Virus record (IMG/VR): IMGVR_UViG_3300048583_000052
Location: 1 to 49,286 of that record
DNA from: a virus
Length of the DNA: 49,286 nt
Reading direction: 5' to 3' (one strand)
Shown: positions 1-49,286 of the stretch, in pieces
Numbering within the stretch: position 1 is the stretch's first letter
How the letters are laid out: each line of letters begins with the position of its first letter
Notes under the pieces: model-generated
What the model was told of the DNA's origin: nothing
Seen by the model: only the letters and a program-made list of their open reading frames with translations
The model's database searches: none
Position numbers and translations under genes: made by a program

Positions 1-39
1 CTTTACATACACTATCACAAAACAATTAGATATTATTTA

Positions 40-213
40 TTAATCTTCAAAACATATACAGCACATGTGCTTAAAAGGATGTATTCTGTCTTCATCATAA
101 GAAAATACAATACTAATTAAGTTAATACTAATATTTTCTGGTAAATATAACCAGTTTTGAATTTCATTTATTAAATTAAATTTACTATCTGCACTTAATA
201 TTTGTGTTTTCAT
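40..213 (-). CDS. Small hypothetical protein, 57 aa
   Basis: Leftward ORF with an ATG at 213 and a TAA at 40. The product begins MKTQILSADSKFN and ends with the cysteine-rich stretch HMCCICFED. Its codon use matches the A/T-rich phage genes, and the residues are mixed polar and hydrophobic as in a real small protein. I do not recognise a family. A CxxC-like cluster (C51, C52, C54) could bind a metal, but only one such pair is present. It is the last of six short leftward genes and is preceded by a long structured spacer. Confidence 0.6.
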   Translation of the reverse strand: MKTQILSADSKFNLINEIQNWLYLPENISINLISIVFSYDEDRIHPFKHMCCICFED

Positions 214-490
214 CTTATTTAAAGTTTAAATGTTAATATTAAAAAACAATCATCTGTACTCTTCCAATTGAGTAATACTTCTTAATAATCAACAGACTAT
301 TAACCGCCTTTCAGTATATAATTATAGGCTTGCACATTTACATTAAACTAAACACTTTGGATTGTGTTGATAATAGTTATAAAACCAGACTTATATCTTA
401 TTGTCTGAATGACCAGAGTATTAAACTCGGAAAAACTATTATTGTCTAATTGCAAATCAGATGATTGTCTTACTATAACCCCTCTGCACT

Positions 491-574
491 CAGTTGTAAT
501 CGTAAAAGCTTACACATAAAAGAGAAGTGTGTTACTTTCTCTAGTCTATCTCTTTATCGACTTGATTACAACTG
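491..574 (-). ncRNA. Cloverleaf-like RNA domain
   Basis: An 11-bp closing stem (491-501 with 564-574, CAGTTGTAATC/GATTACAACTG) encloses three consecutive hairpins: 502-513 (GTAA/TTAC), 521-542 (AGAGAA/TTCTCT) and 543-562 (AGTC/GACT). The first inner hairpin abuts the closing stem. The arms recall a tRNA, but the closing stem is too long, no arm carries a T-loop consensus and no anticodon loop is convincing, so a tRNA is not called. Confidence 0.45.
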
Positions 575-688
575 CTCACTCTTGGGAACTGATTAACTAT
601 ACCATGAGCTGTCTTTATTTCAAGATTGCATTTTAGTCTAATGCTTGGATTTGTGTCCAAGAGCCTGTTAATCAGGTAGTTTCACATC

Positions 689-742
689 TTAGTATTTATT
701 TGTTTCTTAGTATTTATTTGTTTCTTAGTATTTATTTGTTAC
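689..742. repeat. Three 18-bp tandem repeats
   Basis: The unit ttagtatttatttgtttc occurs at 689-706 and 707-724 exactly, and at 725-742 with one change (a for t at the next-to-last base). The array lies at the upstream (minus-strand) edge of the structured spacer 214-792. It could be a protein-binding array, a slippage product or part of an A/T-rich control element. Confidence 0.85.
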
Positions 743-792
743 AGTTTGTGCTGCTCTAAGAATATTTATGCTACGTGAGAATGGTGCATTAA

Positions 793-912
793 TTATTTCT
801 TTTTAGCAGCTTTTAATAACATATCATAAACATCAATATGCCATCCTACTTTTCCCCAAACTTTTATTATTTCTTCTCTTAAAGTTTGTTCATTGTATAT
901 TTTCTTATTCAT
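793..912 (-). CDS. Small hypothetical protein, 39 aa
   Basis: Leftward ORF from ATG at 912 to TAA at 793. The product begins MNKKIYNEQTLREEIIK and ends KAAKKK; it is lysine-rich with a predicted amphipathic helix (residues 9-22) and a tryptophan pair (W19, W24). No family is recognised. Codon use resembles the neighbouring small genes, but at 39 codons the call rests on composition and position only. Confidence 0.45.
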   Translation of the reverse strand: MNKKIYNEQTLREEIIKVWGKVGWHIDVYDMLLKAAKKK

Positions 913-1157
913 AATTTTATGGTTTAAAAGTTATAATAATATAAAAAGAGAGGCATAATAAATGTCGTTGCAACAACATCTACTAGTTTGTGTTCTCTCT
1001 TTTCTTCTTTTATATCAGCATCATAATGAAAAACACGCTTCCATTATCTGCCTAGCTTCGGACCAAAGCGTTGCTTCCACTGCACTGCAAATGCAGGACA
1101 CTATTTTTATATTACATTTGCAGTGTAATACTTATAAGTGTCTGTTTATTTAAATCT
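913..1157 (-). ncRNA. Structured spacer with two strong hairpins
   Basis: A 245-base gap between leftward genes. It holds an 11-bp perfect stem, 1083-1093 with 1115-1125 (CACTGCAAATG/CATTTGCAGTG); a 6-bp stem, 1035-1040 with 1066-1071; and a 9-bp stem, 944-952 with 995-1003 (AAAAGAGAG/CTCTCTTTT), that encloses an inner hairpin around 963-979. On the minus strand the 9-bp stem runs into T's, as at a terminator. A 63-codon plus-strand frame over the same bases is rejected because its residues follow the hairpin sequence and match no protein. Confidence 0.4.
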
Positions 1158-1373
1158 TTAGTACAATCTCTTTTGTAATCTTGCAATTCTTTCTTGTGTT
1201 CTACTATGTAGAATATGCAACCCAGTAGTTGCTATACCATAAGCACTACCAAGTTCTTTTTTTAATTCTGTTCGCATATTAATATTAACATGCATAATAG
1301 AATCAAATAACTCTTTTTGATCTGCTAATTCTTCTTGAATTAACTTTTTAGTAATTTGATTTACTTTTCTCAT
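1158..1373 (-). CDS. Hypothetical protein, 71 aa
   Basis: Leftward gene, ATG at 1373. The product is charged and helical (begins MRKVNQITKKLIQEELADQ, ends RIARLQKRLY), with heptad-like spacing of leucine and isoleucine that suggests a short coiled coil or helical bundle. No family is recognised. It follows the 1385-1591 gene after an 11-base gap, so the two are probably co-transcribed. Base composition and codon use match phage genes, unlike the structured spacers on both sides. Confidence 0.65.
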   Translation of the reverse strand: MRKVNQITKKLIQEELADQKELFDSIMHVNINMRTELKKELGSAYGIATTGLHILHSRTQERIARLQKRLY

Positions 1374-1384
1374 TGTATTTTGTT

Positions 1385-1591
1385 TTAGTAAATATTTATT
1401 TCAGTAGCATCACATTCATCTTCATAGTTTTGCATATCATCATTAAATTGATTAGCTATATCACCATTAAGTTTGAATTGTTTAGCTTCTTTTTGCTGTA
1501 CTTTATGTTGAATTACATTAGATAACTCATTTATATCAGCTAAATTTAATAAGCGCATTAATTTATGCGCTCTTATTATGTTGTGTTTCAT
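1385..1591 (-). CDS. Hypothetical protein, 68 aa
   Basis: Leftward gene. I take the ATG at 1591 (product begins MKHNIIRAHKLMRLLNLAD) rather than a GTG at 1615, because the GTG would lie inside the hairpin and T-tract that end the upstream structured RNA. The product is helical, with an acidic C-terminus (NYEDECDATEINIY). No family is recognised. It is probably the first gene of a two-gene unit with 1158-1373. Confidence 0.6.
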   Translation of the reverse strand: MKHNIIRAHKLMRLLNLADINELSNVIQHKVQQKEAKQFKLNGDIANQFNDDMQNYEDECDATEINIY

Positions 1592-1598
1592 ACTGTTT

Positions 1599-1643
1599 AA
1601 AAAAATAATCTCCACATATTATTTTCTCGGAGTGTGGTGATTA
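1599..1643 (-). terminator. Rho-independent terminator of the candidate large RNA
   Basis: On the minus strand the arms 1643-1633 (TAATCACCACA) and 1616-1606 (TGTGGAGATTA) pair with one A-A mismatch (10 of 11). They are followed at once by T7 (1605-1599). It lies 8 bases before the ATG of the next leftward gene, so that gene needs read-through or its own promoter. Confidence 0.65.
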
Positions 1644-1904
1644 GTATTCTTGTTTCATAGATTAACATTACAACAAGCACACATAAGGCTAATTGATTTA
1701 GTTATCTCCACAATACTCTACTCCTGCTGACTAAGCTTTACCTTTGGCTCTTATATCCTAAAGTCAATAAAGGAATGGCACATTTTAGAGTTACATTTTT
1801 GGTGGCTTTACATGGTTAAGTGATTTGTATTTCTTAAAGCCATAAAGAAAACATCACTTTATTCATCATCACTAATATTAATAAGGCTGAGTCTTGACCT
1901 TATT

Positions 1905-1965
1905 TACTGTTATTTTCATATCTTTCGATACTTAAACACACCTATATTTCTATAGGTAAACAGTA
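1905..1965 (-). ncRNA. Three-way junction with two GAAA tetraloops
   Basis: The closing stem 1905-1911/1959-1965 (TACTGTT/AACAGTA) encloses hairpin 1940-1957 (ACCTATA, loop, TATAGGT) and hairpin 1919-1930 (TATC, loop, GATA). Both loops are TTTC on the plus strand, that is GAAA on the minus strand. Two GNRA-capped arms in one junction are typical of compact folded RNA. Part of the 1599-2440 candidate RNA. Confidence 0.5.
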
Positions 1966-2445
1966 TAGCGACAGATTATAAGTTCTGCAACTACTACAAC
2001 ATGCTATATAATTTACTCCTTTCACTCTTAGTTCCTTGCGAGATTCATAGGAGCGACCCTATTACTAATTAGTTACTTGTTTCAATTCAATAATTTCCTT
2101 GCGAGAAATTAAAGTCATCATATTACAGATGAATAACGCTATTTTCACATGTTGTGCCAAATACTCTTTGCTTTTTCTTTTAATTGGATATACTCTCAGG
2201 TATATTTGCTTACCAATAATCGTTTAGAAGATGTGATTTGGCTCTATATCTTGCCACCTTTTGAGTGGTTTAGATATAAACATCTTCTTATTTTCAGCCG
2301 CCAAGCTTACTCAATATACTTAGTCTATTATCCTACTATTTCTAACTCCAGCACCACCTGTAAGTTACACTTTGGTAAGTGTGATAGGATAAAAATAACC
2401 TTTCTTCATTAACACTATAAGAGTGGCGCTCTTTTGGAGTTAATG

Positions 2446-2476
2446 CAAATGTAGATTGTCAGCATTACTGCTCAAG
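2446..2476 (-). promoter_or_regulatory. Bacteroidota-type promoter candidate, leftward
   Basis: On the minus strand CTTG (2476-2473) is followed after 19 bases by TACATTTG (2453-2446). This fits the Bacteroidota -33 TTTG / -7 TAnnTTTG pattern with one mismatch in the -33 box. Predicted start near 2440, at the base of the first hairpin of the candidate RNA. A lone TAnnTTTG is expected by chance about once per 1.3 kb per strand here, so the support comes from spacing and position. Confidence 0.35.
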
Positions 2477-2738
2477 TTGAAGTGATTAGCTCCAACACAT
2501 ATTACTATCACATCTGCCCGATGCTACACCATAATATGTTATACATTTGTCCTTCTAATGACCAGATATTACTATCTGTGCAATGTGTAATTGGAATTAT
2601 CACATCACTTTTCTAGCTTATGTATTCACTAGTTATTCTAACGACATGAGGACTGCCGTACAATTTAGTTCTCCCGTAGGATTAACGCATACACCGTGAC
2701 TATTTTACAAGTCTGTAGGTATTGTAAGTATGCTTAAA
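2454..2738 (-). other. Structured non-coding spacer upstream of the large RNA
   Basis: No gene is visible. Hairpins include 2563-2578 (CAGATA, loop TTAC, TATCTG; GTAA loop on the minus strand), a stem 2687-2692 with 2728-2733 (GCATAC/GTATGC), and shorter ones near 2476-2496. It may be the 3' untranslated part of the 2755-3027 gene, a second RNA, or the 5' part of the 1599-2440 RNA if the start lies further upstream than proposed. Confidence 0.4.
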
Positions 2739-2756
2739 GAGACTATAAATAGTCTC
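2739..2756 (-). terminator. Hairpin at the end of a leftward gene
   Basis: GAGACTA (2739-2745), four-base loop, TAGTCTC (2750-2756): a perfect 7-bp hairpin that overlaps the TGA stop of the 2755-3027 gene. The T-tract on the minus strand is weak (TTTAAGC), so it may be a poor terminator or a processing or stability hairpin. Confidence 0.4.
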
Positions 2757-3027
2757 AAATAACAAGATTAACAAATTTATGTATTATCTTATTACCTAGT
2801 AATTCCTTAATACTATTAGAAGGATGAATAATAGACATTGCTATTTTAAATTCAACCTTATTAGCATCAATATCAGAGAAGTATTTAATTATTTCATTCT
2901 TTTGTTCTAATCTCTTAGTACAAGGATTGAAATATAATACTCCCCAATCTGCATCTTGCGCTATTGTAAATGGCGCAACATCATCACTATACCAAGGATT
3001 GTGATGATGTAAATTTATTCCTGTCAT
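2755..3027 (-). CDS. Hypothetical protein, 90 aa
   Basis: Leftward gene, ATG at 3027, TGA at 2755. The product begins MTGINLHHHNPWYSDDVAPF and has a soluble mixed composition with no membrane segment. The N-terminal HHHN plus DD is striking but matches no motif I can name. Codon use is like other phage genes. It lies between two structured spacers, and its stop codon is inside a hairpin. Confidence 0.65.
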   Translation of the reverse strand: MTGINLHHHNPWYSDDVAPFTIAQDADWGVLYFNPCTKRLEQKNEIIKYFSDIDANKVEFKIAMSIIHPSNSIKELLGNKIIHKFVNLVI

Positions 3028-3432
3028 CTTATTGTTTTTAAGTTAAGCATCACCAAGACATAATAATATGGAATGTTTACGTATTGTCCTTTGTAGTTAA
3101 TCTTCTTTTTAGAAGGAATACAAATTTGCAACTTTGTCTACAACCCAATACTACCATACTATTATGAATTGGTGATGATTAACCTATGTTGCGATAAATA
3201 GGTATTAAATATTCCCATTTATCGCAACAATAAGTATCCCAATACTATGCGTTGGGGTTTCGCAGATAGTCCAATAAGGTTATCACCCCATTAACTATCA
3301 CATAACAAGTCTCTGTCATAACAGTTGCCTTTATTATGTAATCAACTCTTTTAAGATCTAATCCAAGAGAGAGAGAGTTGAATAACTCTTGGACTATCTA
3401 ATATATCTATGATTAATTAATATAAGTAATAG
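3028..3432 (-). ncRNA. Structured spacer or long leader with a 130-nt hairpin domain
   Basis: No plausible gene. The dominant element is a long-range stem, 3048-3071 with 3154-3177 (9 bp, small internal loop, then 13 bp with one mismatch), enclosing smaller hairpins at 3101-3114 (CTTCT/AGAAG) and around 3090-3142. A second perfect 12-bp stem joins 3188-3199 and 3217-3228 (GTTGCGATAAAT/ATTTATCGCAAC). Two competing stems at 3343-3393 (CAACTCT/AGAGTTG and TCCAAGAG/CTCTTGGA) follow. It ends just upstream of the ATG of the 2755-3027 gene, so it may be that gene's leader or a separate RNA. The gene before it ends with a strong terminator, so a separate promoter is expected; none is clear. Confidence 0.45.
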
Positions 3433-3468
3433 ATAAGAAAGAAAACAAACACTAGTCTATGACTAGTG
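3433..3468 (-). terminator. Rho-independent terminator after a leftward gene
   Basis: On the minus strand CACTAGTC (3468-3461), 3-base loop, GACTAGTG (3457-3450), then TTTGTTTTCTTTCTTAT. The 8-bp perfect stem overlaps the TAG stop of the 3452-3727 gene. Confidence 0.8.
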
Positions 3469-3727
3469 CTTGTTCTTTTGTTGTACGTAATGGGCCGCAG
3501 GCTCTGCGTATTTCCCCGTTTTTGCGGTATTGGAATATAGCCCAAGATTTTTTTGCAGTATCTGCTTGTGCAGCCTTTGCAATTGGTAGCCATTGCATTT
3601 CTTCGCCGACATTATTGCCGACGAGTATGCTATTACCTACTCTTAATCTTTGTTCATACTGGCCGAGTAAGCCAATAATCTGTACGTCGATCTTTTCAGT
3701 CTCGACGATTTTTGTTTTTGTTGGCAT
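3452..3727 (-). CDS. Hypothetical protein, 91 aa, unusually G+C-rich
   Basis: Leftward gene, ATG at 3727, TAG at 3452 inside its own terminator. The product begins MPTKTKIVETEKIDVQIIG and is basic towards the end, with a tryptophan-containing stretch around residue 65 (KKSWAIFQYRKNGEIRR). No family is recognised. Its codons (GTC, GGC, CTC, CGC, GAC) and G+C stand clearly above the neighbouring A/T-rich genes, suggesting recent transfer or selection for high expression. It is the first leftward gene from the divergent control region, the position of an early gene. Confidence 0.75.
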   Translation of the reverse strand: MPTKTKIVETEKIDVQIIGLLGQYEQRLRVGNSILVGNNVGEEMQWLPIAKAAQADTAKKSWAIFQYRKNGEIRRACGPLRTTKEQALVID

Positions 3728-3824
3728 TTTTTTCGAATAGGAGATAGTTCCCCTGTAAAATTAGGTAAGGGGGCAATTGGTGTGTATGTAAACATTACCG
3801 CTAATTAAAAAAAATTTTATAAAT

Positions 3825-3869
3825 ATCATTTTTTAAAACATCATTTTTACAAGTACCATTTTCTATAAC
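3825..3869. repeat. Three 15-bp imperfect tandem repeats in the divergent control region
   Basis: The units atcattttttaaaac (3825-3839), atcatttttacaagt (3840-3854) and accattttctataac (3855-3869) share A-[TC]-CATTTT at an exact 15-bp period. They lie between the divergent genes 3452-3727 and 3969-4283. A row of operator sites or short iterons would look like this. Confidence 0.6.
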
Positions 3870-3931
3870 CTACTTCATAAAAAAAATTTAATAAAATAAT
3901 TTTAAAAATATGAAATGATAATTTTTTTTAT

Positions 3932-3939
3932 TATCTTTG
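3932..3939 (+). promoter_or_regulatory. Bacteroidota -7 box candidate for the early rightward operon
   Basis: TATCTTTG matches TAnnTTTG; no convincing TTTG lies about 19 bases upstream. Transcription would start near 3946, so an ATG at 3915 would not be in the RNA. This favours the ATG at 3969 as the start of the first gene. Confidence 0.4.
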
Positions 3940-3968
3940 ACCAAGAACATTTAAATCAAAGCAAAACG

Positions 3969-4283
3969 ATGGATTATGTAAGATGGTTACAGAAGGTAGT
4001 ATTTAAAGGCCCAAGGACTTCAGTATTTGAAGTTAAGATGTATAGAAATGATGAGATACCTAGTCAAGTTAAAACAATTGAAGACGTACCAAAGATACTT
4101 AATGAGGCATTAGATAGGTATAGAAAGTTTTTAGATAGGAATAAAGTAGTTATAAATGTATTAGTTTGCTACGAAGATTTTGATTTTGTAATAGCTTATT
4201 TAAAGAAGCGTCAAATAGAGTTTAAACATTTTGAACAGAATATAAATCCTCTTAGTAAACCAACAATAGAATTTGTAGACTAA
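3969..4283 (+). CDS. Hypothetical protein, 104 aa
   Basis: First gene of a run of small rightward genes. I choose the ATG at 3969 (MDYVRWLQKVVFKGP); the frame extends up to 3915, but that part codes for a low-complexity stretch and overlaps the promoter box. The product is soluble, alpha/beta in pattern, and contains the hydrophobic strand VVINVLVCYEDFDFVIAYL near the middle. No family is recognised. It is 5 bases from the RusA-like gene and probably co-transcribed with it. Confidence 0.7.
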   Translation: MDYVRWLQKVVFKGPRTSVFEVKMYRNDEIPSQVKTIEDVPKILNEALDRYRKFLDRNKVVINVLVCYEDFDFVIAYLKKRQIEFKHFEQNINPLSKPTIEFVD

Positions 4284-4288
4284 ATATA

Positions 4289-4762
4289 ATGGAGATAATA
4301 GAATTTTTTATACCACATAATGTACCTTCTTTAAAGAATAATAAGGTAATGACTAAGTTTGGTATTGTAGACGGTAAGACTATAAAGAACTATTATAAGA
4401 AGTTTAATATTTCTAAGTTGTCTGTTAATAGTGTGATGAGCGAAAGAGTAAGAGTTTATGCTAAGAAAGAGAATTTGTTTTTGCACTATAGACCTTATTT
4501 TAATAAGTTAAAGGAACTTAAAACAAGTTATGGTCTTGATATATATCCTATTGTATGTGGTATGCATTTTGTAAGAGATGGTAGAAGGAAATTTGACTTA
4601 CATAATGCAGTACAAGTAGTTGCTGATATGTTTACAGCACATAATTTTATTAATGATGATGATGCAGATCATTTTGTAATAATGCCCTACCAAATAAATG
4701 ATTGTTGGTATAGCATAGATCAAGATAAACCTGGAGTATTTATAAGATTAAAAGTTAAATAA
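4289..4762 (+). CDS. RusA-like endodeoxyribonuclease (divergent), 157 aa
   Basis: The layout fits the RusA family of Holliday-junction resolvases: an N-terminal strand with PSLKNN (residues 13-18), then a central strand followed by RRKFDLHNAVQVVADMF (99-115) and a DDDAD cluster (123-127), then a final strand VFIRLKV. In RusA the metal site uses the D-x-D-N motif and a later Asp. Here D103 and N106 are kept but the second Asp is H105, as in a D-L-H-N variant, so activity is not certain. Such enzymes trim branched DNA during replication or packaging. It sits between unknown small genes. An alternative is a RusA-fold protein with a changed role. Confidence 0.6.
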   Translation: MEIIEFFIPHNVPSLKNNKVMTKFGIVDGKTIKNYYKKFNISKLSVNSVMSERVRVYAKKENLFLHYRPYFNKLKELKTSYGLDIYPIVCGMHFVRDGRRKFDLHNAVQVVADMFTAHNFINDDDADHFVIMPYQINDCWYSIDQDKPGVFIRLKVK

Positions 4763-4774
4763 TAAAAAATAATT

Positions 4775-5248
4775 ATGTCTTGGTTATATAATACGTTAAA
4801 GGAGTTATTTAGTAGGCCTCCTAGATTACCAGTTTTTTTTAGTAGATATGCAAATTCTGAAAGTTTAAAAGAGTACTATGAAGTAGAGAGAGAAAGGCTG
4901 CGACAACAAAGTGTAGTAGCTCAAAAGTTTGAAAATCAAAGACTACTTAAAAGAATAGAAAGAATGGCAGAAAATGATTTTCAACTATGGTTAAAGTTTG
5001 AAGCAGCTAGAAAAGAAATAAAAGAAAAAAATGTAGGAGAAGATGGATATATGATACATGAGATTATGAAGAAACATGTAGGAGATGATATGATTAAAAT
5101 TAAAGACCCTAGAGATTGGGGAATGATTGAAATTTATAATTCAGAAGAATACGAAAAACAATTTGGTAATTTAACATTAGATGAATTAGTAAAAAAAAGA
5201 AAGGATGAAAAAATTGAACAATATAAAAAACAAATAGATGGAAATTAG
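4775..5248 (+). CDS. Hypothetical charged helical protein, 157 aa
   Basis: Begins MSWLYNTLKELFSRPPRLPVFF and continues as a strongly charged helical region (residues about 30-110, rich in E, K and R) with coiled-coil character. The N-terminal 25 residues are amphipathic and could touch a membrane. It ends in TAG and overlaps the next gene by 11 bases. No family is recognised. Confidence 0.7.
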   Translation: MSWLYNTLKELFSRPPRLPVFFSRYANSESLKEYYEVERERLRQQSVVAQKFENQRLLKRIERMAENDFQLWLKFEAARKEIKEKNVGEDGYMIHEIMKKHVGDDMIKIKDPRDWGMIEIYNSEEYEKQFGNLTLDELVKKRKDEKIEQYKKQIDGN

Positions 5249-5495
5249 AGAAGAAAAAATTGATGGGTTACTACAATATATTAAGGACAATATATTAGAT
5301 AAAGATTTTAATATAGGAGTTGTTTATAGTTTAGTTGGTAATTGTTATGAAGTGCATACTCTTATAGAGAAAACAAATGATAGAAGAATGTATAAAGTAA
5401 GTACTTTAGAATATGATAAGTATTTAAAAAGTTGTTTACATTTTTATCAGAAAGGAAGAAGGCAAGAAGCGTATAATATAATAATAAAGAAATGA
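5238..5495 (+). CDS. Hypothetical protein, 85 aa
   Basis: Starts inside the end of the previous gene (11-base overlap) and overlaps the next by 4 bases (ATGA), so translation is probably coupled. Small soluble alpha/beta protein, MEIREEKIDGLLQYIKDN, with several tyrosines and a basic C-terminus. No family is recognised. Confidence 0.65.
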   Translation: MEIREEKIDGLLQYIKDNILDKDFNIGVVYSLVGNCYEVHTLIEKTNDRRMYKVSTLEYDKYLKSCLHFYQKGRRQEAYNIIIKK

Positions 5496-5803
5496 CAAAA
5501 GTAAGAATTAGATTTTTAAATAAGAGACTTAATGAAGATACATTATATGTAGAAATACCTAATGTATTGATAGAAGAAAAGTTAATTATAACTAATGGTA
5601 ATACTGATTTCTTGCTTATAAAAGAAGAAGAAGAATTTATTTTTCAAGAACAAGAACAACATAGATTTCAAATGATGGATTTAAAGAAAGAAGCAACTGC
5701 TTATAATATGGTAAAAATAGATCTTAGTAATCACTGGAATGGTATAGAAACAAAAGACACAAAACTGAAACGTATAAATAAAGATGGAACAGTGGGAAAT
5801 TGA
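5492..5803 (+). CDS. Hypothetical protein, 103 aa
   Basis: ATGA overlap with the previous gene; 20-base overlap with the next. The product has a beta-rich N-terminus (MTKVRIRFLNKRLNEDTLYV), an acidic EEEE patch near residue 46, a glutamine/glutamate stretch and a lysine-rich end. No family is recognised. Confidence 0.65.
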   Translation: MTKVRIRFLNKRLNEDTLYVEIPNVLIEEKLIITNGNTDFLLIKEEEEFIFQEQEQHRFQMMDLKKEATAYNMVKIDLSNHWNGIETKDTKLKRINKDGTVGN

Positions 5804-6008
5804 TTATAGAAAAATACTAAATTTTGAATTGCCTGATGGTATTTATCAATTAGGTATAGATGAATTAGTAGTTAAAACTGGTAAAAAAGGTTATATAAAT
5901 TACTTAGTAGAAATTAAAAGAAACGAAATAGCAATATTAAAACAGTATGACATAGTAGATAAATTGTGGAAAAAATTTAATGAACATAAAAACAAAGATG
6001 GAGAATAA
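5784..6008 (+). CDS. Hypothetical protein, 74 aa
   Basis: Starts 20 bases before the stop of the previous gene. Small soluble protein (MEQWEIDYRKILNFELPDGI) with a lysine-rich C-terminus. No family is recognised. The tight overlap on both sides supports a single operon. Confidence 0.6.
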   Translation: MEQWEIDYRKILNFELPDGIYQLGIDELVVKTGKKGYINYLVEIKRNEIAILKQYDIVDKLWKKFNEHKNKDGE

Positions 6009-6498
6009 ATATTATACACCAGAAATTGAAGAATTTCATGTTGGGTTTGAGTATGAAGCAAAACCTAAAGGTTCAATACATATAGATTATATGCCTTTTA
6101 TATGGAGAGGAAATAATTCTTTAATTTCTGAATTTACTAGTGCAACATTAAGAGTTAAATATCTTGATAGAGAAGATATAGAAAGTTTAGGATGGGAATT
6201 TGTAGATAGTAGTAGTTCACAAGGATTATATTGTAATGGAAAAGATAATCCACCTTCAATACAAAGTGCTTTTAAAGTAAGAGAGTGTTATTTATATTGT
6301 ATTATAGGAGATGATGGTAAAGTACGTCTTCCTTATTTTATATTAAATAAGACTACTCTTAATCCTCCTTATTGTATGATGAATGGAGTTAAGTTTGTAA
6401 ATACAGAATGGATAGGGTGTTGTACTACATGTAATGGGTTAAAAATAAAGAATAAATCAGAGTTAAAAAAATTAATGAAACAACTTAATATAGTATGA
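5998..6498 (+). CDS. Hypothetical protein, 166 aa, of a type common in Bacteroidota phages
   Basis: I choose the ATG at 5998 (MENKYYTPEIEEFHVGFEYE) over one at 5980; this N-terminus has the look of a family I associate with small accessory proteins of Bacteroidota phages, and the 11-base overlap matches the local pattern. The middle has a tryptophan-containing strand (MPFIWRGNN), and the C-terminal third has a cysteine cluster with WIGCCTTCNG that could bind a metal. The function of this type is unknown to me. Confidence 0.7.
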   Translation: MENKYYTPEIEEFHVGFEYEAKPKGSIHIDYMPFIWRGNNSLISEFTSATLRVKYLDREDIESLGWEFVDSSSSQGLYCNGKDNPPSIQSAFKVRECYLYCIIGDDGKVRLPYFILNKTTLNPPYCMMNGVKFVNTEWIGCCTTCNGLKIKNKSELKKLMKQLNIV

Positions 6499-6797
6499 TA
6501 GAAAAATTAATAGATAGAATTGCTAGAATAAAAGAACAACATGAATTTGTTGGGCCTGCTAATACAAAATTAACTATTATTGTTGTAGCAGACGATGATG
6601 TAGAAACAATAGATATGAGAAAAATAGAAAATCTTAGAGATAAATTTACAAAGTATATACTAGAAGAAAATTTTAAATATAAAGATGTTATGTCTATTGG
6701 AGAAAGAACACCTCTTAAATTTGTAATAATAGTAAACAAGTTAGAGTATTTACAATTACAAGGTACATTATTTGATGATAATTTAATGTTGTTATAA
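6495..6797 (+). CDS. Hypothetical protein, 100 aa
   Basis: ATGA overlap with the previous gene. Soluble alpha/beta protein: helix (MIEKLIDRIARIKEQHEF), then a strand LTIIVVADDDVE, helix and strand FVIIVNKLEYL. The DDD after a hydrophobic strand is suggestive but is not a motif I can name. No family is recognised. Confidence 0.65.
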   Translation: MIEKLIDRIARIKEQHEFVGPANTKLTIIVVADDDVETIDMRKIENLRDKFTKYILEENFKYKDVMSIGERTPLKFVIIVNKLEYLQLQGTLFDDNLMLL

Positions 6798-6807
6798 ATA
6801 AAGGTAG

Positions 6808-7038
6808 ATGAAGTGGAAAAGAAAAACTGTTAGAAGGATTACCAGATATGTAAGGGTATATCCTAAAGGAAGTGGGCCTGGTTTTTGGGAGTTATTAAGA
6901 GAACACTATGCTAAACATAAAAGATGGTACAGGAAAAAAGAAATATTAACAGGGTGGAATAAGCCAATAAAAGATGAAGATATTGTGTTGGTAGATATGT
7001 TTGAAAATGGTGCAATAATTATGGTAAAGGATAAATAA
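6808..7038 (+). CDS. Hypothetical basic protein, 76 aa
   Basis: Very basic N-terminal half (MKWKRKTVRRITRYVRVYPK, then KHKRWYRKKE) and an acidic C-terminal third. A DNA- or RNA-binding role is possible from charge alone. Last gene of the small-gene operon, followed 3 bases later by a strong terminator. Confidence 0.65.
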   Translation: MKWKRKTVRRITRYVRVYPKGSGPGFWELLREHYAKHKRWYRKKEILTGWNKPIKDEDIVLVDMFENGAIIMVKDK

Positions 7039-7040
7039 AT

Positions 7041-7071
7041 AAAAAACCACTAGAATAACTAGTGGTTTTTT
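7041..7071. terminator. Strong rho-independent terminator
   Basis: AAAAAACCACTAG (7041-7053), loop AATAA, CTAGTGGTTTTTT (7059-7071): a 13-bp perfect stem with T's at the end of the rightward strand and A's at the start, so it can work both ways. It closes the small-gene operon. Confidence 0.9.
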
Positions 7072-7395
7072 AATAGATGCAACTTTCGACAAATGACATA
7101 CAAAAAGGTAGTACCAAAAAGAGATTTCTTTAAAACAGTAGAATGGCCATAAAAAATAGATACTAGATTTATTGACAGTTTATTAGTGATTGATTAGTTT
7201 ATATAGATACTGAGTAGTACCTTTTTTGTTTCAATCTATTTATTAGTATTGATGAATCGTCTCTTTTAATCTTGTTAAGACTACGCAAAGTTATAAAAAA
7301 TATTTGGTAAAGTCAATACCCCCTTTTCTAACTCACTGTTTTCCAGTCGAATTATTTTTAAATTTTCTTGGTGCATTTTATCTCGCTATTTTGAT
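7072..7395. other. Intergenic region upstream of the assembly operon
   Basis: No convincing gene over 324 bases. It contains repeats: GTAGTACC near 7110 and 7214 with flanking A/T runs, ATAGATACT twice (about 7158 and 7205), TTTATTAGT(G)ATTGAT twice (about 7178 and 7241), and an AATAGAT/ATCTATT inverted pair. A 19-codon frame at 7093-7152 (MTYKKVVPKRDFFKTVEWP) could be a leader peptide or gene remnant. The repeats look like regulatory sites for the operon that follows. Confidence 0.4.
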
Positions 7396-7403
7396 TACAT
7401 TTG
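7396..7403 (+). promoter_or_regulatory. Bacteroidota -7 box candidate for the assembly operon
   Basis: TACATTTG matches TAnnTTTG. No clear TTTG lies at the -33 distance. Expected start near 7410, which would give a leader of about 130 bases before the ATG at 7543. The position after a terminator and a gene-free stretch supports it; the box alone is weak. Confidence 0.4.
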
Positions 7404-7409
7404 TACACA

Positions 7410-7542
7410 CTGATTATTATTATGAACTATGTCTCATATAGGAAGTAGAAACTTTACATGTCTATGCCGAACAGTTCCAGAAACTCTCAACTCTTATGAG
7501 ACTGTTCCTATACATTCATTTTATAAAACTTACTACTCTATA
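7410..7542 (+). promoter_or_regulatory. Structured leader with mutually exclusive pairings
   Basis: Three complementary pairs compete. GTCTCATA (7431-7438) pairs with TATGAGAC (7495-7502). TATAGGAA (7437-7444) pairs with TTCCTATA (7505-7512). GAACAGT (7469-7475) pairs with ACTGTTC (7501-7507). The first pair overlaps both others, so only one fold can form at a time. The bases can be read as an N-terminal extension of the next gene, but with codons (CGA, CTC, CTA) unlike the neighbours. A switch-like leader or protein-binding RNA site is the inference. Confidence 0.4.
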
Positions 7543-7851
7543 ATGAGTAATTTGTTAAAGATAACTGAAATTGAAATAGAGTTCTTATCTTTGCTGGCTT
7601 ATTATAACTACTTGTACTTTTATAAAATACAAGATAAAGATACTAGATGGGCTTTATTATCATCTCCTAAGATGAAGCAGGAGATGAGAGATTACTTAAG
7701 AGTAAGCTATCAAAGTTTTGTTAACATATACACCAACCTAAGAAAGAAGAATGTAATTAAAGGATTTGAAATTGACGAAAGATATGTTATAATACCACAA
7801 GACGGAAAGTTTGAACTTACTTTTAATCTAATTATTAATGAAGGGCAATAG
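7543..7851 (+). CDS. Hypothetical protein, 102 aa, possible winged-helix-like regulator
   Basis: I prefer the ATG at 7543 (MSNLLKITEIEIEFLSLLAY); an earlier ATG at 7429 would add 38 residues encoded by the paired leader bases. The product is helical with a possible helix-turn-helix (KMKQEMRDYLRVSYQSFVNI, then YTNLRKKNVIKGFE), the usual look of a small winged-helix domain, and a C-terminal strand pair. As first gene of the assembly operon, with a structured leader, it could be a regulator, but this is inference from shape and position. It ends in TAG and overlaps the next gene. Confidence 0.6.
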   Translation: MSNLLKITEIEIEFLSLLAYYNYLYFYKIQDKDTRWALLSSPKMKQEMRDYLRVSYQSFVNIYTNLRKKNVIKGFEIDERYVIIPQDGKFELTFNLIINEGQ

Positions 7852-8086
7852 AGGAATAGGAATAAAAAAAGATCCTCGATTAAAAGTAGTTATAGAGAAG
7901 TTAGCCAAAGAACTTAATCTTCCTGTAGAAGTTATAAATAAAGTAGCAATTTCTCAATTTAAGACTGCAAGAAAAGCAGTTAATGAGCAGAAGAATATAC
8001 GATTTATAAAGTTGTTTATGCTTTATAATAGGCACAATAAAAGTAAGAAGTATTTAGATATTAAGAAGGCAAAGAATGAAAATTGA
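7838..8086 (+). CDS. Small basic protein, 82 aa, possibly HU/IHF-related
   Basis: Overlaps its neighbours by 14 and 11 bases. The sequence (KKDPRLKVVIEKLAKELNLP, then VINKVAISQFKTARKAV and IRFIKLFMLYNRHNKSKKYL) follows the helix-helix-strand order I associate with small proteins of crAss-like phages that resemble the first half of HU/IHF. The DNA-binding beta arm of true HU is not evident. Position just before capsid genes suggests a virion-assembly or DNA-compaction role. Low confidence on function. Confidence 0.65.
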   Translation: MKGNRGIGIKKDPRLKVVIEKLAKELNLPVEVINKVAISQFKTARKAVNEQKNIRFIKLFMLYNRHNKSKKYLDIKKAKNEN

Positions 8087-8534
8087 AGAAATTATTGAAC
8101 ATGCTAATGCAGGTACTTTAGATAAACTAGGATTAAGTTTAAGAGGAAGACAAATAGGACAAAACCTACAAGATGGAAGTTTCTTAGCTTATAGTACTAG
8201 CTTAAAAAGAATACAAGAAAAACATGATCCTATACAAAATCCAGAACCATTTATAGAAACTTATGATGAGTATAAGTTTCGTATGAAAAAGTTAAATGAT
8301 TTAAAGAAGAATAAATTAAAAGGAACATTATCTTGGAACTCTACTCTATTTGGAACTAAGAGTTCTATAGATAAACATGCTAAGATAAAAGCAGAATATG
8401 ATAAATTAATAGAGTCTGGTAAAATGTTAGAATTTTTACAAGAACAGGATAAACAATTACATGCTAGTGATATAGCAAAAGAAGATGAAGAACTTAACAC
8501 ACAAAAGTATAATCCACAAAACAAAACAATATGA
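8076..8534 (+). CDS. Hypothetical protein, 152 aa
   Basis: Charged helical protein (MKIEEIIEHANAGTLDKLGL) with a central GRQIGQ and a long C-terminal helical region ending in an acid-rich tail. No family is recognised. It overlaps the GroES-like gene by 4 bases (ATGA). Conserved unknown genes at this place in related phages would point to a head or packaging role. Confidence 0.65.
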   Translation: MKIEEIIEHANAGTLDKLGLSLRGRQIGQNLQDGSFLAYSTSLKRIQEKHDPIQNPEPFIETYDEYKFRMKKLNDLKKNKLKGTLSWNSTLFGTKSSIDKHAKIKAEYDKLIESGKMLEFLQEQDKQLHASDIAKEDEELNTQKYNPQNKTI

Positions 8535-8899
8535 AGTTTTTTAAAATTAACAAGTATGTTCCTTCAAAAGGACATGTACTAATTACACAAGAAGTAGAAC
8601 TTTCTGTAGGAGATGAACTTCAAAAAAAGACAGTTTTCCTTTTGAACTTGCAAAAAGTAATAGCTGTAGGGCCAGAAGTTGATCCTATGTTTACTGTAGG
8701 AAGTACAGTACATATTGACGCTATTAAAACTATTCAACTTATGGATAGTGATAGTAGTGCTACTGTAATCTTAGATCCTAATGAGAAAACAGAAGATGGT
8801 AGAGTAGTAGGATACACTGTTATTCCAGAGTATTATATTAAGGGATTAGTAGCAGATTATAATGAAGTAACACTAGAAGAAAACCAAGAAAATGTCTAA
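8531..8899 (+). CDS. groES-like: GroES-like co-chaperonin, 122 aa
   Basis: Co-chaperonins cap the folding chamber of GroEL. The match is in the strand pattern: an N-terminal start KYVPSKGHVLIT (residues 9-20) like the GroES opening 'PLxDRVLV'; a loop (about 20-36) ending in VFLLN, where GroES has its IVL mobile loop; then KVIAVGPEV (42-50) and FTVGSTVHI (54-62), equal to 'GxVVAVGxG...VKVGDxV'; and a final VIPEYYIKGLV. It is longer than bacterial GroES (about 97 aa). Its place directly before a GroEL-like gene, with an 8-base overlap, strongly supports the call. T4 gp31 is a known phage GroES analogue. Confidence 0.75.
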   Translation: MKFFKINKYVPSKGHVLITQEVELSVGDELQKKTVFLLNLQKVIAVGPEVDPMFTVGSTVHIDAIKTIQLMDSDSSATVILDPNEKTEDGRVVGYTVIPEYYIKGLVADYNEVTLEENQENV

Positions 8900-10502
8900 A
8901 CAATTAGTATTCGGTAAAGAAGCAAAAGATCAACTTATAGAAGGAGTTAGAAAATTATCAATGGCTGTTACTTCTACATTGGGGCCATTTGGTAAGAATG
9001 TAATAATGAAAAGGCATTATAATCCGCCTTATATAACTAAAGATGGAATTACAGTAGCTAGAGATTTAAGGCTATTGGATCAGGTAGAGGATATAGGATT
9101 GTTAATGGTAAGACAAGCTGCAAAAAGTACAGCTGATAATTCTGGAGACGGTACAACTACTACTACTTTATTAAGTTATAAGATGCTTGAAGAAGCTTCT
9201 AAAATAATGGAAACTGATCTTAGTGCTTTTAAAAATATAACAGTTAGTAAGAAAATTTTCCATGAACTTAGAAATGTACTGATAGAGTTCATAAAAAGTA
9301 ATAAGTTAAATTACCCTTCTGAAAAGGATATGATACTTGATGTAAGTGTCATAGCTACTAATCATGATGAAGAACTATACAATGTAGTGTTTAATTGTTT
9401 TGATAAGTTAGATAGATATGCTGATGTTATTCTAAGTGATACTTTATCTACAGAAGTTAGTTATGAAATACATACTGGTATGTATTTTGAAGGAGGGTAT
9501 CTTTCTAAACACTTCATTACTGATCCAGTTAGAAATATATGTGAGTTAGAAAAGCCAATTATATTAGTAACTAACATAGATATAGAGAGGACAGAGCAGG
9601 TTGCTCCTTTATTAAGAAGACTTCAACATATGAAAAGGACTTTATTAATTATATGTCCTACAATAAGGAATGAAGCATTGATAGCTTTAAATAAACACGC
9701 TGAACATTTTAGAAATGTTTGTGTGGTTAAAAATCCTGGAGTTAATATAAGGAGAGAAGAATTGCTGCAAGACATAGCAACTCTTACAAATGCTCATATA
9801 TTTTCTAAGGAAAAAGGGGAAGATTTAGAAGTTATAGGTGATTTAAAAGACTGGTCTGGGTATCTGGGATTTGCAGATAAAGCAATTATTAGAATGGATA
9901 GCACCACTTTAACTGGTATAGATACTAAAAGTCAAAAGGCAATTGATAGAAGAACCTACATTGAAAATAGAATGGAAGGTATAGACGATATATATCTTCG
10001 TAAAAGATATGAAAAAAGACTTAGTTCTTTTACTAGTGGAGTAGGAATAATCAATGTAGGAGGACACAACGAACCAGAAGTTAAAGAGAAGAAGGACAGA
10101 TTAGATGACGCTATATGCGCTGTGAAATCTGCTTTAGATGATGGGGTTACTTTAGGAGGAGGATTTTTATTTAATGAATTTGCAAAATTAAATGAAAAGG
10201 AACTTATGAAAACTCCAGAAGGTAAAGTTATTTATGCAGGACTTATTTCTCCTATACTTCAAATATGGAATGTTAATGGTAATCAAAATGTACCAGATAA
10301 TTATGCAGATTATCTTAAAGCGCATAATGTAGTAGACCCAATTAAAGTACTTATTGATTGTATTAAAAATTCTATACAAGTAGTACATCATATACTTACT
10401 ACAGATTGTATTATTATAGATGATGAAGAAAGTAATCAAATACTTGGGGATATGCCATCTATAGAAGAGATAGCGCATGGCCCTAAACAAAAAGTAGAAT
10501 AA
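8892..10502 (+). CDS. groEL-like: GroEL-like chaperonin, 536 aa
   Basis: Full-length group I chaperonin (bacterial GroEL is about 548 aa). Nucleotide-binding motifs are kept: TLGPFGKNV (29-37), TKDGITVAR with D51, GDGTTTTT with D86, RLDDA with D406 before GVTLGGG (418-424), and VDPIKV with D482. These correspond to E. coli D52, D87, D398 and D495, so ATP binding and hydrolysis should work. The apical domain is recognisable (FEGGYLSKHF, LLQDIATLT) but several substrate-binding positions differ: L234 becomes A238, Y203 becomes H207, V263/V264 become N267/K268. The GGM tail is missing; the end is HGPKQKVE. With the GroES-like gene it forms a phage chaperonin operon placed before terminase, portal and capsid genes. 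Confidence 0.95.
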   Translation: MSKQLVFGKEAKDQLIEGVRKLSMAVTSTLGPFGKNVIMKRHYNPPYITKDGITVARDLRLLDQVEDIGLLMVRQAAKSTADNSGDGTTTTTLLSYKMLEEASKIMETDLSAFKNITVSKKIFHELRNVLIEFIKSNKLNYPSEKDMILDVSVIATNHDEELYNVVFNCFDKLDRYADVILSDTLSTEVSYEIHTGMYFEGGYLSKHFITDPVRNICELEKPIILVTNIDIERTEQVAPLLRRLQHMKRTLLIICPTIRNEALIALNKHAEHFRNVCVVKNPGVNIRREELLQDIATLTNAHIFSKEKGEDLEVIGDLKDWSGYLGFADKAIIRMDSTTLTGIDTKSQKAIDRRTYIENRMEGIDDIYLRKRYEKRLSSFTSGVGIINVGGHNEPEVKEKKDRLDDAICAVKSALDDGVTLGGGFLFNEFAKLNEKELMKTPEGKVIYAGLISPILQIWNVNGNQNVPDNYADYLKAHNVVDPIKVLIDCIKNSIQVVHHILTTDCIIIDDEESNQILGDMPSIEEIAHGPKQKVE

Positions 10503-11044
10503 TGGAGTTATTTCAATTAGTAAATCATAAAGTAAGTTTCTCTCCACAAGCATTATTGCTTCAACCATTTAAAGATTTATGGGATAGAGATACTACAAAA
10601 GACAAAAGCCAAGCTCTAAATGAGCTTGGTTTTGTTTATTATTACTGTGCGTTTAAATCGGACTTCTCTGATATAACAAATGATATGCAAAGAGAAGCGG
10701 CTATAAAAGAATTGATAGATGTAGAAGTTGATGATTTAGTAAGAGCAGCTTGTAAATTTTATAAGCAAAGACAACATACTATTAGTACGGAGTTGTTAAG
10801 AACTGCCAAAAAAGCAATAAATAAAATGTCAGAATACTTTGATACTGTAGACTTTACAGAACAGCATCCTAAAACAGGTAAGTTAATACATGATTTGGGT
10901 AAGACAAAAGCAAGTATAGATAAGTTAGGAGAAACAATAAAAGGCTTAAATAACTTAGAGCAGCAGGTTAAAAAAGAATTAGAAGAAGCAGGTAATATGA
11001 AAGGAAGTCGAATTAAGAAAGCTTTTGAAGATGGTAGTCTATGA
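10502..11044 (+). CDS. Hypothetical protein, 180 aa, possible small terminase analogue
   Basis: Lies between the chaperonin and TerL, overlapping both (1 and 4 bases). The N-terminal part has FVYYYCAFKSDFSDITNDM (residues 44-62) and a helical middle; the C-terminal third (about 125-165) is a likely coiled coil. Small terminases are helical oligomers encoded just before TerL, so this is the best candidate by place and shape. There is no recognisable helix-turn-helix, so the call remains an inference. Confidence 0.6.
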   Translation: MELFQLVNHKVSFSPQALLLQPFKDLWDRDTTKDKSQALNELGFVYYYCAFKSDFSDITNDMQREAAIKELIDVEVDDLVRAACKFYKQRQHTISTELLRTAKKAINKMSEYFDTVDFTEQHPKTGKLIHDLGKTKASIDKLGETIKGLNNLEQQVKKELEEAGNMKGSRIKKAFEDGSL

Positions 11045-13407
11045 TAATAGCAAATAAAATAACTACATCTCTAGTAGGAGATGAATACTATAAGATAAAT
11101 CAAGATATAAGAACTGAGTTACTAGATTGTATTGATAAAATACAACTAGTATCTCATCTTATTGATCCTAATAGAGAGTATGCAGCAGACAGACCTAAAG
11201 ATTATAAAGGTAGAATTGTTGTAGATATTACTAAGCCGCATATTTTAGAAGACACTAGTTATTTTAGACAAGACGCTATTCACTTTGAAAAACATGGAGT
11301 TTATACAAACTTATTTCCAAATTCACATCCTAATTCAGAGTATACTAAATTTTGGAGAGAAAGAGCAAGAAGATGTGTAGAAGGGTATGTTAGAGAAACA
11401 GATGGAGAATGGATTACAGGTTATTATTATTTTTATTTAAATTACTCTCCTATATTACTTACTGTAGATAAAGAAACAGTATCTAAGTCAAAGAACAGAA
11501 AAGCAGAACGAGAAGAAAGTTTTCCTAATTTTTGGGATGGAGATTACTTATACTTTCATTACTTAGAACAAGCAGAAGATAACGGTTTATTTGCTACCGT
11601 ATTAAAAACAAGGGGTAGGGGATTCTCATTTAAAGGAGGATCAATGTCTGCTAGAAATTGTATACATATAACTCAGTCTAGAAGTTATATGATGGCATCT
11701 GAAACAGAATACCTTAATAAGGATGGTATTTGGAATAAGTATGTAGATTCACTAGACTTTAATGGAGACAATACCCCTTTTCCATCTAGTAGATTAAAGA
11801 ACGATCAGAATAAGATGCATATTCGTATGGGATATGTAGATGCTGATAGTGGTCTTACTAAGGGTATAAAAACAGATGTCTTTGGAGTAACACTTAAAGA
11901 CAACCCACAAAAAGCAAGGGGAAAAAGAGGTAAGCTAATACAATGGGAAGAAGCAGGTAAGTTTCCTCATTTGCTAACAGCATGGTCTATTGCTAGAGCA
12001 TCTTTAGAAGATGGTAGGTCAGTATTTGGATTGATGGTTGCTTTTGGTACAGGGGGTACAGAAGGGGCAGACTTTGAGGCATTGAATAAGTTATTTTATA
12101 GCCCAGATGGTTATAAGGTATACTCTATTCCAAATGTATACGATAAAGTACAAGGTAAAGGAAGATGTGCATTTTTCTTCCCTGAGTATATGAACCGTAA
12201 AGATTGCTATGATGCAGATGGAAATTCTGATGTTATTAAAGCATTACTTGAAATATTAGAAGATAGAGATGTAATCAGAAAAGGAACTGATGATCCACAA
12301 GCTCTAATACAAGAAAAAGCAGATAGACCTATTACTCCGCAAGAAGCTATAATGCGGAAACAAGGTAATAGATTTCCAGTAGTAGCATTAAAAGATTACT
12401 TAGAAGAAATATCTCCTACATTAGGATCATTTGTTTCAGAGCATTTAACAGGTAAAATAGAAGTAGGAAGTCAAGGAGCAGAGTTTAAGATAGACAGTTC
12501 TCTAATTCCTATTAGAGATTTTCCAGTTAAAGATAGGTTAGATAGAACAGGAAGCATTGAGATATTTGAACTTCCTAAAAAGAATGGTAAGGGAATAATA
12601 CCTTATGGTAGATATATAGCAGGAATAGATACTTATGATGATGATGAAGGCCCATCACTAGGTAGTATATTTATATTTGATCTTTGGACAGATAGAATAG
12701 TGGCAGAGTATACAGGCAGACCACAATTTGCAGATGATTTCTATATAACATGTGCTAATTTATTAATGGTTTATAGAGCAGTTGCCAATTATGAGAATAA
12801 TAAGAAAGGTCTATTTACTTGGTTTAGTAATAATAATTTATTGTACTTATTGTGTGATACTCCACAAATATTAAAAGATATGGATTTAGTAAAAGAGAGA
12901 AATCTCTTTGGTAATAAATCTAAAGGTACTAACGCTACTAACATTATAAATAACTTTGCATTAAATCTACAAAGTAAATGGATGAAGAATAAGAGTTATG
13001 TAGAAGAATCAGAAGAACAGTTGCTTAGCATAGTACAAGAAGGGGATGAACCAAAACCAATATATGTAGAACCTAATTTAAGAAAAATTAGAAGTATTGC
13101 ATATATTAAAGAAGCTATAGCATGGAACGAAGATGGAAACTTCGATAGAGTTTCAGCTATGGGAATGGTAATGATTTATAGAGAAGATAGAATTAAGTAC
13201 ATCTATAAGGATGAAGATGATGGGGATATGGGATTAGAAAATGATGATTTTTTCAATCGTACATATCAGTATAAGGAACAGCTATATGATGATTTCAATA
13301 ATGAAGAAAATGATGGCGCAGATACAAAATTTGTTGATGTTTCCCAAGGAAATTTTAATAATTTTGCAGATGCAGGAACAATTGATTTTACGCAACTAGA
13401 TATATGA
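11041..13407 (+). CDS. terL: Terminase large subunit (TerL), 788 aa
   Basis: ATP-driven DNA packaging motor and nuclease. ATPase: a loop TRGRGFSFKGGS (190-201) in the Walker A place, without classic GK[ST]; Walker B-type KLIQWEEAG (298-306) with E303/E304; motif III FGTGGT (335-340). Nuclease: RNase H-like core with YIAGIDTYDD (D530), VANYENN (E585) and NFDRVSA (D702), the usual three acidic places. The length fits crAss-like TerL proteins, which are longer than most. It overlaps the portal gene by 4 bases (ATGA), the standard packaging module. Confidence 0.9.
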   Translation: MIIANKITTSLVGDEYYKINQDIRTELLDCIDKIQLVSHLIDPNREYAADRPKDYKGRIVVDITKPHILEDTSYFRQDAIHFEKHGVYTNLFPNSHPNSEYTKFWRERARRCVEGYVRETDGEWITGYYYFYLNYSPILLTVDKETVSKSKNRKAEREESFPNFWDGDYLYFHYLEQAEDNGLFATVLKTRGRGFSFKGGSMSARNCIHITQSRSYMMASETEYLNKDGIWNKYVDSLDFNGDNTPFPSSRLKNDQNKMHIRMGYVDADSGLTKGIKTDVFGVTLKDNPQKARGKRGKLIQWEEAGKFPHLLTAWSIARASLEDGRSVFGLMVAFGTGGTEGADFEALNKLFYSPDGYKVYSIPNVYDKVQGKGRCAFFFPEYMNRKDCYDADGNSDVIKALLEILEDRDVIRKGTDDPQALIQEKADRPITPQEAIMRKQGNRFPVVALKDYLEEISPTLGSFVSEHLTGKIEVGSQGAEFKIDSSLIPIRDFPVKDRLDRTGSIEIFELPKKNGKGIIPYGRYIAGIDTYDDDEGPSLGSIFIFDLWTDRIVAEYTGRPQFADDFYITCANLLMVYRAVANYENNKKGLFTWFSNNNLLYLLCDTPQILKDMDLVKERNLFGNKSKGTNATNIINNFALNLQSKWMKNKSYVEESEEQLLSIVQEGDEPKPIYVEPNLRKIRSIAYIKEAIAWNEDGNFDRVSAMGMVMIYREDRIKYIYKDEDDGDMGLENDDFFNRTYQYKEQLYDDFNNEENDGADTKFVDVSQGNFNNFADAGTIDFTQLDI

Positions 13408-15821
13408 AAAACAACTTCCCAAAACAAAAAATTGCTAATAGTAAAAAAACTAAGCAATGGGCTAAAGATTGTATAGACAAAGCTATAATGCTTACGTCTT
13501 TGGAAAATCCTACTATAAGACAGAGTAGGAAAAATAAAGTAATTAACTATAACTTACTTAATGATATATTAGATGAAAAAGATGTAAGAAGAATAGTTAA
13601 CCCTTATAATATTAAAGGCGCTTCTTTTCCTGCAAAGATGCAAAATTATCCTATTTGTTTACCTAAGATAGACTTATTAGTAGGAGAAGAATCTAAAAGA
13701 AGATTTTCTTATACTGTAGTTGCCCAAAGTAGAAATGTTATTGAGAGTAAAGATAAAGAAAGAGCAGATAATCTAAGAGAAGCAATTAATCAAATAGTAG
13801 CAGAAGGCAAAGAAGTACAAGAAGGGGCTTTAAACAATTACCTTAGAAAGAAATTAGACTATGTTAATTATGAGATGAAAGACTATAGAGAATTAGCTTC
13901 ATCTCTTATATTAGAACATTATTGGAAAGAATTAGAGCTTCCTAAGATGTTCAATGATGGTTTTATGGATTTACTTGCAGTAGCAGAAGAAAATTATTGT
14001 ATAGATATAGAAGTTGATGATGTTGTTGCTACTAGATGGAATCCTTTAAATGTAGAGACTTTTAGATCAGGAGGCTCTCCTTGGTTACAAGACGCAGAAA
14101 TAATTAAGTATTCAGAGTACTATCCTATTGGAATGGTAGTAGATAAATATAATGATTTTCTAAAGCCTTCTGATATTGATAAGTTAGAAATGAATAACTT
14201 CGGCACAAAAGATGAAGGAATACTTAATGTAAGACCAGATATGGAATTTAATAGACTTCCATATAATGCTATTAATAGAACAGGAAAAGATACTAATGGT
14301 GCTGTATTTGATTTTGGAAACGGAGAGTTATTTGATCCTAGTTTAAATAATGGAGCTTATTTTGGTAGTTCTTTTGATACTGATGGTAATGTATTAGTTA
14401 CTAAAGTTCTTTGGAAGTCTTTTAGAAAAATAGGATTTTTAACTTACTTTGATGAAAATGGTAGGTTACAAAAAGAAATGGTATCAGAAGAGTTTAAGGC
14501 TAATCCTGATTTAGGGCAAGATGTTAGATGGAGATGGATTTCAGAATGGTGGGAAGGAACTAAGATAGGAAATGGTTCTGACTCTATTTATGTAAAAGTA
14601 AGAAGAAGACCAGTACAGTTTAGAAAGAGTGGTAATCCTTCTGTATGTCAATCTGGAGTTGTAGGATTAGCATACAATATTAATTCTAATAAGGCTATGA
14701 GTCTATTAGATAGAATGAAGCCACTTCAGTATTTATACAATGTTCTAATGTATAGAACAGAATTAGCATTTGCTAAATCTCATGGTAAGATTATGAGATT
14801 GCCATTACATGAAATACCCGATAAATGGAGTATGGATAAATGGTTGGCATTTGCTTTTGGTCAAAATATTGCAGTATTTGATGCTTTTAAAGAAATAAAG
14901 AAAGGCCCAGCTACAGGTAAGTTAGCAGGTAATATGCAACAAAGTAATCAGGTTATTGATATGGAGATGGGTAGTTATATCCAACAACATGTTAGTATGA
15001 TGGTTTACATTAAAGAAGAGATAGGAGAAATTAGTGGAGTATCAAAAGCTAGACAAGGACAGATAGAAGAAAGAGCAGCAGTAGGAAATACTCAAAGAGA
15101 AGTATCTCAATCTGCACATATTACAGAAAGATGGTTTATGGCTCATGACCTTGTTAAGAAGAAGTTTCTAGAAGTACTATTAGATACTGCATTAGTTGCT
15201 CTTAAAAAGAATCCACACAAGGCAGAAATTATATTAGGTAGTTTTATAGCACAACAAGTAGAATTAGTAATAGATGAATTATCTCAAATAGAAATGGGTA
15301 TTCATGTATCTAATGCTTCTGAGGATATGGAATTACTTAATGCACTTAAACAACAAAGTGCTCAAGCTGTACAAGCTCAATTAATAAACTTCTCTGAGTT
15401 AGCTAATATATATGCATCTAAAAGTATAGCAGAAATTACTAGAAAATTAGAAAGTAATGAAGTTGCCAAATCAGAAAGAGAACAAGCTGCTGCTGAACAA
15501 GAAAATGCTACTTTACAAAAGATGGCAGAAGAAGAATTAGCTTGGGAAAAAGAAAAGCACTATAGTGAGCTTGAATTAAAGATGTATGAAATAGATACAA
15601 ATGCTGTATTAAAAGAGGCTCAATTGATGGAAACACAAGAGCCAGAGAATAGGATAATGGATATAGCTAAATTGAGACAAACACAGTTTCAAATAGAGCA
15701 AGATTATACAAAACACAAAGAGTTACTGGAATTAAAGAAAGAAGAACTAAGAGAAAAAATAAGAACTAATAAGTCTAAAGAAGCAATACAAAGATCGAAA
15801 CCAAAGGCTGTAGCAAGATAA
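13404..15821 (+). CDS. Portal protein, 805 aa
   Basis: Large portal of the crAss-like size, directly after TerL. It forms the dodecameric ring through which DNA passes. Supporting features: an N-terminal region with long helices, a central part with conserved-looking MKPLQYLYNVLMYRTELAF (450s) and GVSKARQGQIEERAAVGNT (550s), typical of portal stem and wing regions, and a charged coiled-coil C-terminus (from about residue 680, ending KSKEAIQRSKPKAVAR) as in portals with an internal barrel. No catalytic motif is expected. The call rests on position, size and these motifs. Confidence 0.85.
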   Translation: MKNNFPKQKIANSKKTKQWAKDCIDKAIMLTSLENPTIRQSRKNKVINYNLLNDILDEKDVRRIVNPYNIKGASFPAKMQNYPICLPKIDLLVGEESKRRFSYTVVAQSRNVIESKDKERADNLREAINQIVAEGKEVQEGALNNYLRKKLDYVNYEMKDYRELASSLILEHYWKELELPKMFNDGFMDLLAVAEENYCIDIEVDDVVATRWNPLNVETFRSGGSPWLQDAEIIKYSEYYPIGMVVDKYNDFLKPSDIDKLEMNNFGTKDEGILNVRPDMEFNRLPYNAINRTGKDTNGAVFDFGNGELFDPSLNNGAYFGSSFDTDGNVLVTKVLWKSFRKIGFLTYFDENGRLQKEMVSEEFKANPDLGQDVRWRWISEWWEGTKIGNGSDSIYVKVRRRPVQFRKSGNPSVCQSGVVGLAYNINSNKAMSLLDRMKPLQYLYNVLMYRTELAFAKSHGKIMRLPLHEIPDKWSMDKWLAFAFGQNIAVFDAFKEIKKGPATGKLAGNMQQSNQVIDMEMGSYIQQHVSMMVYIKEEIGEISGVSKARQGQIEERAAVGNTQREVSQSAHITERWFMAHDLVKKKFLEVLLDTALVALKKNPHKAEIILGSFIAQQVELVIDELSQIEMGIHVSNASEDMELLNALKQQSAQAVQAQLINFSELANIYASKSIAEITRKLESNEVAKSEREQAAAEQENATLQKMAEEELAWEKEKHYSELELKMYEIDTNAVLKEAQLMETQEPENRIMDIAKLRQTQFQIEQDYTKHKELLELKKEELREKIRTNKSKEAIQRSKPKAVAR

Positions 15822-15913
15822 GTTTCTTTAAATAGCCATTGTATTTTATTTAACTTCATGTGATTTGTACCTTATACAAGTAATTTAACTAAATTCGTAT
15901 TTAAAATAATTTT

Positions 15914-17083
15914 ATGTTAGTTGACGGAATTGAAGTCGAAGATGAAAATGAAGATCAGTTAGACAATAACGCTCTTTCATTATTCTTCGATGATATAGAT
16001 GGAAACCCAGATGATGTTGCCGCCCCTCCATTGGTTAAACAAGGAGACGGGCTACAAAATGTAGAAGATGTAGAAGATGATGATGATAAAAGTATAGACC
16101 CTTCTACTCTATTTGATCTAGAAGAACCATCTGAAGAAGATGTAGCTAGAATTAAAAAAGAAGAACAAGCTCCTGTAACAAAGAATAATAATGTTATAAA
16201 AGCATTTGCTAAGGAGCTTATAGATGAAAATATACTAGATATTGATGATGCAGAACTAGATAAAATTGAGTCTGTAGACGATATAAAAGAAGCTCTAAAA
16301 GAAACGGTATCTAAAAGGGAGTTTGCTAATCTTAATGATAATCAAAAAGAATATTTAGAACTGTTAAAAGCAGGAGTACCAGATCAAGTAGTACAACAAT
16401 TTCAGATCAATATTAATACTCTTAAAGATATAAATGAAGCATCTTTAGAAAATGATTTAGAACTTGCAGAAGAATTATACTCTATAGACCTAAAGCAAAA
16501 AGGTTTTAGTGAAGCTAAGATTAAGACTTATGTAGATAGGGCTAAAGAAAAAGGAGTACTAGTAGAAGAAGCATTAGATTCTAGAGATAGTTTAATAGAA
16601 ACTGAGACTAAAAATATTACAGCACAGAAAGAAGCAGGATTAAAAAAACAAGAAGCCGATAAAAAGAAACATCAAGAAAAAATAACTAGTTTAAAGACTG
16701 CCCTATCAAAAGAATATGAAGTATTTAAAGGAGTTAAACTTACTAAAGTAGAGTCTGAAAAAGTACTTAATTCTATTTTCAATCCCTCTTTTAAAGACGA
16801 GAATGGAAATAAAATAGATATAATCAAGAAGTACTCCAGTGAAAACCCTGTTGATTTTACTATACGACTTCATTATCTCTTACTTAATGGCTTCTTTGAT
16901 AAAGGATTTGATATTGCAACTAAGGTGAGCGGAGTAAAACAAGTTGCTTCTAAAAAAGTAAATGATTTTGAAAAGCTACTTATGAAAGAACAGAATAAAT
17001 CTAATGTTGGTAGAGGTGCTAATGCTAATGCCAGTGTAGAAAAATCTGTCAATTCTCTAGTAGCCGCAATAAACAGCTTATAA
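15914..17083 (+). CDS. Probable scaffolding protein, 389 aa
   Basis: Lies between portal and major capsid protein. Very acidic N-terminal 80 residues (runs of D and E), a helical middle with lysine- and glutamate-rich coiled coils (about 200-260), and a serine- and asparagine-rich end. This is the classic composition of a phage scaffold that guides capsid assembly and then leaves or is cleaved. No protease motif is seen. The 92-base gap before it has a small 5-bp hairpin (15865-15879) but no clear promoter. Confidence 0.7.
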   Translation: MLVDGIEVEDENEDQLDNNALSLFFDDIDGNPDDVAAPPLVKQGDGLQNVEDVEDDDDKSIDPSTLFDLEEPSEEDVARIKKEEQAPVTKNNNVIKAFAKELIDENILDIDDAELDKIESVDDIKEALKETVSKREFANLNDNQKEYLELLKAGVPDQVVQQFQININTLKDINEASLENDLELAEELYSIDLKQKGFSEAKIKTYVDRAKEKGVLVEEALDSRDSLIETETKNITAQKEAGLKKQEADKKKHQEKITSLKTALSKEYEVFKGVKLTKVESEKVLNSIFNPSFKDENGNKIDIIKKYSSENPVDFTIRLHYLLLNGFFDKGFDIATKVSGVKQVASKKVNDFEKLLMKEQNKSNVGRGANANASVEKSVNSLVAAINSL

Positions 17084-17122
17084 CATAAACCCATATAATT
17101 AAAACAAAAAACAAAAATAAAC

Positions 17123-18601
17123 ATGAGTAAGTTTTCACCGTTGCAAATGACAGATGCTACTAGTTGGTCAGGATTGACTACTAAGAATCACCTTGCAACT
17201 ATTTTTCAAGCATCTCCACAAGTGGCAAGTAAAGTAATCACTAAGATCTTTAATGCTAACGTATCTACTACAACTGATACCTATATGGATGAAGTAGGAG
17301 CAGTATTACGTCTTAAAGACGATACTGACTATACTTGGAGACTTATGGGGTCAGCGAAGAAAAACCTTCCTCTTGTTCAAGCAAGAATAGCAGGTACACC
17401 TATTACAGCAGCATCTCGTTGTGGTCAGAACCATTCTGAGTTTGAAGTTGTATTTAGTGAACATTACTTTCATGATGTACAATTGATTGTAGGTCATAAA
17501 AATGAAAGGTATTCATTGCAAATTTTAGATGACCCTACTAAAGAAGGTACTAATTTTGTTTATAGGGTGAAACTTATGACAGGAGATAGTACTTTGTTCA
17601 TGCCATACGAAGAACTTTTACCAGGTAAAAGATTCAGCAAGGACTGGACACCAGTAGAACAAACACTATCTGAAAAAGGTAGTCCTGTAGATTACACTTC
17701 TCCTTTTGATATGAGAAATGCTATTAGCTTCTTGCGTAAAGAACAAACTTTTGCAGGTAATATGCTAAATAGACCATTTGGTACTGCGTTTAAAGATGAT
17801 AAAGGTAATACCTTTATGATTTGGGAACAGTATGCATCTTATCAAATGGATGTTGATATGATGACAGAGAAAAACTATGCACTTGTATTTTCTACTGCTA
17901 ACAGAGCAGCAGATGGAACATATAAGAATGTAGGAAAATCAGGGTACTTTATTGTACAAGGAGCAGGTCTTCGTCAACAATCAGAATGTTCTTATTCAGA
18001 ATACTATACTAACTTTACAATTGATTTGCCTACTAATATGTTAGTAGACTTATCAGAAGGAAGGTTAAAATCTGATAGTAGGAATTTCATCATGAAAACA
18101 GGAGAACGAGGTGGAGTTAAATTCCATAAGGCTTTGGAAAATAACACTGCTCTTTATACACCTAATCGTGATAATGATAGAATATATAATGCCGCAGGTA
18201 AAAAAGGTGTTAATATGCCTAAAGGATACGGCGGACAGTTTGTTGAATACAAAGCACCCAATGGAGTGGTACTTGGTATAGAGATGGACAGTGCTTACGA
18301 TGATAGAGTAAGAAATAAAGTATACCACCCCGAAGGTGGGGTAGCAGAGTCTCATAGGTTTGATATATTCGACCTAGGAACACAAGGAGGCGAAGCTAAT
18401 ATACAGAAAGTTACAGTTGATGGTAGTGAATATATCATGGGTATAGAACCTGGACTTAGAAACCCGTTATCAGCAGATGGTAAGAGAAATATCATGAGTA
18501 CTGCTAAAGATGGATGGAAAGAACACAGAGCTTGTTATATTTCTGGTATGGTAATTGATCCTACTAAAACTGCGGCTCTTATTCCAGACATTTTAGAATA
18601 A
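17123..18601 (+). CDS. Major capsid protein, 492 aa
   Basis: Size and sequence style fit the crAss-like major capsid protein with HK97 fold. It begins MSKFSPLQMTDATSWSGLTT, has the conserved-looking RCGQNHSEFEVVFSEHYFHD (from about 99) and a region with MLNRPFGTAFKDDKGNTFMIW, followed by a beta-rich remainder. Codon use includes more preferred codons than its neighbours, as expected for the most abundant virion protein. It follows the scaffold after 39 bases, in the usual order. Confidence 0.88.
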   Translation: MSKFSPLQMTDATSWSGLTTKNHLATIFQASPQVASKVITKIFNANVSTTTDTYMDEVGAVLRLKDDTDYTWRLMGSAKKNLPLVQARIAGTPITAASRCGQNHSEFEVVFSEHYFHDVQLIVGHKNERYSLQILDDPTKEGTNFVYRVKLMTGDSTLFMPYEELLPGKRFSKDWTPVEQTLSEKGSPVDYTSPFDMRNAISFLRKEQTFAGNMLNRPFGTAFKDDKGNTFMIWEQYASYQMDVDMMTEKNYALVFSTANRAADGTYKNVGKSGYFIVQGAGLRQQSECSYSEYYTNFTIDLPTNMLVDLSEGRLKSDSRNFIMKTGERGGVKFHKALENNTALYTPNRDNDRIYNAAGKKGVNMPKGYGGQFVEYKAPNGVVLGIEMDSAYDDRVRNKVYHPEGGVAESHRFDIFDLGTQGGEANIQKVTVDGSEYIMGIEPGLRNPLSADGKRNIMSTAKDGWKEHRACYISGMVIDPTKTAALIPDILE

Positions 18602-18612
18602 AAATCAAGTTA

Positions 18613-19518
18613 ATGAATACACAAGATCAAATAGCCCCTGTTTCAGTAATGGAACAGGGGTATATTCCTGAGAAAGTATTATATGTAGTTAAGCCAATAC
18701 TACGTGTAAGAAATGGAGTACCAGTTTCTCATGAAACAAATTTTAAGTTTTTAGATACCCATGATTCTATAGGACTACCTATGGTAGCTGATAGACGACA
18801 GAAAAGATTTGTTAACCCTTTTAAAAGTGAAGCTGAAATTCAGTGGTTAGAAAAAAAGCTGAATAAATCAATTAACGTATATGATGGGGATAATATATTT
18901 TTGTCTAATTTTAGGGTAATACTTAAAAAAACTAAAACAGATGAAGAGCACTTAACTTTATGGACTGATAATCCCAATGAGTTGCTTTCTATTAGAATAC
19001 TACAAGCTAATAGAGATTTAATATGTGCAGATAATACATTAAGAATTACAGATATACCAATTACTTGTAGATATACATTAGGCCCAATAGATAAAGAATT
19101 TGAACTTGAATTATCACAAGCTGATGTTCAAAAAGATATATGGGCGTTCTATTCAAGTGCAGAAAACGATCCTAGAAAACTAGGAGCATTTATAAAACTG
19201 TTAAAGCCTAGTGCTATTATAGATTATACTGATTTAAAATGGCTTAGGAAAGAAACATACAACTTAATACAAGCTGATCCAGAAAAAGCATATGTTGTTA
19301 TCAGTGATAAAGACATGCAATATAAAGTATTTTGGGAAAACGCAACAGAAACAAGAGCAGTTGTTTTTACAGATGAAGGTTGGTGTATATATGGCAGTAG
19401 TATTCCTTTTGCTATTAATAAACACCAAGCTATAGAGTACTTTAAGAATCCAAAGAACTCTGAAGAAGTTAATATTATTAAGGCAAGAATTAAACAAGTT
19501 AGAGATTCAGCAGTTTAA
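18613..19518 (+). CDS. Probable virion protein, 301 aa
   Basis: Directly after the major capsid gene. The product (begins MNTQDQIAPVSVMEQGYIPE) has no membrane segment and a C-terminal half with AYVVISDKDMQYKVFW and a final helix. Its place suggests a capsid accessory or connector protein. I do not recognise a fold. Confidence 0.7.
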   Translation: MNTQDQIAPVSVMEQGYIPEKVLYVVKPILRVRNGVPVSHETNFKFLDTHDSIGLPMVADRRQKRFVNPFKSEAEIQWLEKKLNKSINVYDGDNIFLSNFRVILKKTKTDEEHLTLWTDNPNELLSIRILQANRDLICADNTLRITDIPITCRYTLGPIDKEFELELSQADVQKDIWAFYSSAENDPRKLGAFIKLLKPSAIIDYTDLKWLRKETYNLIQADPEKAYVVISDKDMQYKVFWENATETRAVVFTDEGWCIYGSSIPFAINKHQAIEYFKNPKNSEEVNIIKARIKQVRDSAV

Positions 19519-19521
19519 ACA

Positions 19522-20235
19522 ATGACAGCTAATGAAATGAAACTGGCAATAGAGAACCAACTAGATATAGTTGGTTCTTTTTCTGCTCCTGAAATTTCAG
19601 ATGAACAGGCATCTCAATTAATAAATGATGCTATATTCTCTATTCTTAAAAGAATTATATCAGAAGGAGTAGAGTTTAATGAATATAACAGAGGATTTGT
19701 TGCTCCTTTAAAACGTAAAGGAACATTAAATACTAGTTTCACAAATGATGATAATCATTTAAATGGTACATTTTGGCAACTTCCAAATGATGTATTCTTA
19801 ATTCTACAAGAAGAATGTATCATAGATAAAAGAGATTGTTTTACAGGAAAGTTAGGTAGAGTTAATATACTTCCAGTTACGGAAGATTATGTTAATTTGA
19901 ACATAAAGAACTTTGAAAAACGACCTTATTTCAATGGAAGCGACGGATTAGTCTGGAGAATACTATTTAATAAAAACAGTAGTACTGATAATAAAATTTC
20001 TGAATTATTAACATCAGGTTCTTTTAATGTATCTAAGTACAAATTCCGATATTTGACTAAGCCTAAAACTGTAGTAGTTAATCAAATTGATGAAGGTTCA
20101 CAAGTTAACTCTGAAATATGGGAAGAATATCATCAAGATATAATTAACGTAGCGTCACTATTAGGAATAGAAGAATTACAACAACAAGAAAGATTTCAAA
20201 CCAAAGCAGCAGTTAATGCTCAACAAGGGGTTTAA
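19522..20235 (+). CDS. Probable head-tail connector (adaptor), 237 aa
   Basis: Helical N-terminus (MTANEMKLAIENQLDIVGSF, then ISDEQASQLINDAI), a beta middle, then KYKFRYLTKPKTVVVNQID (about 175-193), followed by a helix with HQDIINVASLLGIEEL. The Y-x-F-x-Y-L-x-K-P motif, then a final helix, is one I associate with neck or adaptor proteins of Bacteroidota podoviruses. It starts 3 bases after the previous stop. Exact position in the neck cannot be told. Confidence 0.65.
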   Translation: MTANEMKLAIENQLDIVGSFSAPEISDEQASQLINDAIFSILKRIISEGVEFNEYNRGFVAPLKRKGTLNTSFTNDDNHLNGTFWQLPNDVFLILQEECIIDKRDCFTGKLGRVNILPVTEDYVNLNIKNFEKRPYFNGSDGLVWRILFNKNSSTDNKISELLTSGSFNVSKYKFRYLTKPKTVVVNQIDEGSQVNSEIWEEYHQDIINVASLLGIEELQQQERFQTKAAVNAQQGV

Positions 20236-20269
20236 AGCCCTATAAATTTAACCATATAAAAATAAAACA

Positions 20270-21574
20270 ATGTTTAATGTACAGCAAATTGAAAGAGTAT
20301 TCGTAGCAGGTGCAGCTACTCTAACTACAGGGTTAGCAAATGCTCTTAATATAGGAGAAATTGGAATGTTTACTCCACAAGGAGCAAGAGTACTAGGAGC
20401 TAGTATTGCTGCTACTAATGAATTTGTACTTATTCAAAAACTAGCAGATGGAAGTTTGATAGTTTCTGATAATATAAAAAGAGCAGACATAACCAATATG
20501 AACCAAGCTCTAGGTGCTGCTAAAACAGAACAAACAGAGTATATTGGTTATAACGGTACTTCTGGAGATATTGCAGAAATTTCAGATAATCTTTATGATG
20601 TTTCTATCTTTGTAGAAGAACTTTATAGTGCTACTAAAGATAATAAGTATGTAAAGCACTTTAGAGCAAATACAGGAGCAACTGCTGATAAACATGAGGT
20701 AGTACAACAACTAGTTAGAGACGCTATTAGAAACGTAGGTATTACATCTAAAGACCCACAACCTATTCTTAAAGCAGAGATAGTATGTGATAATGCAGGC
20801 GCAGCAGTACCTACTGATGGAGGTACAAACAATTATATTTTTACTAAAGGCTCTAAGTATTTTACTAACGCAGATATTGATGATGCTACTGGTGGAACTC
20901 TTTTAGCAGTAGGGGCTTTTCTTAGAATAGGCACAGCAGTTACTGATCCTTTGTACAAGATAGTAGCAATAGACACAGCAAATAATATAGGAACTTTAGA
21001 CACAGTTTATCAAGGAGAAACAGCTACAATTGCTCATACTTCAATAGAACAAGTTTCAGCAGCTAACTTTGCAGCAGCCGCAGTAGGAGTTAAACTTACT
21101 GGACTTGAAATACCATTCAATTATGGTAGAATAGGAAGAATGAGATACAGAAAAAATATCTGGACTACTACAATGCGTAACTTTGGTACTACCTTATTTA
21201 CACAATCACAGGCAGCTACAGATGGTAGGAATATTACTCCAATGGTAGCAGAAAGAGAATACTTTCATCAAAAACCTGAATTTGGAGACAACAAATTTGA
21301 GATAGATAATGGTAGACCGATACTATTTGATAGTCGCAGCCTTGTAGATTCTGCAATACCTTATTATCATGCTATTACAATACGGCATACTAGTGGTCAG
21401 AATGATATGTTTAGAAAAGACTTATCAGAAAAACAAGTAACTATTTATACTACGGGCGGAGCAGGAGCAGCAAATGATCCTAACTTTATGTTAGAAGATA
21501 CTAATGGTCTTAGGCTTTTACTATCTAGTGTATCAAATGCTTTAGGATTTGGTACAATGACTGATCCTGCATAA
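20270..21574 (+). CDS. Abundant-type virion structural protein, 434 aa
   Basis: Begins MFNVQQIERVFVAGAATLTT. Alanine-, glycine- and threonine-rich beta protein with an internal beta domain (about 190-270) and a C-terminal part with RYRKNIWTTTMRNFGTTLFT. Ends before a strong terminator. Composition, codon use and place in the operon suggest a high-copy virion component such as an auxiliary capsid or tail-shaft protein. I cannot decide between these from sequence. Confidence 0.7.
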   Translation: MFNVQQIERVFVAGAATLTTGLANALNIGEIGMFTPQGARVLGASIAATNEFVLIQKLADGSLIVSDNIKRADITNMNQALGAAKTEQTEYIGYNGTSGDIAEISDNLYDVSIFVEELYSATKDNKYVKHFRANTGATADKHEVVQQLVRDAIRNVGITSKDPQPILKAEIVCDNAGAAVPTDGGTNNYIFTKGSKYFTNADIDDATGGTLLAVGAFLRIGTAVTDPLYKIVAIDTANNIGTLDTVYQGETATIAHTSIEQVSAANFAAAAVGVKLTGLEIPFNYGRIGRMRYRKNIWTTTMRNFGTTLFTQSQAATDGRNITPMVAEREYFHQKPEFGDNKFEIDNGRPILFDSRSLVDSAIPYYHAITIRHTSGQNDMFRKDLSEKQVTIYTTGGAGAANDPNFMLEDTNGLRLLLSSVSNALGFGTMTDPA

Positions 21575-21601
21575 TAATAAAGTATTAGTTGGTTGGTGGA
21601 A

Positions 21602-21636
21602 GGGGGAAGAGTTTAGTACTTTTCCCCCATTTTTTT
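21602..21636 (+). terminator. Rho-independent terminator ending the capsid operon
   Basis: GGGGGAAGAG (21602-21611), 7-base loop, CTTTTCCCCC (21619-21628): 10 pairs including one G-T, then ATTTTTTT. The strongest G-C stem in the window; it divides assembly genes from the appendage module. Confidence 0.92.
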
Positions 21637-21659
21637 AAATGTAATCAATTTAAATACAA

Positions 21660-22202
21660 ATGCCTTTAGTTCCAAAGTTAAATATATGTGTCAAGAATAC
21701 TGGTATATTTATATATGATATAACGGGTTTATATTCTTTAGACGATAATGCAGGTGGATTTGGAGATCCAAATGAAGTATATGCTGATATTACATCAGCA
21801 GTAGTTACAATAACTAATACTACTAATGGACTTACAGATACTATAACTTTATCTTTTGAAGATTTAGAAGAAGCAAATGTACTTACTTTTGGCCCTTTTC
21901 CTAATCCTTATGGAGATGGAATATGGAAAATTAAATATAAAGTAGTTACATCAGAAGGTACTTATGAAGATTTCTGTATAGAAAGATTCTTTATGCCTAA
22001 TGCAGATTGTTGTGTTGATACTTATTTAATGAGTTTATTAGATGGGTTCAATATGAATGATGTGAATTACTTAACTATTGCTATGAAATTATCTGCTTTA
22101 AGAAAAGCATTAATACTATCTGCATATAGTTTAAATAAAGATAGAATAAATTACTATCTGAATCAACTTAATCAAGTATGTAAGACATGTGTAACTGTGT
22201 AG
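21660..22202 (+). CDS. Appendage-module protein, 180 aa, cysteine-rich end
   Basis: First gene after the terminator. Beta-rich N-terminal 110 residues with Ig-like spacing (AVVTITNTTNGLTDTITLSF), then a helical C-terminal part with cysteine pairs NADCCVDT and QVCKTCVTV. It could be a base or adaptor protein of the appendages. No family is recognised. It overlaps the next gene by 16 bases. Confidence 0.65.
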   Translation: MPLVPKLNICVKNTGIFIYDITGLYSLDDNAGGFGDPNEVYADITSAVVTITNTTNGLTDTITLSFEDLEEANVLTFGPFPNPYGDGIWKIKYKVVTSEGTYEDFCIERFFMPNADCCVDTYLMSLLDGFNMNDVNYLTIAMKLSALRKALILSAYSLNKDRINYYLNQLNQVCKTCVTV

Positions 22203-22873
22203 GAAATTGTGTATGTGAAGGTTATCCAATGGAGATACCTCAAGAAATAGTAAATAGTCTTAAAGCTCCTGAGATTGTAGCAATACAAGTAAATGGAGAT
22301 AATACTATTACTGTAACATTAAGTGATTCTAGTAGTTATACTACTACTAATACTATTGTTATTCCCTCTTATGTTAATAAGAGTTTTGTAGTAGCTTATT
22401 ATAATGCTAATTTAATTGATACTTTAAAATCAGTAACGACTACAGGAACACCTTTATTATTCAATTGGGCTAATGCTAATCCTGCTTATCTAGGTTCTGA
22501 AATAGAATTTACATTTAATGGTGGTGCACAAGGAAGTGGATTTGAAGGAGCATCTACAGGAGGAAATTTAGTATTAACTGTACTTAATATAGCAGGAGAT
22601 ACCCCAATATTAACTTTAAATAATAGTCATTATCCATATGATTATTTATATTTTGGTAAAGCAACATTAAGTAATATAGGAGGGTTTTGTTATGTTACTG
22701 TAGATATAAATATTTCTGTTACATCAATTGGATTTTTTGAAACTATAAGAAGCTATAGTGTTATTTCATGTAGTTTATTAACTGATGTTAGTTTCAAAAT
22801 AGAACAACTTACTCCTAATGCTACAGCAGCTAGTTTTGTGTTTAAAACATCATTAAAAATAACTCACCCATGA
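22187..22873 (+). CDS. Probable appendage protein, 228 aa
   Basis: Starts MCNCVGNCVCEGYPMEIPQE, a cysteine-rich N-terminus next to the cysteine-rich end of the previous product; an alternative ATG at 22229 would remove it. The rest is threonine-, serine- and asparagine-rich beta sequence as in fibre or spike proteins. ATGA overlap with the next gene. Confidence 0.6.
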   Translation: MCNCVGNCVCEGYPMEIPQEIVNSLKAPEIVAIQVNGDNTITVTLSDSSSYTTTNTIVIPSYVNKSFVVAYYNANLIDTLKSVTTTGTPLLFNWANANPAYLGSEIEFTFNGGAQGSGFEGASTGGNLVLTVLNIAGDTPILTLNNSHYPYDYLYFGKATLSNIGGFCYVTVDINISVTSIGFFETIRSYSVISCSLLTDVSFKIEQLTPNATAASFVFKTSLKITHP

Positions 22874-23643
22874 TAAGGCCATTTAATATATTAGCTAATA
22901 GTAATTATACTATAGATGCTAATGAAGCATCTAGAAGATTTGTAGCATTAGGAAATGTAACATTATTAGCTCATGTTTCTGTAGTTTTAGGGGGCGCCTC
23001 TGTAAAAAATGGAACTATAGTAGAGTTAGATTACTTTGGTACTGGTATGAATATTAGTACTTATTCGTTAATTATCTTTGGAGTAAATATAAGCGCATAT
23101 GCAACATCAGATTTAAAGTTTACTGCTTATAGAATAGGTGGAGCATGGAGAGTATCAGTAACTAATCTTAATACTTTTGTATTATCTGATGGTATAGTTA
23201 TTGAAGTTAAGTTAGCAAATTTAGCAGTTACCACAGGTAAAATAGGCCCAAATGCTGTTACTTCTCCAAAATTAAGTGAAGAAGTATCTACTAATGCAGT
23301 AACAGTAGAAGTAATCTTAGATGCAGCTACTAAAGATAATACTAGAAGCATTTATATTCCTCATAGATATAGATTATCTAGTTATTATTACAAAGTAATT
23401 GATACAATAGAAGCAACTAATTCTGCTACTTTTGTGGTAAAACAAAATACAACTACTTTACATACCTTAATATTAACAGGAGGTACAGCAGTAGGAACAG
23501 AGGCACTAGTTACTATTCCCCCACTAGATGCTATATATAGTCCTGCTGCTACTACTCTTAACATAGAATGTAGTAAAACTACAGCAGGTGGTAGAGTATT
23601 GTTTACTTTCTTTGTACAGAAAACTGAAGCATACGTTATATAA
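22870..23643 (+). CDS. Probable fibre protein, 257 aa
   Basis: Beta-rich sequence with VEVKLANLAVTTGKIGPNAV, then SPKLSEEV (about 118-145), the 'xxVTTxKIxxxAVTxxKL' pattern seen in trimeric phage fibres. Weak hydrophobic strands alternate with T, S and N. ATGA overlap upstream and one-base overlap downstream. The receptor is unknown. Confidence 0.65.
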   Translation: MIRPFNILANSNYTIDANEASRRFVALGNVTLLAHVSVVLGGASVKNGTIVELDYFGTGMNISTYSLIIFGVNISAYATSDLKFTAYRIGGAWRVSVTNLNTFVLSDGIVIEVKLANLAVTTGKIGPNAVTSPKLSEEVSTNAVTVEVILDAATKDNTRSIYIPHRYRLSSYYYKVIDTIEATNSATFVVKQNTTTLHTLILTGGTAVGTEALVTIPPLDAIYSPAATTLNIECSKTTAGGRVLFTFFVQKTEAYVI

Positions 23644-24116
23644 TGACTATAGAAGTAGCAAAAGGTTGGGTAAGACATTTTCAATTCAGGTATATACTAG
23701 CAAATATGCCTGATCCTATTCATCATATATATTTAGATTTATTAATTAAATATACTTGTGAAACATTATGTACAACTTTAGAAGATAAAATATGTGATTT
23801 AGTAAGGTATTTAAATAAAGTACTTCCTAAAGAATGTATTACTGCTACTATAGCTACAGGAGAAGAAGAGTTAATTGATTGTAAATTCTATGAATTAAAA
23901 ATAGAAATATTCTATTTTTTAGTAGTAGTAGAAAAAGATGAAACAAGTTTAGAATATAAAGATGGAAAATTTATACTTAACATAAAAGAATTGGCAAAAT
24001 CAGCAGTACCTGAATCATTTTGGAGTACTAGTGTAGCCTACAGAATAACAGTTAAAAAAGATTTAAACAGTCAATGGGAGACTTTAAAACCTTTGCAAAA
24101 TATAACATTAGTATGA
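23643..24116 (+). CDS. Hypothetical protein, 157 aa
   Basis: Begins MTIEVAKGWVRHFQFRYILA. Mixed alpha/beta soluble protein with four cysteines (CETLC, CDLVRY, KECIT) and a strand IEIFYFLVVVEKDE. No family is recognised. It is coupled to its neighbours by TAATG and ATGA overlaps. Confidence 0.65.
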   Translation: MTIEVAKGWVRHFQFRYILANMPDPIHHIYLDLLIKYTCETLCTTLEDKICDLVRYLNKVLPKECITATIATGEEELIDCKFYELKIEIFYFLVVVEKDETSLEYKDGKFILNIKELAKSAVPESFWSTSVAYRITVKKDLNSQWETLKPLQNITLV

Positions 24117-24421
24117 TACATTATATAGAAATACACAAATATGATTTTATGGGGCTGTTAGGATTTTTACTTACTACATTCTTTGCTTGGGTTTCGGGCA
24201 TAGAAGGAATATCTCTTATACAAGAGATAGGTAAGATAATAGGTATTGTGGGGGGTATTGTACTTATGATAATAAGTATAAGACATAAAAAATTACAACT
24301 CCATAATGAAGAAGTATTAAATCAACTTAATGAAATTAAATTAAGAAATGAAAAGATACTTAAAGAGATGAAAGAAGTAAAAGAAACTATAAACACAAAC
24401 TCTGATAATAGTAAAGCCTAA
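24113..24421 (+). CDS. Membrane protein, 102 aa, holin-like
   Basis: I choose the ATG at 24113 (MIHYIEIHKYDFMGLLGFLL), which gives the usual ATGA overlap; the frame extends to 24074. Two hydrophobic segments (about residues 12-27 and 41-60, IGIVGGIVLMIISI) are followed by a charged coiled-coil tail (KKLQLHNEEVLNQLNEIK). Class II holins and tail-associated membrane proteins look like this. It is far from the amidase, so a holin role is uncertain. Confidence 0.65.
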   Translation: MIHYIEIHKYDFMGLLGFLLTTFFAWVSGIEGISLIQEIGKIIGIVGGIVLMIISIRHKKLQLHNEEVLNQLNEIKLRNEKILKEMKEVKETINTNSDNSKA

Positions 24422-25503
24422 TGCCCACTCCTAGATCAAGACCAATAGTTAATTTTGTTGCAGAAACTACTATAAAAGTATATAGTCCTATTGAAGGAGA
24501 GGGAGAAGTATTTAAAGAAGTTTTCGTAGAAGAAATAGCAGAATTAACTATTAATAGTACTGCGATAAGTCAATTTATTACTGATACAATAAATGCAGCT
24601 ATATCTGATTTAAATTTAACAGAAGGAGACTCTCCTGAGTTAAGAGTTTTTAATAGTAGAATACAATGGAAACTAACACAAGATGTAGATTGGAATACTT
24701 TAATACTACTATCAGATTTAACAGGTGATAATATAACATTAAGAAATCAATCTGGATTTATACAATGGAAACCTGAAAACTCAGGAACTTGGACAAATTT
24801 AGTAGCTATAGAAGATATAACAGGAGAGGATGGCAGAAATGCATACGAATTAGATGTTATTACAAATGGATTTAATGGAACTTTAGAAGATTGGTTAGAG
24901 TATATAAAAGGAGAAGACGGTATTACTGTTAGTGTAAATGAAATAACACAAGTATCAGGAAACATAACCTTAACTACAGATGATATTCCAGAAGGAACTA
25001 CTAATCAATACTTTACTAATGAAAGAGCAGTAGAAGCTGCTTTTCCTAATGGTTCTAGTTTTCCATTAGACCCATTACCTTATCAAAGATTCTTTAACAC
25101 AACAAAGAACATGGAGTTCTATTGGGATGATGTTAAAGAAGCATGGTTAAGTGTACAAACTTTTACAGATGTATCTTCATTAAGTGGAAATAATATAGCA
25201 GCAGATACTTTAGGAAGAAATAATGGAACAACAGGGTTTCCAATAACACAAGATATATATATTGTAAGATTTGAATTATCTAGTACAACTAGTCCTAGTC
25301 CTTCTGGTACTGCTAAAATAGTAAGATTTACTGGAAGTGCAACAGATTTATATACTCTTAATTTAACTAATGAACAATTTAAAGCAGAGGATAATATAGA
25401 TATAGATTTTGAAGGAGGAGCTTTATTAAGAATAGTAATTGATTTTACAGGAGATACTATTAATCAACCTACAGCAATTGTTTATTACAAGTTTATAGGA
25501 TGA
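24421..25503 (+). CDS. Probable tail fibre protein, 360 aa
   Basis: Begins MPTPRSRPIVNFVAETTIKV. Contains WKLTQDVDWNTLILLSDLTG and IQWKPENSGTWTNLVAI, a repeated motif (I-Q-W-K ... W-x-x-L) near residues 77-140, then EDGRNAYELDV..GFNGTLEDWL, and EGTTNQYFTNERAVEAAF (about 195-212), a typical phage fibre sequence. The C-terminal 100 residues are a beta domain. One-base overlap with the previous gene, ATGA overlap with the next. Confidence 0.75.
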   Translation: MPTPRSRPIVNFVAETTIKVYSPIEGEGEVFKEVFVEEIAELTINSTAISQFITDTINAAISDLNLTEGDSPELRVFNSRIQWKLTQDVDWNTLILLSDLTGDNITLRNQSGFIQWKPENSGTWTNLVAIEDITGEDGRNAYELDVITNGFNGTLEDWLEYIKGEDGITVSVNEITQVSGNITLTTDDIPEGTTNQYFTNERAVEAAFPNGSSFPLDPLPYQRFFNTTKNMEFYWDDVKEAWLSVQTFTDVSSLSGNNIAADTLGRNNGTTGFPITQDIYIVRFELSSTTSPSPSGTAKIVRFTGSATDLYTLNLTNEQFKAEDNIDIDFEGGALLRIVIDFTGDTINQPTAIVYYKFIG

Positions 25504-27479
25504 TACAACTAAGTAGAATGTGGGGTCTTAATCCTATGGCTAATCCTTTTCCTGGTAGTACAGAACCAGAAGATGTATTAGACGCAAACTTAACTTGGTT
25601 ATACGATCAGTTGGATAAAATGGGAGATTTTTTATCTCTTATACAATCTAAAGGATATGATACTTCTAGAATATGGTTTAGACCAAGAGGAGGTACAGGA
25701 AGCCAAATATGGACAGAAACAAATTGGCCTAATGCTATGATAGATGGTTGGGCATCATTACAAGCTACTTATGGAATAAAATTAATTTATGTAGTTAATT
25801 ATAATCAAACTACTATATGGAATAAAGACTTAATAGATTTAAAACATAGTAGAGGAATGATGCACTCTGCTATAGAATATGGCAATGAATTTTACTTAAA
25901 CAAATTTAAAACTGGAGATGTAACTAAACCAGAAGTAACTGTTTTAACTACTTTTCCTACTGTAGCTTCTTATATAAATGCTACAATGCCTAAGATAACT
26001 GCTTTTGGTTATTTAAATCTACCGCACTTTATAATACTAGCTCCTTATGGAAAGAATGGAGTTTATAGTGGTACACAAGCTAATTATTTTCAAGAATGGA
26101 ATGGTACAATAATAACTACTATAAATGCTAATCCAAGTTTAGATTTAAATACTACTATTCATATATATGATACAAATGGTTTATTTCCTTTTACAAGTTT
26201 AGAAACTTTATATAGAAGTAAATTACCACAAGGTAGAAAAATATTTGTAACAGAATGGGGAAAGGTAGATGAAGAAACAGGGGCGCTTCCTGAAACAATA
26301 GACCCATTAGATCTTGTATTCTCTGCTAATCAAACTATAGAGTTAGGAAATAATATAAGAAATTATTTAGTAGAAGGAGATGTAGCATTTAACCATCAAT
26401 TTTACAATAACTATAACTCTATTGGTGCGTATAATGCATGGTATAGACCAATAACATTATCAGAACCAAATGGTATAACTTATAGAGGAGAAAGAATGGT
26501 AGCAGAATATTTTCCAGATTTTGAAAATAGACTCTTTTATAATACACCAGTTTCTCATCCTGGGGCATTAGATGATATAGATACTATATCTACATTTTAT
26601 CAAATAGAATATTTAGGAAAAGAAAAAGGGTTTATAGATATAGTTAAACCTAATAGTGCAGGCCCATATCCTTGGGTATTACTTATACATGGTGGAGAAT
26701 TTATAACAGGAGATAAAAGTACTATTTATGGAACTAGTATTTTAAATCCTTTTATTATAGAATGTGTGGAAAATGATATAGCCGTAATATCAGTAGGGTA
26801 TTCTTTTGTAGACAATAACACAGACACTAAAGGAATAGGTTTGAAGTCTATAAATGATATTTTAAAGGCCATTATGTTAATTAAATCTAGTGCAACTAAT
26901 CTTAACATAATAAAAGACACTTGTGCATATTATGGTTTAGGAAGTGGGGCAGATGTTTGTTTACTTTTATCATGTAAAGAATTAGGTTTACAAACAAATA
27001 ATTATGTATTTTCGCATACAAGTAAACCTTTATGTATAGTATGTGATAAACCACAAGCAACTATTGATTTTAAACAATGGCCTGTTACTAGTTTAACATC
27101 TGATACTTTACAAGATTTATTAGATATAGGAATTAATCCTACTAATTTATTTGGAGTAAGTTCTGTAATATCTCCTACTCCACCTAGTTTGTTACTAACT
27201 AATACAGCAAGACATAGAAGAAGACAGTTAGATATAGTTCCCAATCTCCAAAAAGGAGAGATGAAACCTATGTGGGCATATAATACATTGGAAAATGCTA
27301 ATCCAGTTACTTTAACAGAGTATCAAAGATCACCAAAACATTTGTTATGGTTAAAAACAATGTTCGATGCGCAATCAGTAGAATGTCAAATAACAGGATT
27401 AGGAGTCGCAGGAGCAATTGCAAATGATGATTTAACAGACGCAACTCCTTATGATTTTGTAGCAAGATTTTTATTATAA
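25500..27479 (+). CDS. Two-domain appendage protein: GH-A-type TIM barrel plus esterase-like domain, 659 aa
   Basis: Residues 1-345 look like a clan GH-A glycosidase: YGNEFYLNKF with N129-E130 (acid/base place), HIYD (221-224), and FVTEWGK with E252 (nucleophile place). Residues 365-659 look like an alpha/beta-hydrolase: WVLLIHGGEF (392-401, oxyanion HGG), AVISVGYSF, then YGLGSGADV with S482 at the elbow. The elbow is not a true GxSxG (L480 before, A484 after), and the place where esterases have GAGH reads VAGAIAN, so the esterase may be dead. A polysaccharide-processing or binding spike is the likely role. A second barrel of the same kind is encoded at 32859-34022. Confidence 0.65.
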   Translation: MIQLSRMWGLNPMANPFPGSTEPEDVLDANLTWLYDQLDKMGDFLSLIQSKGYDTSRIWFRPRGGTGSQIWTETNWPNAMIDGWASLQATYGIKLIYVVNYNQTTIWNKDLIDLKHSRGMMHSAIEYGNEFYLNKFKTGDVTKPEVTVLTTFPTVASYINATMPKITAFGYLNLPHFIILAPYGKNGVYSGTQANYFQEWNGTIITTINANPSLDLNTTIHIYDTNGLFPFTSLETLYRSKLPQGRKIFVTEWGKVDEETGALPETIDPLDLVFSANQTIELGNNIRNYLVEGDVAFNHQFYNNYNSIGAYNAWYRPITLSEPNGITYRGERMVAEYFPDFENRLFYNTPVSHPGALDDIDTISTFYQIEYLGKEKGFIDIVKPNSAGPYPWVLLIHGGEFITGDKSTIYGTSILNPFIIECVENDIAVISVGYSFVDNNTDTKGIGLKSINDILKAIMLIKSSATNLNIIKDTCAYYGLGSGADVCLLLSCKELGLQTNNYVFSHTSKPLCIVCDKPQATIDFKQWPVTSLTSDTLQDLLDIGINPTNLFGVSSVISPTPPSLLLTNTARHRRRQLDIVPNLQKGEMKPMWAYNTLENANPVTLTEYQRSPKHLLWLKTMFDAQSVECQITGLGVAGAIANDDLTDATPYDFVARFLL

Positions 27480-27491
27480 ATATAATACATT

Positions 27492-27632
27492 ATGAGCAGG
27501 TTATTAGAACAAAAAAGCAATCCTAGGATAATAAGTACAATGCAAGATGATTTTTTAATGCCTATTAAGCATCCTAAATTAGGGTTAGTATATATATACT
27601 GGAAAGACTTTAAAGAACAGTTAAACTCATGA
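27492..27632 (+). CDS. Small hypothetical protein, 46 aa
   Basis: ATG at 27492, TGA at 27632 overlapping the next start by 4 bases. The product MSRLLEQKSNPRIISTMQDD continues with PIKHPKLGLVYIYWKDFKEQL. Overlap coupling and codon use support it as real. It may be an assembly chaperone or adaptor for the following FISUMP protein, by place only. Confidence 0.6.
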   Translation: MSRLLEQKSNPRIISTMQDDFLMPIKHPKLGLVYIYWKDFKEQLNS

Positions 27633-28369
27633 GTACTATAAAAGTATTAAATGATAATATGAGATTACCTATAATTAGTAATATAGGTAATTTGGATATT
27701 AGTATAGGAGACTTGAAACAATATACTACACCCCAAGCTAATTTATCTATAGTAAGATATGGATTATTATATAATGGTTATGTAATGTTAGATGTAAGGG
27801 GCGCTGCTCCTATAGGATGGAAAGTACCATCAGAAACAGATTGGCAGACTTTAGTTACTTTTTTAGGAACTAGCACAGTAGCAGGAGGTAAATTAAAAGG
27901 AATTAGAACAGCTCCAGAAGAAAGACCAAGATGGGATGCTCCTAATACAGGAGCAACAGATGAAGTTAATTTTAATGGATACGCAGCAGGACAAAGAAGT
28001 CAGTTTCAAGTATTTCAATTAACAGATCAACAGGCTTTATTTTGGACAACTACTTTTGTAAGTGGTACTACTTATAGAGTATTAGCTATGTTTAATAATA
28101 CTGCAACTACTCAATTTTCTAATTACACTGCTGTAAATGGATTACCTATTAGATGTATATATGATGGAGTGGGAGTTCCTACTTCACCAATAGTAAAAGA
28201 CGCAAGTGGAAATGATTATACATGGATAAATATAGGAACTCAATATTGGCTACAACAAAATTTAAAAACTACCAATTATAATAATGGAGATCCGATTACT
28301 TATATATGGGGATTTTCTGATACATTTGGCGCTTATGCATATCCTAATAATGATATAACATTAGTATAA
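27629..28369 (+). CDS. FISUMP-domain appendage protein with rearranged domain order, 246 aa
   Basis: FISUMP domains occur in Bacteroidota surface proteins and phage appendages. Seen here: IGWKVPSETDWQTL (62-75), GGKLKG (86-91), PNTGATDEVNFNGYAAGQRS (105-124), FWTTTF (138-143), GLPIRCIYDG (171-180). The part that normally opens the domain, DGNxYxxVxIGxQxW..NLKTTxYNNGxxI, is instead at the C-terminus: ASGNDYTW (192-199), NIGTQYW (201-207), NLKTTNYNNGDPI (211-223). This is a circular permutation or a truncated tandem. Likely a virion surface protein that binds a glycan or cell surface. Confidence 0.75.
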   Translation: MSTIKVLNDNMRLPIISNIGNLDISIGDLKQYTTPQANLSIVRYGLLYNGYVMLDVRGAAPIGWKVPSETDWQTLVTFLGTSTVAGGKLKGIRTAPEERPRWDAPNTGATDEVNFNGYAAGQRSQFQVFQLTDQQALFWTTTFVSGTTYRVLAMFNNTATTQFSNYTAVNGLPIRCIYDGVGVPTSPIVKDASGNDYTWINIGTQYWLQQNLKTTNYNNGDPITYIWGFSDTFGAYAYPNNDITLV

Positions 28370-28626
28370 TGAAACAAAGAGAAATTAAACTTATAAAAGA
28401 CTTTGATTTAATCAAGTTTTTGAATAAGGAAAATATTCCCTTTCTTATACGTTTTATAAATATTAAAGATCAAATACTTTCTTCTTTAAAATTAAAGACT
28501 ATAAATAATCAGAGTTTAATAGGAGAAGGTAATATAACTATAAGTTCTGGTAGTGGTTCTGTAGACGGAGGGTTTCCAGAATCTATATATTTAGCATCAC
28601 AAAGCATAGATGGAGGAGGCCCATAA
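28369..28626 (+). CDS. Fibre-type protein, 85 aa
   Basis: Overlaps both neighbours by one base. Helical basic N-terminus (MKQREIKLIKDFDLIKFLNK), then LKLKTINNQSLIGEGNITIS, a 'xxINGxSLIGxGNIxI' motif common in phage fibres, and a glycine- and serine-rich tail (SSGSGSVDGGFPESIYLASQ). Perhaps a linker or short fibre segment. Confidence 0.65.
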   Translation: MKQREIKLIKDFDLIKFLNKENIPFLIRFINIKDQILSSLKLKTINNQSLIGEGNITISSGSGSVDGGFPESIYLASQSIDGGGP

Positions 28627-28994
28627 TGGCAGATTTAATTCAACTTAGAAGGGGAACTACTACTCAATGGAATACAGTTAACCCTATATTAGCACAAGCG
28701 GAAATAGGAATAGAATTAGACAATATTACTTTTGTTCCTACAGGATTAAAAATAGGTAATGGCTCTGATGATTGGACTACATTACCTTATTTTTTTAATG
28801 CAGATCATTTACAAGTTGTACAAGGATCAGCAGTTACTGCAATGACAATTAATCATGGACTAAATAAAAGACCATCTGTTACTATATTAGATGCATCAAA
28901 TATGATAGTGTATGCAGATGTAGAAATATTATCATTATCTGTAATTGAAATTACCTTTGGGTCTTTATTTACAGGAATAGTATTACTTAATTAA
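28626..28994 (+). CDS. Fibre protein with Mtd-N-like repeat, 122 aa
   Basis: Opens with LIQLRRGTTTQWNTVNPILA (4-23), then AEIGIELD and GLKIGNGSDDWTTLPYF (40-57). This is the 'LRRGTxxQWxxxNPxLAxGExGxExDTxxxKIGDGxxxWxxLPY' motif found at the N-terminus of many phage fibre and tropism proteins. The C-terminal half has a small beta domain. It starts one base before the previous stop. Confidence 0.8.
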   Translation: MADLIQLRRGTTTQWNTVNPILAQAEIGIELDNITFVPTGLKIGNGSDDWTTLPYFFNADHLQVVQGSAVTAMTINHGLNKRPSVTILDASNMIVYADVEILSLSVIEITFGSLFTGIVLLN

Positions 28995-29007
28995 TAAAAT
29001 ATAAATT

Positions 29008-30159
29008 ATGCCTAAGTTTTTAAATAACGTAGATTTAAATAAGAACGAGTTAAAGAATGTTCTTGTTGATAAAGTAGCATCAGATCCTGCTTCTGCCCTT
29101 GTATCTGGTTGGTTAATATATAACACAACAGCTAATGTCTTAAAGTTTTATAATGGTAGTATTTGGGTAGCAGCATCAGGAGGAGCAGTAGCTGATGGAA
29201 CTTATGGAGAGATTACAGTAAGTGCATCTGGTGCTACATGGACTATTAACAATGATGCTATAGTTACAGCTAAAATATTAAATGGTAATGTAACCACTGC
29301 TAAAATAGCAGATGCTAACATTACATTTGCTAAGATTCAGAACCTAAATAGTATGACTGTTATAGGCAGAACAGCAGGTAGTCCTGGTGTAAGCTCTGAA
29401 GTTAGTATACTTGATGAGGATAACATGGCTACCAATAGTGCTACTGCATTAGCCACACAACAATCTATTAAAGCTTATGTTGATAATACAATAGCAGCTT
29501 TAGGAGTATTAGTAGGAGGATATGATCCACCAACATTTGGTGGTGTCTTTCCTATATCAGGAGCAGTAAAAGGAGACTATTGGTATATTACAGCAGCAGG
29601 AAGTATAGGAACTACTAACCCTAAGAATGTAAATATAGGAGACGTTATTATAGCTAATGTAAATTCTCCTGCTGATAATAGTAATGATTGGACAATACTT
29701 GAAGTAAATAGAGAACAAGCAACTACAACTATAGTAGGAGTAACTAGATATGCTACAGGAGCAGAAGCATTAGGATTATCTGTATCTGATGCTGCGTTAA
29801 CTCCTAATGCTTTAGCATCTGTAACGTCAACAGAAACAAGAACTGGTATAGCAGAAATAGCTACACAAGGAGAAACTAATACTGGTACTGATGATACTAG
29901 AATAGTCAGTCCATTAAAACTAGCTACTAATTTAGCATCTAGAAAGTTTAGTAAAAATAATGCAGCAGGAGCATCTGAAGCTATAACACATAGCTTAGGA
30001 ACATTAGATGTGTTAGTACAAGTTTATGAAATAGGTAGTCCATTTAAACAAGTATTTCCTGATATAACATATACAGATGCTAATACCACTACCATAACTT
30101 ATAGTACTGTTTCTACACCAGGAGCAGGAATATATAGAATAGTAATAAGCGCACTATAA
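29008..30159 (+). CDS. Tail fibre protein, 383 aa
   Basis: N-terminus MPKFLNNVDLNKNELKN, then LIYNTTANVLKFYNGSIWV (37-55), a common phage fibre start. Contains AIVTAKILNGNVTTAKIADA (about 88-107) and TRTGIAEIATQGETNTGTDD (about 280-299), repeats of trimeric fibres. The C-terminal part has LGTLDVLVQVYE, like a fibre-end beta domain. It shares its first residues with the next gene product, which may mark a common docking peptide. Confidence 0.8.
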   Translation: MPKFLNNVDLNKNELKNVLVDKVASDPASALVSGWLIYNTTANVLKFYNGSIWVAASGGAVADGTYGEITVSASGATWTINNDAIVTAKILNGNVTTAKIADANITFAKIQNLNSMTVIGRTAGSPGVSSEVSILDEDNMATNSATALATQQSIKAYVDNTIAALGVLVGGYDPPTFGGVFPISGAVKGDYWYITAAGSIGTTNPKNVNIGDVIIANVNSPADNSNDWTILEVNREQATTTIVGVTRYATGAEALGLSVSDAALTPNALASVTSTETRTGIAEIATQGETNTGTDDTRIVSPLKLATNLASRKFSKNNAAGASEAITHSLGTLDVLVQVYEIGSPFKQVFPDITYTDANTTTITYSTVSTPGAGIYRIVISAL

Positions 30160-30160
30160 T

Positions 30161-30646
30161 ATGCCAAAATTTTTAAATGATGTAGATATAAATGCTGCTT
30201 TAACAGTAGCAGATATTCCTATTGGTGCTACTAATATTATATTAGGAGCAACTTCAAGTGGTAGAGTAGTACAAGCTAATAATAACATTAGACATTATTC
30301 TATTGGATTAGGAGTTTCTGCTAATGGCATTATTACTACAGGAGCTAAAACTAGAAAAACTATATCAGTAGCAGGAACTATTACTGGATATAGATTAGTA
30401 TCAGATGTTACCACTAATGCTGTAGTTGATATATGGATAAGAGGAGGTGGTAGTATACCTACTAATGCACAAAGTATTACAGCATCAGCAAAACCTACTT
30501 TAACTGCTGCTGAACATACATCTTCTACTACATTAACAGGATGGACTACAGCAGTAACATCAACTAGTATTATAATAATAGAAGTAGAATCTAATTCTGC
30601 TGCTAATTATCTTTATTTAGAATTATACATGGATATAACAATATAA
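30161..30646 (+). CDS. Short fibre protein, 161 aa, shares N-terminus with its neighbour
   Basis: Begins MPKFLNDVDINAALTVADIP, nearly the same as the start of the 29008-30159 product (MPKFLNNVDLN). The rest is a beta-rich domain of T, S and I. Either a paralogue with a different tip or a second short fibre docked at the same site. It starts one base after the previous gene's stop codon, and its own stop overlaps the next start by one base. Confidence 0.7.
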   Translation: MPKFLNDVDINAALTVADIPIGATNIILGATSSGRVVQANNNIRHYSIGLGVSANGIITTGAKTRKTISVAGTITGYRLVSDVTTNAVVDIWIRGGGSIPTNAQSITASAKPTLTAAEHTSSTTLTGWTTAVTSTSIIIIEVESNSAANYLYLELYMDITI

Positions 30647-30840
30647 TGGCAGATTTTACTTATGACCCAGAACTTACAACAGATGAATTTTGGCAATATG
30701 TCAGAGATAAATTCAATGAATGGAATGATGAAAATAGAGTTGATAGTAGATTTACTATAGTTACTAATAACTATAAAGTTACATTTATAGCAGAAGGCGA
30801 AGAACCTTCTGAAATGATAATGAGAATAACAAAAAGATAA
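30646..30840 (+). CDS. Small hypothetical protein, 64 aa
   Basis: MADFTYDPELTTDEFWQYVR, an acidic soluble protein with aromatic residues near the N-terminus and a strand NNYKVTFIAEGEE. One-base overlaps on both sides. No family is recognised; possibly a fibre assembly factor by place. Confidence 0.6.
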   Translation: MADFTYDPELTTDEFWQYVRDKFNEWNDENRVDSRFTIVTNNYKVTFIAEGEEPSEMIMRITKR

Positions 30841-32831
30841 TGGCAACAAGACTTTCACCTATATTAAAAGTACCTGTAAATTTTGGTAATCCTGCTGATT
30901 TAGCAGATGCTACATTGACTTTACTAGGAACACCTACTATTTACATACCTGAAAATTCAGTTAGCTTTCCTGTATCTTTTGTTTCTGTTATTCTTAATGT
31001 AGCATTTCAAGATACATCAACTGTTACTGGTGGTACATTTACTGAAACAAGAGCAGCATGTACTTTAAATGGTGCGGCGGCAACTACAATAACTGAATTA
31101 GACGATTTAACAAATACAGCAGAAAATATAGGAGGAGTATTCGGTCCATTAGATTTTACTGCACATTTTAATTCTAATTATGGAACTGTTACTTCTAAAA
31201 CTTGTGCAGTAAATGCATACTTTGATGTTTCTACTGGTACAGGTTTATTAACTCGTGGAGTATACGCTTGGTTTGAGATACAATATACATTTGATGATAG
31301 TGCAGCAAATAGAATTAAGACAATAGGTTATGATTTAGAATCAATAACAGGAGCATTAACTATTACTGCTAATACTGCTTATGGAACTATATTACAATTA
31401 ACGGGAGTAGGAGGAATACTAAATGGATATGCAACCCCTGTAATTAGACATGCTTGGGCAGAAATAAGAGGTAATTATGGAGCAAATAATCTTACTCCAA
31501 GTAGTAATTTAAGTTATTCTTTTGATGGTGCAGGAAGTAATACATTACCTACAAGAATAGCAGCTTTAGGTTCTGATACTTGGCAAATGTATTTAATTGA
31601 TTTATCTGGATTAACTACAAACGCCACACATACATTAGATATATGGAATAGTATAGCAACTAGATGGCAATGCTTAACAGTAACTATTTATGTTACTTAT
31701 GAATATGTAGTTTCAGGAACAACAAGAATATTGAATTATTTAGAGTTACCTTTAGAATATGAAACTCCTTTAAATGGTACTACAATTGCAGAAAGACATA
31801 GACAAGAAAGAACATTAGTTATAGCAGAACCAGGAACTATTACACAACGTGCTATTTCACTTAACTTCCAATATCAAACTACTGGAAGTGCTACTTTACA
31901 AGCTAGATCAGGAAGTCAAGCATCTTTTAGAGCTTATGCTGCTATTGGAAGTGTTACTTGTGGTATGTTCGAACTTAATCACTTATTAGATTCTCGTAGT
32001 GCATCAGGATCAGCAATTACATTAGCTAGAGGAAAAAACACTTTTGTTATAGATACATATAGAAGTGTAGGAGTAGTAACAAATCTTTCAGCAATATTAA
32101 GAGTTCTTTACGAATCAGATGTGCCATCTCAAGGAATTGATACTAGTGCAAAATGTTGTTATAAAATAGCAAGACAAATGGATTATACTGCTAGTGCAGA
32201 TAATACAGTTTCTAATATAAGTTTTGCTATTCCTGAAACTAATTATTGGTTAATAGGATATGGATTAATGTTAGATATGTTTTTAACAGCCAGTTCAATA
32301 ATTAATGTATGGTGTGAAGTAAATTCAGGAGAAGCAGAAGAAGATGGTTGGAGAGCGTTATACACTGATCCAGTAGTAATAGATCCAGAATTAGGATATG
32401 CACGTACTTATATTAGAGCTAGAGATAACTTTAAAAGACATCCTAATGATTTAGATACATCAAGATTAGATGTTGAAACTAATAGAAGATTTAGAGTTGC
32501 TCATGGAGTAACAACAAGATTTGGTTGGAAAACGATAATGAATTATCATGCACAAACATTTACAATCAGTGGTACTATATCAGGTAGTGATGGGGGAACT
32601 GTAAATATAACAGTGTTTGATCATGCTACTAAAGAACCTTATGTAGCAACATCAAGAGTTGGTGATGGTGCATATTCAGTTACTGTATATAATCCTGTAA
32701 TTGATTATATTGTATTAGCTGTAGAATCTGATACTAAAAAAGGAGCAAGTAAAACTGATGTACCCGCCACAGATTTTGACATTAATCTAGATTCTTCTGG
32801 TGGAGGAGGATATGAAGAATATTATTTATAA
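30840..32831 (+). CDS. Large beta-rich appendage protein, 663 aa
   Basis: Begins MATRLSPILKVPVNFGNPAD. Most of the protein is threonine-, serine- and alanine-rich beta sequence. Near the end (about 590-650) a segment FTISGTISGSDGGTVNITVF followed by ATKEPYVATSRVGDGAYSVT has the look of a carboxypeptidase-regulatory-like beta sandwich. The tail ends with SSGGGGYEEYYL. A major spike or appendage shaft is likely. No catalytic motif is seen. Confidence 0.7.
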   Translation: MATRLSPILKVPVNFGNPADLADATLTLLGTPTIYIPENSVSFPVSFVSVILNVAFQDTSTVTGGTFTETRAACTLNGAAATTITELDDLTNTAENIGGVFGPLDFTAHFNSNYGTVTSKTCAVNAYFDVSTGTGLLTRGVYAWFEIQYTFDDSAANRIKTIGYDLESITGALTITANTAYGTILQLTGVGGILNGYATPVIRHAWAEIRGNYGANNLTPSSNLSYSFDGAGSNTLPTRIAALGSDTWQMYLIDLSGLTTNATHTLDIWNSIATRWQCLTVTIYVTYEYVVSGTTRILNYLELPLEYETPLNGTTIAERHRQERTLVIAEPGTITQRAISLNFQYQTTGSATLQARSGSQASFRAYAAIGSVTCGMFELNHLLDSRSASGSAITLARGKNTFVIDTYRSVGVVTNLSAILRVLYESDVPSQGIDTSAKCCYKIARQMDYTASADNTVSNISFAIPETNYWLIGYGLMLDMFLTASSIINVWCEVNSGEAEEDGWRALYTDPVVIDPELGYARTYIRARDNFKRHPNDLDTSRLDVETNRRFRVAHGVTTRFGWKTIMNYHAQTFTISGTISGSDGGTVNITVFDHATKEPYVATSRVGDGAYSVTVYNPVIDYIVLAVESDTKKGASKTDVPATDFDINLDSSGGGGYEEYYL

Positions 32832-32858
32832 ATTAAACAAACTAAACAAACAAAATAT

Positions 32859-34022
32859 ATGAAGCCTTTATTTATAATGAATTGTCGTTTACAACAAATG
32901 GTAAACAACTACGATAAGCTGACACCTTGGAATGATAAAATAACACATCTTAGAATAACAGGGGGTTCTGTTGCTATGTGGACTTGGAATAGTTCTGATG
33001 ATATACCGTTACATGTAAAAAATGATGCAGAATGGTTAGCTAAACAATATGTACCAACTAATAATGAAATTAAACAATTTTGTGATTTTGCTAATAGTAA
33101 AAACTGTAAATTAATATTTGTACATAATGTAAATGATTCTGTAACAAATACTCTTTTATTAAAACAAAGATTTATACAAGCTGGTGGTATAATTGAATTT
33201 GATGAAATAGGTAATGAACTTTATTTAAATAAATTCATTAAAGTTGGAGCAGGAAGTAAAAATACTCCAGGTTTTATAAAAGTAATTACTGCTAATAATT
33301 ATAAGACATTATATACTACTTTTGTATCAGCTATAAGAAGTCAATATCCTAATATTAAAATTATAGGAATTGTAGCTCCTGATAATACAGCTAGTAAAAT
33401 AAATTGGAATAATAATGTAGGAATATGGTATAGTTCATTAACAGATGATCTTACTCCAGATTATTTAGCAATACATATATATAGTACAACAAGTGCTAAT
33501 GATGATGATGCTTTTGGACTACCATTATCTTCTTTGGATAAATGGCAATTTCCTTTAGCTGTTACTGAGGCAGGTACACATTCAGCAGATCATAGTTATC
33601 AAGGAACACAAAATTGGTTATCTTTTCATACAGAGTTATTTAAATATCTTAGAGATAGAAATGATGGTAGTATAGGAGGAACACACGTTTTATATCAACC
33701 CAATTCAAGAGCTGAAAATCAATATAGTTTACATTATTCTTTAACAGGAATAACACCAATAGGAACAGCAGCTATAGAAAATTCTTGGGAAAAAGAAAAT
33801 ATAATTGTTATAGAACCAGAACCAGTTGTTATTCCTGAACCAGTTATAGTTACCCCTACTTGTGTTTATCTTACTGAAATAGTAGGGTATGGTAAAATGT
33901 TTGGAATGAGAACACAAACTTTAAAGTGGTCGGATAATAGTATTACAAATTTTAATTTATTCTTTAAAAGAGAAGTAAAAGCAGAAGAAATAGGAGTACT
34001 TTGTAAATTAGATTATATATGA
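32859..34022 (+). CDS. GH-A-type TIM-barrel appendage protein, 387 aa
   Basis: Shares the active-site pattern of the first domain of the 25500-27479 product: EIGNELYLNKF with N119-E120, HIYS (206-209) and VTEAGTH with E237. Spacing between the two glutamates is about 117 residues (122 in the other), as expected for acid/base and nucleophile of clan GH-A glycosidases. The C-terminal part has a proline- and valine-rich linker (EPEPVVIPEPVIV), then a small beta domain. A virion glycosidase (depolymerase) or glycan-binding protein. ATGA overlap with the next gene. Confidence 0.65.
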   Translation: MKPLFIMNCRLQQMVNNYDKLTPWNDKITHLRITGGSVAMWTWNSSDDIPLHVKNDAEWLAKQYVPTNNEIKQFCDFANSKNCKLIFVHNVNDSVTNTLLLKQRFIQAGGIIEFDEIGNELYLNKFIKVGAGSKNTPGFIKVITANNYKTLYTTFVSAIRSQYPNIKIIGIVAPDNTASKINWNNNVGIWYSSLTDDLTPDYLAIHIYSTTSANDDDAFGLPLSSLDKWQFPLAVTEAGTHSADHSYQGTQNWLSFHTELFKYLRDRNDGSIGGTHVLYQPNSRAENQYSLHYSLTGITPIGTAAIENSWEKENIIVIEPEPVVIPEPVIVTPTCVYLTEIVGYGKMFGMRTQTLKWSDNSITNFNLFFKREVKAEEIGVLCKLDYI

Positions 34023-34333
34023 AACTTAGTTTAAAAGAAAGAAGTAGATTAAAAATAACTCTTATAGGAAGTATAGGATTAGCAGCAATAGCTGCTTTTC
34101 CTTCCTATGTTATTATTAGGTCTTTAGACTTAGGACACTATGAAGCATATTCAGCATGGACAGCATGGGGAATATGTATAGCAGCTATACCTACACTACT
34201 TGGATATTATATTCAGAAAGAAACAGTAAGACCATCTTTAGGAGGAAATTTTTTTCAAAATAGGATTCCTAAAGGGTTTAAGAAACTTGTGGATGAAGAA
34301 GATGACACTGATCCTGAACAAATACCTTTATGA
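34019..34333 (+). CDS. Holin-like membrane protein, 104 aa
   Basis: Two membrane segments (about residues 12-30, LIGSIGLAAIAAFPSYVII, and 44-62, AWTAWGICIAAIPTLLGYYI) between a basic N-terminus (MKLSLKERSRLK) and an acidic C-terminal tail (LVDEEDDTDPEQIPL). It lies directly before the amidase gene with a 4-base overlap. Size, two segments and place fit a holin that opens the membrane for lysis. Sequence alone cannot prove it. Confidence 0.7.
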   Translation: MKLSLKERSRLKITLIGSIGLAAIAAFPSYVIIRSLDLGHYEAYSAWTAWGICIAAIPTLLGYYIQKETVRPSLGGNFFQNRIPKGFKKLVDEEDDTDPEQIPL

Positions 34334-34875
34334 GAAATTTAGAAATCATAGAAAACATTATAGTACATTGTACAGGGTCATCAGAGAACGCTACAGTAGC
34401 AGCAATAGTTAATTATTGGAGAACAGTAAAAAAATGGAAATCAGGAGGATATCATATACTTATTGATAGACGTGGTATAGCTTATTATTATTTAAAGATA
34501 GGCAACTCCCCTTACCAATATGTTGACCACTTGCCTACTGGATTTTATCTCGCTGACGTACTAAGACTAACCACTAATGGTGTAGAAGGCCATAACTGGA
34601 ACTCCGTACATATAAGTTGGATAGGAGGAGCAGAAGGAGTTTACATAAACTCTTTTCAAAAAGCAACTTTATATAATGAGGTAGTAAAAATGATAGATGT
34701 ATTACCTAATAAGAATTTAATGTTATACGGCCATAGAGATTTTTCTAAAGATAAAAATGGAGATGGAATAATATCACCTGCTGATTGGACTAAGTTATGT
34801 CCTTATATGGAACTAATAGAATGGGCTAATGCTACAGGAGCATATAATTATTTACTTAAAACACGAAAAAGATGA
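34330..34875 (+). CDS. N-acetylmuramoyl-L-alanine amidase (endolysin), 181 aa
   Basis: Zinc amidase of the T7 lysozyme / PGRP type (Amidase_2). Zinc ligands by alignment: H13 in IIVHCTGS, H135 in YGHRDFS, C157 in TKLCPYM, matching T7 H17, H122 and C130. Y41 in GGYHILIDRRG and K155 before the cysteine correspond to catalytic Y46 and K128. It cuts the bond between muramic acid and L-alanine in peptidoglycan. There is no signal peptide, so release needs the holin. It forms a cassette with holin-like and spanin-like genes by 4-base overlaps. Confidence 0.9.
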   Translation: MRNLEIIENIIVHCTGSSENATVAAIVNYWRTVKKWKSGGYHILIDRRGIAYYYLKIGNSPYQYVDHLPTGFYLADVLRLTTNGVEGHNWNSVHISWIGGAEGVYINSFQKATLYNEVVKMIDVLPNKNLMLYGHRDFSKDKNGDGIISPADWTKLCPYMELIEWANATGAYNYLLKTRKR

Positions 34876-35216
34876 ATACTAAAGACAGATTTATATTTAT
34901 ATTAGTAGTAATTTTTATTTTATCTTCTGGTGCTGCATTGTTATTATTAGGTGATGTTAAAAATATCACTAAAGAATATGATAAAATACTATTAGAGTAT
35001 AATAAAGAATTGTTAATTAAAGACTCTCTTATATTACATTATGATAGTGTGTATAAAAGTCATGAATTGGAAAAGCTTAGAGTACTAGAATCATTTAATA
35101 AAATAATAAATGAAAATGATAAAACAATTCAAAGCACCTTTAAAAGGTACTATAGTTCTCATGATACTATTAGTTGGAATGAACTTGACAGCTTACTGTC
35201 AGTACTTATTAAATGA
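34872..35216 (+). CDS. Inner-membrane spanin-like protein, 114 aa
   Basis: N-terminal membrane anchor (FIFILVVIFILSSGAALLLL, residues 7-26), then a charged helical region with coiled-coil pattern (DKILLEYNKELLIKDSLILH). This is the shape of an i-spanin (lambda Rz). It overlaps the endolysin gene by 4 bases, and the next gene starts inside it in the +1 frame, as with Rz/Rz1. Confidence 0.6.
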   Translation: MNTKDRFIFILVVIFILSSGAALLLLGDVKNITKEYDKILLEYNKELLIKDSLILHYDSVYKSHELEKLRVLESFNKIINENDKTIQSTFKRYYSSHDTISWNELDSLLSVLIK

Positions 35217-35532
35217 TAGTACAGTTTGTTTAAGTAGAAAGAATTATACTACTATTGTAGCAAAGGGAGTAGAATATAAAATGAGATTTGAAAATAGTCA
35301 ACAAGCTATTGATAGTCTATTTTTAGCATATAGTATATGCGAATTGCAAATTGATGCGCTAGATACAGCTTTAACTGTGTGTAAATCTAAGTCAGAGATT
35401 TATGAAGATATAATTAATGTTCATGAAGATAAGACTACTGAATTAGAGAACCAGATAAAAAAGAAGGATAAGTTGATTAAGATAGGTGGAGGTTCTGCTT
35501 TAGTTCTAATAATTATATTAGCCATATTATGA
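35110..35532 (+). CDS. Spanin-like membrane protein nested in the previous gene, 140 aa
   Basis: Starts within the previous gene, overlapping by 107 bases in another frame. It has a basic start with a signal-like segment (GTIVLMILLVGMNLTAYC, about residues 13-30), a periplasmic helical part with paired cysteines (C30, C40, C77, C90) and a C-terminal membrane segment (LVLIIILAIL). The lipobox is not canonical (TAYC). A two-anchor spanin or a Bacteroidota-phage spanin partner is plausible; a plain outer-membrane lipoprotein spanin is less so. Confidence 0.55.
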   Translation: MKMIKQFKAPLKGTIVLMILLVGMNLTAYCQYLLNDSTVCLSRKNYTTIVAKGVEYKMRFENSQQAIDSLFLAYSICELQIDALDTALTVCKSKSEIYEDIINVHEDKTTELENQIKKKDKLIKIGGGSALVLIIILAIL

Positions 35533-36245
35533 CACTTAATGAATATGCTTACAGTTTATTAAATACTGTAACTCCAAAATTGGCAGATGATGAACAAGTA
35601 GATATTAGACAAGTTAAAACTTGGATAATAGATACTAGATTGACTTTTTTAAAAAATCAATTAAATCAAAGTAGATTTATTGATCCTTCTATTACTCAGA
35701 CTATAACTAAAAGTAATTTTACGTTACAATATGATAGTCAACATAATGGAGTATCACTATTTAAAACTGTAGGAACAATACCAAAGATATTACAGATGTA
35801 TCAAGGGCCAGCTATTTTAAGAATTGGCCCTGCTTCTCCTATAGCACCTAGCTTTAGATTTTCTAATGATCTTAAAGAAATAGCGTATACTGGACATGGT
35901 AGATTTAATACTTATGGTATATTTTGTTATTTAGAAGGAGATAGACTATTTTTTAAAACTAGAAATAGTTTATTTATAGTAGAGTATAATAATAATTTAA
36001 GTCTAACTGCTGTATTCAGTGATCCTACTGAGTTATCAAAGTACAGCGAAAATGGAAAACCAATCTATTCAGATGAACACACTGAATTTCCTATGAATAG
36101 AGATATGAAGATGTATATAGAAAAGGAAATAATAACTTCTAAATTTGGTATTACAGAACAAGCAGTACCAGATGAAGAAAATGATGGAAGAGACAATGTA
36201 GATGATGTTGCAGCAATCAATGCAGCAAGACGTAGAAGAAACTAA
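35529..36245 (+). CDS. Probable tail ring protein, 238 aa
   Basis: Follows the lysis genes and opens the ring/hub block. Begins MTLNEYAYSLLNTVTPKLAD, with helical N-terminus, beta middle (IFCYLEGDRLFFKTRN, about 143-158) and a charged C-terminal tail (NAARRRRN). In crAss-like phages several ring proteins lie just before the giant hub gene; this fits that place. The exact ring cannot be assigned. Confidence 0.65.
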   Translation: MTLNEYAYSLLNTVTPKLADDEQVDIRQVKTWIIDTRLTFLKNQLNQSRFIDPSITQTITKSNFTLQYDSQHNGVSLFKTVGTIPKILQMYQGPAILRIGPASPIAPSFRFSNDLKEIAYTGHGRFNTYGIFCYLEGDRLFFKTRNSLFIVEYNNNLSLTAVFSDPTELSKYSENGKPIYSDEHTEFPMNRDMKMYIEKEIITSKFGITEQAVPDEENDGRDNVDDVAAINAARRRRN

Positions 36246-36823
36246 TGGAAGAAAAAGCTAAAGGGAAACCTGCTAACAGATTTCTCACCAATGTAAAAGC
36301 AGTAGATTTTTATAACGAATACATGGATGATGTATTTGAAGGAAGACAAAAATACGACAAGTTAGATAAAAAGAATCCTTATTATTTAAGTAAAGCACAG
36401 TATGGTAAGATAATAAAAAGGTTCAACGAAGAAATAACAGACTTAATGTTATATGATGCTTTTATATTTGTTCTTCCCTTTGGATTAGGAGAGGTGAGTA
36501 TAAGAAAAAAGAAAGTAGAAGCATACATAGATTCAGAAGGAGTTTATAGAAACCCACTGCCTGTCGACTACAAAGCTACAAAAGAATTACATAAAGTAGA
36601 TTCAGCAGCAAAAGAAGAAAATAAAAAAGTGTATTATAATAACGAACATAGTTCAGATTTTGTAATAAAACTTTATTATGATAAAACTGTAGTTACAAAA
36701 TATCAAAACATAAACAGTTACTTTGTTAAAACTCCTAGAACATTAAAAGAGAGAATGACAGAAGTAATGAAGAACAAATTTCATCTATTTGATTTTTACG
36801 AGTTGCCTAAAAACTTTTTATAA
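36245..36823 (+). CDS. Conserved-type virion protein, 192 aa
   Basis: Overlaps the previous gene by one base. Residues 1-70 are basic and helical; FVLPFGLGEVSIRKKK (about 75-90) is a beta pair that recalls the short loop of IHF-related proteins reported in this gene block of crAss-like phages. The C-terminal part has KLYYDKTVVTKYQNINSYFV. Either an IHF-type DNA-binding virion protein or a ring component; the first is favoured weakly by the motif. Confidence 0.6.
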   Translation: MEEKAKGKPANRFLTNVKAVDFYNEYMDDVFEGRQKYDKLDKKNPYYLSKAQYGKIIKRFNEEITDLMLYDAFIFVLPFGLGEVSIRKKKVEAYIDSEGVYRNPLPVDYKATKELHKVDSAAKEENKKVYYNNEHSSDFVIKLYYDKTVVTKYQNINSYFVKTPRTLKERMTEVMKNKFHLFDFYELPKNFL

Positions 36824-37584
36824 TGTTAACAGGAAATACTATATCAGTTACTACTATATTAGAAAGGTTGTTTAGAACTAGTTTCTATACAAAGAACTTT
36901 AATATATTAGATGCTGTAGAATTAGCGGGAGAGTTCTTAGATTTAGTAGGAGTATCTACTTCTATGACACCTAAGATAACTAATGGTGATTTAACAAATA
37001 ATTTTCCTCCTCCAATCAAAATTTCAGGCTTCAAAGGAATATTACCCCCCGACCTTTTGCAAATACGGCAAACACGAAACTTTGAAACCAAAGAGCCGAT
37101 GAGATATTCAACAGATACTTTTCATAGTGCATTGCATTGTGAAGGGTGTCCAGATTTAACTGTGCTAACTCAACATACATATACTGTACAACCAGGTAAG
37201 ATAGTAAAAGCGTCTTTTCAAGAAGGATATATAGAAATGTCTTATTACTCTTTTCCTTTAGATGAATTTGGTATGCCTTTTATTCCTGCTGAAGAAAGAT
37301 ATGTTAAAGGAGTAGAGAGTTATGTAAAGGAAGCTTTTTACAGACCATTATGGGAAGGAGGAAAAATACCCGATAAGGTATATGAAAAAGCACTACAAGA
37401 TAAAGATTGGTATATGGGGTCAGCTCATAATTTTGCACTAATGCAAAATGTAGATCAGTTTGTTAATGTTGCAAATTATATGATTAATCTTATACCAGAT
37501 TTACAACACTCTAGTAATTTCTTTAGAGCATTAGGAGAACCAGAAGTACGTTGGAACAATAGTCAAGGATTATGGAACATATAA
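36823..37584 (+). CDS. Probable tail ring/adaptor protein, 253 aa
   Basis: One-base overlap with the previous gene; overlaps the giant hub gene by 13 bases. Contains GYIEMSYYSFPLDEFGMPFI (about 134-153), then PAEERYVKGVESYVKEAFYR (about 154-173), and a later helix with NFALMQNVDQFVNVANYMIN. This 'YYxFPxDExGxPxIPxxE.Y..AlexYI' pattern is one I associate with neck proteins of the P22 gp4 / tail tubular type in Bacteroidota phages. Confidence 0.7.
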   Translation: MLTGNTISVTTILERLFRTSFYTKNFNILDAVELAGEFLDLVGVSTSMTPKITNGDLTNNFPPPIKISGFKGILPPDLLQIRQTRNFETKEPMRYSTDTFHSALHCEGCPDLTVLTQHTYTVQPGKIVKASFQEGYIEMSYYSFPLDEFGMPFIPAEERYVKGVESYVKEAFYRPLWEGGKIPDKVYEKALQDKDWYMGSAHNFALMQNVDQFVNVANYMINLIPDLQHSSNFFRALGEPEVRWNNSQGLWNI

Positions 37585-40500
37585 GTAGTTATATAAAAGG
37601 ATTAGACTTAGATACTTCATTTCATGAAATATCTCAAGACTCTTATTTGTTTATGTCTGGAGGAACTATAGTTACTCAAAAAGGAAGCAGCACAGCAGAC
37701 TTAGAAACTGAAAAAGGACTTAAACATTTATTTAGTTTTCCATCAGTACCTGATATTTTTAAATTTAGAATATTTGGTACTATAGAAAACAATGTGTTGA
37801 CTATAACCTATAATAATACTCCTTATGCTATATCATTATTAAATGTATTATCCAATGAAGAATTATATACTATTATAATAAATTATGTACAAAACTTTCC
37901 ATTACAGTTTAACATTATAGTTAATTATTCTAAGGAATTTGACAACATAACTATAAGACCTGCTAACAATGATGAAAATTTAAATGTAGCTTTTTCTAAT
38001 AATACTAATATAGAATTTAAGAAAGTATTAAAACAAAAAGGACTTACTATAATAGGATCTGGAATAAATCAAGATAGTTTAGTTATTGCAACTTGCTCTT
38101 CTGTTAATGTTACTTCTAATGGTCAATTATGGAAAATTAAAATAGACCCAGTTACTAAACAAGTACTTTTAAATAATGGTACTCTATTAGGATTTGGCGA
38201 AGACTTATTAGTCTCAGATCATTTACTCTATTCCGAAGAATTAAATTTATCATTAGATTATTATATTACTAAATTAATATGTAGTCCTGAAACTCCTACA
38301 GTTAATAGAGTTTATTTTAATGATACCAACAATCCATTACGATCTATAAATATAAATGTAGATTATGTAATGAATTATCCTTTATTACTTTTAGAAAATT
38401 CTAATATAGTATCTTTTCCAGAAGTAGTAGTAGATAGTATTATAGATGGAGGCTTTATTTCTGTAGGTTCTGTTGTACAATACTTTTATAGATTTCGTGG
38501 TATAAGTGCAGGTAATATAACTTCTATTAATGTAGGAGGATTACCAATTAAACTTACAGCAGATAATCCAATAGGAGATGTATATAATGCTACTTATAAA
38601 GGATCAGAGTATTTAGAATCAGAAAATTCTTTGCAGGAAAATTTTTATAAGTCTATAAAATTAAACTTCAGAAATTTAGATACTAATTATAGTTTTATAG
38701 AGTTATTCTTTGTACAATATAATCATTTAGATTTACCAAGTGTTTATAAAGTAGCAGAATTAGAGATACCTTTTTCTGGTATTCTTACTTATATACATGA
38801 TGGCAATCCTGATAATTTTGTAGAGTTTAATTCTTTAGAAATAAATAAAACAGTATTTAATATAAGGAAGTTAAATGATATTGTAGTTAAAGATAATAGA
38901 CTAATAGGATTAGGAGCGACTTTATCTAATACAGAATTAAATTGGGATACTAGAGCTTATAGATTTAATAATCAAGGACAAGCTATTTTAAAATCTACTA
39001 TTGATCCTAATTATGCATTAAATGCTACTGCTTTAAATTTTCAAGAACAACTTGTTAATGTACCATTAGAACATGATGCAATTAATGATTACAATGATGA
39101 TTCAGAAACACAAGATTGGGAATTAAATAGACAATATAAGTTTCAATCTAATGGATCAATTTTAGGAGGGGAAGGCCCAAACATATCTTTTGAATTTGTT
39201 ACTTATTCTATAAAAGCAGAAGAAGATACTACTATAAATAGAAGCAGCCCTCCTTTTGTATACTCAGGAAGATTTCCAAGTGGAGCAACTATTGATTTAG
39301 GAAAAGACAGAGTTTATGATGTGTCAAATGAATTTAGAGATTTTAGGAGTCCTAAAGTAGATTCTATAATTAAAGGATATGCAAGAGGAGAAATATATCG
39401 TATAGGATTCCAAGCCTTTGATTTAAAAAGCAACCCCTATTACAATAATTGGGTATGTGATATTCGTATGCCAGAAGAATGGGATATATCTGGAACATTA
39501 ATAAGCGGAATACCTCCTTTTAGTGCTGTACCTGTTTATGGATTAAATACTCAAAGTACTATTAATTTTTTAATAGGAAATAAATTGACCAATGATGAAG
39601 TAAAGCTTAATTCTTTAGGACTTAGGTTTACTTTAAAGAACTTAGATCAAATAAGGGATAGAGTATCTGGTTATTGTTTTACTATGGTAAAACGAGATCA
39701 AGCAAATAAAACTAAAGTTGCTCATGGGGTATTTATTCCTATGATACAAGGAGAGGAAAGAATTGACGAAGATGACATAGACGATACACAAGAATATGTT
39801 TCAGAACCAGTAATACCAACTAGTACTAGGATATTTAGAACAGCAGAAGATGGAAATCCTGGAAATGTTGTAAGGTATGTTATATTTCCTATAACTAATG
39901 CAAATAGCCCTACAGCTATAACTCCTAAAAGTTTTATATCTTTTAGAAGTTTAGATGATATGATATTTGATAGTACTTTTAAATATGCATCAACTGATTT
40001 TTTACAGCAGTCTTCTTTATATAATTGCACAGAACAACTAATACAAAGAACAGATGGAAATGGGCCTTATGCTATGAAATACTTAGCATATACATTTGTT
40101 AATATATTTAGAAATACACAAAGATTACCATTAACAGATAGTAAATGGAAGGAGTCTGATATGTCTTTAAAAGTACAGGACTTTAATACTTTAGAAGGAA
40201 TATCTCTTACTCCTGATTTTTATAAAGCAATACAACCTAATGATTTTAGAAAAGCGCATTATTATTTATTGGGCTCTTTAAGAATTAATACAGAAAGAAA
40301 TTGGATTCATATTAGAAATAGAATTTGTTTAAGTGAAAGTAAATTAAATTATAATACTGTAATTAATGGTGCTATAACTAATAACAATTCTTTTGATGTA
40401 GCTACAAACCCAGAACATTTAATTTTAGGAAGTTATAGAAAGAAACTTGTAAATCAATACGGAGGAAATAGATTTTCAGACCGACAACGTAGTTTGCATC

Positions 40501-41939
40501 ATCCTATAACTCCTTTTATTAAATTAGATAATAGTAATATTACTACTGATGTTGTATTTGGAGGAGATGTTTGTGTTACTTATTATCCATTTAGAACAAT
40601 AAATGCTACTAGAGCAGTAGGAACAGCATTAGGAATAGGAGGATTTGATAGAGCTAACTTTGTACCACATTTAATCACTGAGTCAGAAGTTAATCCGTAT
40701 TATAATATAAAACAATCTTGGTTATTAGATGAATATACTCCTGCACAAGCTGATACTAATGACCAAGCAATTGGTTATGATCCTAATTCATATTTTGGTT
40801 ATAACAAAGTCTATTTACAAAAAAACACTATTAAAATATATTCTCCCAAACCTACATTGGTTGTTGATAATAATTTTTATCCTGCGGGTATTTTTGTAAG
40901 TGATGTAAAACTTAATGGAGATAGAGTAGACAGTTGGCAGGTATTTAAGTTTGACCAATACAAAGAAGTAGATAATATATTTGGAGCAATAAAAGCAGGG
41001 GCATTGTTTCGAGATCAACTTGTATTCTTACAAGAAAGAGCAATAGGTATTCAAAGTATTAATGAAAGAGCATTGCAATTTAATGATGAAACAGGAACTC
41101 AAATAGTATTAGGTAATGGAGATATAGTAGGAGAACATGGTTATGTAAGTAAGAACTCTGGTACTATACATAATTCATCAGTATTTTCTACTGATGCAGC
41201 ATTGTATTACTATGATGGTAAATTAAATAAGATAAGACAATATACAGGAGAAGGAATTTATCCTTTAAGTGATATGTTGTCTATATCATCTCACTTGTTT
41301 AATAACTTTAATTATAGTCAGATTAGGAATACAAATAAACCACTATTAGGTATAGGAGTTACTTCATCATATGACTTCTTAAATAAGAGATTGTATATGA
41401 CTTTCTTAGATAGTAATATAAAATCTACTATTTGTTTTAATGAGAATATGAATAGGGTAGAGAGCTTCCCCCCGTATAGCCCCTTCATTTATCTCTCTAA
41501 TTTTTCTGACCTACTTTCAGAAAATCCCCTTGATAGAAATCAAGTATATATTCATAATGAAGGAGATTATAATACTTACTATAATGGTATAAAATCTCCA
41601 TTAGTAATTAAGATAGTAGTTAATACTCCTAAAGAATTACATACTGTACTTGATAATGTACAATGGACTAGTGAAGCATTTAATAATAACAATAACTATG
41701 TAAGCGAAAGTTTTAACTCAATTAGGGTATATAATAATTATCAAGATACAGGCTATAAAAGCAGTATTAAAAAAGTACTAAGAATATGGACTACTAAAGT
41801 AGGATTTGATTTAGGAACAAAAGCTAGGATGAGAAACTCTTACCATATAGTAGAATTAGTATTCAATAATAATAATAACAGTAGATTAATAATTCATAAA
41901 ATAATAAGCACATTAAGAATTTCATTCAATGCTTTGTAA
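37572..41939 (+). CDS. Giant tail hub (muzzle-type) protein, 1455 aa
   Basis: Longest gene in the window. Beta-rich throughout; begins MEHISSYIKGLDLDTSFHEI, with early GTIVTQKGSSTADLETEKG (31-49), a 'tail stabilisation' style start. Near the end, GAIKAGALFRDQLVFLQERA and GDIVGEHGYVSKNSGTIHNS, then STDAALYYYDGKLNKIRQYT, the region with repeats typical of beta-propeller-like tail proteins. Size and place before the cargo genes fit the crAss-like tail hub that closes the tail (called muzzle in the crAss001 structure). Followed by a terminator. Confidence 0.75.
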   Translation: MEHISSYIKGLDLDTSFHEISQDSYLFMSGGTIVTQKGSSTADLETEKGLKHLFSFPSVPDIFKFRIFGTIENNVLTITYNNTPYAISLLNVLSNEELYTIIINYVQNFPLQFNIIVNYSKEFDNITIRPANNDENLNVAFSNNTNIEFKKVLKQKGLTIIGSGINQDSLVIATCSSVNVTSNGQLWKIKIDPVTKQVLLNNGTLLGFGEDLLVSDHLLYSEELNLSLDYYITKLICSPETPTVNRVYFNDTNNPLRSININVDYVMNYPLLLLENSNIVSFPEVVVDSIIDGGFISVGSVVQYFYRFRGISAGNITSINVGGLPIKLTADNPIGDVYNATYKGSEYLESENSLQENFYKSIKLNFRNLDTNYSFIELFFVQYNHLDLPSVYKVAELEIPFSGILTYIHDGNPDNFVEFNSLEINKTVFNIRKLNDIVVKDNRLIGLGATLSNTELNWDTRAYRFNNQGQAILKSTIDPNYALNATALNFQEQLVNVPLEHDAINDYNDDSETQDWELNRQYKFQSNGSILGGEGPNISFEFVTYSIKAEEDTTINRSSPPFVYSGRFPSGATIDLGKDRVYDVSNEFRDFRSPKVDSIIKGYARGEIYRIGFQAFDLKSNPYYNNWVCDIRMPEEWDISGTLISGIPPFSAVPVYGLNTQSTINFLIGNKLTNDEVKLNSLGLRFTLKNLDQIRDRVSGYCFTMVKRDQANKTKVAHGVFIPMIQGEERIDEDDIDDTQEYVSEPVIPTSTRIFRTAEDGNPGNVVRYVIFPITNANSPTAITPKSFISFRSLDDMIFDSTFKYASTDFLQQSSLYNCTEQLIQRTDGNGPYAMKYLAYTFVNIFRNTQRLPLTDSKWKESDMSLKVQDFNTLEGISLTPDFYKAIQPNDFRKAHYYLLGSLRINTERNWIHIRNRICLSESKLNYNTVINGAITNNNSFDVATNPEHLILGSYRKKLVNQYGGNRFSDRQRSLHHPITPFIKLDNSNITTDVVFGGDVCVTYYPFRTINATRAVGTALGIGGFDRANFVPHLITESEVNPYYNIKQSWLLDEYTPAQADTNDQAIGYDPNSYFGYNKVYLQKNTIKIYSPKPTLVVDNNFYPAGIFVSDVKLNGDRVDSWQVFKFDQYKEVDNIFGAIKAGALFRDQLVFLQERAIGIQSINERALQFNDETGTQIVLGNGDIVGEHGYVSKNSGTIHNSSVFSTDAALYYYDGKLNKIRQYTGEGIYPLSDMLSISSHLFNNFNYSQIRNTNKPLLGIGVTSSYDFLNKRLYMTFLDSNIKSTICFNENMNRVESFPPYSPFIYLSNFSDLLSENPLDRNQVYIHNEGDYNTYYNGIKSPLVIKIVVNTPKELHTVLDNVQWTSEAFNNNNNYVSESFNSIRVYNNYQDTGYKSSIKKVLRIWTTKVGFDLGTKARMRNSYHIVELVFNNNNNSRLIIHKIISTLRISFNAL

Positions 41940-41976
41940 TAATAATGAAAAATATTATATTTTCTACAATATTTTT

Positions 41977-42013
41977 AGCTATCTTTATAAACGAGATAGC
42001 TTTTTTCTTTTTC
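41977..42013 (+). terminator. Rho-independent terminator after the hub gene
   Basis: AGCTATCT (41977-41984), 9-base loop, AGATAGCT (41994-42001), then TTTTTCTTTTTC. A second weaker hairpin (41950-41974, AAATATT/AATATTT) precedes it. It separates tail from cargo genes; no clear promoter is seen in the 74 bases that follow. Confidence 0.88.
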
Positions 42014-42086
42014 ATTATATCCATTAAACAATTTTCATTTTAGGATATAATAAAAATCATTTTAATTATCATCAATAACTTTCTTT

Positions 42087-43637
42087 ATGAAATATAATAA
42101 TCTAAAAAAGAAACGAGTTAAGAAAGCAATAGGAGGAGAACTATCTACTAAGGCAGCAGGTGCTATAGGTATAGGAGCTACTGGTATGGGTATACTAGAA
42201 GAAACTGTTGCTAGTTTTGAAGACCCAAATGAATTGGGGTTCTTTCAAAAACCTACAGGAGCAGCATTAAGTGGCGCAGCAAAAGGAGCAGCATCTGGAG
42301 CAGCATTTGGTGGGGTAGGAGCAATAGTAGGAGCAGGAGTAGGAGGAGTAGCAGGGTTAATAAAAGGAATTAACGCTAAGAAAGGGTTTGAAAAACAACA
42401 ACAACAAGATTTCTTAAATACACCATCTTCTGATGCTGCTGTATTTTTTAATAACAAACAGAATAATACATTAGCTAATGGTGGCCCACTTAGAAAAGAT
42501 GGGCCTAGAGCAAGACCTATAGATAAATTTCTACCTATTGACGGTAATAGAAAAAGTTACACTAATGAAGAAGGACAACAAGTATCAGAGAATAAAAAAG
42601 GATTTGGTCTAGGAGATTATGAATATGTATTACCTACTGTAGTAGACGGAGTACAGTTATCAGATGACGATGCTGTAGAAAACTATCGTAATACAGGAGA
42701 ACACATGGGTAAATATAAGACTGTAGAAGAATCTAATAAAGCAGCAGCAGTTAGAACATTTATGTATAATAATCATCCTTCATATAGAAAGAAGTTAGCT
42801 ATGGGAGGAGAAACTGATCCTCCTAAACCAAGTAATAGACTTAGTGATCCTGCAAAGAATATAATGAATGTTATTGCTAAAGGAGAAATAGATCCTACAA
42901 TAGAAGACCCATATAATTCGGTGTATGGTATGGGACAATATGGTACTCCTAAAAAACCAATAACTAAACAAAATGTAAAACAAGTAATGGAGACTCAAAC
43001 AAACTTACTTGACAACCAGATAAAAATAAAGAAGAAGGCTAAAGGGTCGACAGCAGTAGGTAGACCACAATTTCTAAAAGACACTTTAAAAGGATTTATT
43101 AAAAATAAAGACCTTAAAGAAAGTGATATCTTTGATGCTAAAACACAAGATAGACTACAAAGAGTACTAATGAAAGAAGCAGGTTATGATAAGATGTTAG
43201 CAGGTAAAAGGACACCAGAATCAACATATGATGCTCTTTCTGAAAAATGGACTTCACTACCAAATGCAGAAGGACTTAGTAGCGCACATGGAGATGGATT
43301 AAATAAAGCAGGAACTCATACTACAAGAGATGAGATGTTATCTCTTTTAACTTCTGCTCAATTGTATGAACAACAAGTAAAAGCAAATCCTGATACAGGA
43401 CAATACCTATTACTTGATGGAGATGTACCATTGGCAATAAGACCAGAACCAGAACTACTAGCTGAAACACCAATTAAAAAAGCACAAGGTGGTTTTATAA
43501 ATACATCTTTAGATAATAAAGTGAAGAAATTTAAAGGAAAGACCCACGAAAAAGGTGGTATATACATAGGAAACAATACAGAAGTAGAAGATGGTGAAGT
43601 ATTGTGGAATGATTTTGTATTTACAAATAGATTTTAA
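42087..43637 (+). CDS. Internal virion protein with glycine-rich membrane segment and GH104-like lytic domain, 516 aa
   Basis: Residues 57-97 are a glycine/alanine zipper (GAALSGAAKGAASGAAFGGV, then GAGVGGVAGLIKGI) fit to enter a membrane. Residues 179-225 (VLPTVVDGVQLSDDDAVENY, then TGEHMGKYKT) form a small domain common in phage virion proteins. Residues 253-405 resemble lambda endolysin (GH104 transglycosylase): IAKGEID with E267, TAVGRPQFLKDTLKGF (322-337), KTQDRLQRVL, and EKWTSLPNAEG (386-396). The C-terminal THEKGGIYIGNNTEVEDGEV occurs in other gut-phage internal proteins. Likely ejected with DNA, opening the wall during entry. Confidence 0.75.
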   Translation: MKYNNLKKKRVKKAIGGELSTKAAGAIGIGATGMGILEETVASFEDPNELGFFQKPTGAALSGAAKGAASGAAFGGVGAIVGAGVGGVAGLIKGINAKKGFEKQQQQDFLNTPSSDAAVFFNNKQNNTLANGGPLRKDGPRARPIDKFLPIDGNRKSYTNEEGQQVSENKKGFGLGDYEYVLPTVVDGVQLSDDDAVENYRNTGEHMGKYKTVEESNKAAAVRTFMYNNHPSYRKKLAMGGETDPPKPSNRLSDPAKNIMNVIAKGEIDPTIEDPYNSVYGMGQYGTPKKPITKQNVKQVMETQTNLLDNQIKIKKKAKGSTAVGRPQFLKDTLKGFIKNKDLKESDIFDAKTQDRLQRVLMKEAGYDKMLAGKRTPESTYDALSEKWTSLPNAEGLSSAHGDGLNKAGTHTTRDEMLSLLTSAQLYEQQVKANPDTGQYLLLDGDVPLAIRPEPELLAETPIKKAQGGFINTSLDNKVKKFKGKTHEKGGIYIGNNTEVEDGEVLWNDFVFTNRF

Positions 43638-43639
43638 TT

Positions 43640-44803
43640 ATGAGCAAGAAAGTAAAACATTTAACTTTTGCTGAAAGAGCTACTCTTATAAAAAAGAAGT
43701 ATAGGAACTATGACGATGATCCTATTGCTATGAAGTCTATGGATATGGAATTATCCGAATTAGCAAAAGAGCAAGAACAGTATAAGAATAGTAACGAAAT
43801 AGAGGATGTAGGCTATACTGAAATGAAGTATGGTGGTAGGTTAAAACTAGCTTTTGGTGATCCTTTACCTAAAAAAACAGCAGCAGTTAATGCATTATTA
43901 AATCCTGAAGTTAATTATGAGCCTGTAAAAGAATTAGATGATAATTTTATAGGGCCCCTAACAGAAGCATCTCTTTTAGACCAACAAACACTAGATTCTT
44001 ATATACCAAAAGGAGATAAAAAAGTAGGCGCACTTAACAATTATCAATTAAAAAATTTAGATTTAGATTTTACTAAGGATAATGATGCATTTAAAAAAGA
44101 TTTATTCTATCCAGACTTTGATGGTATTAATGATAATGTAGGAGCATCAAGTCCTGCTACAACGCCATATGATTTAATGAATGAAGAAGAAACTAAAGTA
44201 GGATATGCAGGATTATTAGGTGCTTTAGGTAGTGGTATAGCAGCATTAAGGAAACCAAGAACTACAAAATTTAATAGATTTACTCCTACACTTATAGATG
44301 ATTCTGTAGAAAGAAAAGTAGCTAAAGATTCAATTAATGCATCTTATAATAATGTAGCAGCACAATCTAATGAAACTGCTCAAAGCGGAGCGCAAAGATT
44401 AGGTAGGAGTGCAGCAATAGAAGGTTCAAGAGCTAATAAAATATCTAGTGTACTTTCTCAAATAAGAGAAAGGACAGATAATACTAATGCAGGCATTAGT
44501 AATAATGCTAACCAAATTAATACTCAAATAGCTAATGAAGAAGTAGTAGCCAATGAGCAGAACTTTGCTAATGTTGAAAATTCTAGATTAGCGTTTTTTG
44601 ATGCTTTAGGTAAGTCTATAGCAATGAGAGAAAGAGAGAAGACACAAGCAAGTATTCAAGATAAACAAAATAGAAGATTGTTAACTTTAATTAATAATGG
44701 AATATCTAACGACTACAATGTTTTTGGCAGTGGAAAAATAACCCCAAGAACAGGACAAGTTTATACAGAAGAACAATTAAGGCAATTAGGAATAATAAAA
44801 TAA
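43640..44803 (+). CDS. Internal (cargo) virion protein, 387 aa
   Basis: Begins MSKKVKHLTFAERATLIKKK. Contains MKYGGRLKLAFGD (about 62-74), a short glycine-basic motif like those in other cargo proteins, then a hydrophobic glycine-rich stretch YAGLLGALGSGIAAL (about 194-208). The C-terminal 180 residues are helical with repeated asparagine and alanine (NANQINTQIANEEVVANEQN), like a long coiled coil. It is 2 bases from the previous gene. No enzyme motif is seen. Confidence 0.7.
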   Translation: MSKKVKHLTFAERATLIKKKYRNYDDDPIAMKSMDMELSELAKEQEQYKNSNEIEDVGYTEMKYGGRLKLAFGDPLPKKTAAVNALLNPEVNYEPVKELDDNFIGPLTEASLLDQQTLDSYIPKGDKKVGALNNYQLKNLDLDFTKDNDAFKKDLFYPDFDGINDNVGASSPATTPYDLMNEEETKVGYAGLLGALGSGIAALRKPRTTKFNRFTPTLIDDSVERKVAKDSINASYNNVAAQSNETAQSGAQRLGRSAAIEGSRANKISSVLSQIRERTDNTNAGISNNANQINTQIANEEVVANEQNFANVENSRLAFFDALGKSIAMREREKTQASIQDKQNRRLLTLINNGISNDYNVFGSGKITPRTGQVYTEEQLRQLGIIK

Positions 44804-44804
44804 T

Positions 44805-47405
44805 ATGTCGAATAGATTTAACATAATACCACAAGCAGAGTACATACCACAATTTGTACCAGATGCTTTAGACCCTAAGATGTTTATGGAAGTTGTAGCA
44901 GGAAATCAGAATAGATATGATACTGCTGTAGCTGCATTTACTGATATGCCATTAGAATCTGAATATTTAGATAGTGTACAAGAAGACGCACAAAAAATAT
45001 TAGGAGACTACAAAAATAAAAGAGATACTATAGTAAATAAACTATTAGTAGATAAAGATGTATCAGGAGCATCCAAACAAATTTCTCAACTTACTAGAGA
45101 TTTTAATGCTAGTAAAACTCACGGAGATTTAAGAAATCTACAAAAACAAGTAGATGACCATAAAAAAAACCTAGAGTATATTAATACTGTTAAAGATGAT
45201 ACTACAAGGTCTATGATAATGGAAAGGTATAATTCTACATTACCTAAAACTTTAAAAAATGAAACAGGACAATATAATAGTGTTGGAACTCCTAAAATAG
45301 GAAGTCTACCAGATTATGAAACAGCCATACTAAAAGCAGCTAGTATAATCAATAGTGATGGGTATACTACAGAAGACGGTAAAAAATATAAACCAGTAGT
45401 TGTAGAAGGACAAACAATAGGGTTTAGTGCAGATGGTACACAAGTAGAGATGATAGGATTGGATAAAGCAATAGGAACTCTTAAGGGCATGTTAGAAAAT
45501 GATCCACAACTTAAAGTTAATGGAGAATTTATGAATTGGTTATACGACGATGAGAAGATGCACGATAGAATGTTAGAAAATGCTATAAGAGGAGGAGCAA
45601 GAGGAATAGCATATACTAAAACTAAGGAATCTCCTAATTTTATACCATTATCAACATCAAGTAAAAGAAGTTCTGGTACAGATGAAGACGGAAATCCTGT
45701 GCTACCTGTTAATTTGACACAAGTACAAGCAGTAATAGAAAATAATGCAGTAACAAGCCCAGAGGAGCTAGAAGAAAGACTAGCTATTTATAAAGAAGGA
45801 ATAAAATTAACAGATAATGATACTGCTGATTTTAATAAAGTATTAGAAGTACATAATAAACTTGGTACTGTTGATGCAGTAGCTACTGATACTATGTACT
45901 TTTCAGAAAAAGAAGATGGGTTTCTTACTATAGTTCCAGAAGAGTTCTTTGTAAATGATGAAGATTTAAGAGGTTATAGTGCAGAAGAAAGACAAAAAGT
46001 ACTAGATGCTCAACAAAGAATTGCGGCTAAAAACCACATGGCACTTAATTATAATGCTGAAAAAAATAAAAAAGAAACATTAAAAAGACAAGCTTACGCT
46101 AATGCTAATATAAGTCAAAATGAAATAGATTCTAAAATACATTTAGATAATTTAGGAAGAGTTGTATCATCTGAAAATATAAAAGAAGAAGTAGAGAAGT
46201 TAGGAATAACTAGTAAAGAGGGGTTAGACCAATACTTAAAAAATAAAGATATAGCTATTGATAATGCATTAAGTACTATTCCTAATATAGATAAAGCAAA
46301 AGTATTTGCAGATTTAAAAACTTATAGACAAAGTATTAATACTTTACAAAGAGAAATACTTAATCATGAAAAAGCATTAGAAACATTAACAGAAGAACAA
46401 AAGAAAAAATACAATAATAGTACTTTATATGAATTAGATGCATCTAAAACTAATTATGAAAATAACAAAAAACAATTAGTTATAGAACAAGAAAGAGTAC
46501 AATCTTATTTAAATAATCTTTATTCTGATAAAGTTATAGGAATACAAAAACAAGAATTAGCTGATAGAAATTATGAAAAGGCTTTAAAAGCTCAGTATAG
46601 TTATTACACAGATAATATGGAAGTGTATAATAGAAGAAGCGGCAAACCTGTAAAAGGGAACGATACTTATAATAATTTAATATCATTGGAAGCTGATTAT
46701 GCAAATAGCATAGAAAAAGATAGTGTATCTTTAGTTACTACTTTGCAAGGTTCTGAAAAAATATATAACCTTAATAATGGAAAAGATCTTACTGTAAGTT
46801 TTCAATCACCTGATAGTAACCTAACTTTAGGCATAAATAAAGAAAATAAATCTTTAATTGTAAATGATAAAGTTAAAGGAAGGTATTTAGGATACGTACA
46901 CCATGCTGAATTAGGACAAGGAACTGTAGTAGAAATAACTCAAGCTTTAGATAATGGTACATCAGAAACTTATAAAATATTTGTAAAAAATTCAGCTTCT
47001 TATAAATTAAACTCTTTAGAAGATGTAGTAAGAGGAACTTTTTCAATAGCAGAAGGAGATGATGTGGGTAAAAAAGACGGTATTAAAGTTCAAGTAGAAA
47101 AAACAATTAATAACTTATTAAAATCTTCTAGTACTAATAAAATTGAAAATTATTATATAGGAAATGATAGATTTGGCGTTGGTCTTTATTTATCTCTTAC
47201 TCCACATTCTGTAGGAAATGACCCGATAAATAGATATAAAATGAGTGCAGTTGTTTCTTTTAAAGAAACAAGAATGGTAAATGGTAAAAGAGTAACTACT
47301 CCTGTTTTAGATAAAGAAGGAAATCCTAAACAACATTCTGTTCCTTATGCAGATATAAGACCAATAGTAGATGATATTACCGAAGTTATTTATTCCAACA
47401 ATTAA
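44805..47405 (+). CDS. Large internal (cargo) virion protein, 866 aa
   Basis: Begins MSNRFNIIPQAEYIPQFVPD, then MFMEVVAGNQNRYDTAVAAF (27-46), a start I associate with capsid cargo proteins of crAss-like phages. Long charged helical regions (about 80-140 and 480-590) alternate with beta parts. No catalytic motif or membrane segment is seen. Such proteins are packed in the capsid and tail and leave with the DNA at infection. Confidence 0.7.
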   Translation: MSNRFNIIPQAEYIPQFVPDALDPKMFMEVVAGNQNRYDTAVAAFTDMPLESEYLDSVQEDAQKILGDYKNKRDTIVNKLLVDKDVSGASKQISQLTRDFNASKTHGDLRNLQKQVDDHKKNLEYINTVKDDTTRSMIMERYNSTLPKTLKNETGQYNSVGTPKIGSLPDYETAILKAASIINSDGYTTEDGKKYKPVVVEGQTIGFSADGTQVEMIGLDKAIGTLKGMLENDPQLKVNGEFMNWLYDDEKMHDRMLENAIRGGARGIAYTKTKESPNFIPLSTSSKRSSGTDEDGNPVLPVNLTQVQAVIENNAVTSPEELEERLAIYKEGIKLTDNDTADFNKVLEVHNKLGTVDAVATDTMYFSEKEDGFLTIVPEEFFVNDEDLRGYSAEERQKVLDAQQRIAAKNHMALNYNAEKNKKETLKRQAYANANISQNEIDSKIHLDNLGRVVSSENIKEEVEKLGITSKEGLDQYLKNKDIAIDNALSTIPNIDKAKVFADLKTYRQSINTLQREILNHEKALETLTEEQKKKYNNSTLYELDASKTNYENNKKQLVIEQERVQSYLNNLYSDKVIGIQKQELADRNYEKALKAQYSYYTDNMEVYNRRSGKPVKGNDTYNNLISLEADYANSIEKDSVSLVTTLQGSEKIYNLNNGKDLTVSFQSPDSNLTLGINKENKSLIVNDKVKGRYLGYVHHAELGQGTVVEITQALDNGTSETYKIFVKNSASYKLNSLEDVVRGTFSIAEGDDVGKKDGIKVQVEKTINNLLKSSSTNKIENYYIGNDRFGVGLYLSLTPHSVGNDPINRYKMSAVVSFKETRMVNGKRVTTPVLDKEGNPKQHSVPYADIRPIVDDITEVIYSNN

Positions 47406-47424
47406 TACTTTAAAAAATTAAATT

Positions 47425-49286
47425 ATGTCTTTTTTAGATCCGACTACAATGCTTCCTGAGAAGCCTAAGAAAACAAGAACTAACTTATTTGGTGAACAAG
47501 TAGAAGTTAATCCTAATAGAAACATAGGAACTTTAGATGTAGCTAATACTTCTGGCGCACCTAGAACACAAGAGTTTACAGAAGAAGAATTTAGAACTTT
47601 ACCAAATTTAAATCCCGCCGTACCAAAAGAAGACCTTATAGAACAAAGGGCTATAGATCAAACAGCAGGAGAAAAATGGAAAAATGGAGTAGCTAAAGCA
47701 GCTGTTACTTTTGGAGGAGCACTTGCAGAAAATACATTTGGTATAGCATCTGGTTTATTATCAGTTGCTCTTAGTAGAGATGTAAATGCTTTTTTTAATA
47801 GTGGATTAGGAAAGCAAGTAGATAGTTGGAACGCGCATATGCAAGAAAACTTTCCAAATTATGCCACTAAAAAAGAACAAGATACTCTTAGTATTTGGTC
47901 ACATAATTTTTGGGCAGATAAAGTATTAAATGGAGCAGCATACAGTGCAGCATCTATAGCATCTGCTTTTGTTCCAATTACTCCTTTAAGTGCATTAGCT
48001 AGAGTAGGTAAAATTTCATACTTAAAAAATTCTAAAGTAGGAACTGAAAAGCTATTTAAGGGCACTGTAGCAGGAGACAGTATGGATGATATTGCAAAAA
48101 ATATAGCATCTGGTAGTAGTCTTTCAGATGATTTTGGAAGAGGAGTATATAATTCTCTTAATTATGGAGAAAGAGTTTTAGGAAGCGCCTATGCTGAATC
48201 AGCAGTTGAAGCAAGAGAATTAGAAAATGAATTTTTTGATAATCAACTTTCGGAGCAACTAAAACAAAAAAGACATGCATTAGAAGAAGAGTATGTAAAT
48301 CAAGGAATGACTATAGAAGAAGCTAGAGAAAAATCTAGATATGATGTATTATCTCCACAAGAATTTGATAGAATAAAAGAATTATCTCAATTTGCAGGAT
48401 TAGCTAATTTTGTTACAAATGCAGGAGTAGTAGGAGCTAGTAACATTATGATGTTTGGTAGATTAATGAAAGGAAAATCTTTTAACGCTATTCAAAATAA
48501 CACAAACTATAAAACTAAAATAGGGTTTAAAGATGGAGCTTTTAAAGATGTTAGAAGTAAAACTCAAAAAGCTATAGCAAAATTATCAGGAGAAGATAGA
48601 TTTAAAGGAGCATGGGGAAAGTTATATGATACAGCTTCTGGGGCTGTTACAGAAGCAGGACAAGAAGGGTTACAATTTATAAGTAAAAAGACTTATGGAG
48701 ATTTTTTTGCTACTGGATTATCTGGAGATTTAGATGTTTCTAATTTAGGAGAGTCTTTTGGGAAAGGATTAGTAGAAGCTTTTACTACTAAAGAAGGATT
48801 AGAATCTATGCTCATAGGAGCAATAGTAGGAGGAGGAGCTAGTGGACTTAGAAGTTTAGCTACTTCAGAAAAAGAAAACAATGCTAATTCACAAACAGGA
48901 AAAATAGAAGCTGGTATAAGATTCTTACAAGACCATTTTGCAGAAATAGCTACCGATAGTAGAATAAGTGAAAGTTTAAAGCTTTCTAAAATAGGATTAG
49001 ATGCATCTAATGCTTTAGAAGTAGCAGCTAAAAAAGGAGATAAAATAGGATATGCAGCTGCTTATAATCAGTTAATAGGGGCTAATTTACTTTCTGCACT
49101 TCATTTAGGGGTATTTGATAATGTTATAGATAGGCTAGAATCGGCTAAAACTATGGAAGAAGCAGAGTTACTAAAGTTTTTAAAAATAGCTAATAAAGAA
49201 GATATTGGAAATACTACAGAATATATTGATAGTATAATTAAAGATTTAAATGATAAGAAAAAACTGTATAATCAAATTGAAAAAAC
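47425..49286 (+). CDS. Large internal (cargo) virion protein, 5' part (runs off the window)
   Basis: ATG at 47425; the frame is open to the last base (620 codons). Begins MSFLDPTTMLPEKPKKTRTN. Hydrophobic alanine/glycine segments are seen at about residues 92-113 (AAVTFGGALAENTFGIASGL), 170-195 (GAAYSAASIASAFVPITPLS) and 460-475 (MLIGAIVGGGASGL). Between them are charged helices (QLKQKRHALEEEYVNQG, EEAREKSRYDV). Membrane-active ejection proteins look like this. The missing 3' part may hold an enzyme domain; in crAss-like phages a virion RNA polymerase is encoded near here, but no such motif is present in what is visible. Confidence 0.75.
   Translation, partial: MSFLDPTTMLPEKPKKTRTNLFGEQVEVNPNRNIGTLDVANTSGAPRTQEFTEEEFRTLPNLNPAVPKEDLIEQRAIDQTAGEKWKNGVAKAAVTFGGALAENTFGIASGLLSVALSRDVNAFFNSGLGKQVDSWNAHMQENFPNYATKKEQDTLSIWSHNFWADKVLNGAAYSAASIASAFVPITPLSALARVGKISYLKNSKVGTEKLFKGTVAGDSMDDIAKNIASGSSLSDDFGRGVYNSLNYGERVLGSAYAESAVEARELENEFFDNQLSEQLKQKRHALEEEYVNQGMTIEEAREKSRYDVLSPQEFDRIKELSQFAGLANFVTNAGVVGASNIMMFGRLMKGKSFNAIQNNTNYKTKIGFKDGAFKDVRSKTQKAIAKLSGEDRFKGAWGKLYDTASGAVTEAGQEGLQFISKKTYGDFFATGLSGDLDVSNLGESFGKGLVEAFTTKEGLESMLIGAIVGGGASGLRSLATSEKENNANSQTGKIEAGIRFLQDHFAEIATDSRISESLKLSKIGLDASNALEVAAKKGDKIGYAAAYNQLIGANLLSALHLGVFDNVIDRLESAKTMEEAELLKFLKIANKEDIGNTTEYIDSIIKDLNDKKKLYNQIEK

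Follow-up and report, generated by a model that had tools for sequence, protein, structure and literature searches.

What fills one of the largest non-coding gaps near the start of a crAss-like phage record? The window analysed here is the whole 49,286-nt stretch of this virus contig record (IMGVR_UViG_3300048583_000052). Hits to PHROG head-and-packaging families were obtained for its terminase, portal and major head protein, the terminase family is also matched by most related contigs, and tblastn with the window terminase finds named Crassvirales. Small minus-strand genes and long non-coding gaps occupy the first 4 kb. The initial annotation had read positions 2453-1599 (minus), inside one of these gaps, as a candidate large ornate phage RNA, either of the GOLLD or ROOL type or of a new class, with its own promoter and terminator. 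Elsewhere in the window, tandem TTAGTATTTATTTGTTTC copies lie in a non-coding stretch at 695-740, and a phage-encoded GroEL chaperonin gene is located at 8892-10502 (plus), upstream of the terminase (phrog_5725, E=4.5e-102).

A conserved, covarying RNA on the minus strand

A blastn comparison of named phages with the window RNA and other members of its family gave no match. Non-coding gaps also occur at a comparable position in terminase relatives of the window, and some of these gaps have short pieces in common with it. A short pattern from one such piece identified at least 120 stretches in viral contigs, and the loci recovered contain full-length relatives of the RNA (L097, L137 and L098), the closest being L097 with 79% identity over about 900 nt. 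Three further pattern scans and iterated profile searches enlarged the set to 59 hits at about 55 loci in IMG/VR contigs, with profile E-values down to 1e-189. Near-full-length relatives number 46 (651-876 nt), and mean pairwise identity over 36 distinct relatives is 53%. Profile homology places the conserved extent at 2733-1872 (minus), about 860 nt, and each boundary given by the initial annotation is displaced by about 280 nt. Searched with a model of a single hairpin, 49 of 50 records contain exactly one copy, and 14 named Crassvirales-type genomes give no confident match.

The carriers are mostly uncultured Crassvirales, with a crAss-type terminase in 30 of the 49 records tested; several carriers lacking it are short fragments. 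Carriers of 187, 160, 154 and 85 kb (L257, L261, L269 and L281) have neither the crAss-type terminase nor the head protein families, and the RNA may therefore reach beyond Crassvirales. In-frame stops occur in the terminase gene of some carriers, a sign of recoding. A tmRNA gene is present on a 125-kb carrier phage contig (L250, 5449-5859). The architecture, in window coordinates, is as follows.

1872-2733, minus: whole conserved RNA, very probably a divergent GOLLD (profile homology to about 55 contigs; covariation)
1884-2288, minus: 3′ domain, corresponding to positions 1-416 of the GOLLD model RF02032
2289-2733, minus: 5′ domain, less conserved; in the alignment some relatives lack it or have a different one
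2687-2733, minus: 5′ hairpin, 2733-2728 pairing with 2692-2687; inner stem GACT/AGTC
2224-2291, minus: two-stem hairpin with invariant CAAAAG loop, GOLLD model positions 1-70
1996-2155, minus: long-range helix between 2155-2147 and 2004-1996, as the GOLLD model predicts
1965-2142, minus: multi-branch domain with closing stem 2142-2137/1970-1965 (significant covariation, helix table, loops)
2132-2115, 2112-2090 (GCAA loop), 2062-2047 and 2043-2033 (GCAA loop), minus: hairpins of the multi-branch domain
1906-1964, minus: stem 1964-1959/1911-1906 with hairpins 1958-1939 and 1928-1919 (GAAA)
1883-1901, minus: 3′ terminal hairpin with conserved ACUCA loop, the RNA 3′ end and last GOLLD model positions
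1710-1858, minus: neighbouring conserved non-coding module F, immediately 3′ of the RNA (E=2.9e-16 to L235)
2446-2476, minus: promoter box of the initial annotation; internal, not conserved and not counted as a promoter
1599-1643, minus: terminator-like hairpin of the initial annotation; outside the RNA and unproven

The initial annotation had named covariation in homologues as a check on its structured RNA, and such covariation is present. An alignment of 36 sequences and 831 columns was scored by G-test with average-product correction against a null of 20 alignments simulated along the maximum-likelihood tree. Twenty column pairs reached E<=0.05; all 20 are base pairs, with at least 86% of sequences showing a Watson-Crick or G-U combination at each. 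Moreover, in three separately aligned subdomains the observed covariation score was not reached by any shuffle, and the counts were likewise beyond all shuffles, apart from the number of pair types for the 5′ hairpin. Most of this subdomain covariation disappeared when the partner was shifted by one base. The two-stem hairpin shows compensatory change in 17 of its 19 pairs (0/500 shuffles), and the 1906-1964 domain has three pairs with E<=0.05 (0/500 shuffles). The 5′ hairpin, whose segment is held by 17 of the 36 distinct near-full-length relatives, has 99.2% of cells paired and both-side change in five pairs (0/500 shuffles).

Well-paired columns contain 221 G-U against 12 A-C combinations; G-U is tolerated only in the minus-strand reading and therefore the RNA lies on the minus strand, which RNAalifold also prefers. 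Fold z-scores of the true element are -3.4 on the minus strand and -2.0 on the plus strand, compared with -2.3 for the span originally proposed, so that the description of a long, strongly foldable, non-coding minus-strand stretch was sound. The GNRA loops pointed out earlier (GCAA at 2099-2102 and two GAAA) are present and conserved in relatives. We found no convincing sense ORF, as the initial annotation had observed; the longest in the window has 19 aa, and sense ORFs in the relatives are shorter (median 30 aa) than in shuffled sequence (40 aa). An 87-aa antisense ORF of the window is not common to the relatives. The window element is a conserved, covarying, non-coding minus-strand RNA.

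Relationship to GOLLD

GOLLD RNAs are phage-borne, over 800 nt long, with a conserved 3′ region and a loose 5′ region, and assemble into a hollow RNA cage as seen by cryo-EM (PMC12286853). Rfam at the gathering threshold reported no GOLLD, and neither did a 3.9-kb scan at E<=10; the matches emerged from short stretches scanned with lax filters. The first were in L253 (116.9 bits, E=8e-31), L279 (100.3 bits) and L266 (72.6 bits), each spanning the whole model. In the window, 2288-1884 matches RF02032 at 1-416 of 416 (89.8 bits, E=3.8e-24; E=9.9e-26 for the whole record), the Rfam model covering the 3′ half of GOLLD only and the 5′ half (2733-2289) lying outside the model comparison. The GOLLD/ROOL kind of RNA proposed by the initial annotation is thereby supported; the window score is below the gathering cut-off (89.8 against 150 bits). 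Among carriers the model is matched in 34 of 49 records, 33 of them at full length with E<=1e-16. Full-length scores range from 59 to 134 bits (best 133.7) and none exceeds the cut-off of 150 bits, which is a curation threshold and not a structural feature. Because these scores fall below it, routine Rfam scans miss these RNAs. When 14 named Crassvirales-type genomes and 9 other uncultured records were searched in this way, none matched (0/23), and hence the model is not simply lured by such AT-rich DNA. ROOL is another large ornate phage RNA in a comparable size range; its model gave no match at E<=10 in the short stretches where GOLLD matches.

The RNA has its motifs in the same order as GOLLD: UCAAAAG, AAAGCAA, two CGCAA loops, GAGUAA and CUCAGCC. 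The long-range helix came from the GOLLD model and not from our own folding, and was used as an independent test. In 29 of 36 relatives its two arms, which differ in sequence, form at least 7 bp, compared with 33% when arms are swapped between relatives. The helix predicted by GOLLD holds by compensation. Further likenesses are the conserved 3′ and loose 5′ regions, the length of more than 800 nt, carriage by phages and the single copy. Relative to the Rfam consensus the RNA has one covarying hairpin (2062-2047) inserted and lacks another hairpin, and it differs from GOLLD more broadly in that its carriers are mainly uncultured Crassvirales and some members have a Pistol ribozyme at the 3′ end. 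Since E-value, length, motif order and covariation agree, we regard the RNA as a divergent member of GOLLD despite the sub-cut-off scores; 2733-1872 (minus) is very probably the gene for a divergent GOLLD RNA in a crAss-like phage.

If the RNA instead formed a class of its own among large phage RNAs, with only local features in common with GOLLD, this would explain why all scores stay under the gathering cut-off, why one hairpin is inserted and one missing, and why the RNA has its own conserved neighbourhood. However, the match spans all 416 model positions in the same motif order and the long-range helix of the GOLLD model covaries, which makes a new class improbable. Still less probable is a role in cis, as leader or regulator of the gene that follows in the operon. 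The next gene is co-directional in 35 of 42 cases (upstream neighbours, 44 of 48), but the largest family of downstream-only neighbours within 4 kb comprises 8 loci, no neighbour family adjoins the RNA in more than a handful of loci, and a strong terminator lies directly after the RNA in L242 and L269 and slightly further on in L274. A chance structure in AT-rich or coding DNA might be suspected from the low GC content (34%) and the modest single-sequence fold scores; it is refuted by the tree-aware covariation, and the G-U bias and the short ORFs likewise speak against it, leaving it a negligible probability. The divergent GOLLD assignment is therefore preferred.

Transcription and elements at the 3′ end

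The promoter of the initial annotation, CTTG-N19-TACATTTG, is present as a string; it falls within the conserved RNA, and the relatives do not conserve its -7 element, which is disrupted even in L097, the closest of them. The hairpin plus T7 at 1643-1599, described as a terminator, is also there, about 230 nt beyond the RNA 3′ end and beyond module F too, and it folds only modestly better than shuffles (z=-1.6). With an internal, non-conserved promoter, a terminator outside the RNA and shifted coordinates, the idea of an RNA with its own promoter and terminator did not hold for the window. A Bacteroidota-type promoter is located upstream of the RNA in L257, L271 and L281. As a general rule, a stand-alone promoter/terminator unit was rejected: a promoter match occurs upstream in only 4 of 38 relatives and a terminator-like hairpin downstream in only 4 of 38, one of them weak. 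Module F adjoins the RNA in L235 too and stands alone in L013 and L015.

We suggest that the RNA would be transcribed as part of the minus-strand block, together with its small co-directional genes. In many relatives it may then be separated from this transcript by a 3′ element, to judge from position a Pistol ribozyme, a terminator or the TTCCCAAGG module described below. Pistol (RF02679) is a 3′ neighbour in some records and not part of the RNA itself. One Pistol occurs in each of 7 of the 50 carrier records (two just under the Rfam cut-off), in all seven on the same strand and 3′ of the RNA, and in four it starts at the very end of the RNA. Two pairs of the seven are near-identical loci and thus the independent cases number about five. 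Pistol was not found in the window, and no Hatchet was found in GOLLD-carrying records. Hatchet ribozymes were observed at L116 3088-3239, L034 1172-1310 and L124 6983-7121, in loci with ACAACTGAGTGCA and CAAGNTGTTGAG modules.

Another module lies directly 3′ of the RNA in L137, L098, L234, L236, L276, L282, L262 and L256. It consists, in order, of TGCACCA, a stem capped by the loop TTCCCAAGG, a second, long stem CAGTTGTAA/TTACAACTG that carries a variable insert, and GAGTGCANAGGG; as a pattern, TGCACCA is followed at some distance by the two stem arms enclosing TTCCCAAGG, then by CAGTTGTAAT and, after a gap, ATTACAACTGAGTGCANAGGG. The stem of the TTCCCAAGG loop is canonical in essentially all 91 distinct copies and all five of its pairs vary; a CCC/GGG pseudoknot is possible. 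The compact TTCCCAAGG/GAGTGCANAGGG module, with its variable insert swapped, occupies at least 120 stretches in contigs of uncultured phages (L023-L142 included), often with a start codon 30-60 nt downstream, and Rfam gave no convincing match to it in the stretches scanned. The window copy, at about 620-461 (minus), forms the end of another conserved non-coding RNA, about 330 nt long, at 796-461 (minus), which has relatives in more than 15 loci (including L240, L057, L235, L045, L126 and L039). Two further modules were observed. One, AAAAACTCAATAACTTTCCAAGATGTTGAGGACACCAGTTTCTTTGAT..ATCAAAGTTTTAGGTGTAAAAC, is present in 91 viral stretches (L016 5640-6490, L020 1210-1910 and L143-L214), sometimes directly after the TTCCCAAGG module. 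The other, beginning with CTATCCAGTAAGTTACTGGCG, is conserved about 70-130 nt upstream of the GOLLD-like RNA in L137, L235, L098 and others, and is absent at the corresponding place in the window.

Self-cleavage of the TTCCCAAGG module is only a guess from its position. We consider it rather unlikely, though worth stating, that in crAss-like phages self-cleaving RNAs at the 3′ end, either Pistol or the TTCCCAAGG module, free the GOLLD cage RNA from long early transcripts. If true, the TTCCCAAGG module would be a new class of self-cleaving ribozyme with more than 100 occurrences in uncultured phages.

Possible function and significance

Ordered RNA-only assemblies have been shown for three large RNAs, GOLLD among them. 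GOLLD forms a 14-mer cage with self-kissing loops between chains, its expression rises at lysis and it often lies near tRNA islands. In the window the RNA neither contains nor neighbours a tRNA; in several relatives tRNAs occur within 10 kb of the RNA. A candidate kissing loop at 2056-2053, whose correspondence to the named loop of GOLLD is unsure, reads GC or CG in 25 of 36 relatives, compared with a mean of 15.5 and a maximum of 22 in 500 rounds of shuffled letters. By analogy with GOLLD we lean towards the view that the RNA would assemble with its own copies into a cage. What such a cage might do is a more tentative matter, and our current guess, which may well prove wrong, is that it could hold or shield RNA or ribosome-related cargo. 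No downstream gene family is common to the relatives and for this reason we propose that the RNA would act in trans, as a free RNA. A partner protein was considered and rejected, the neighbours being small unknown proteins without a common family.

As a divergent GOLLD, this RNA would represent a previously missed branch of the family in phages of Bacteroidota and would bring GOLLD into Crassvirales. A sizeable part of the GOLLD family would thus have been hidden by the Rfam cut-off. The dozens of divergent members supply new sequence variation for testing conserved contacts. Moreover, the recurrent Pistol at the 3′ end gives a concrete hint at how the RNA may be released.
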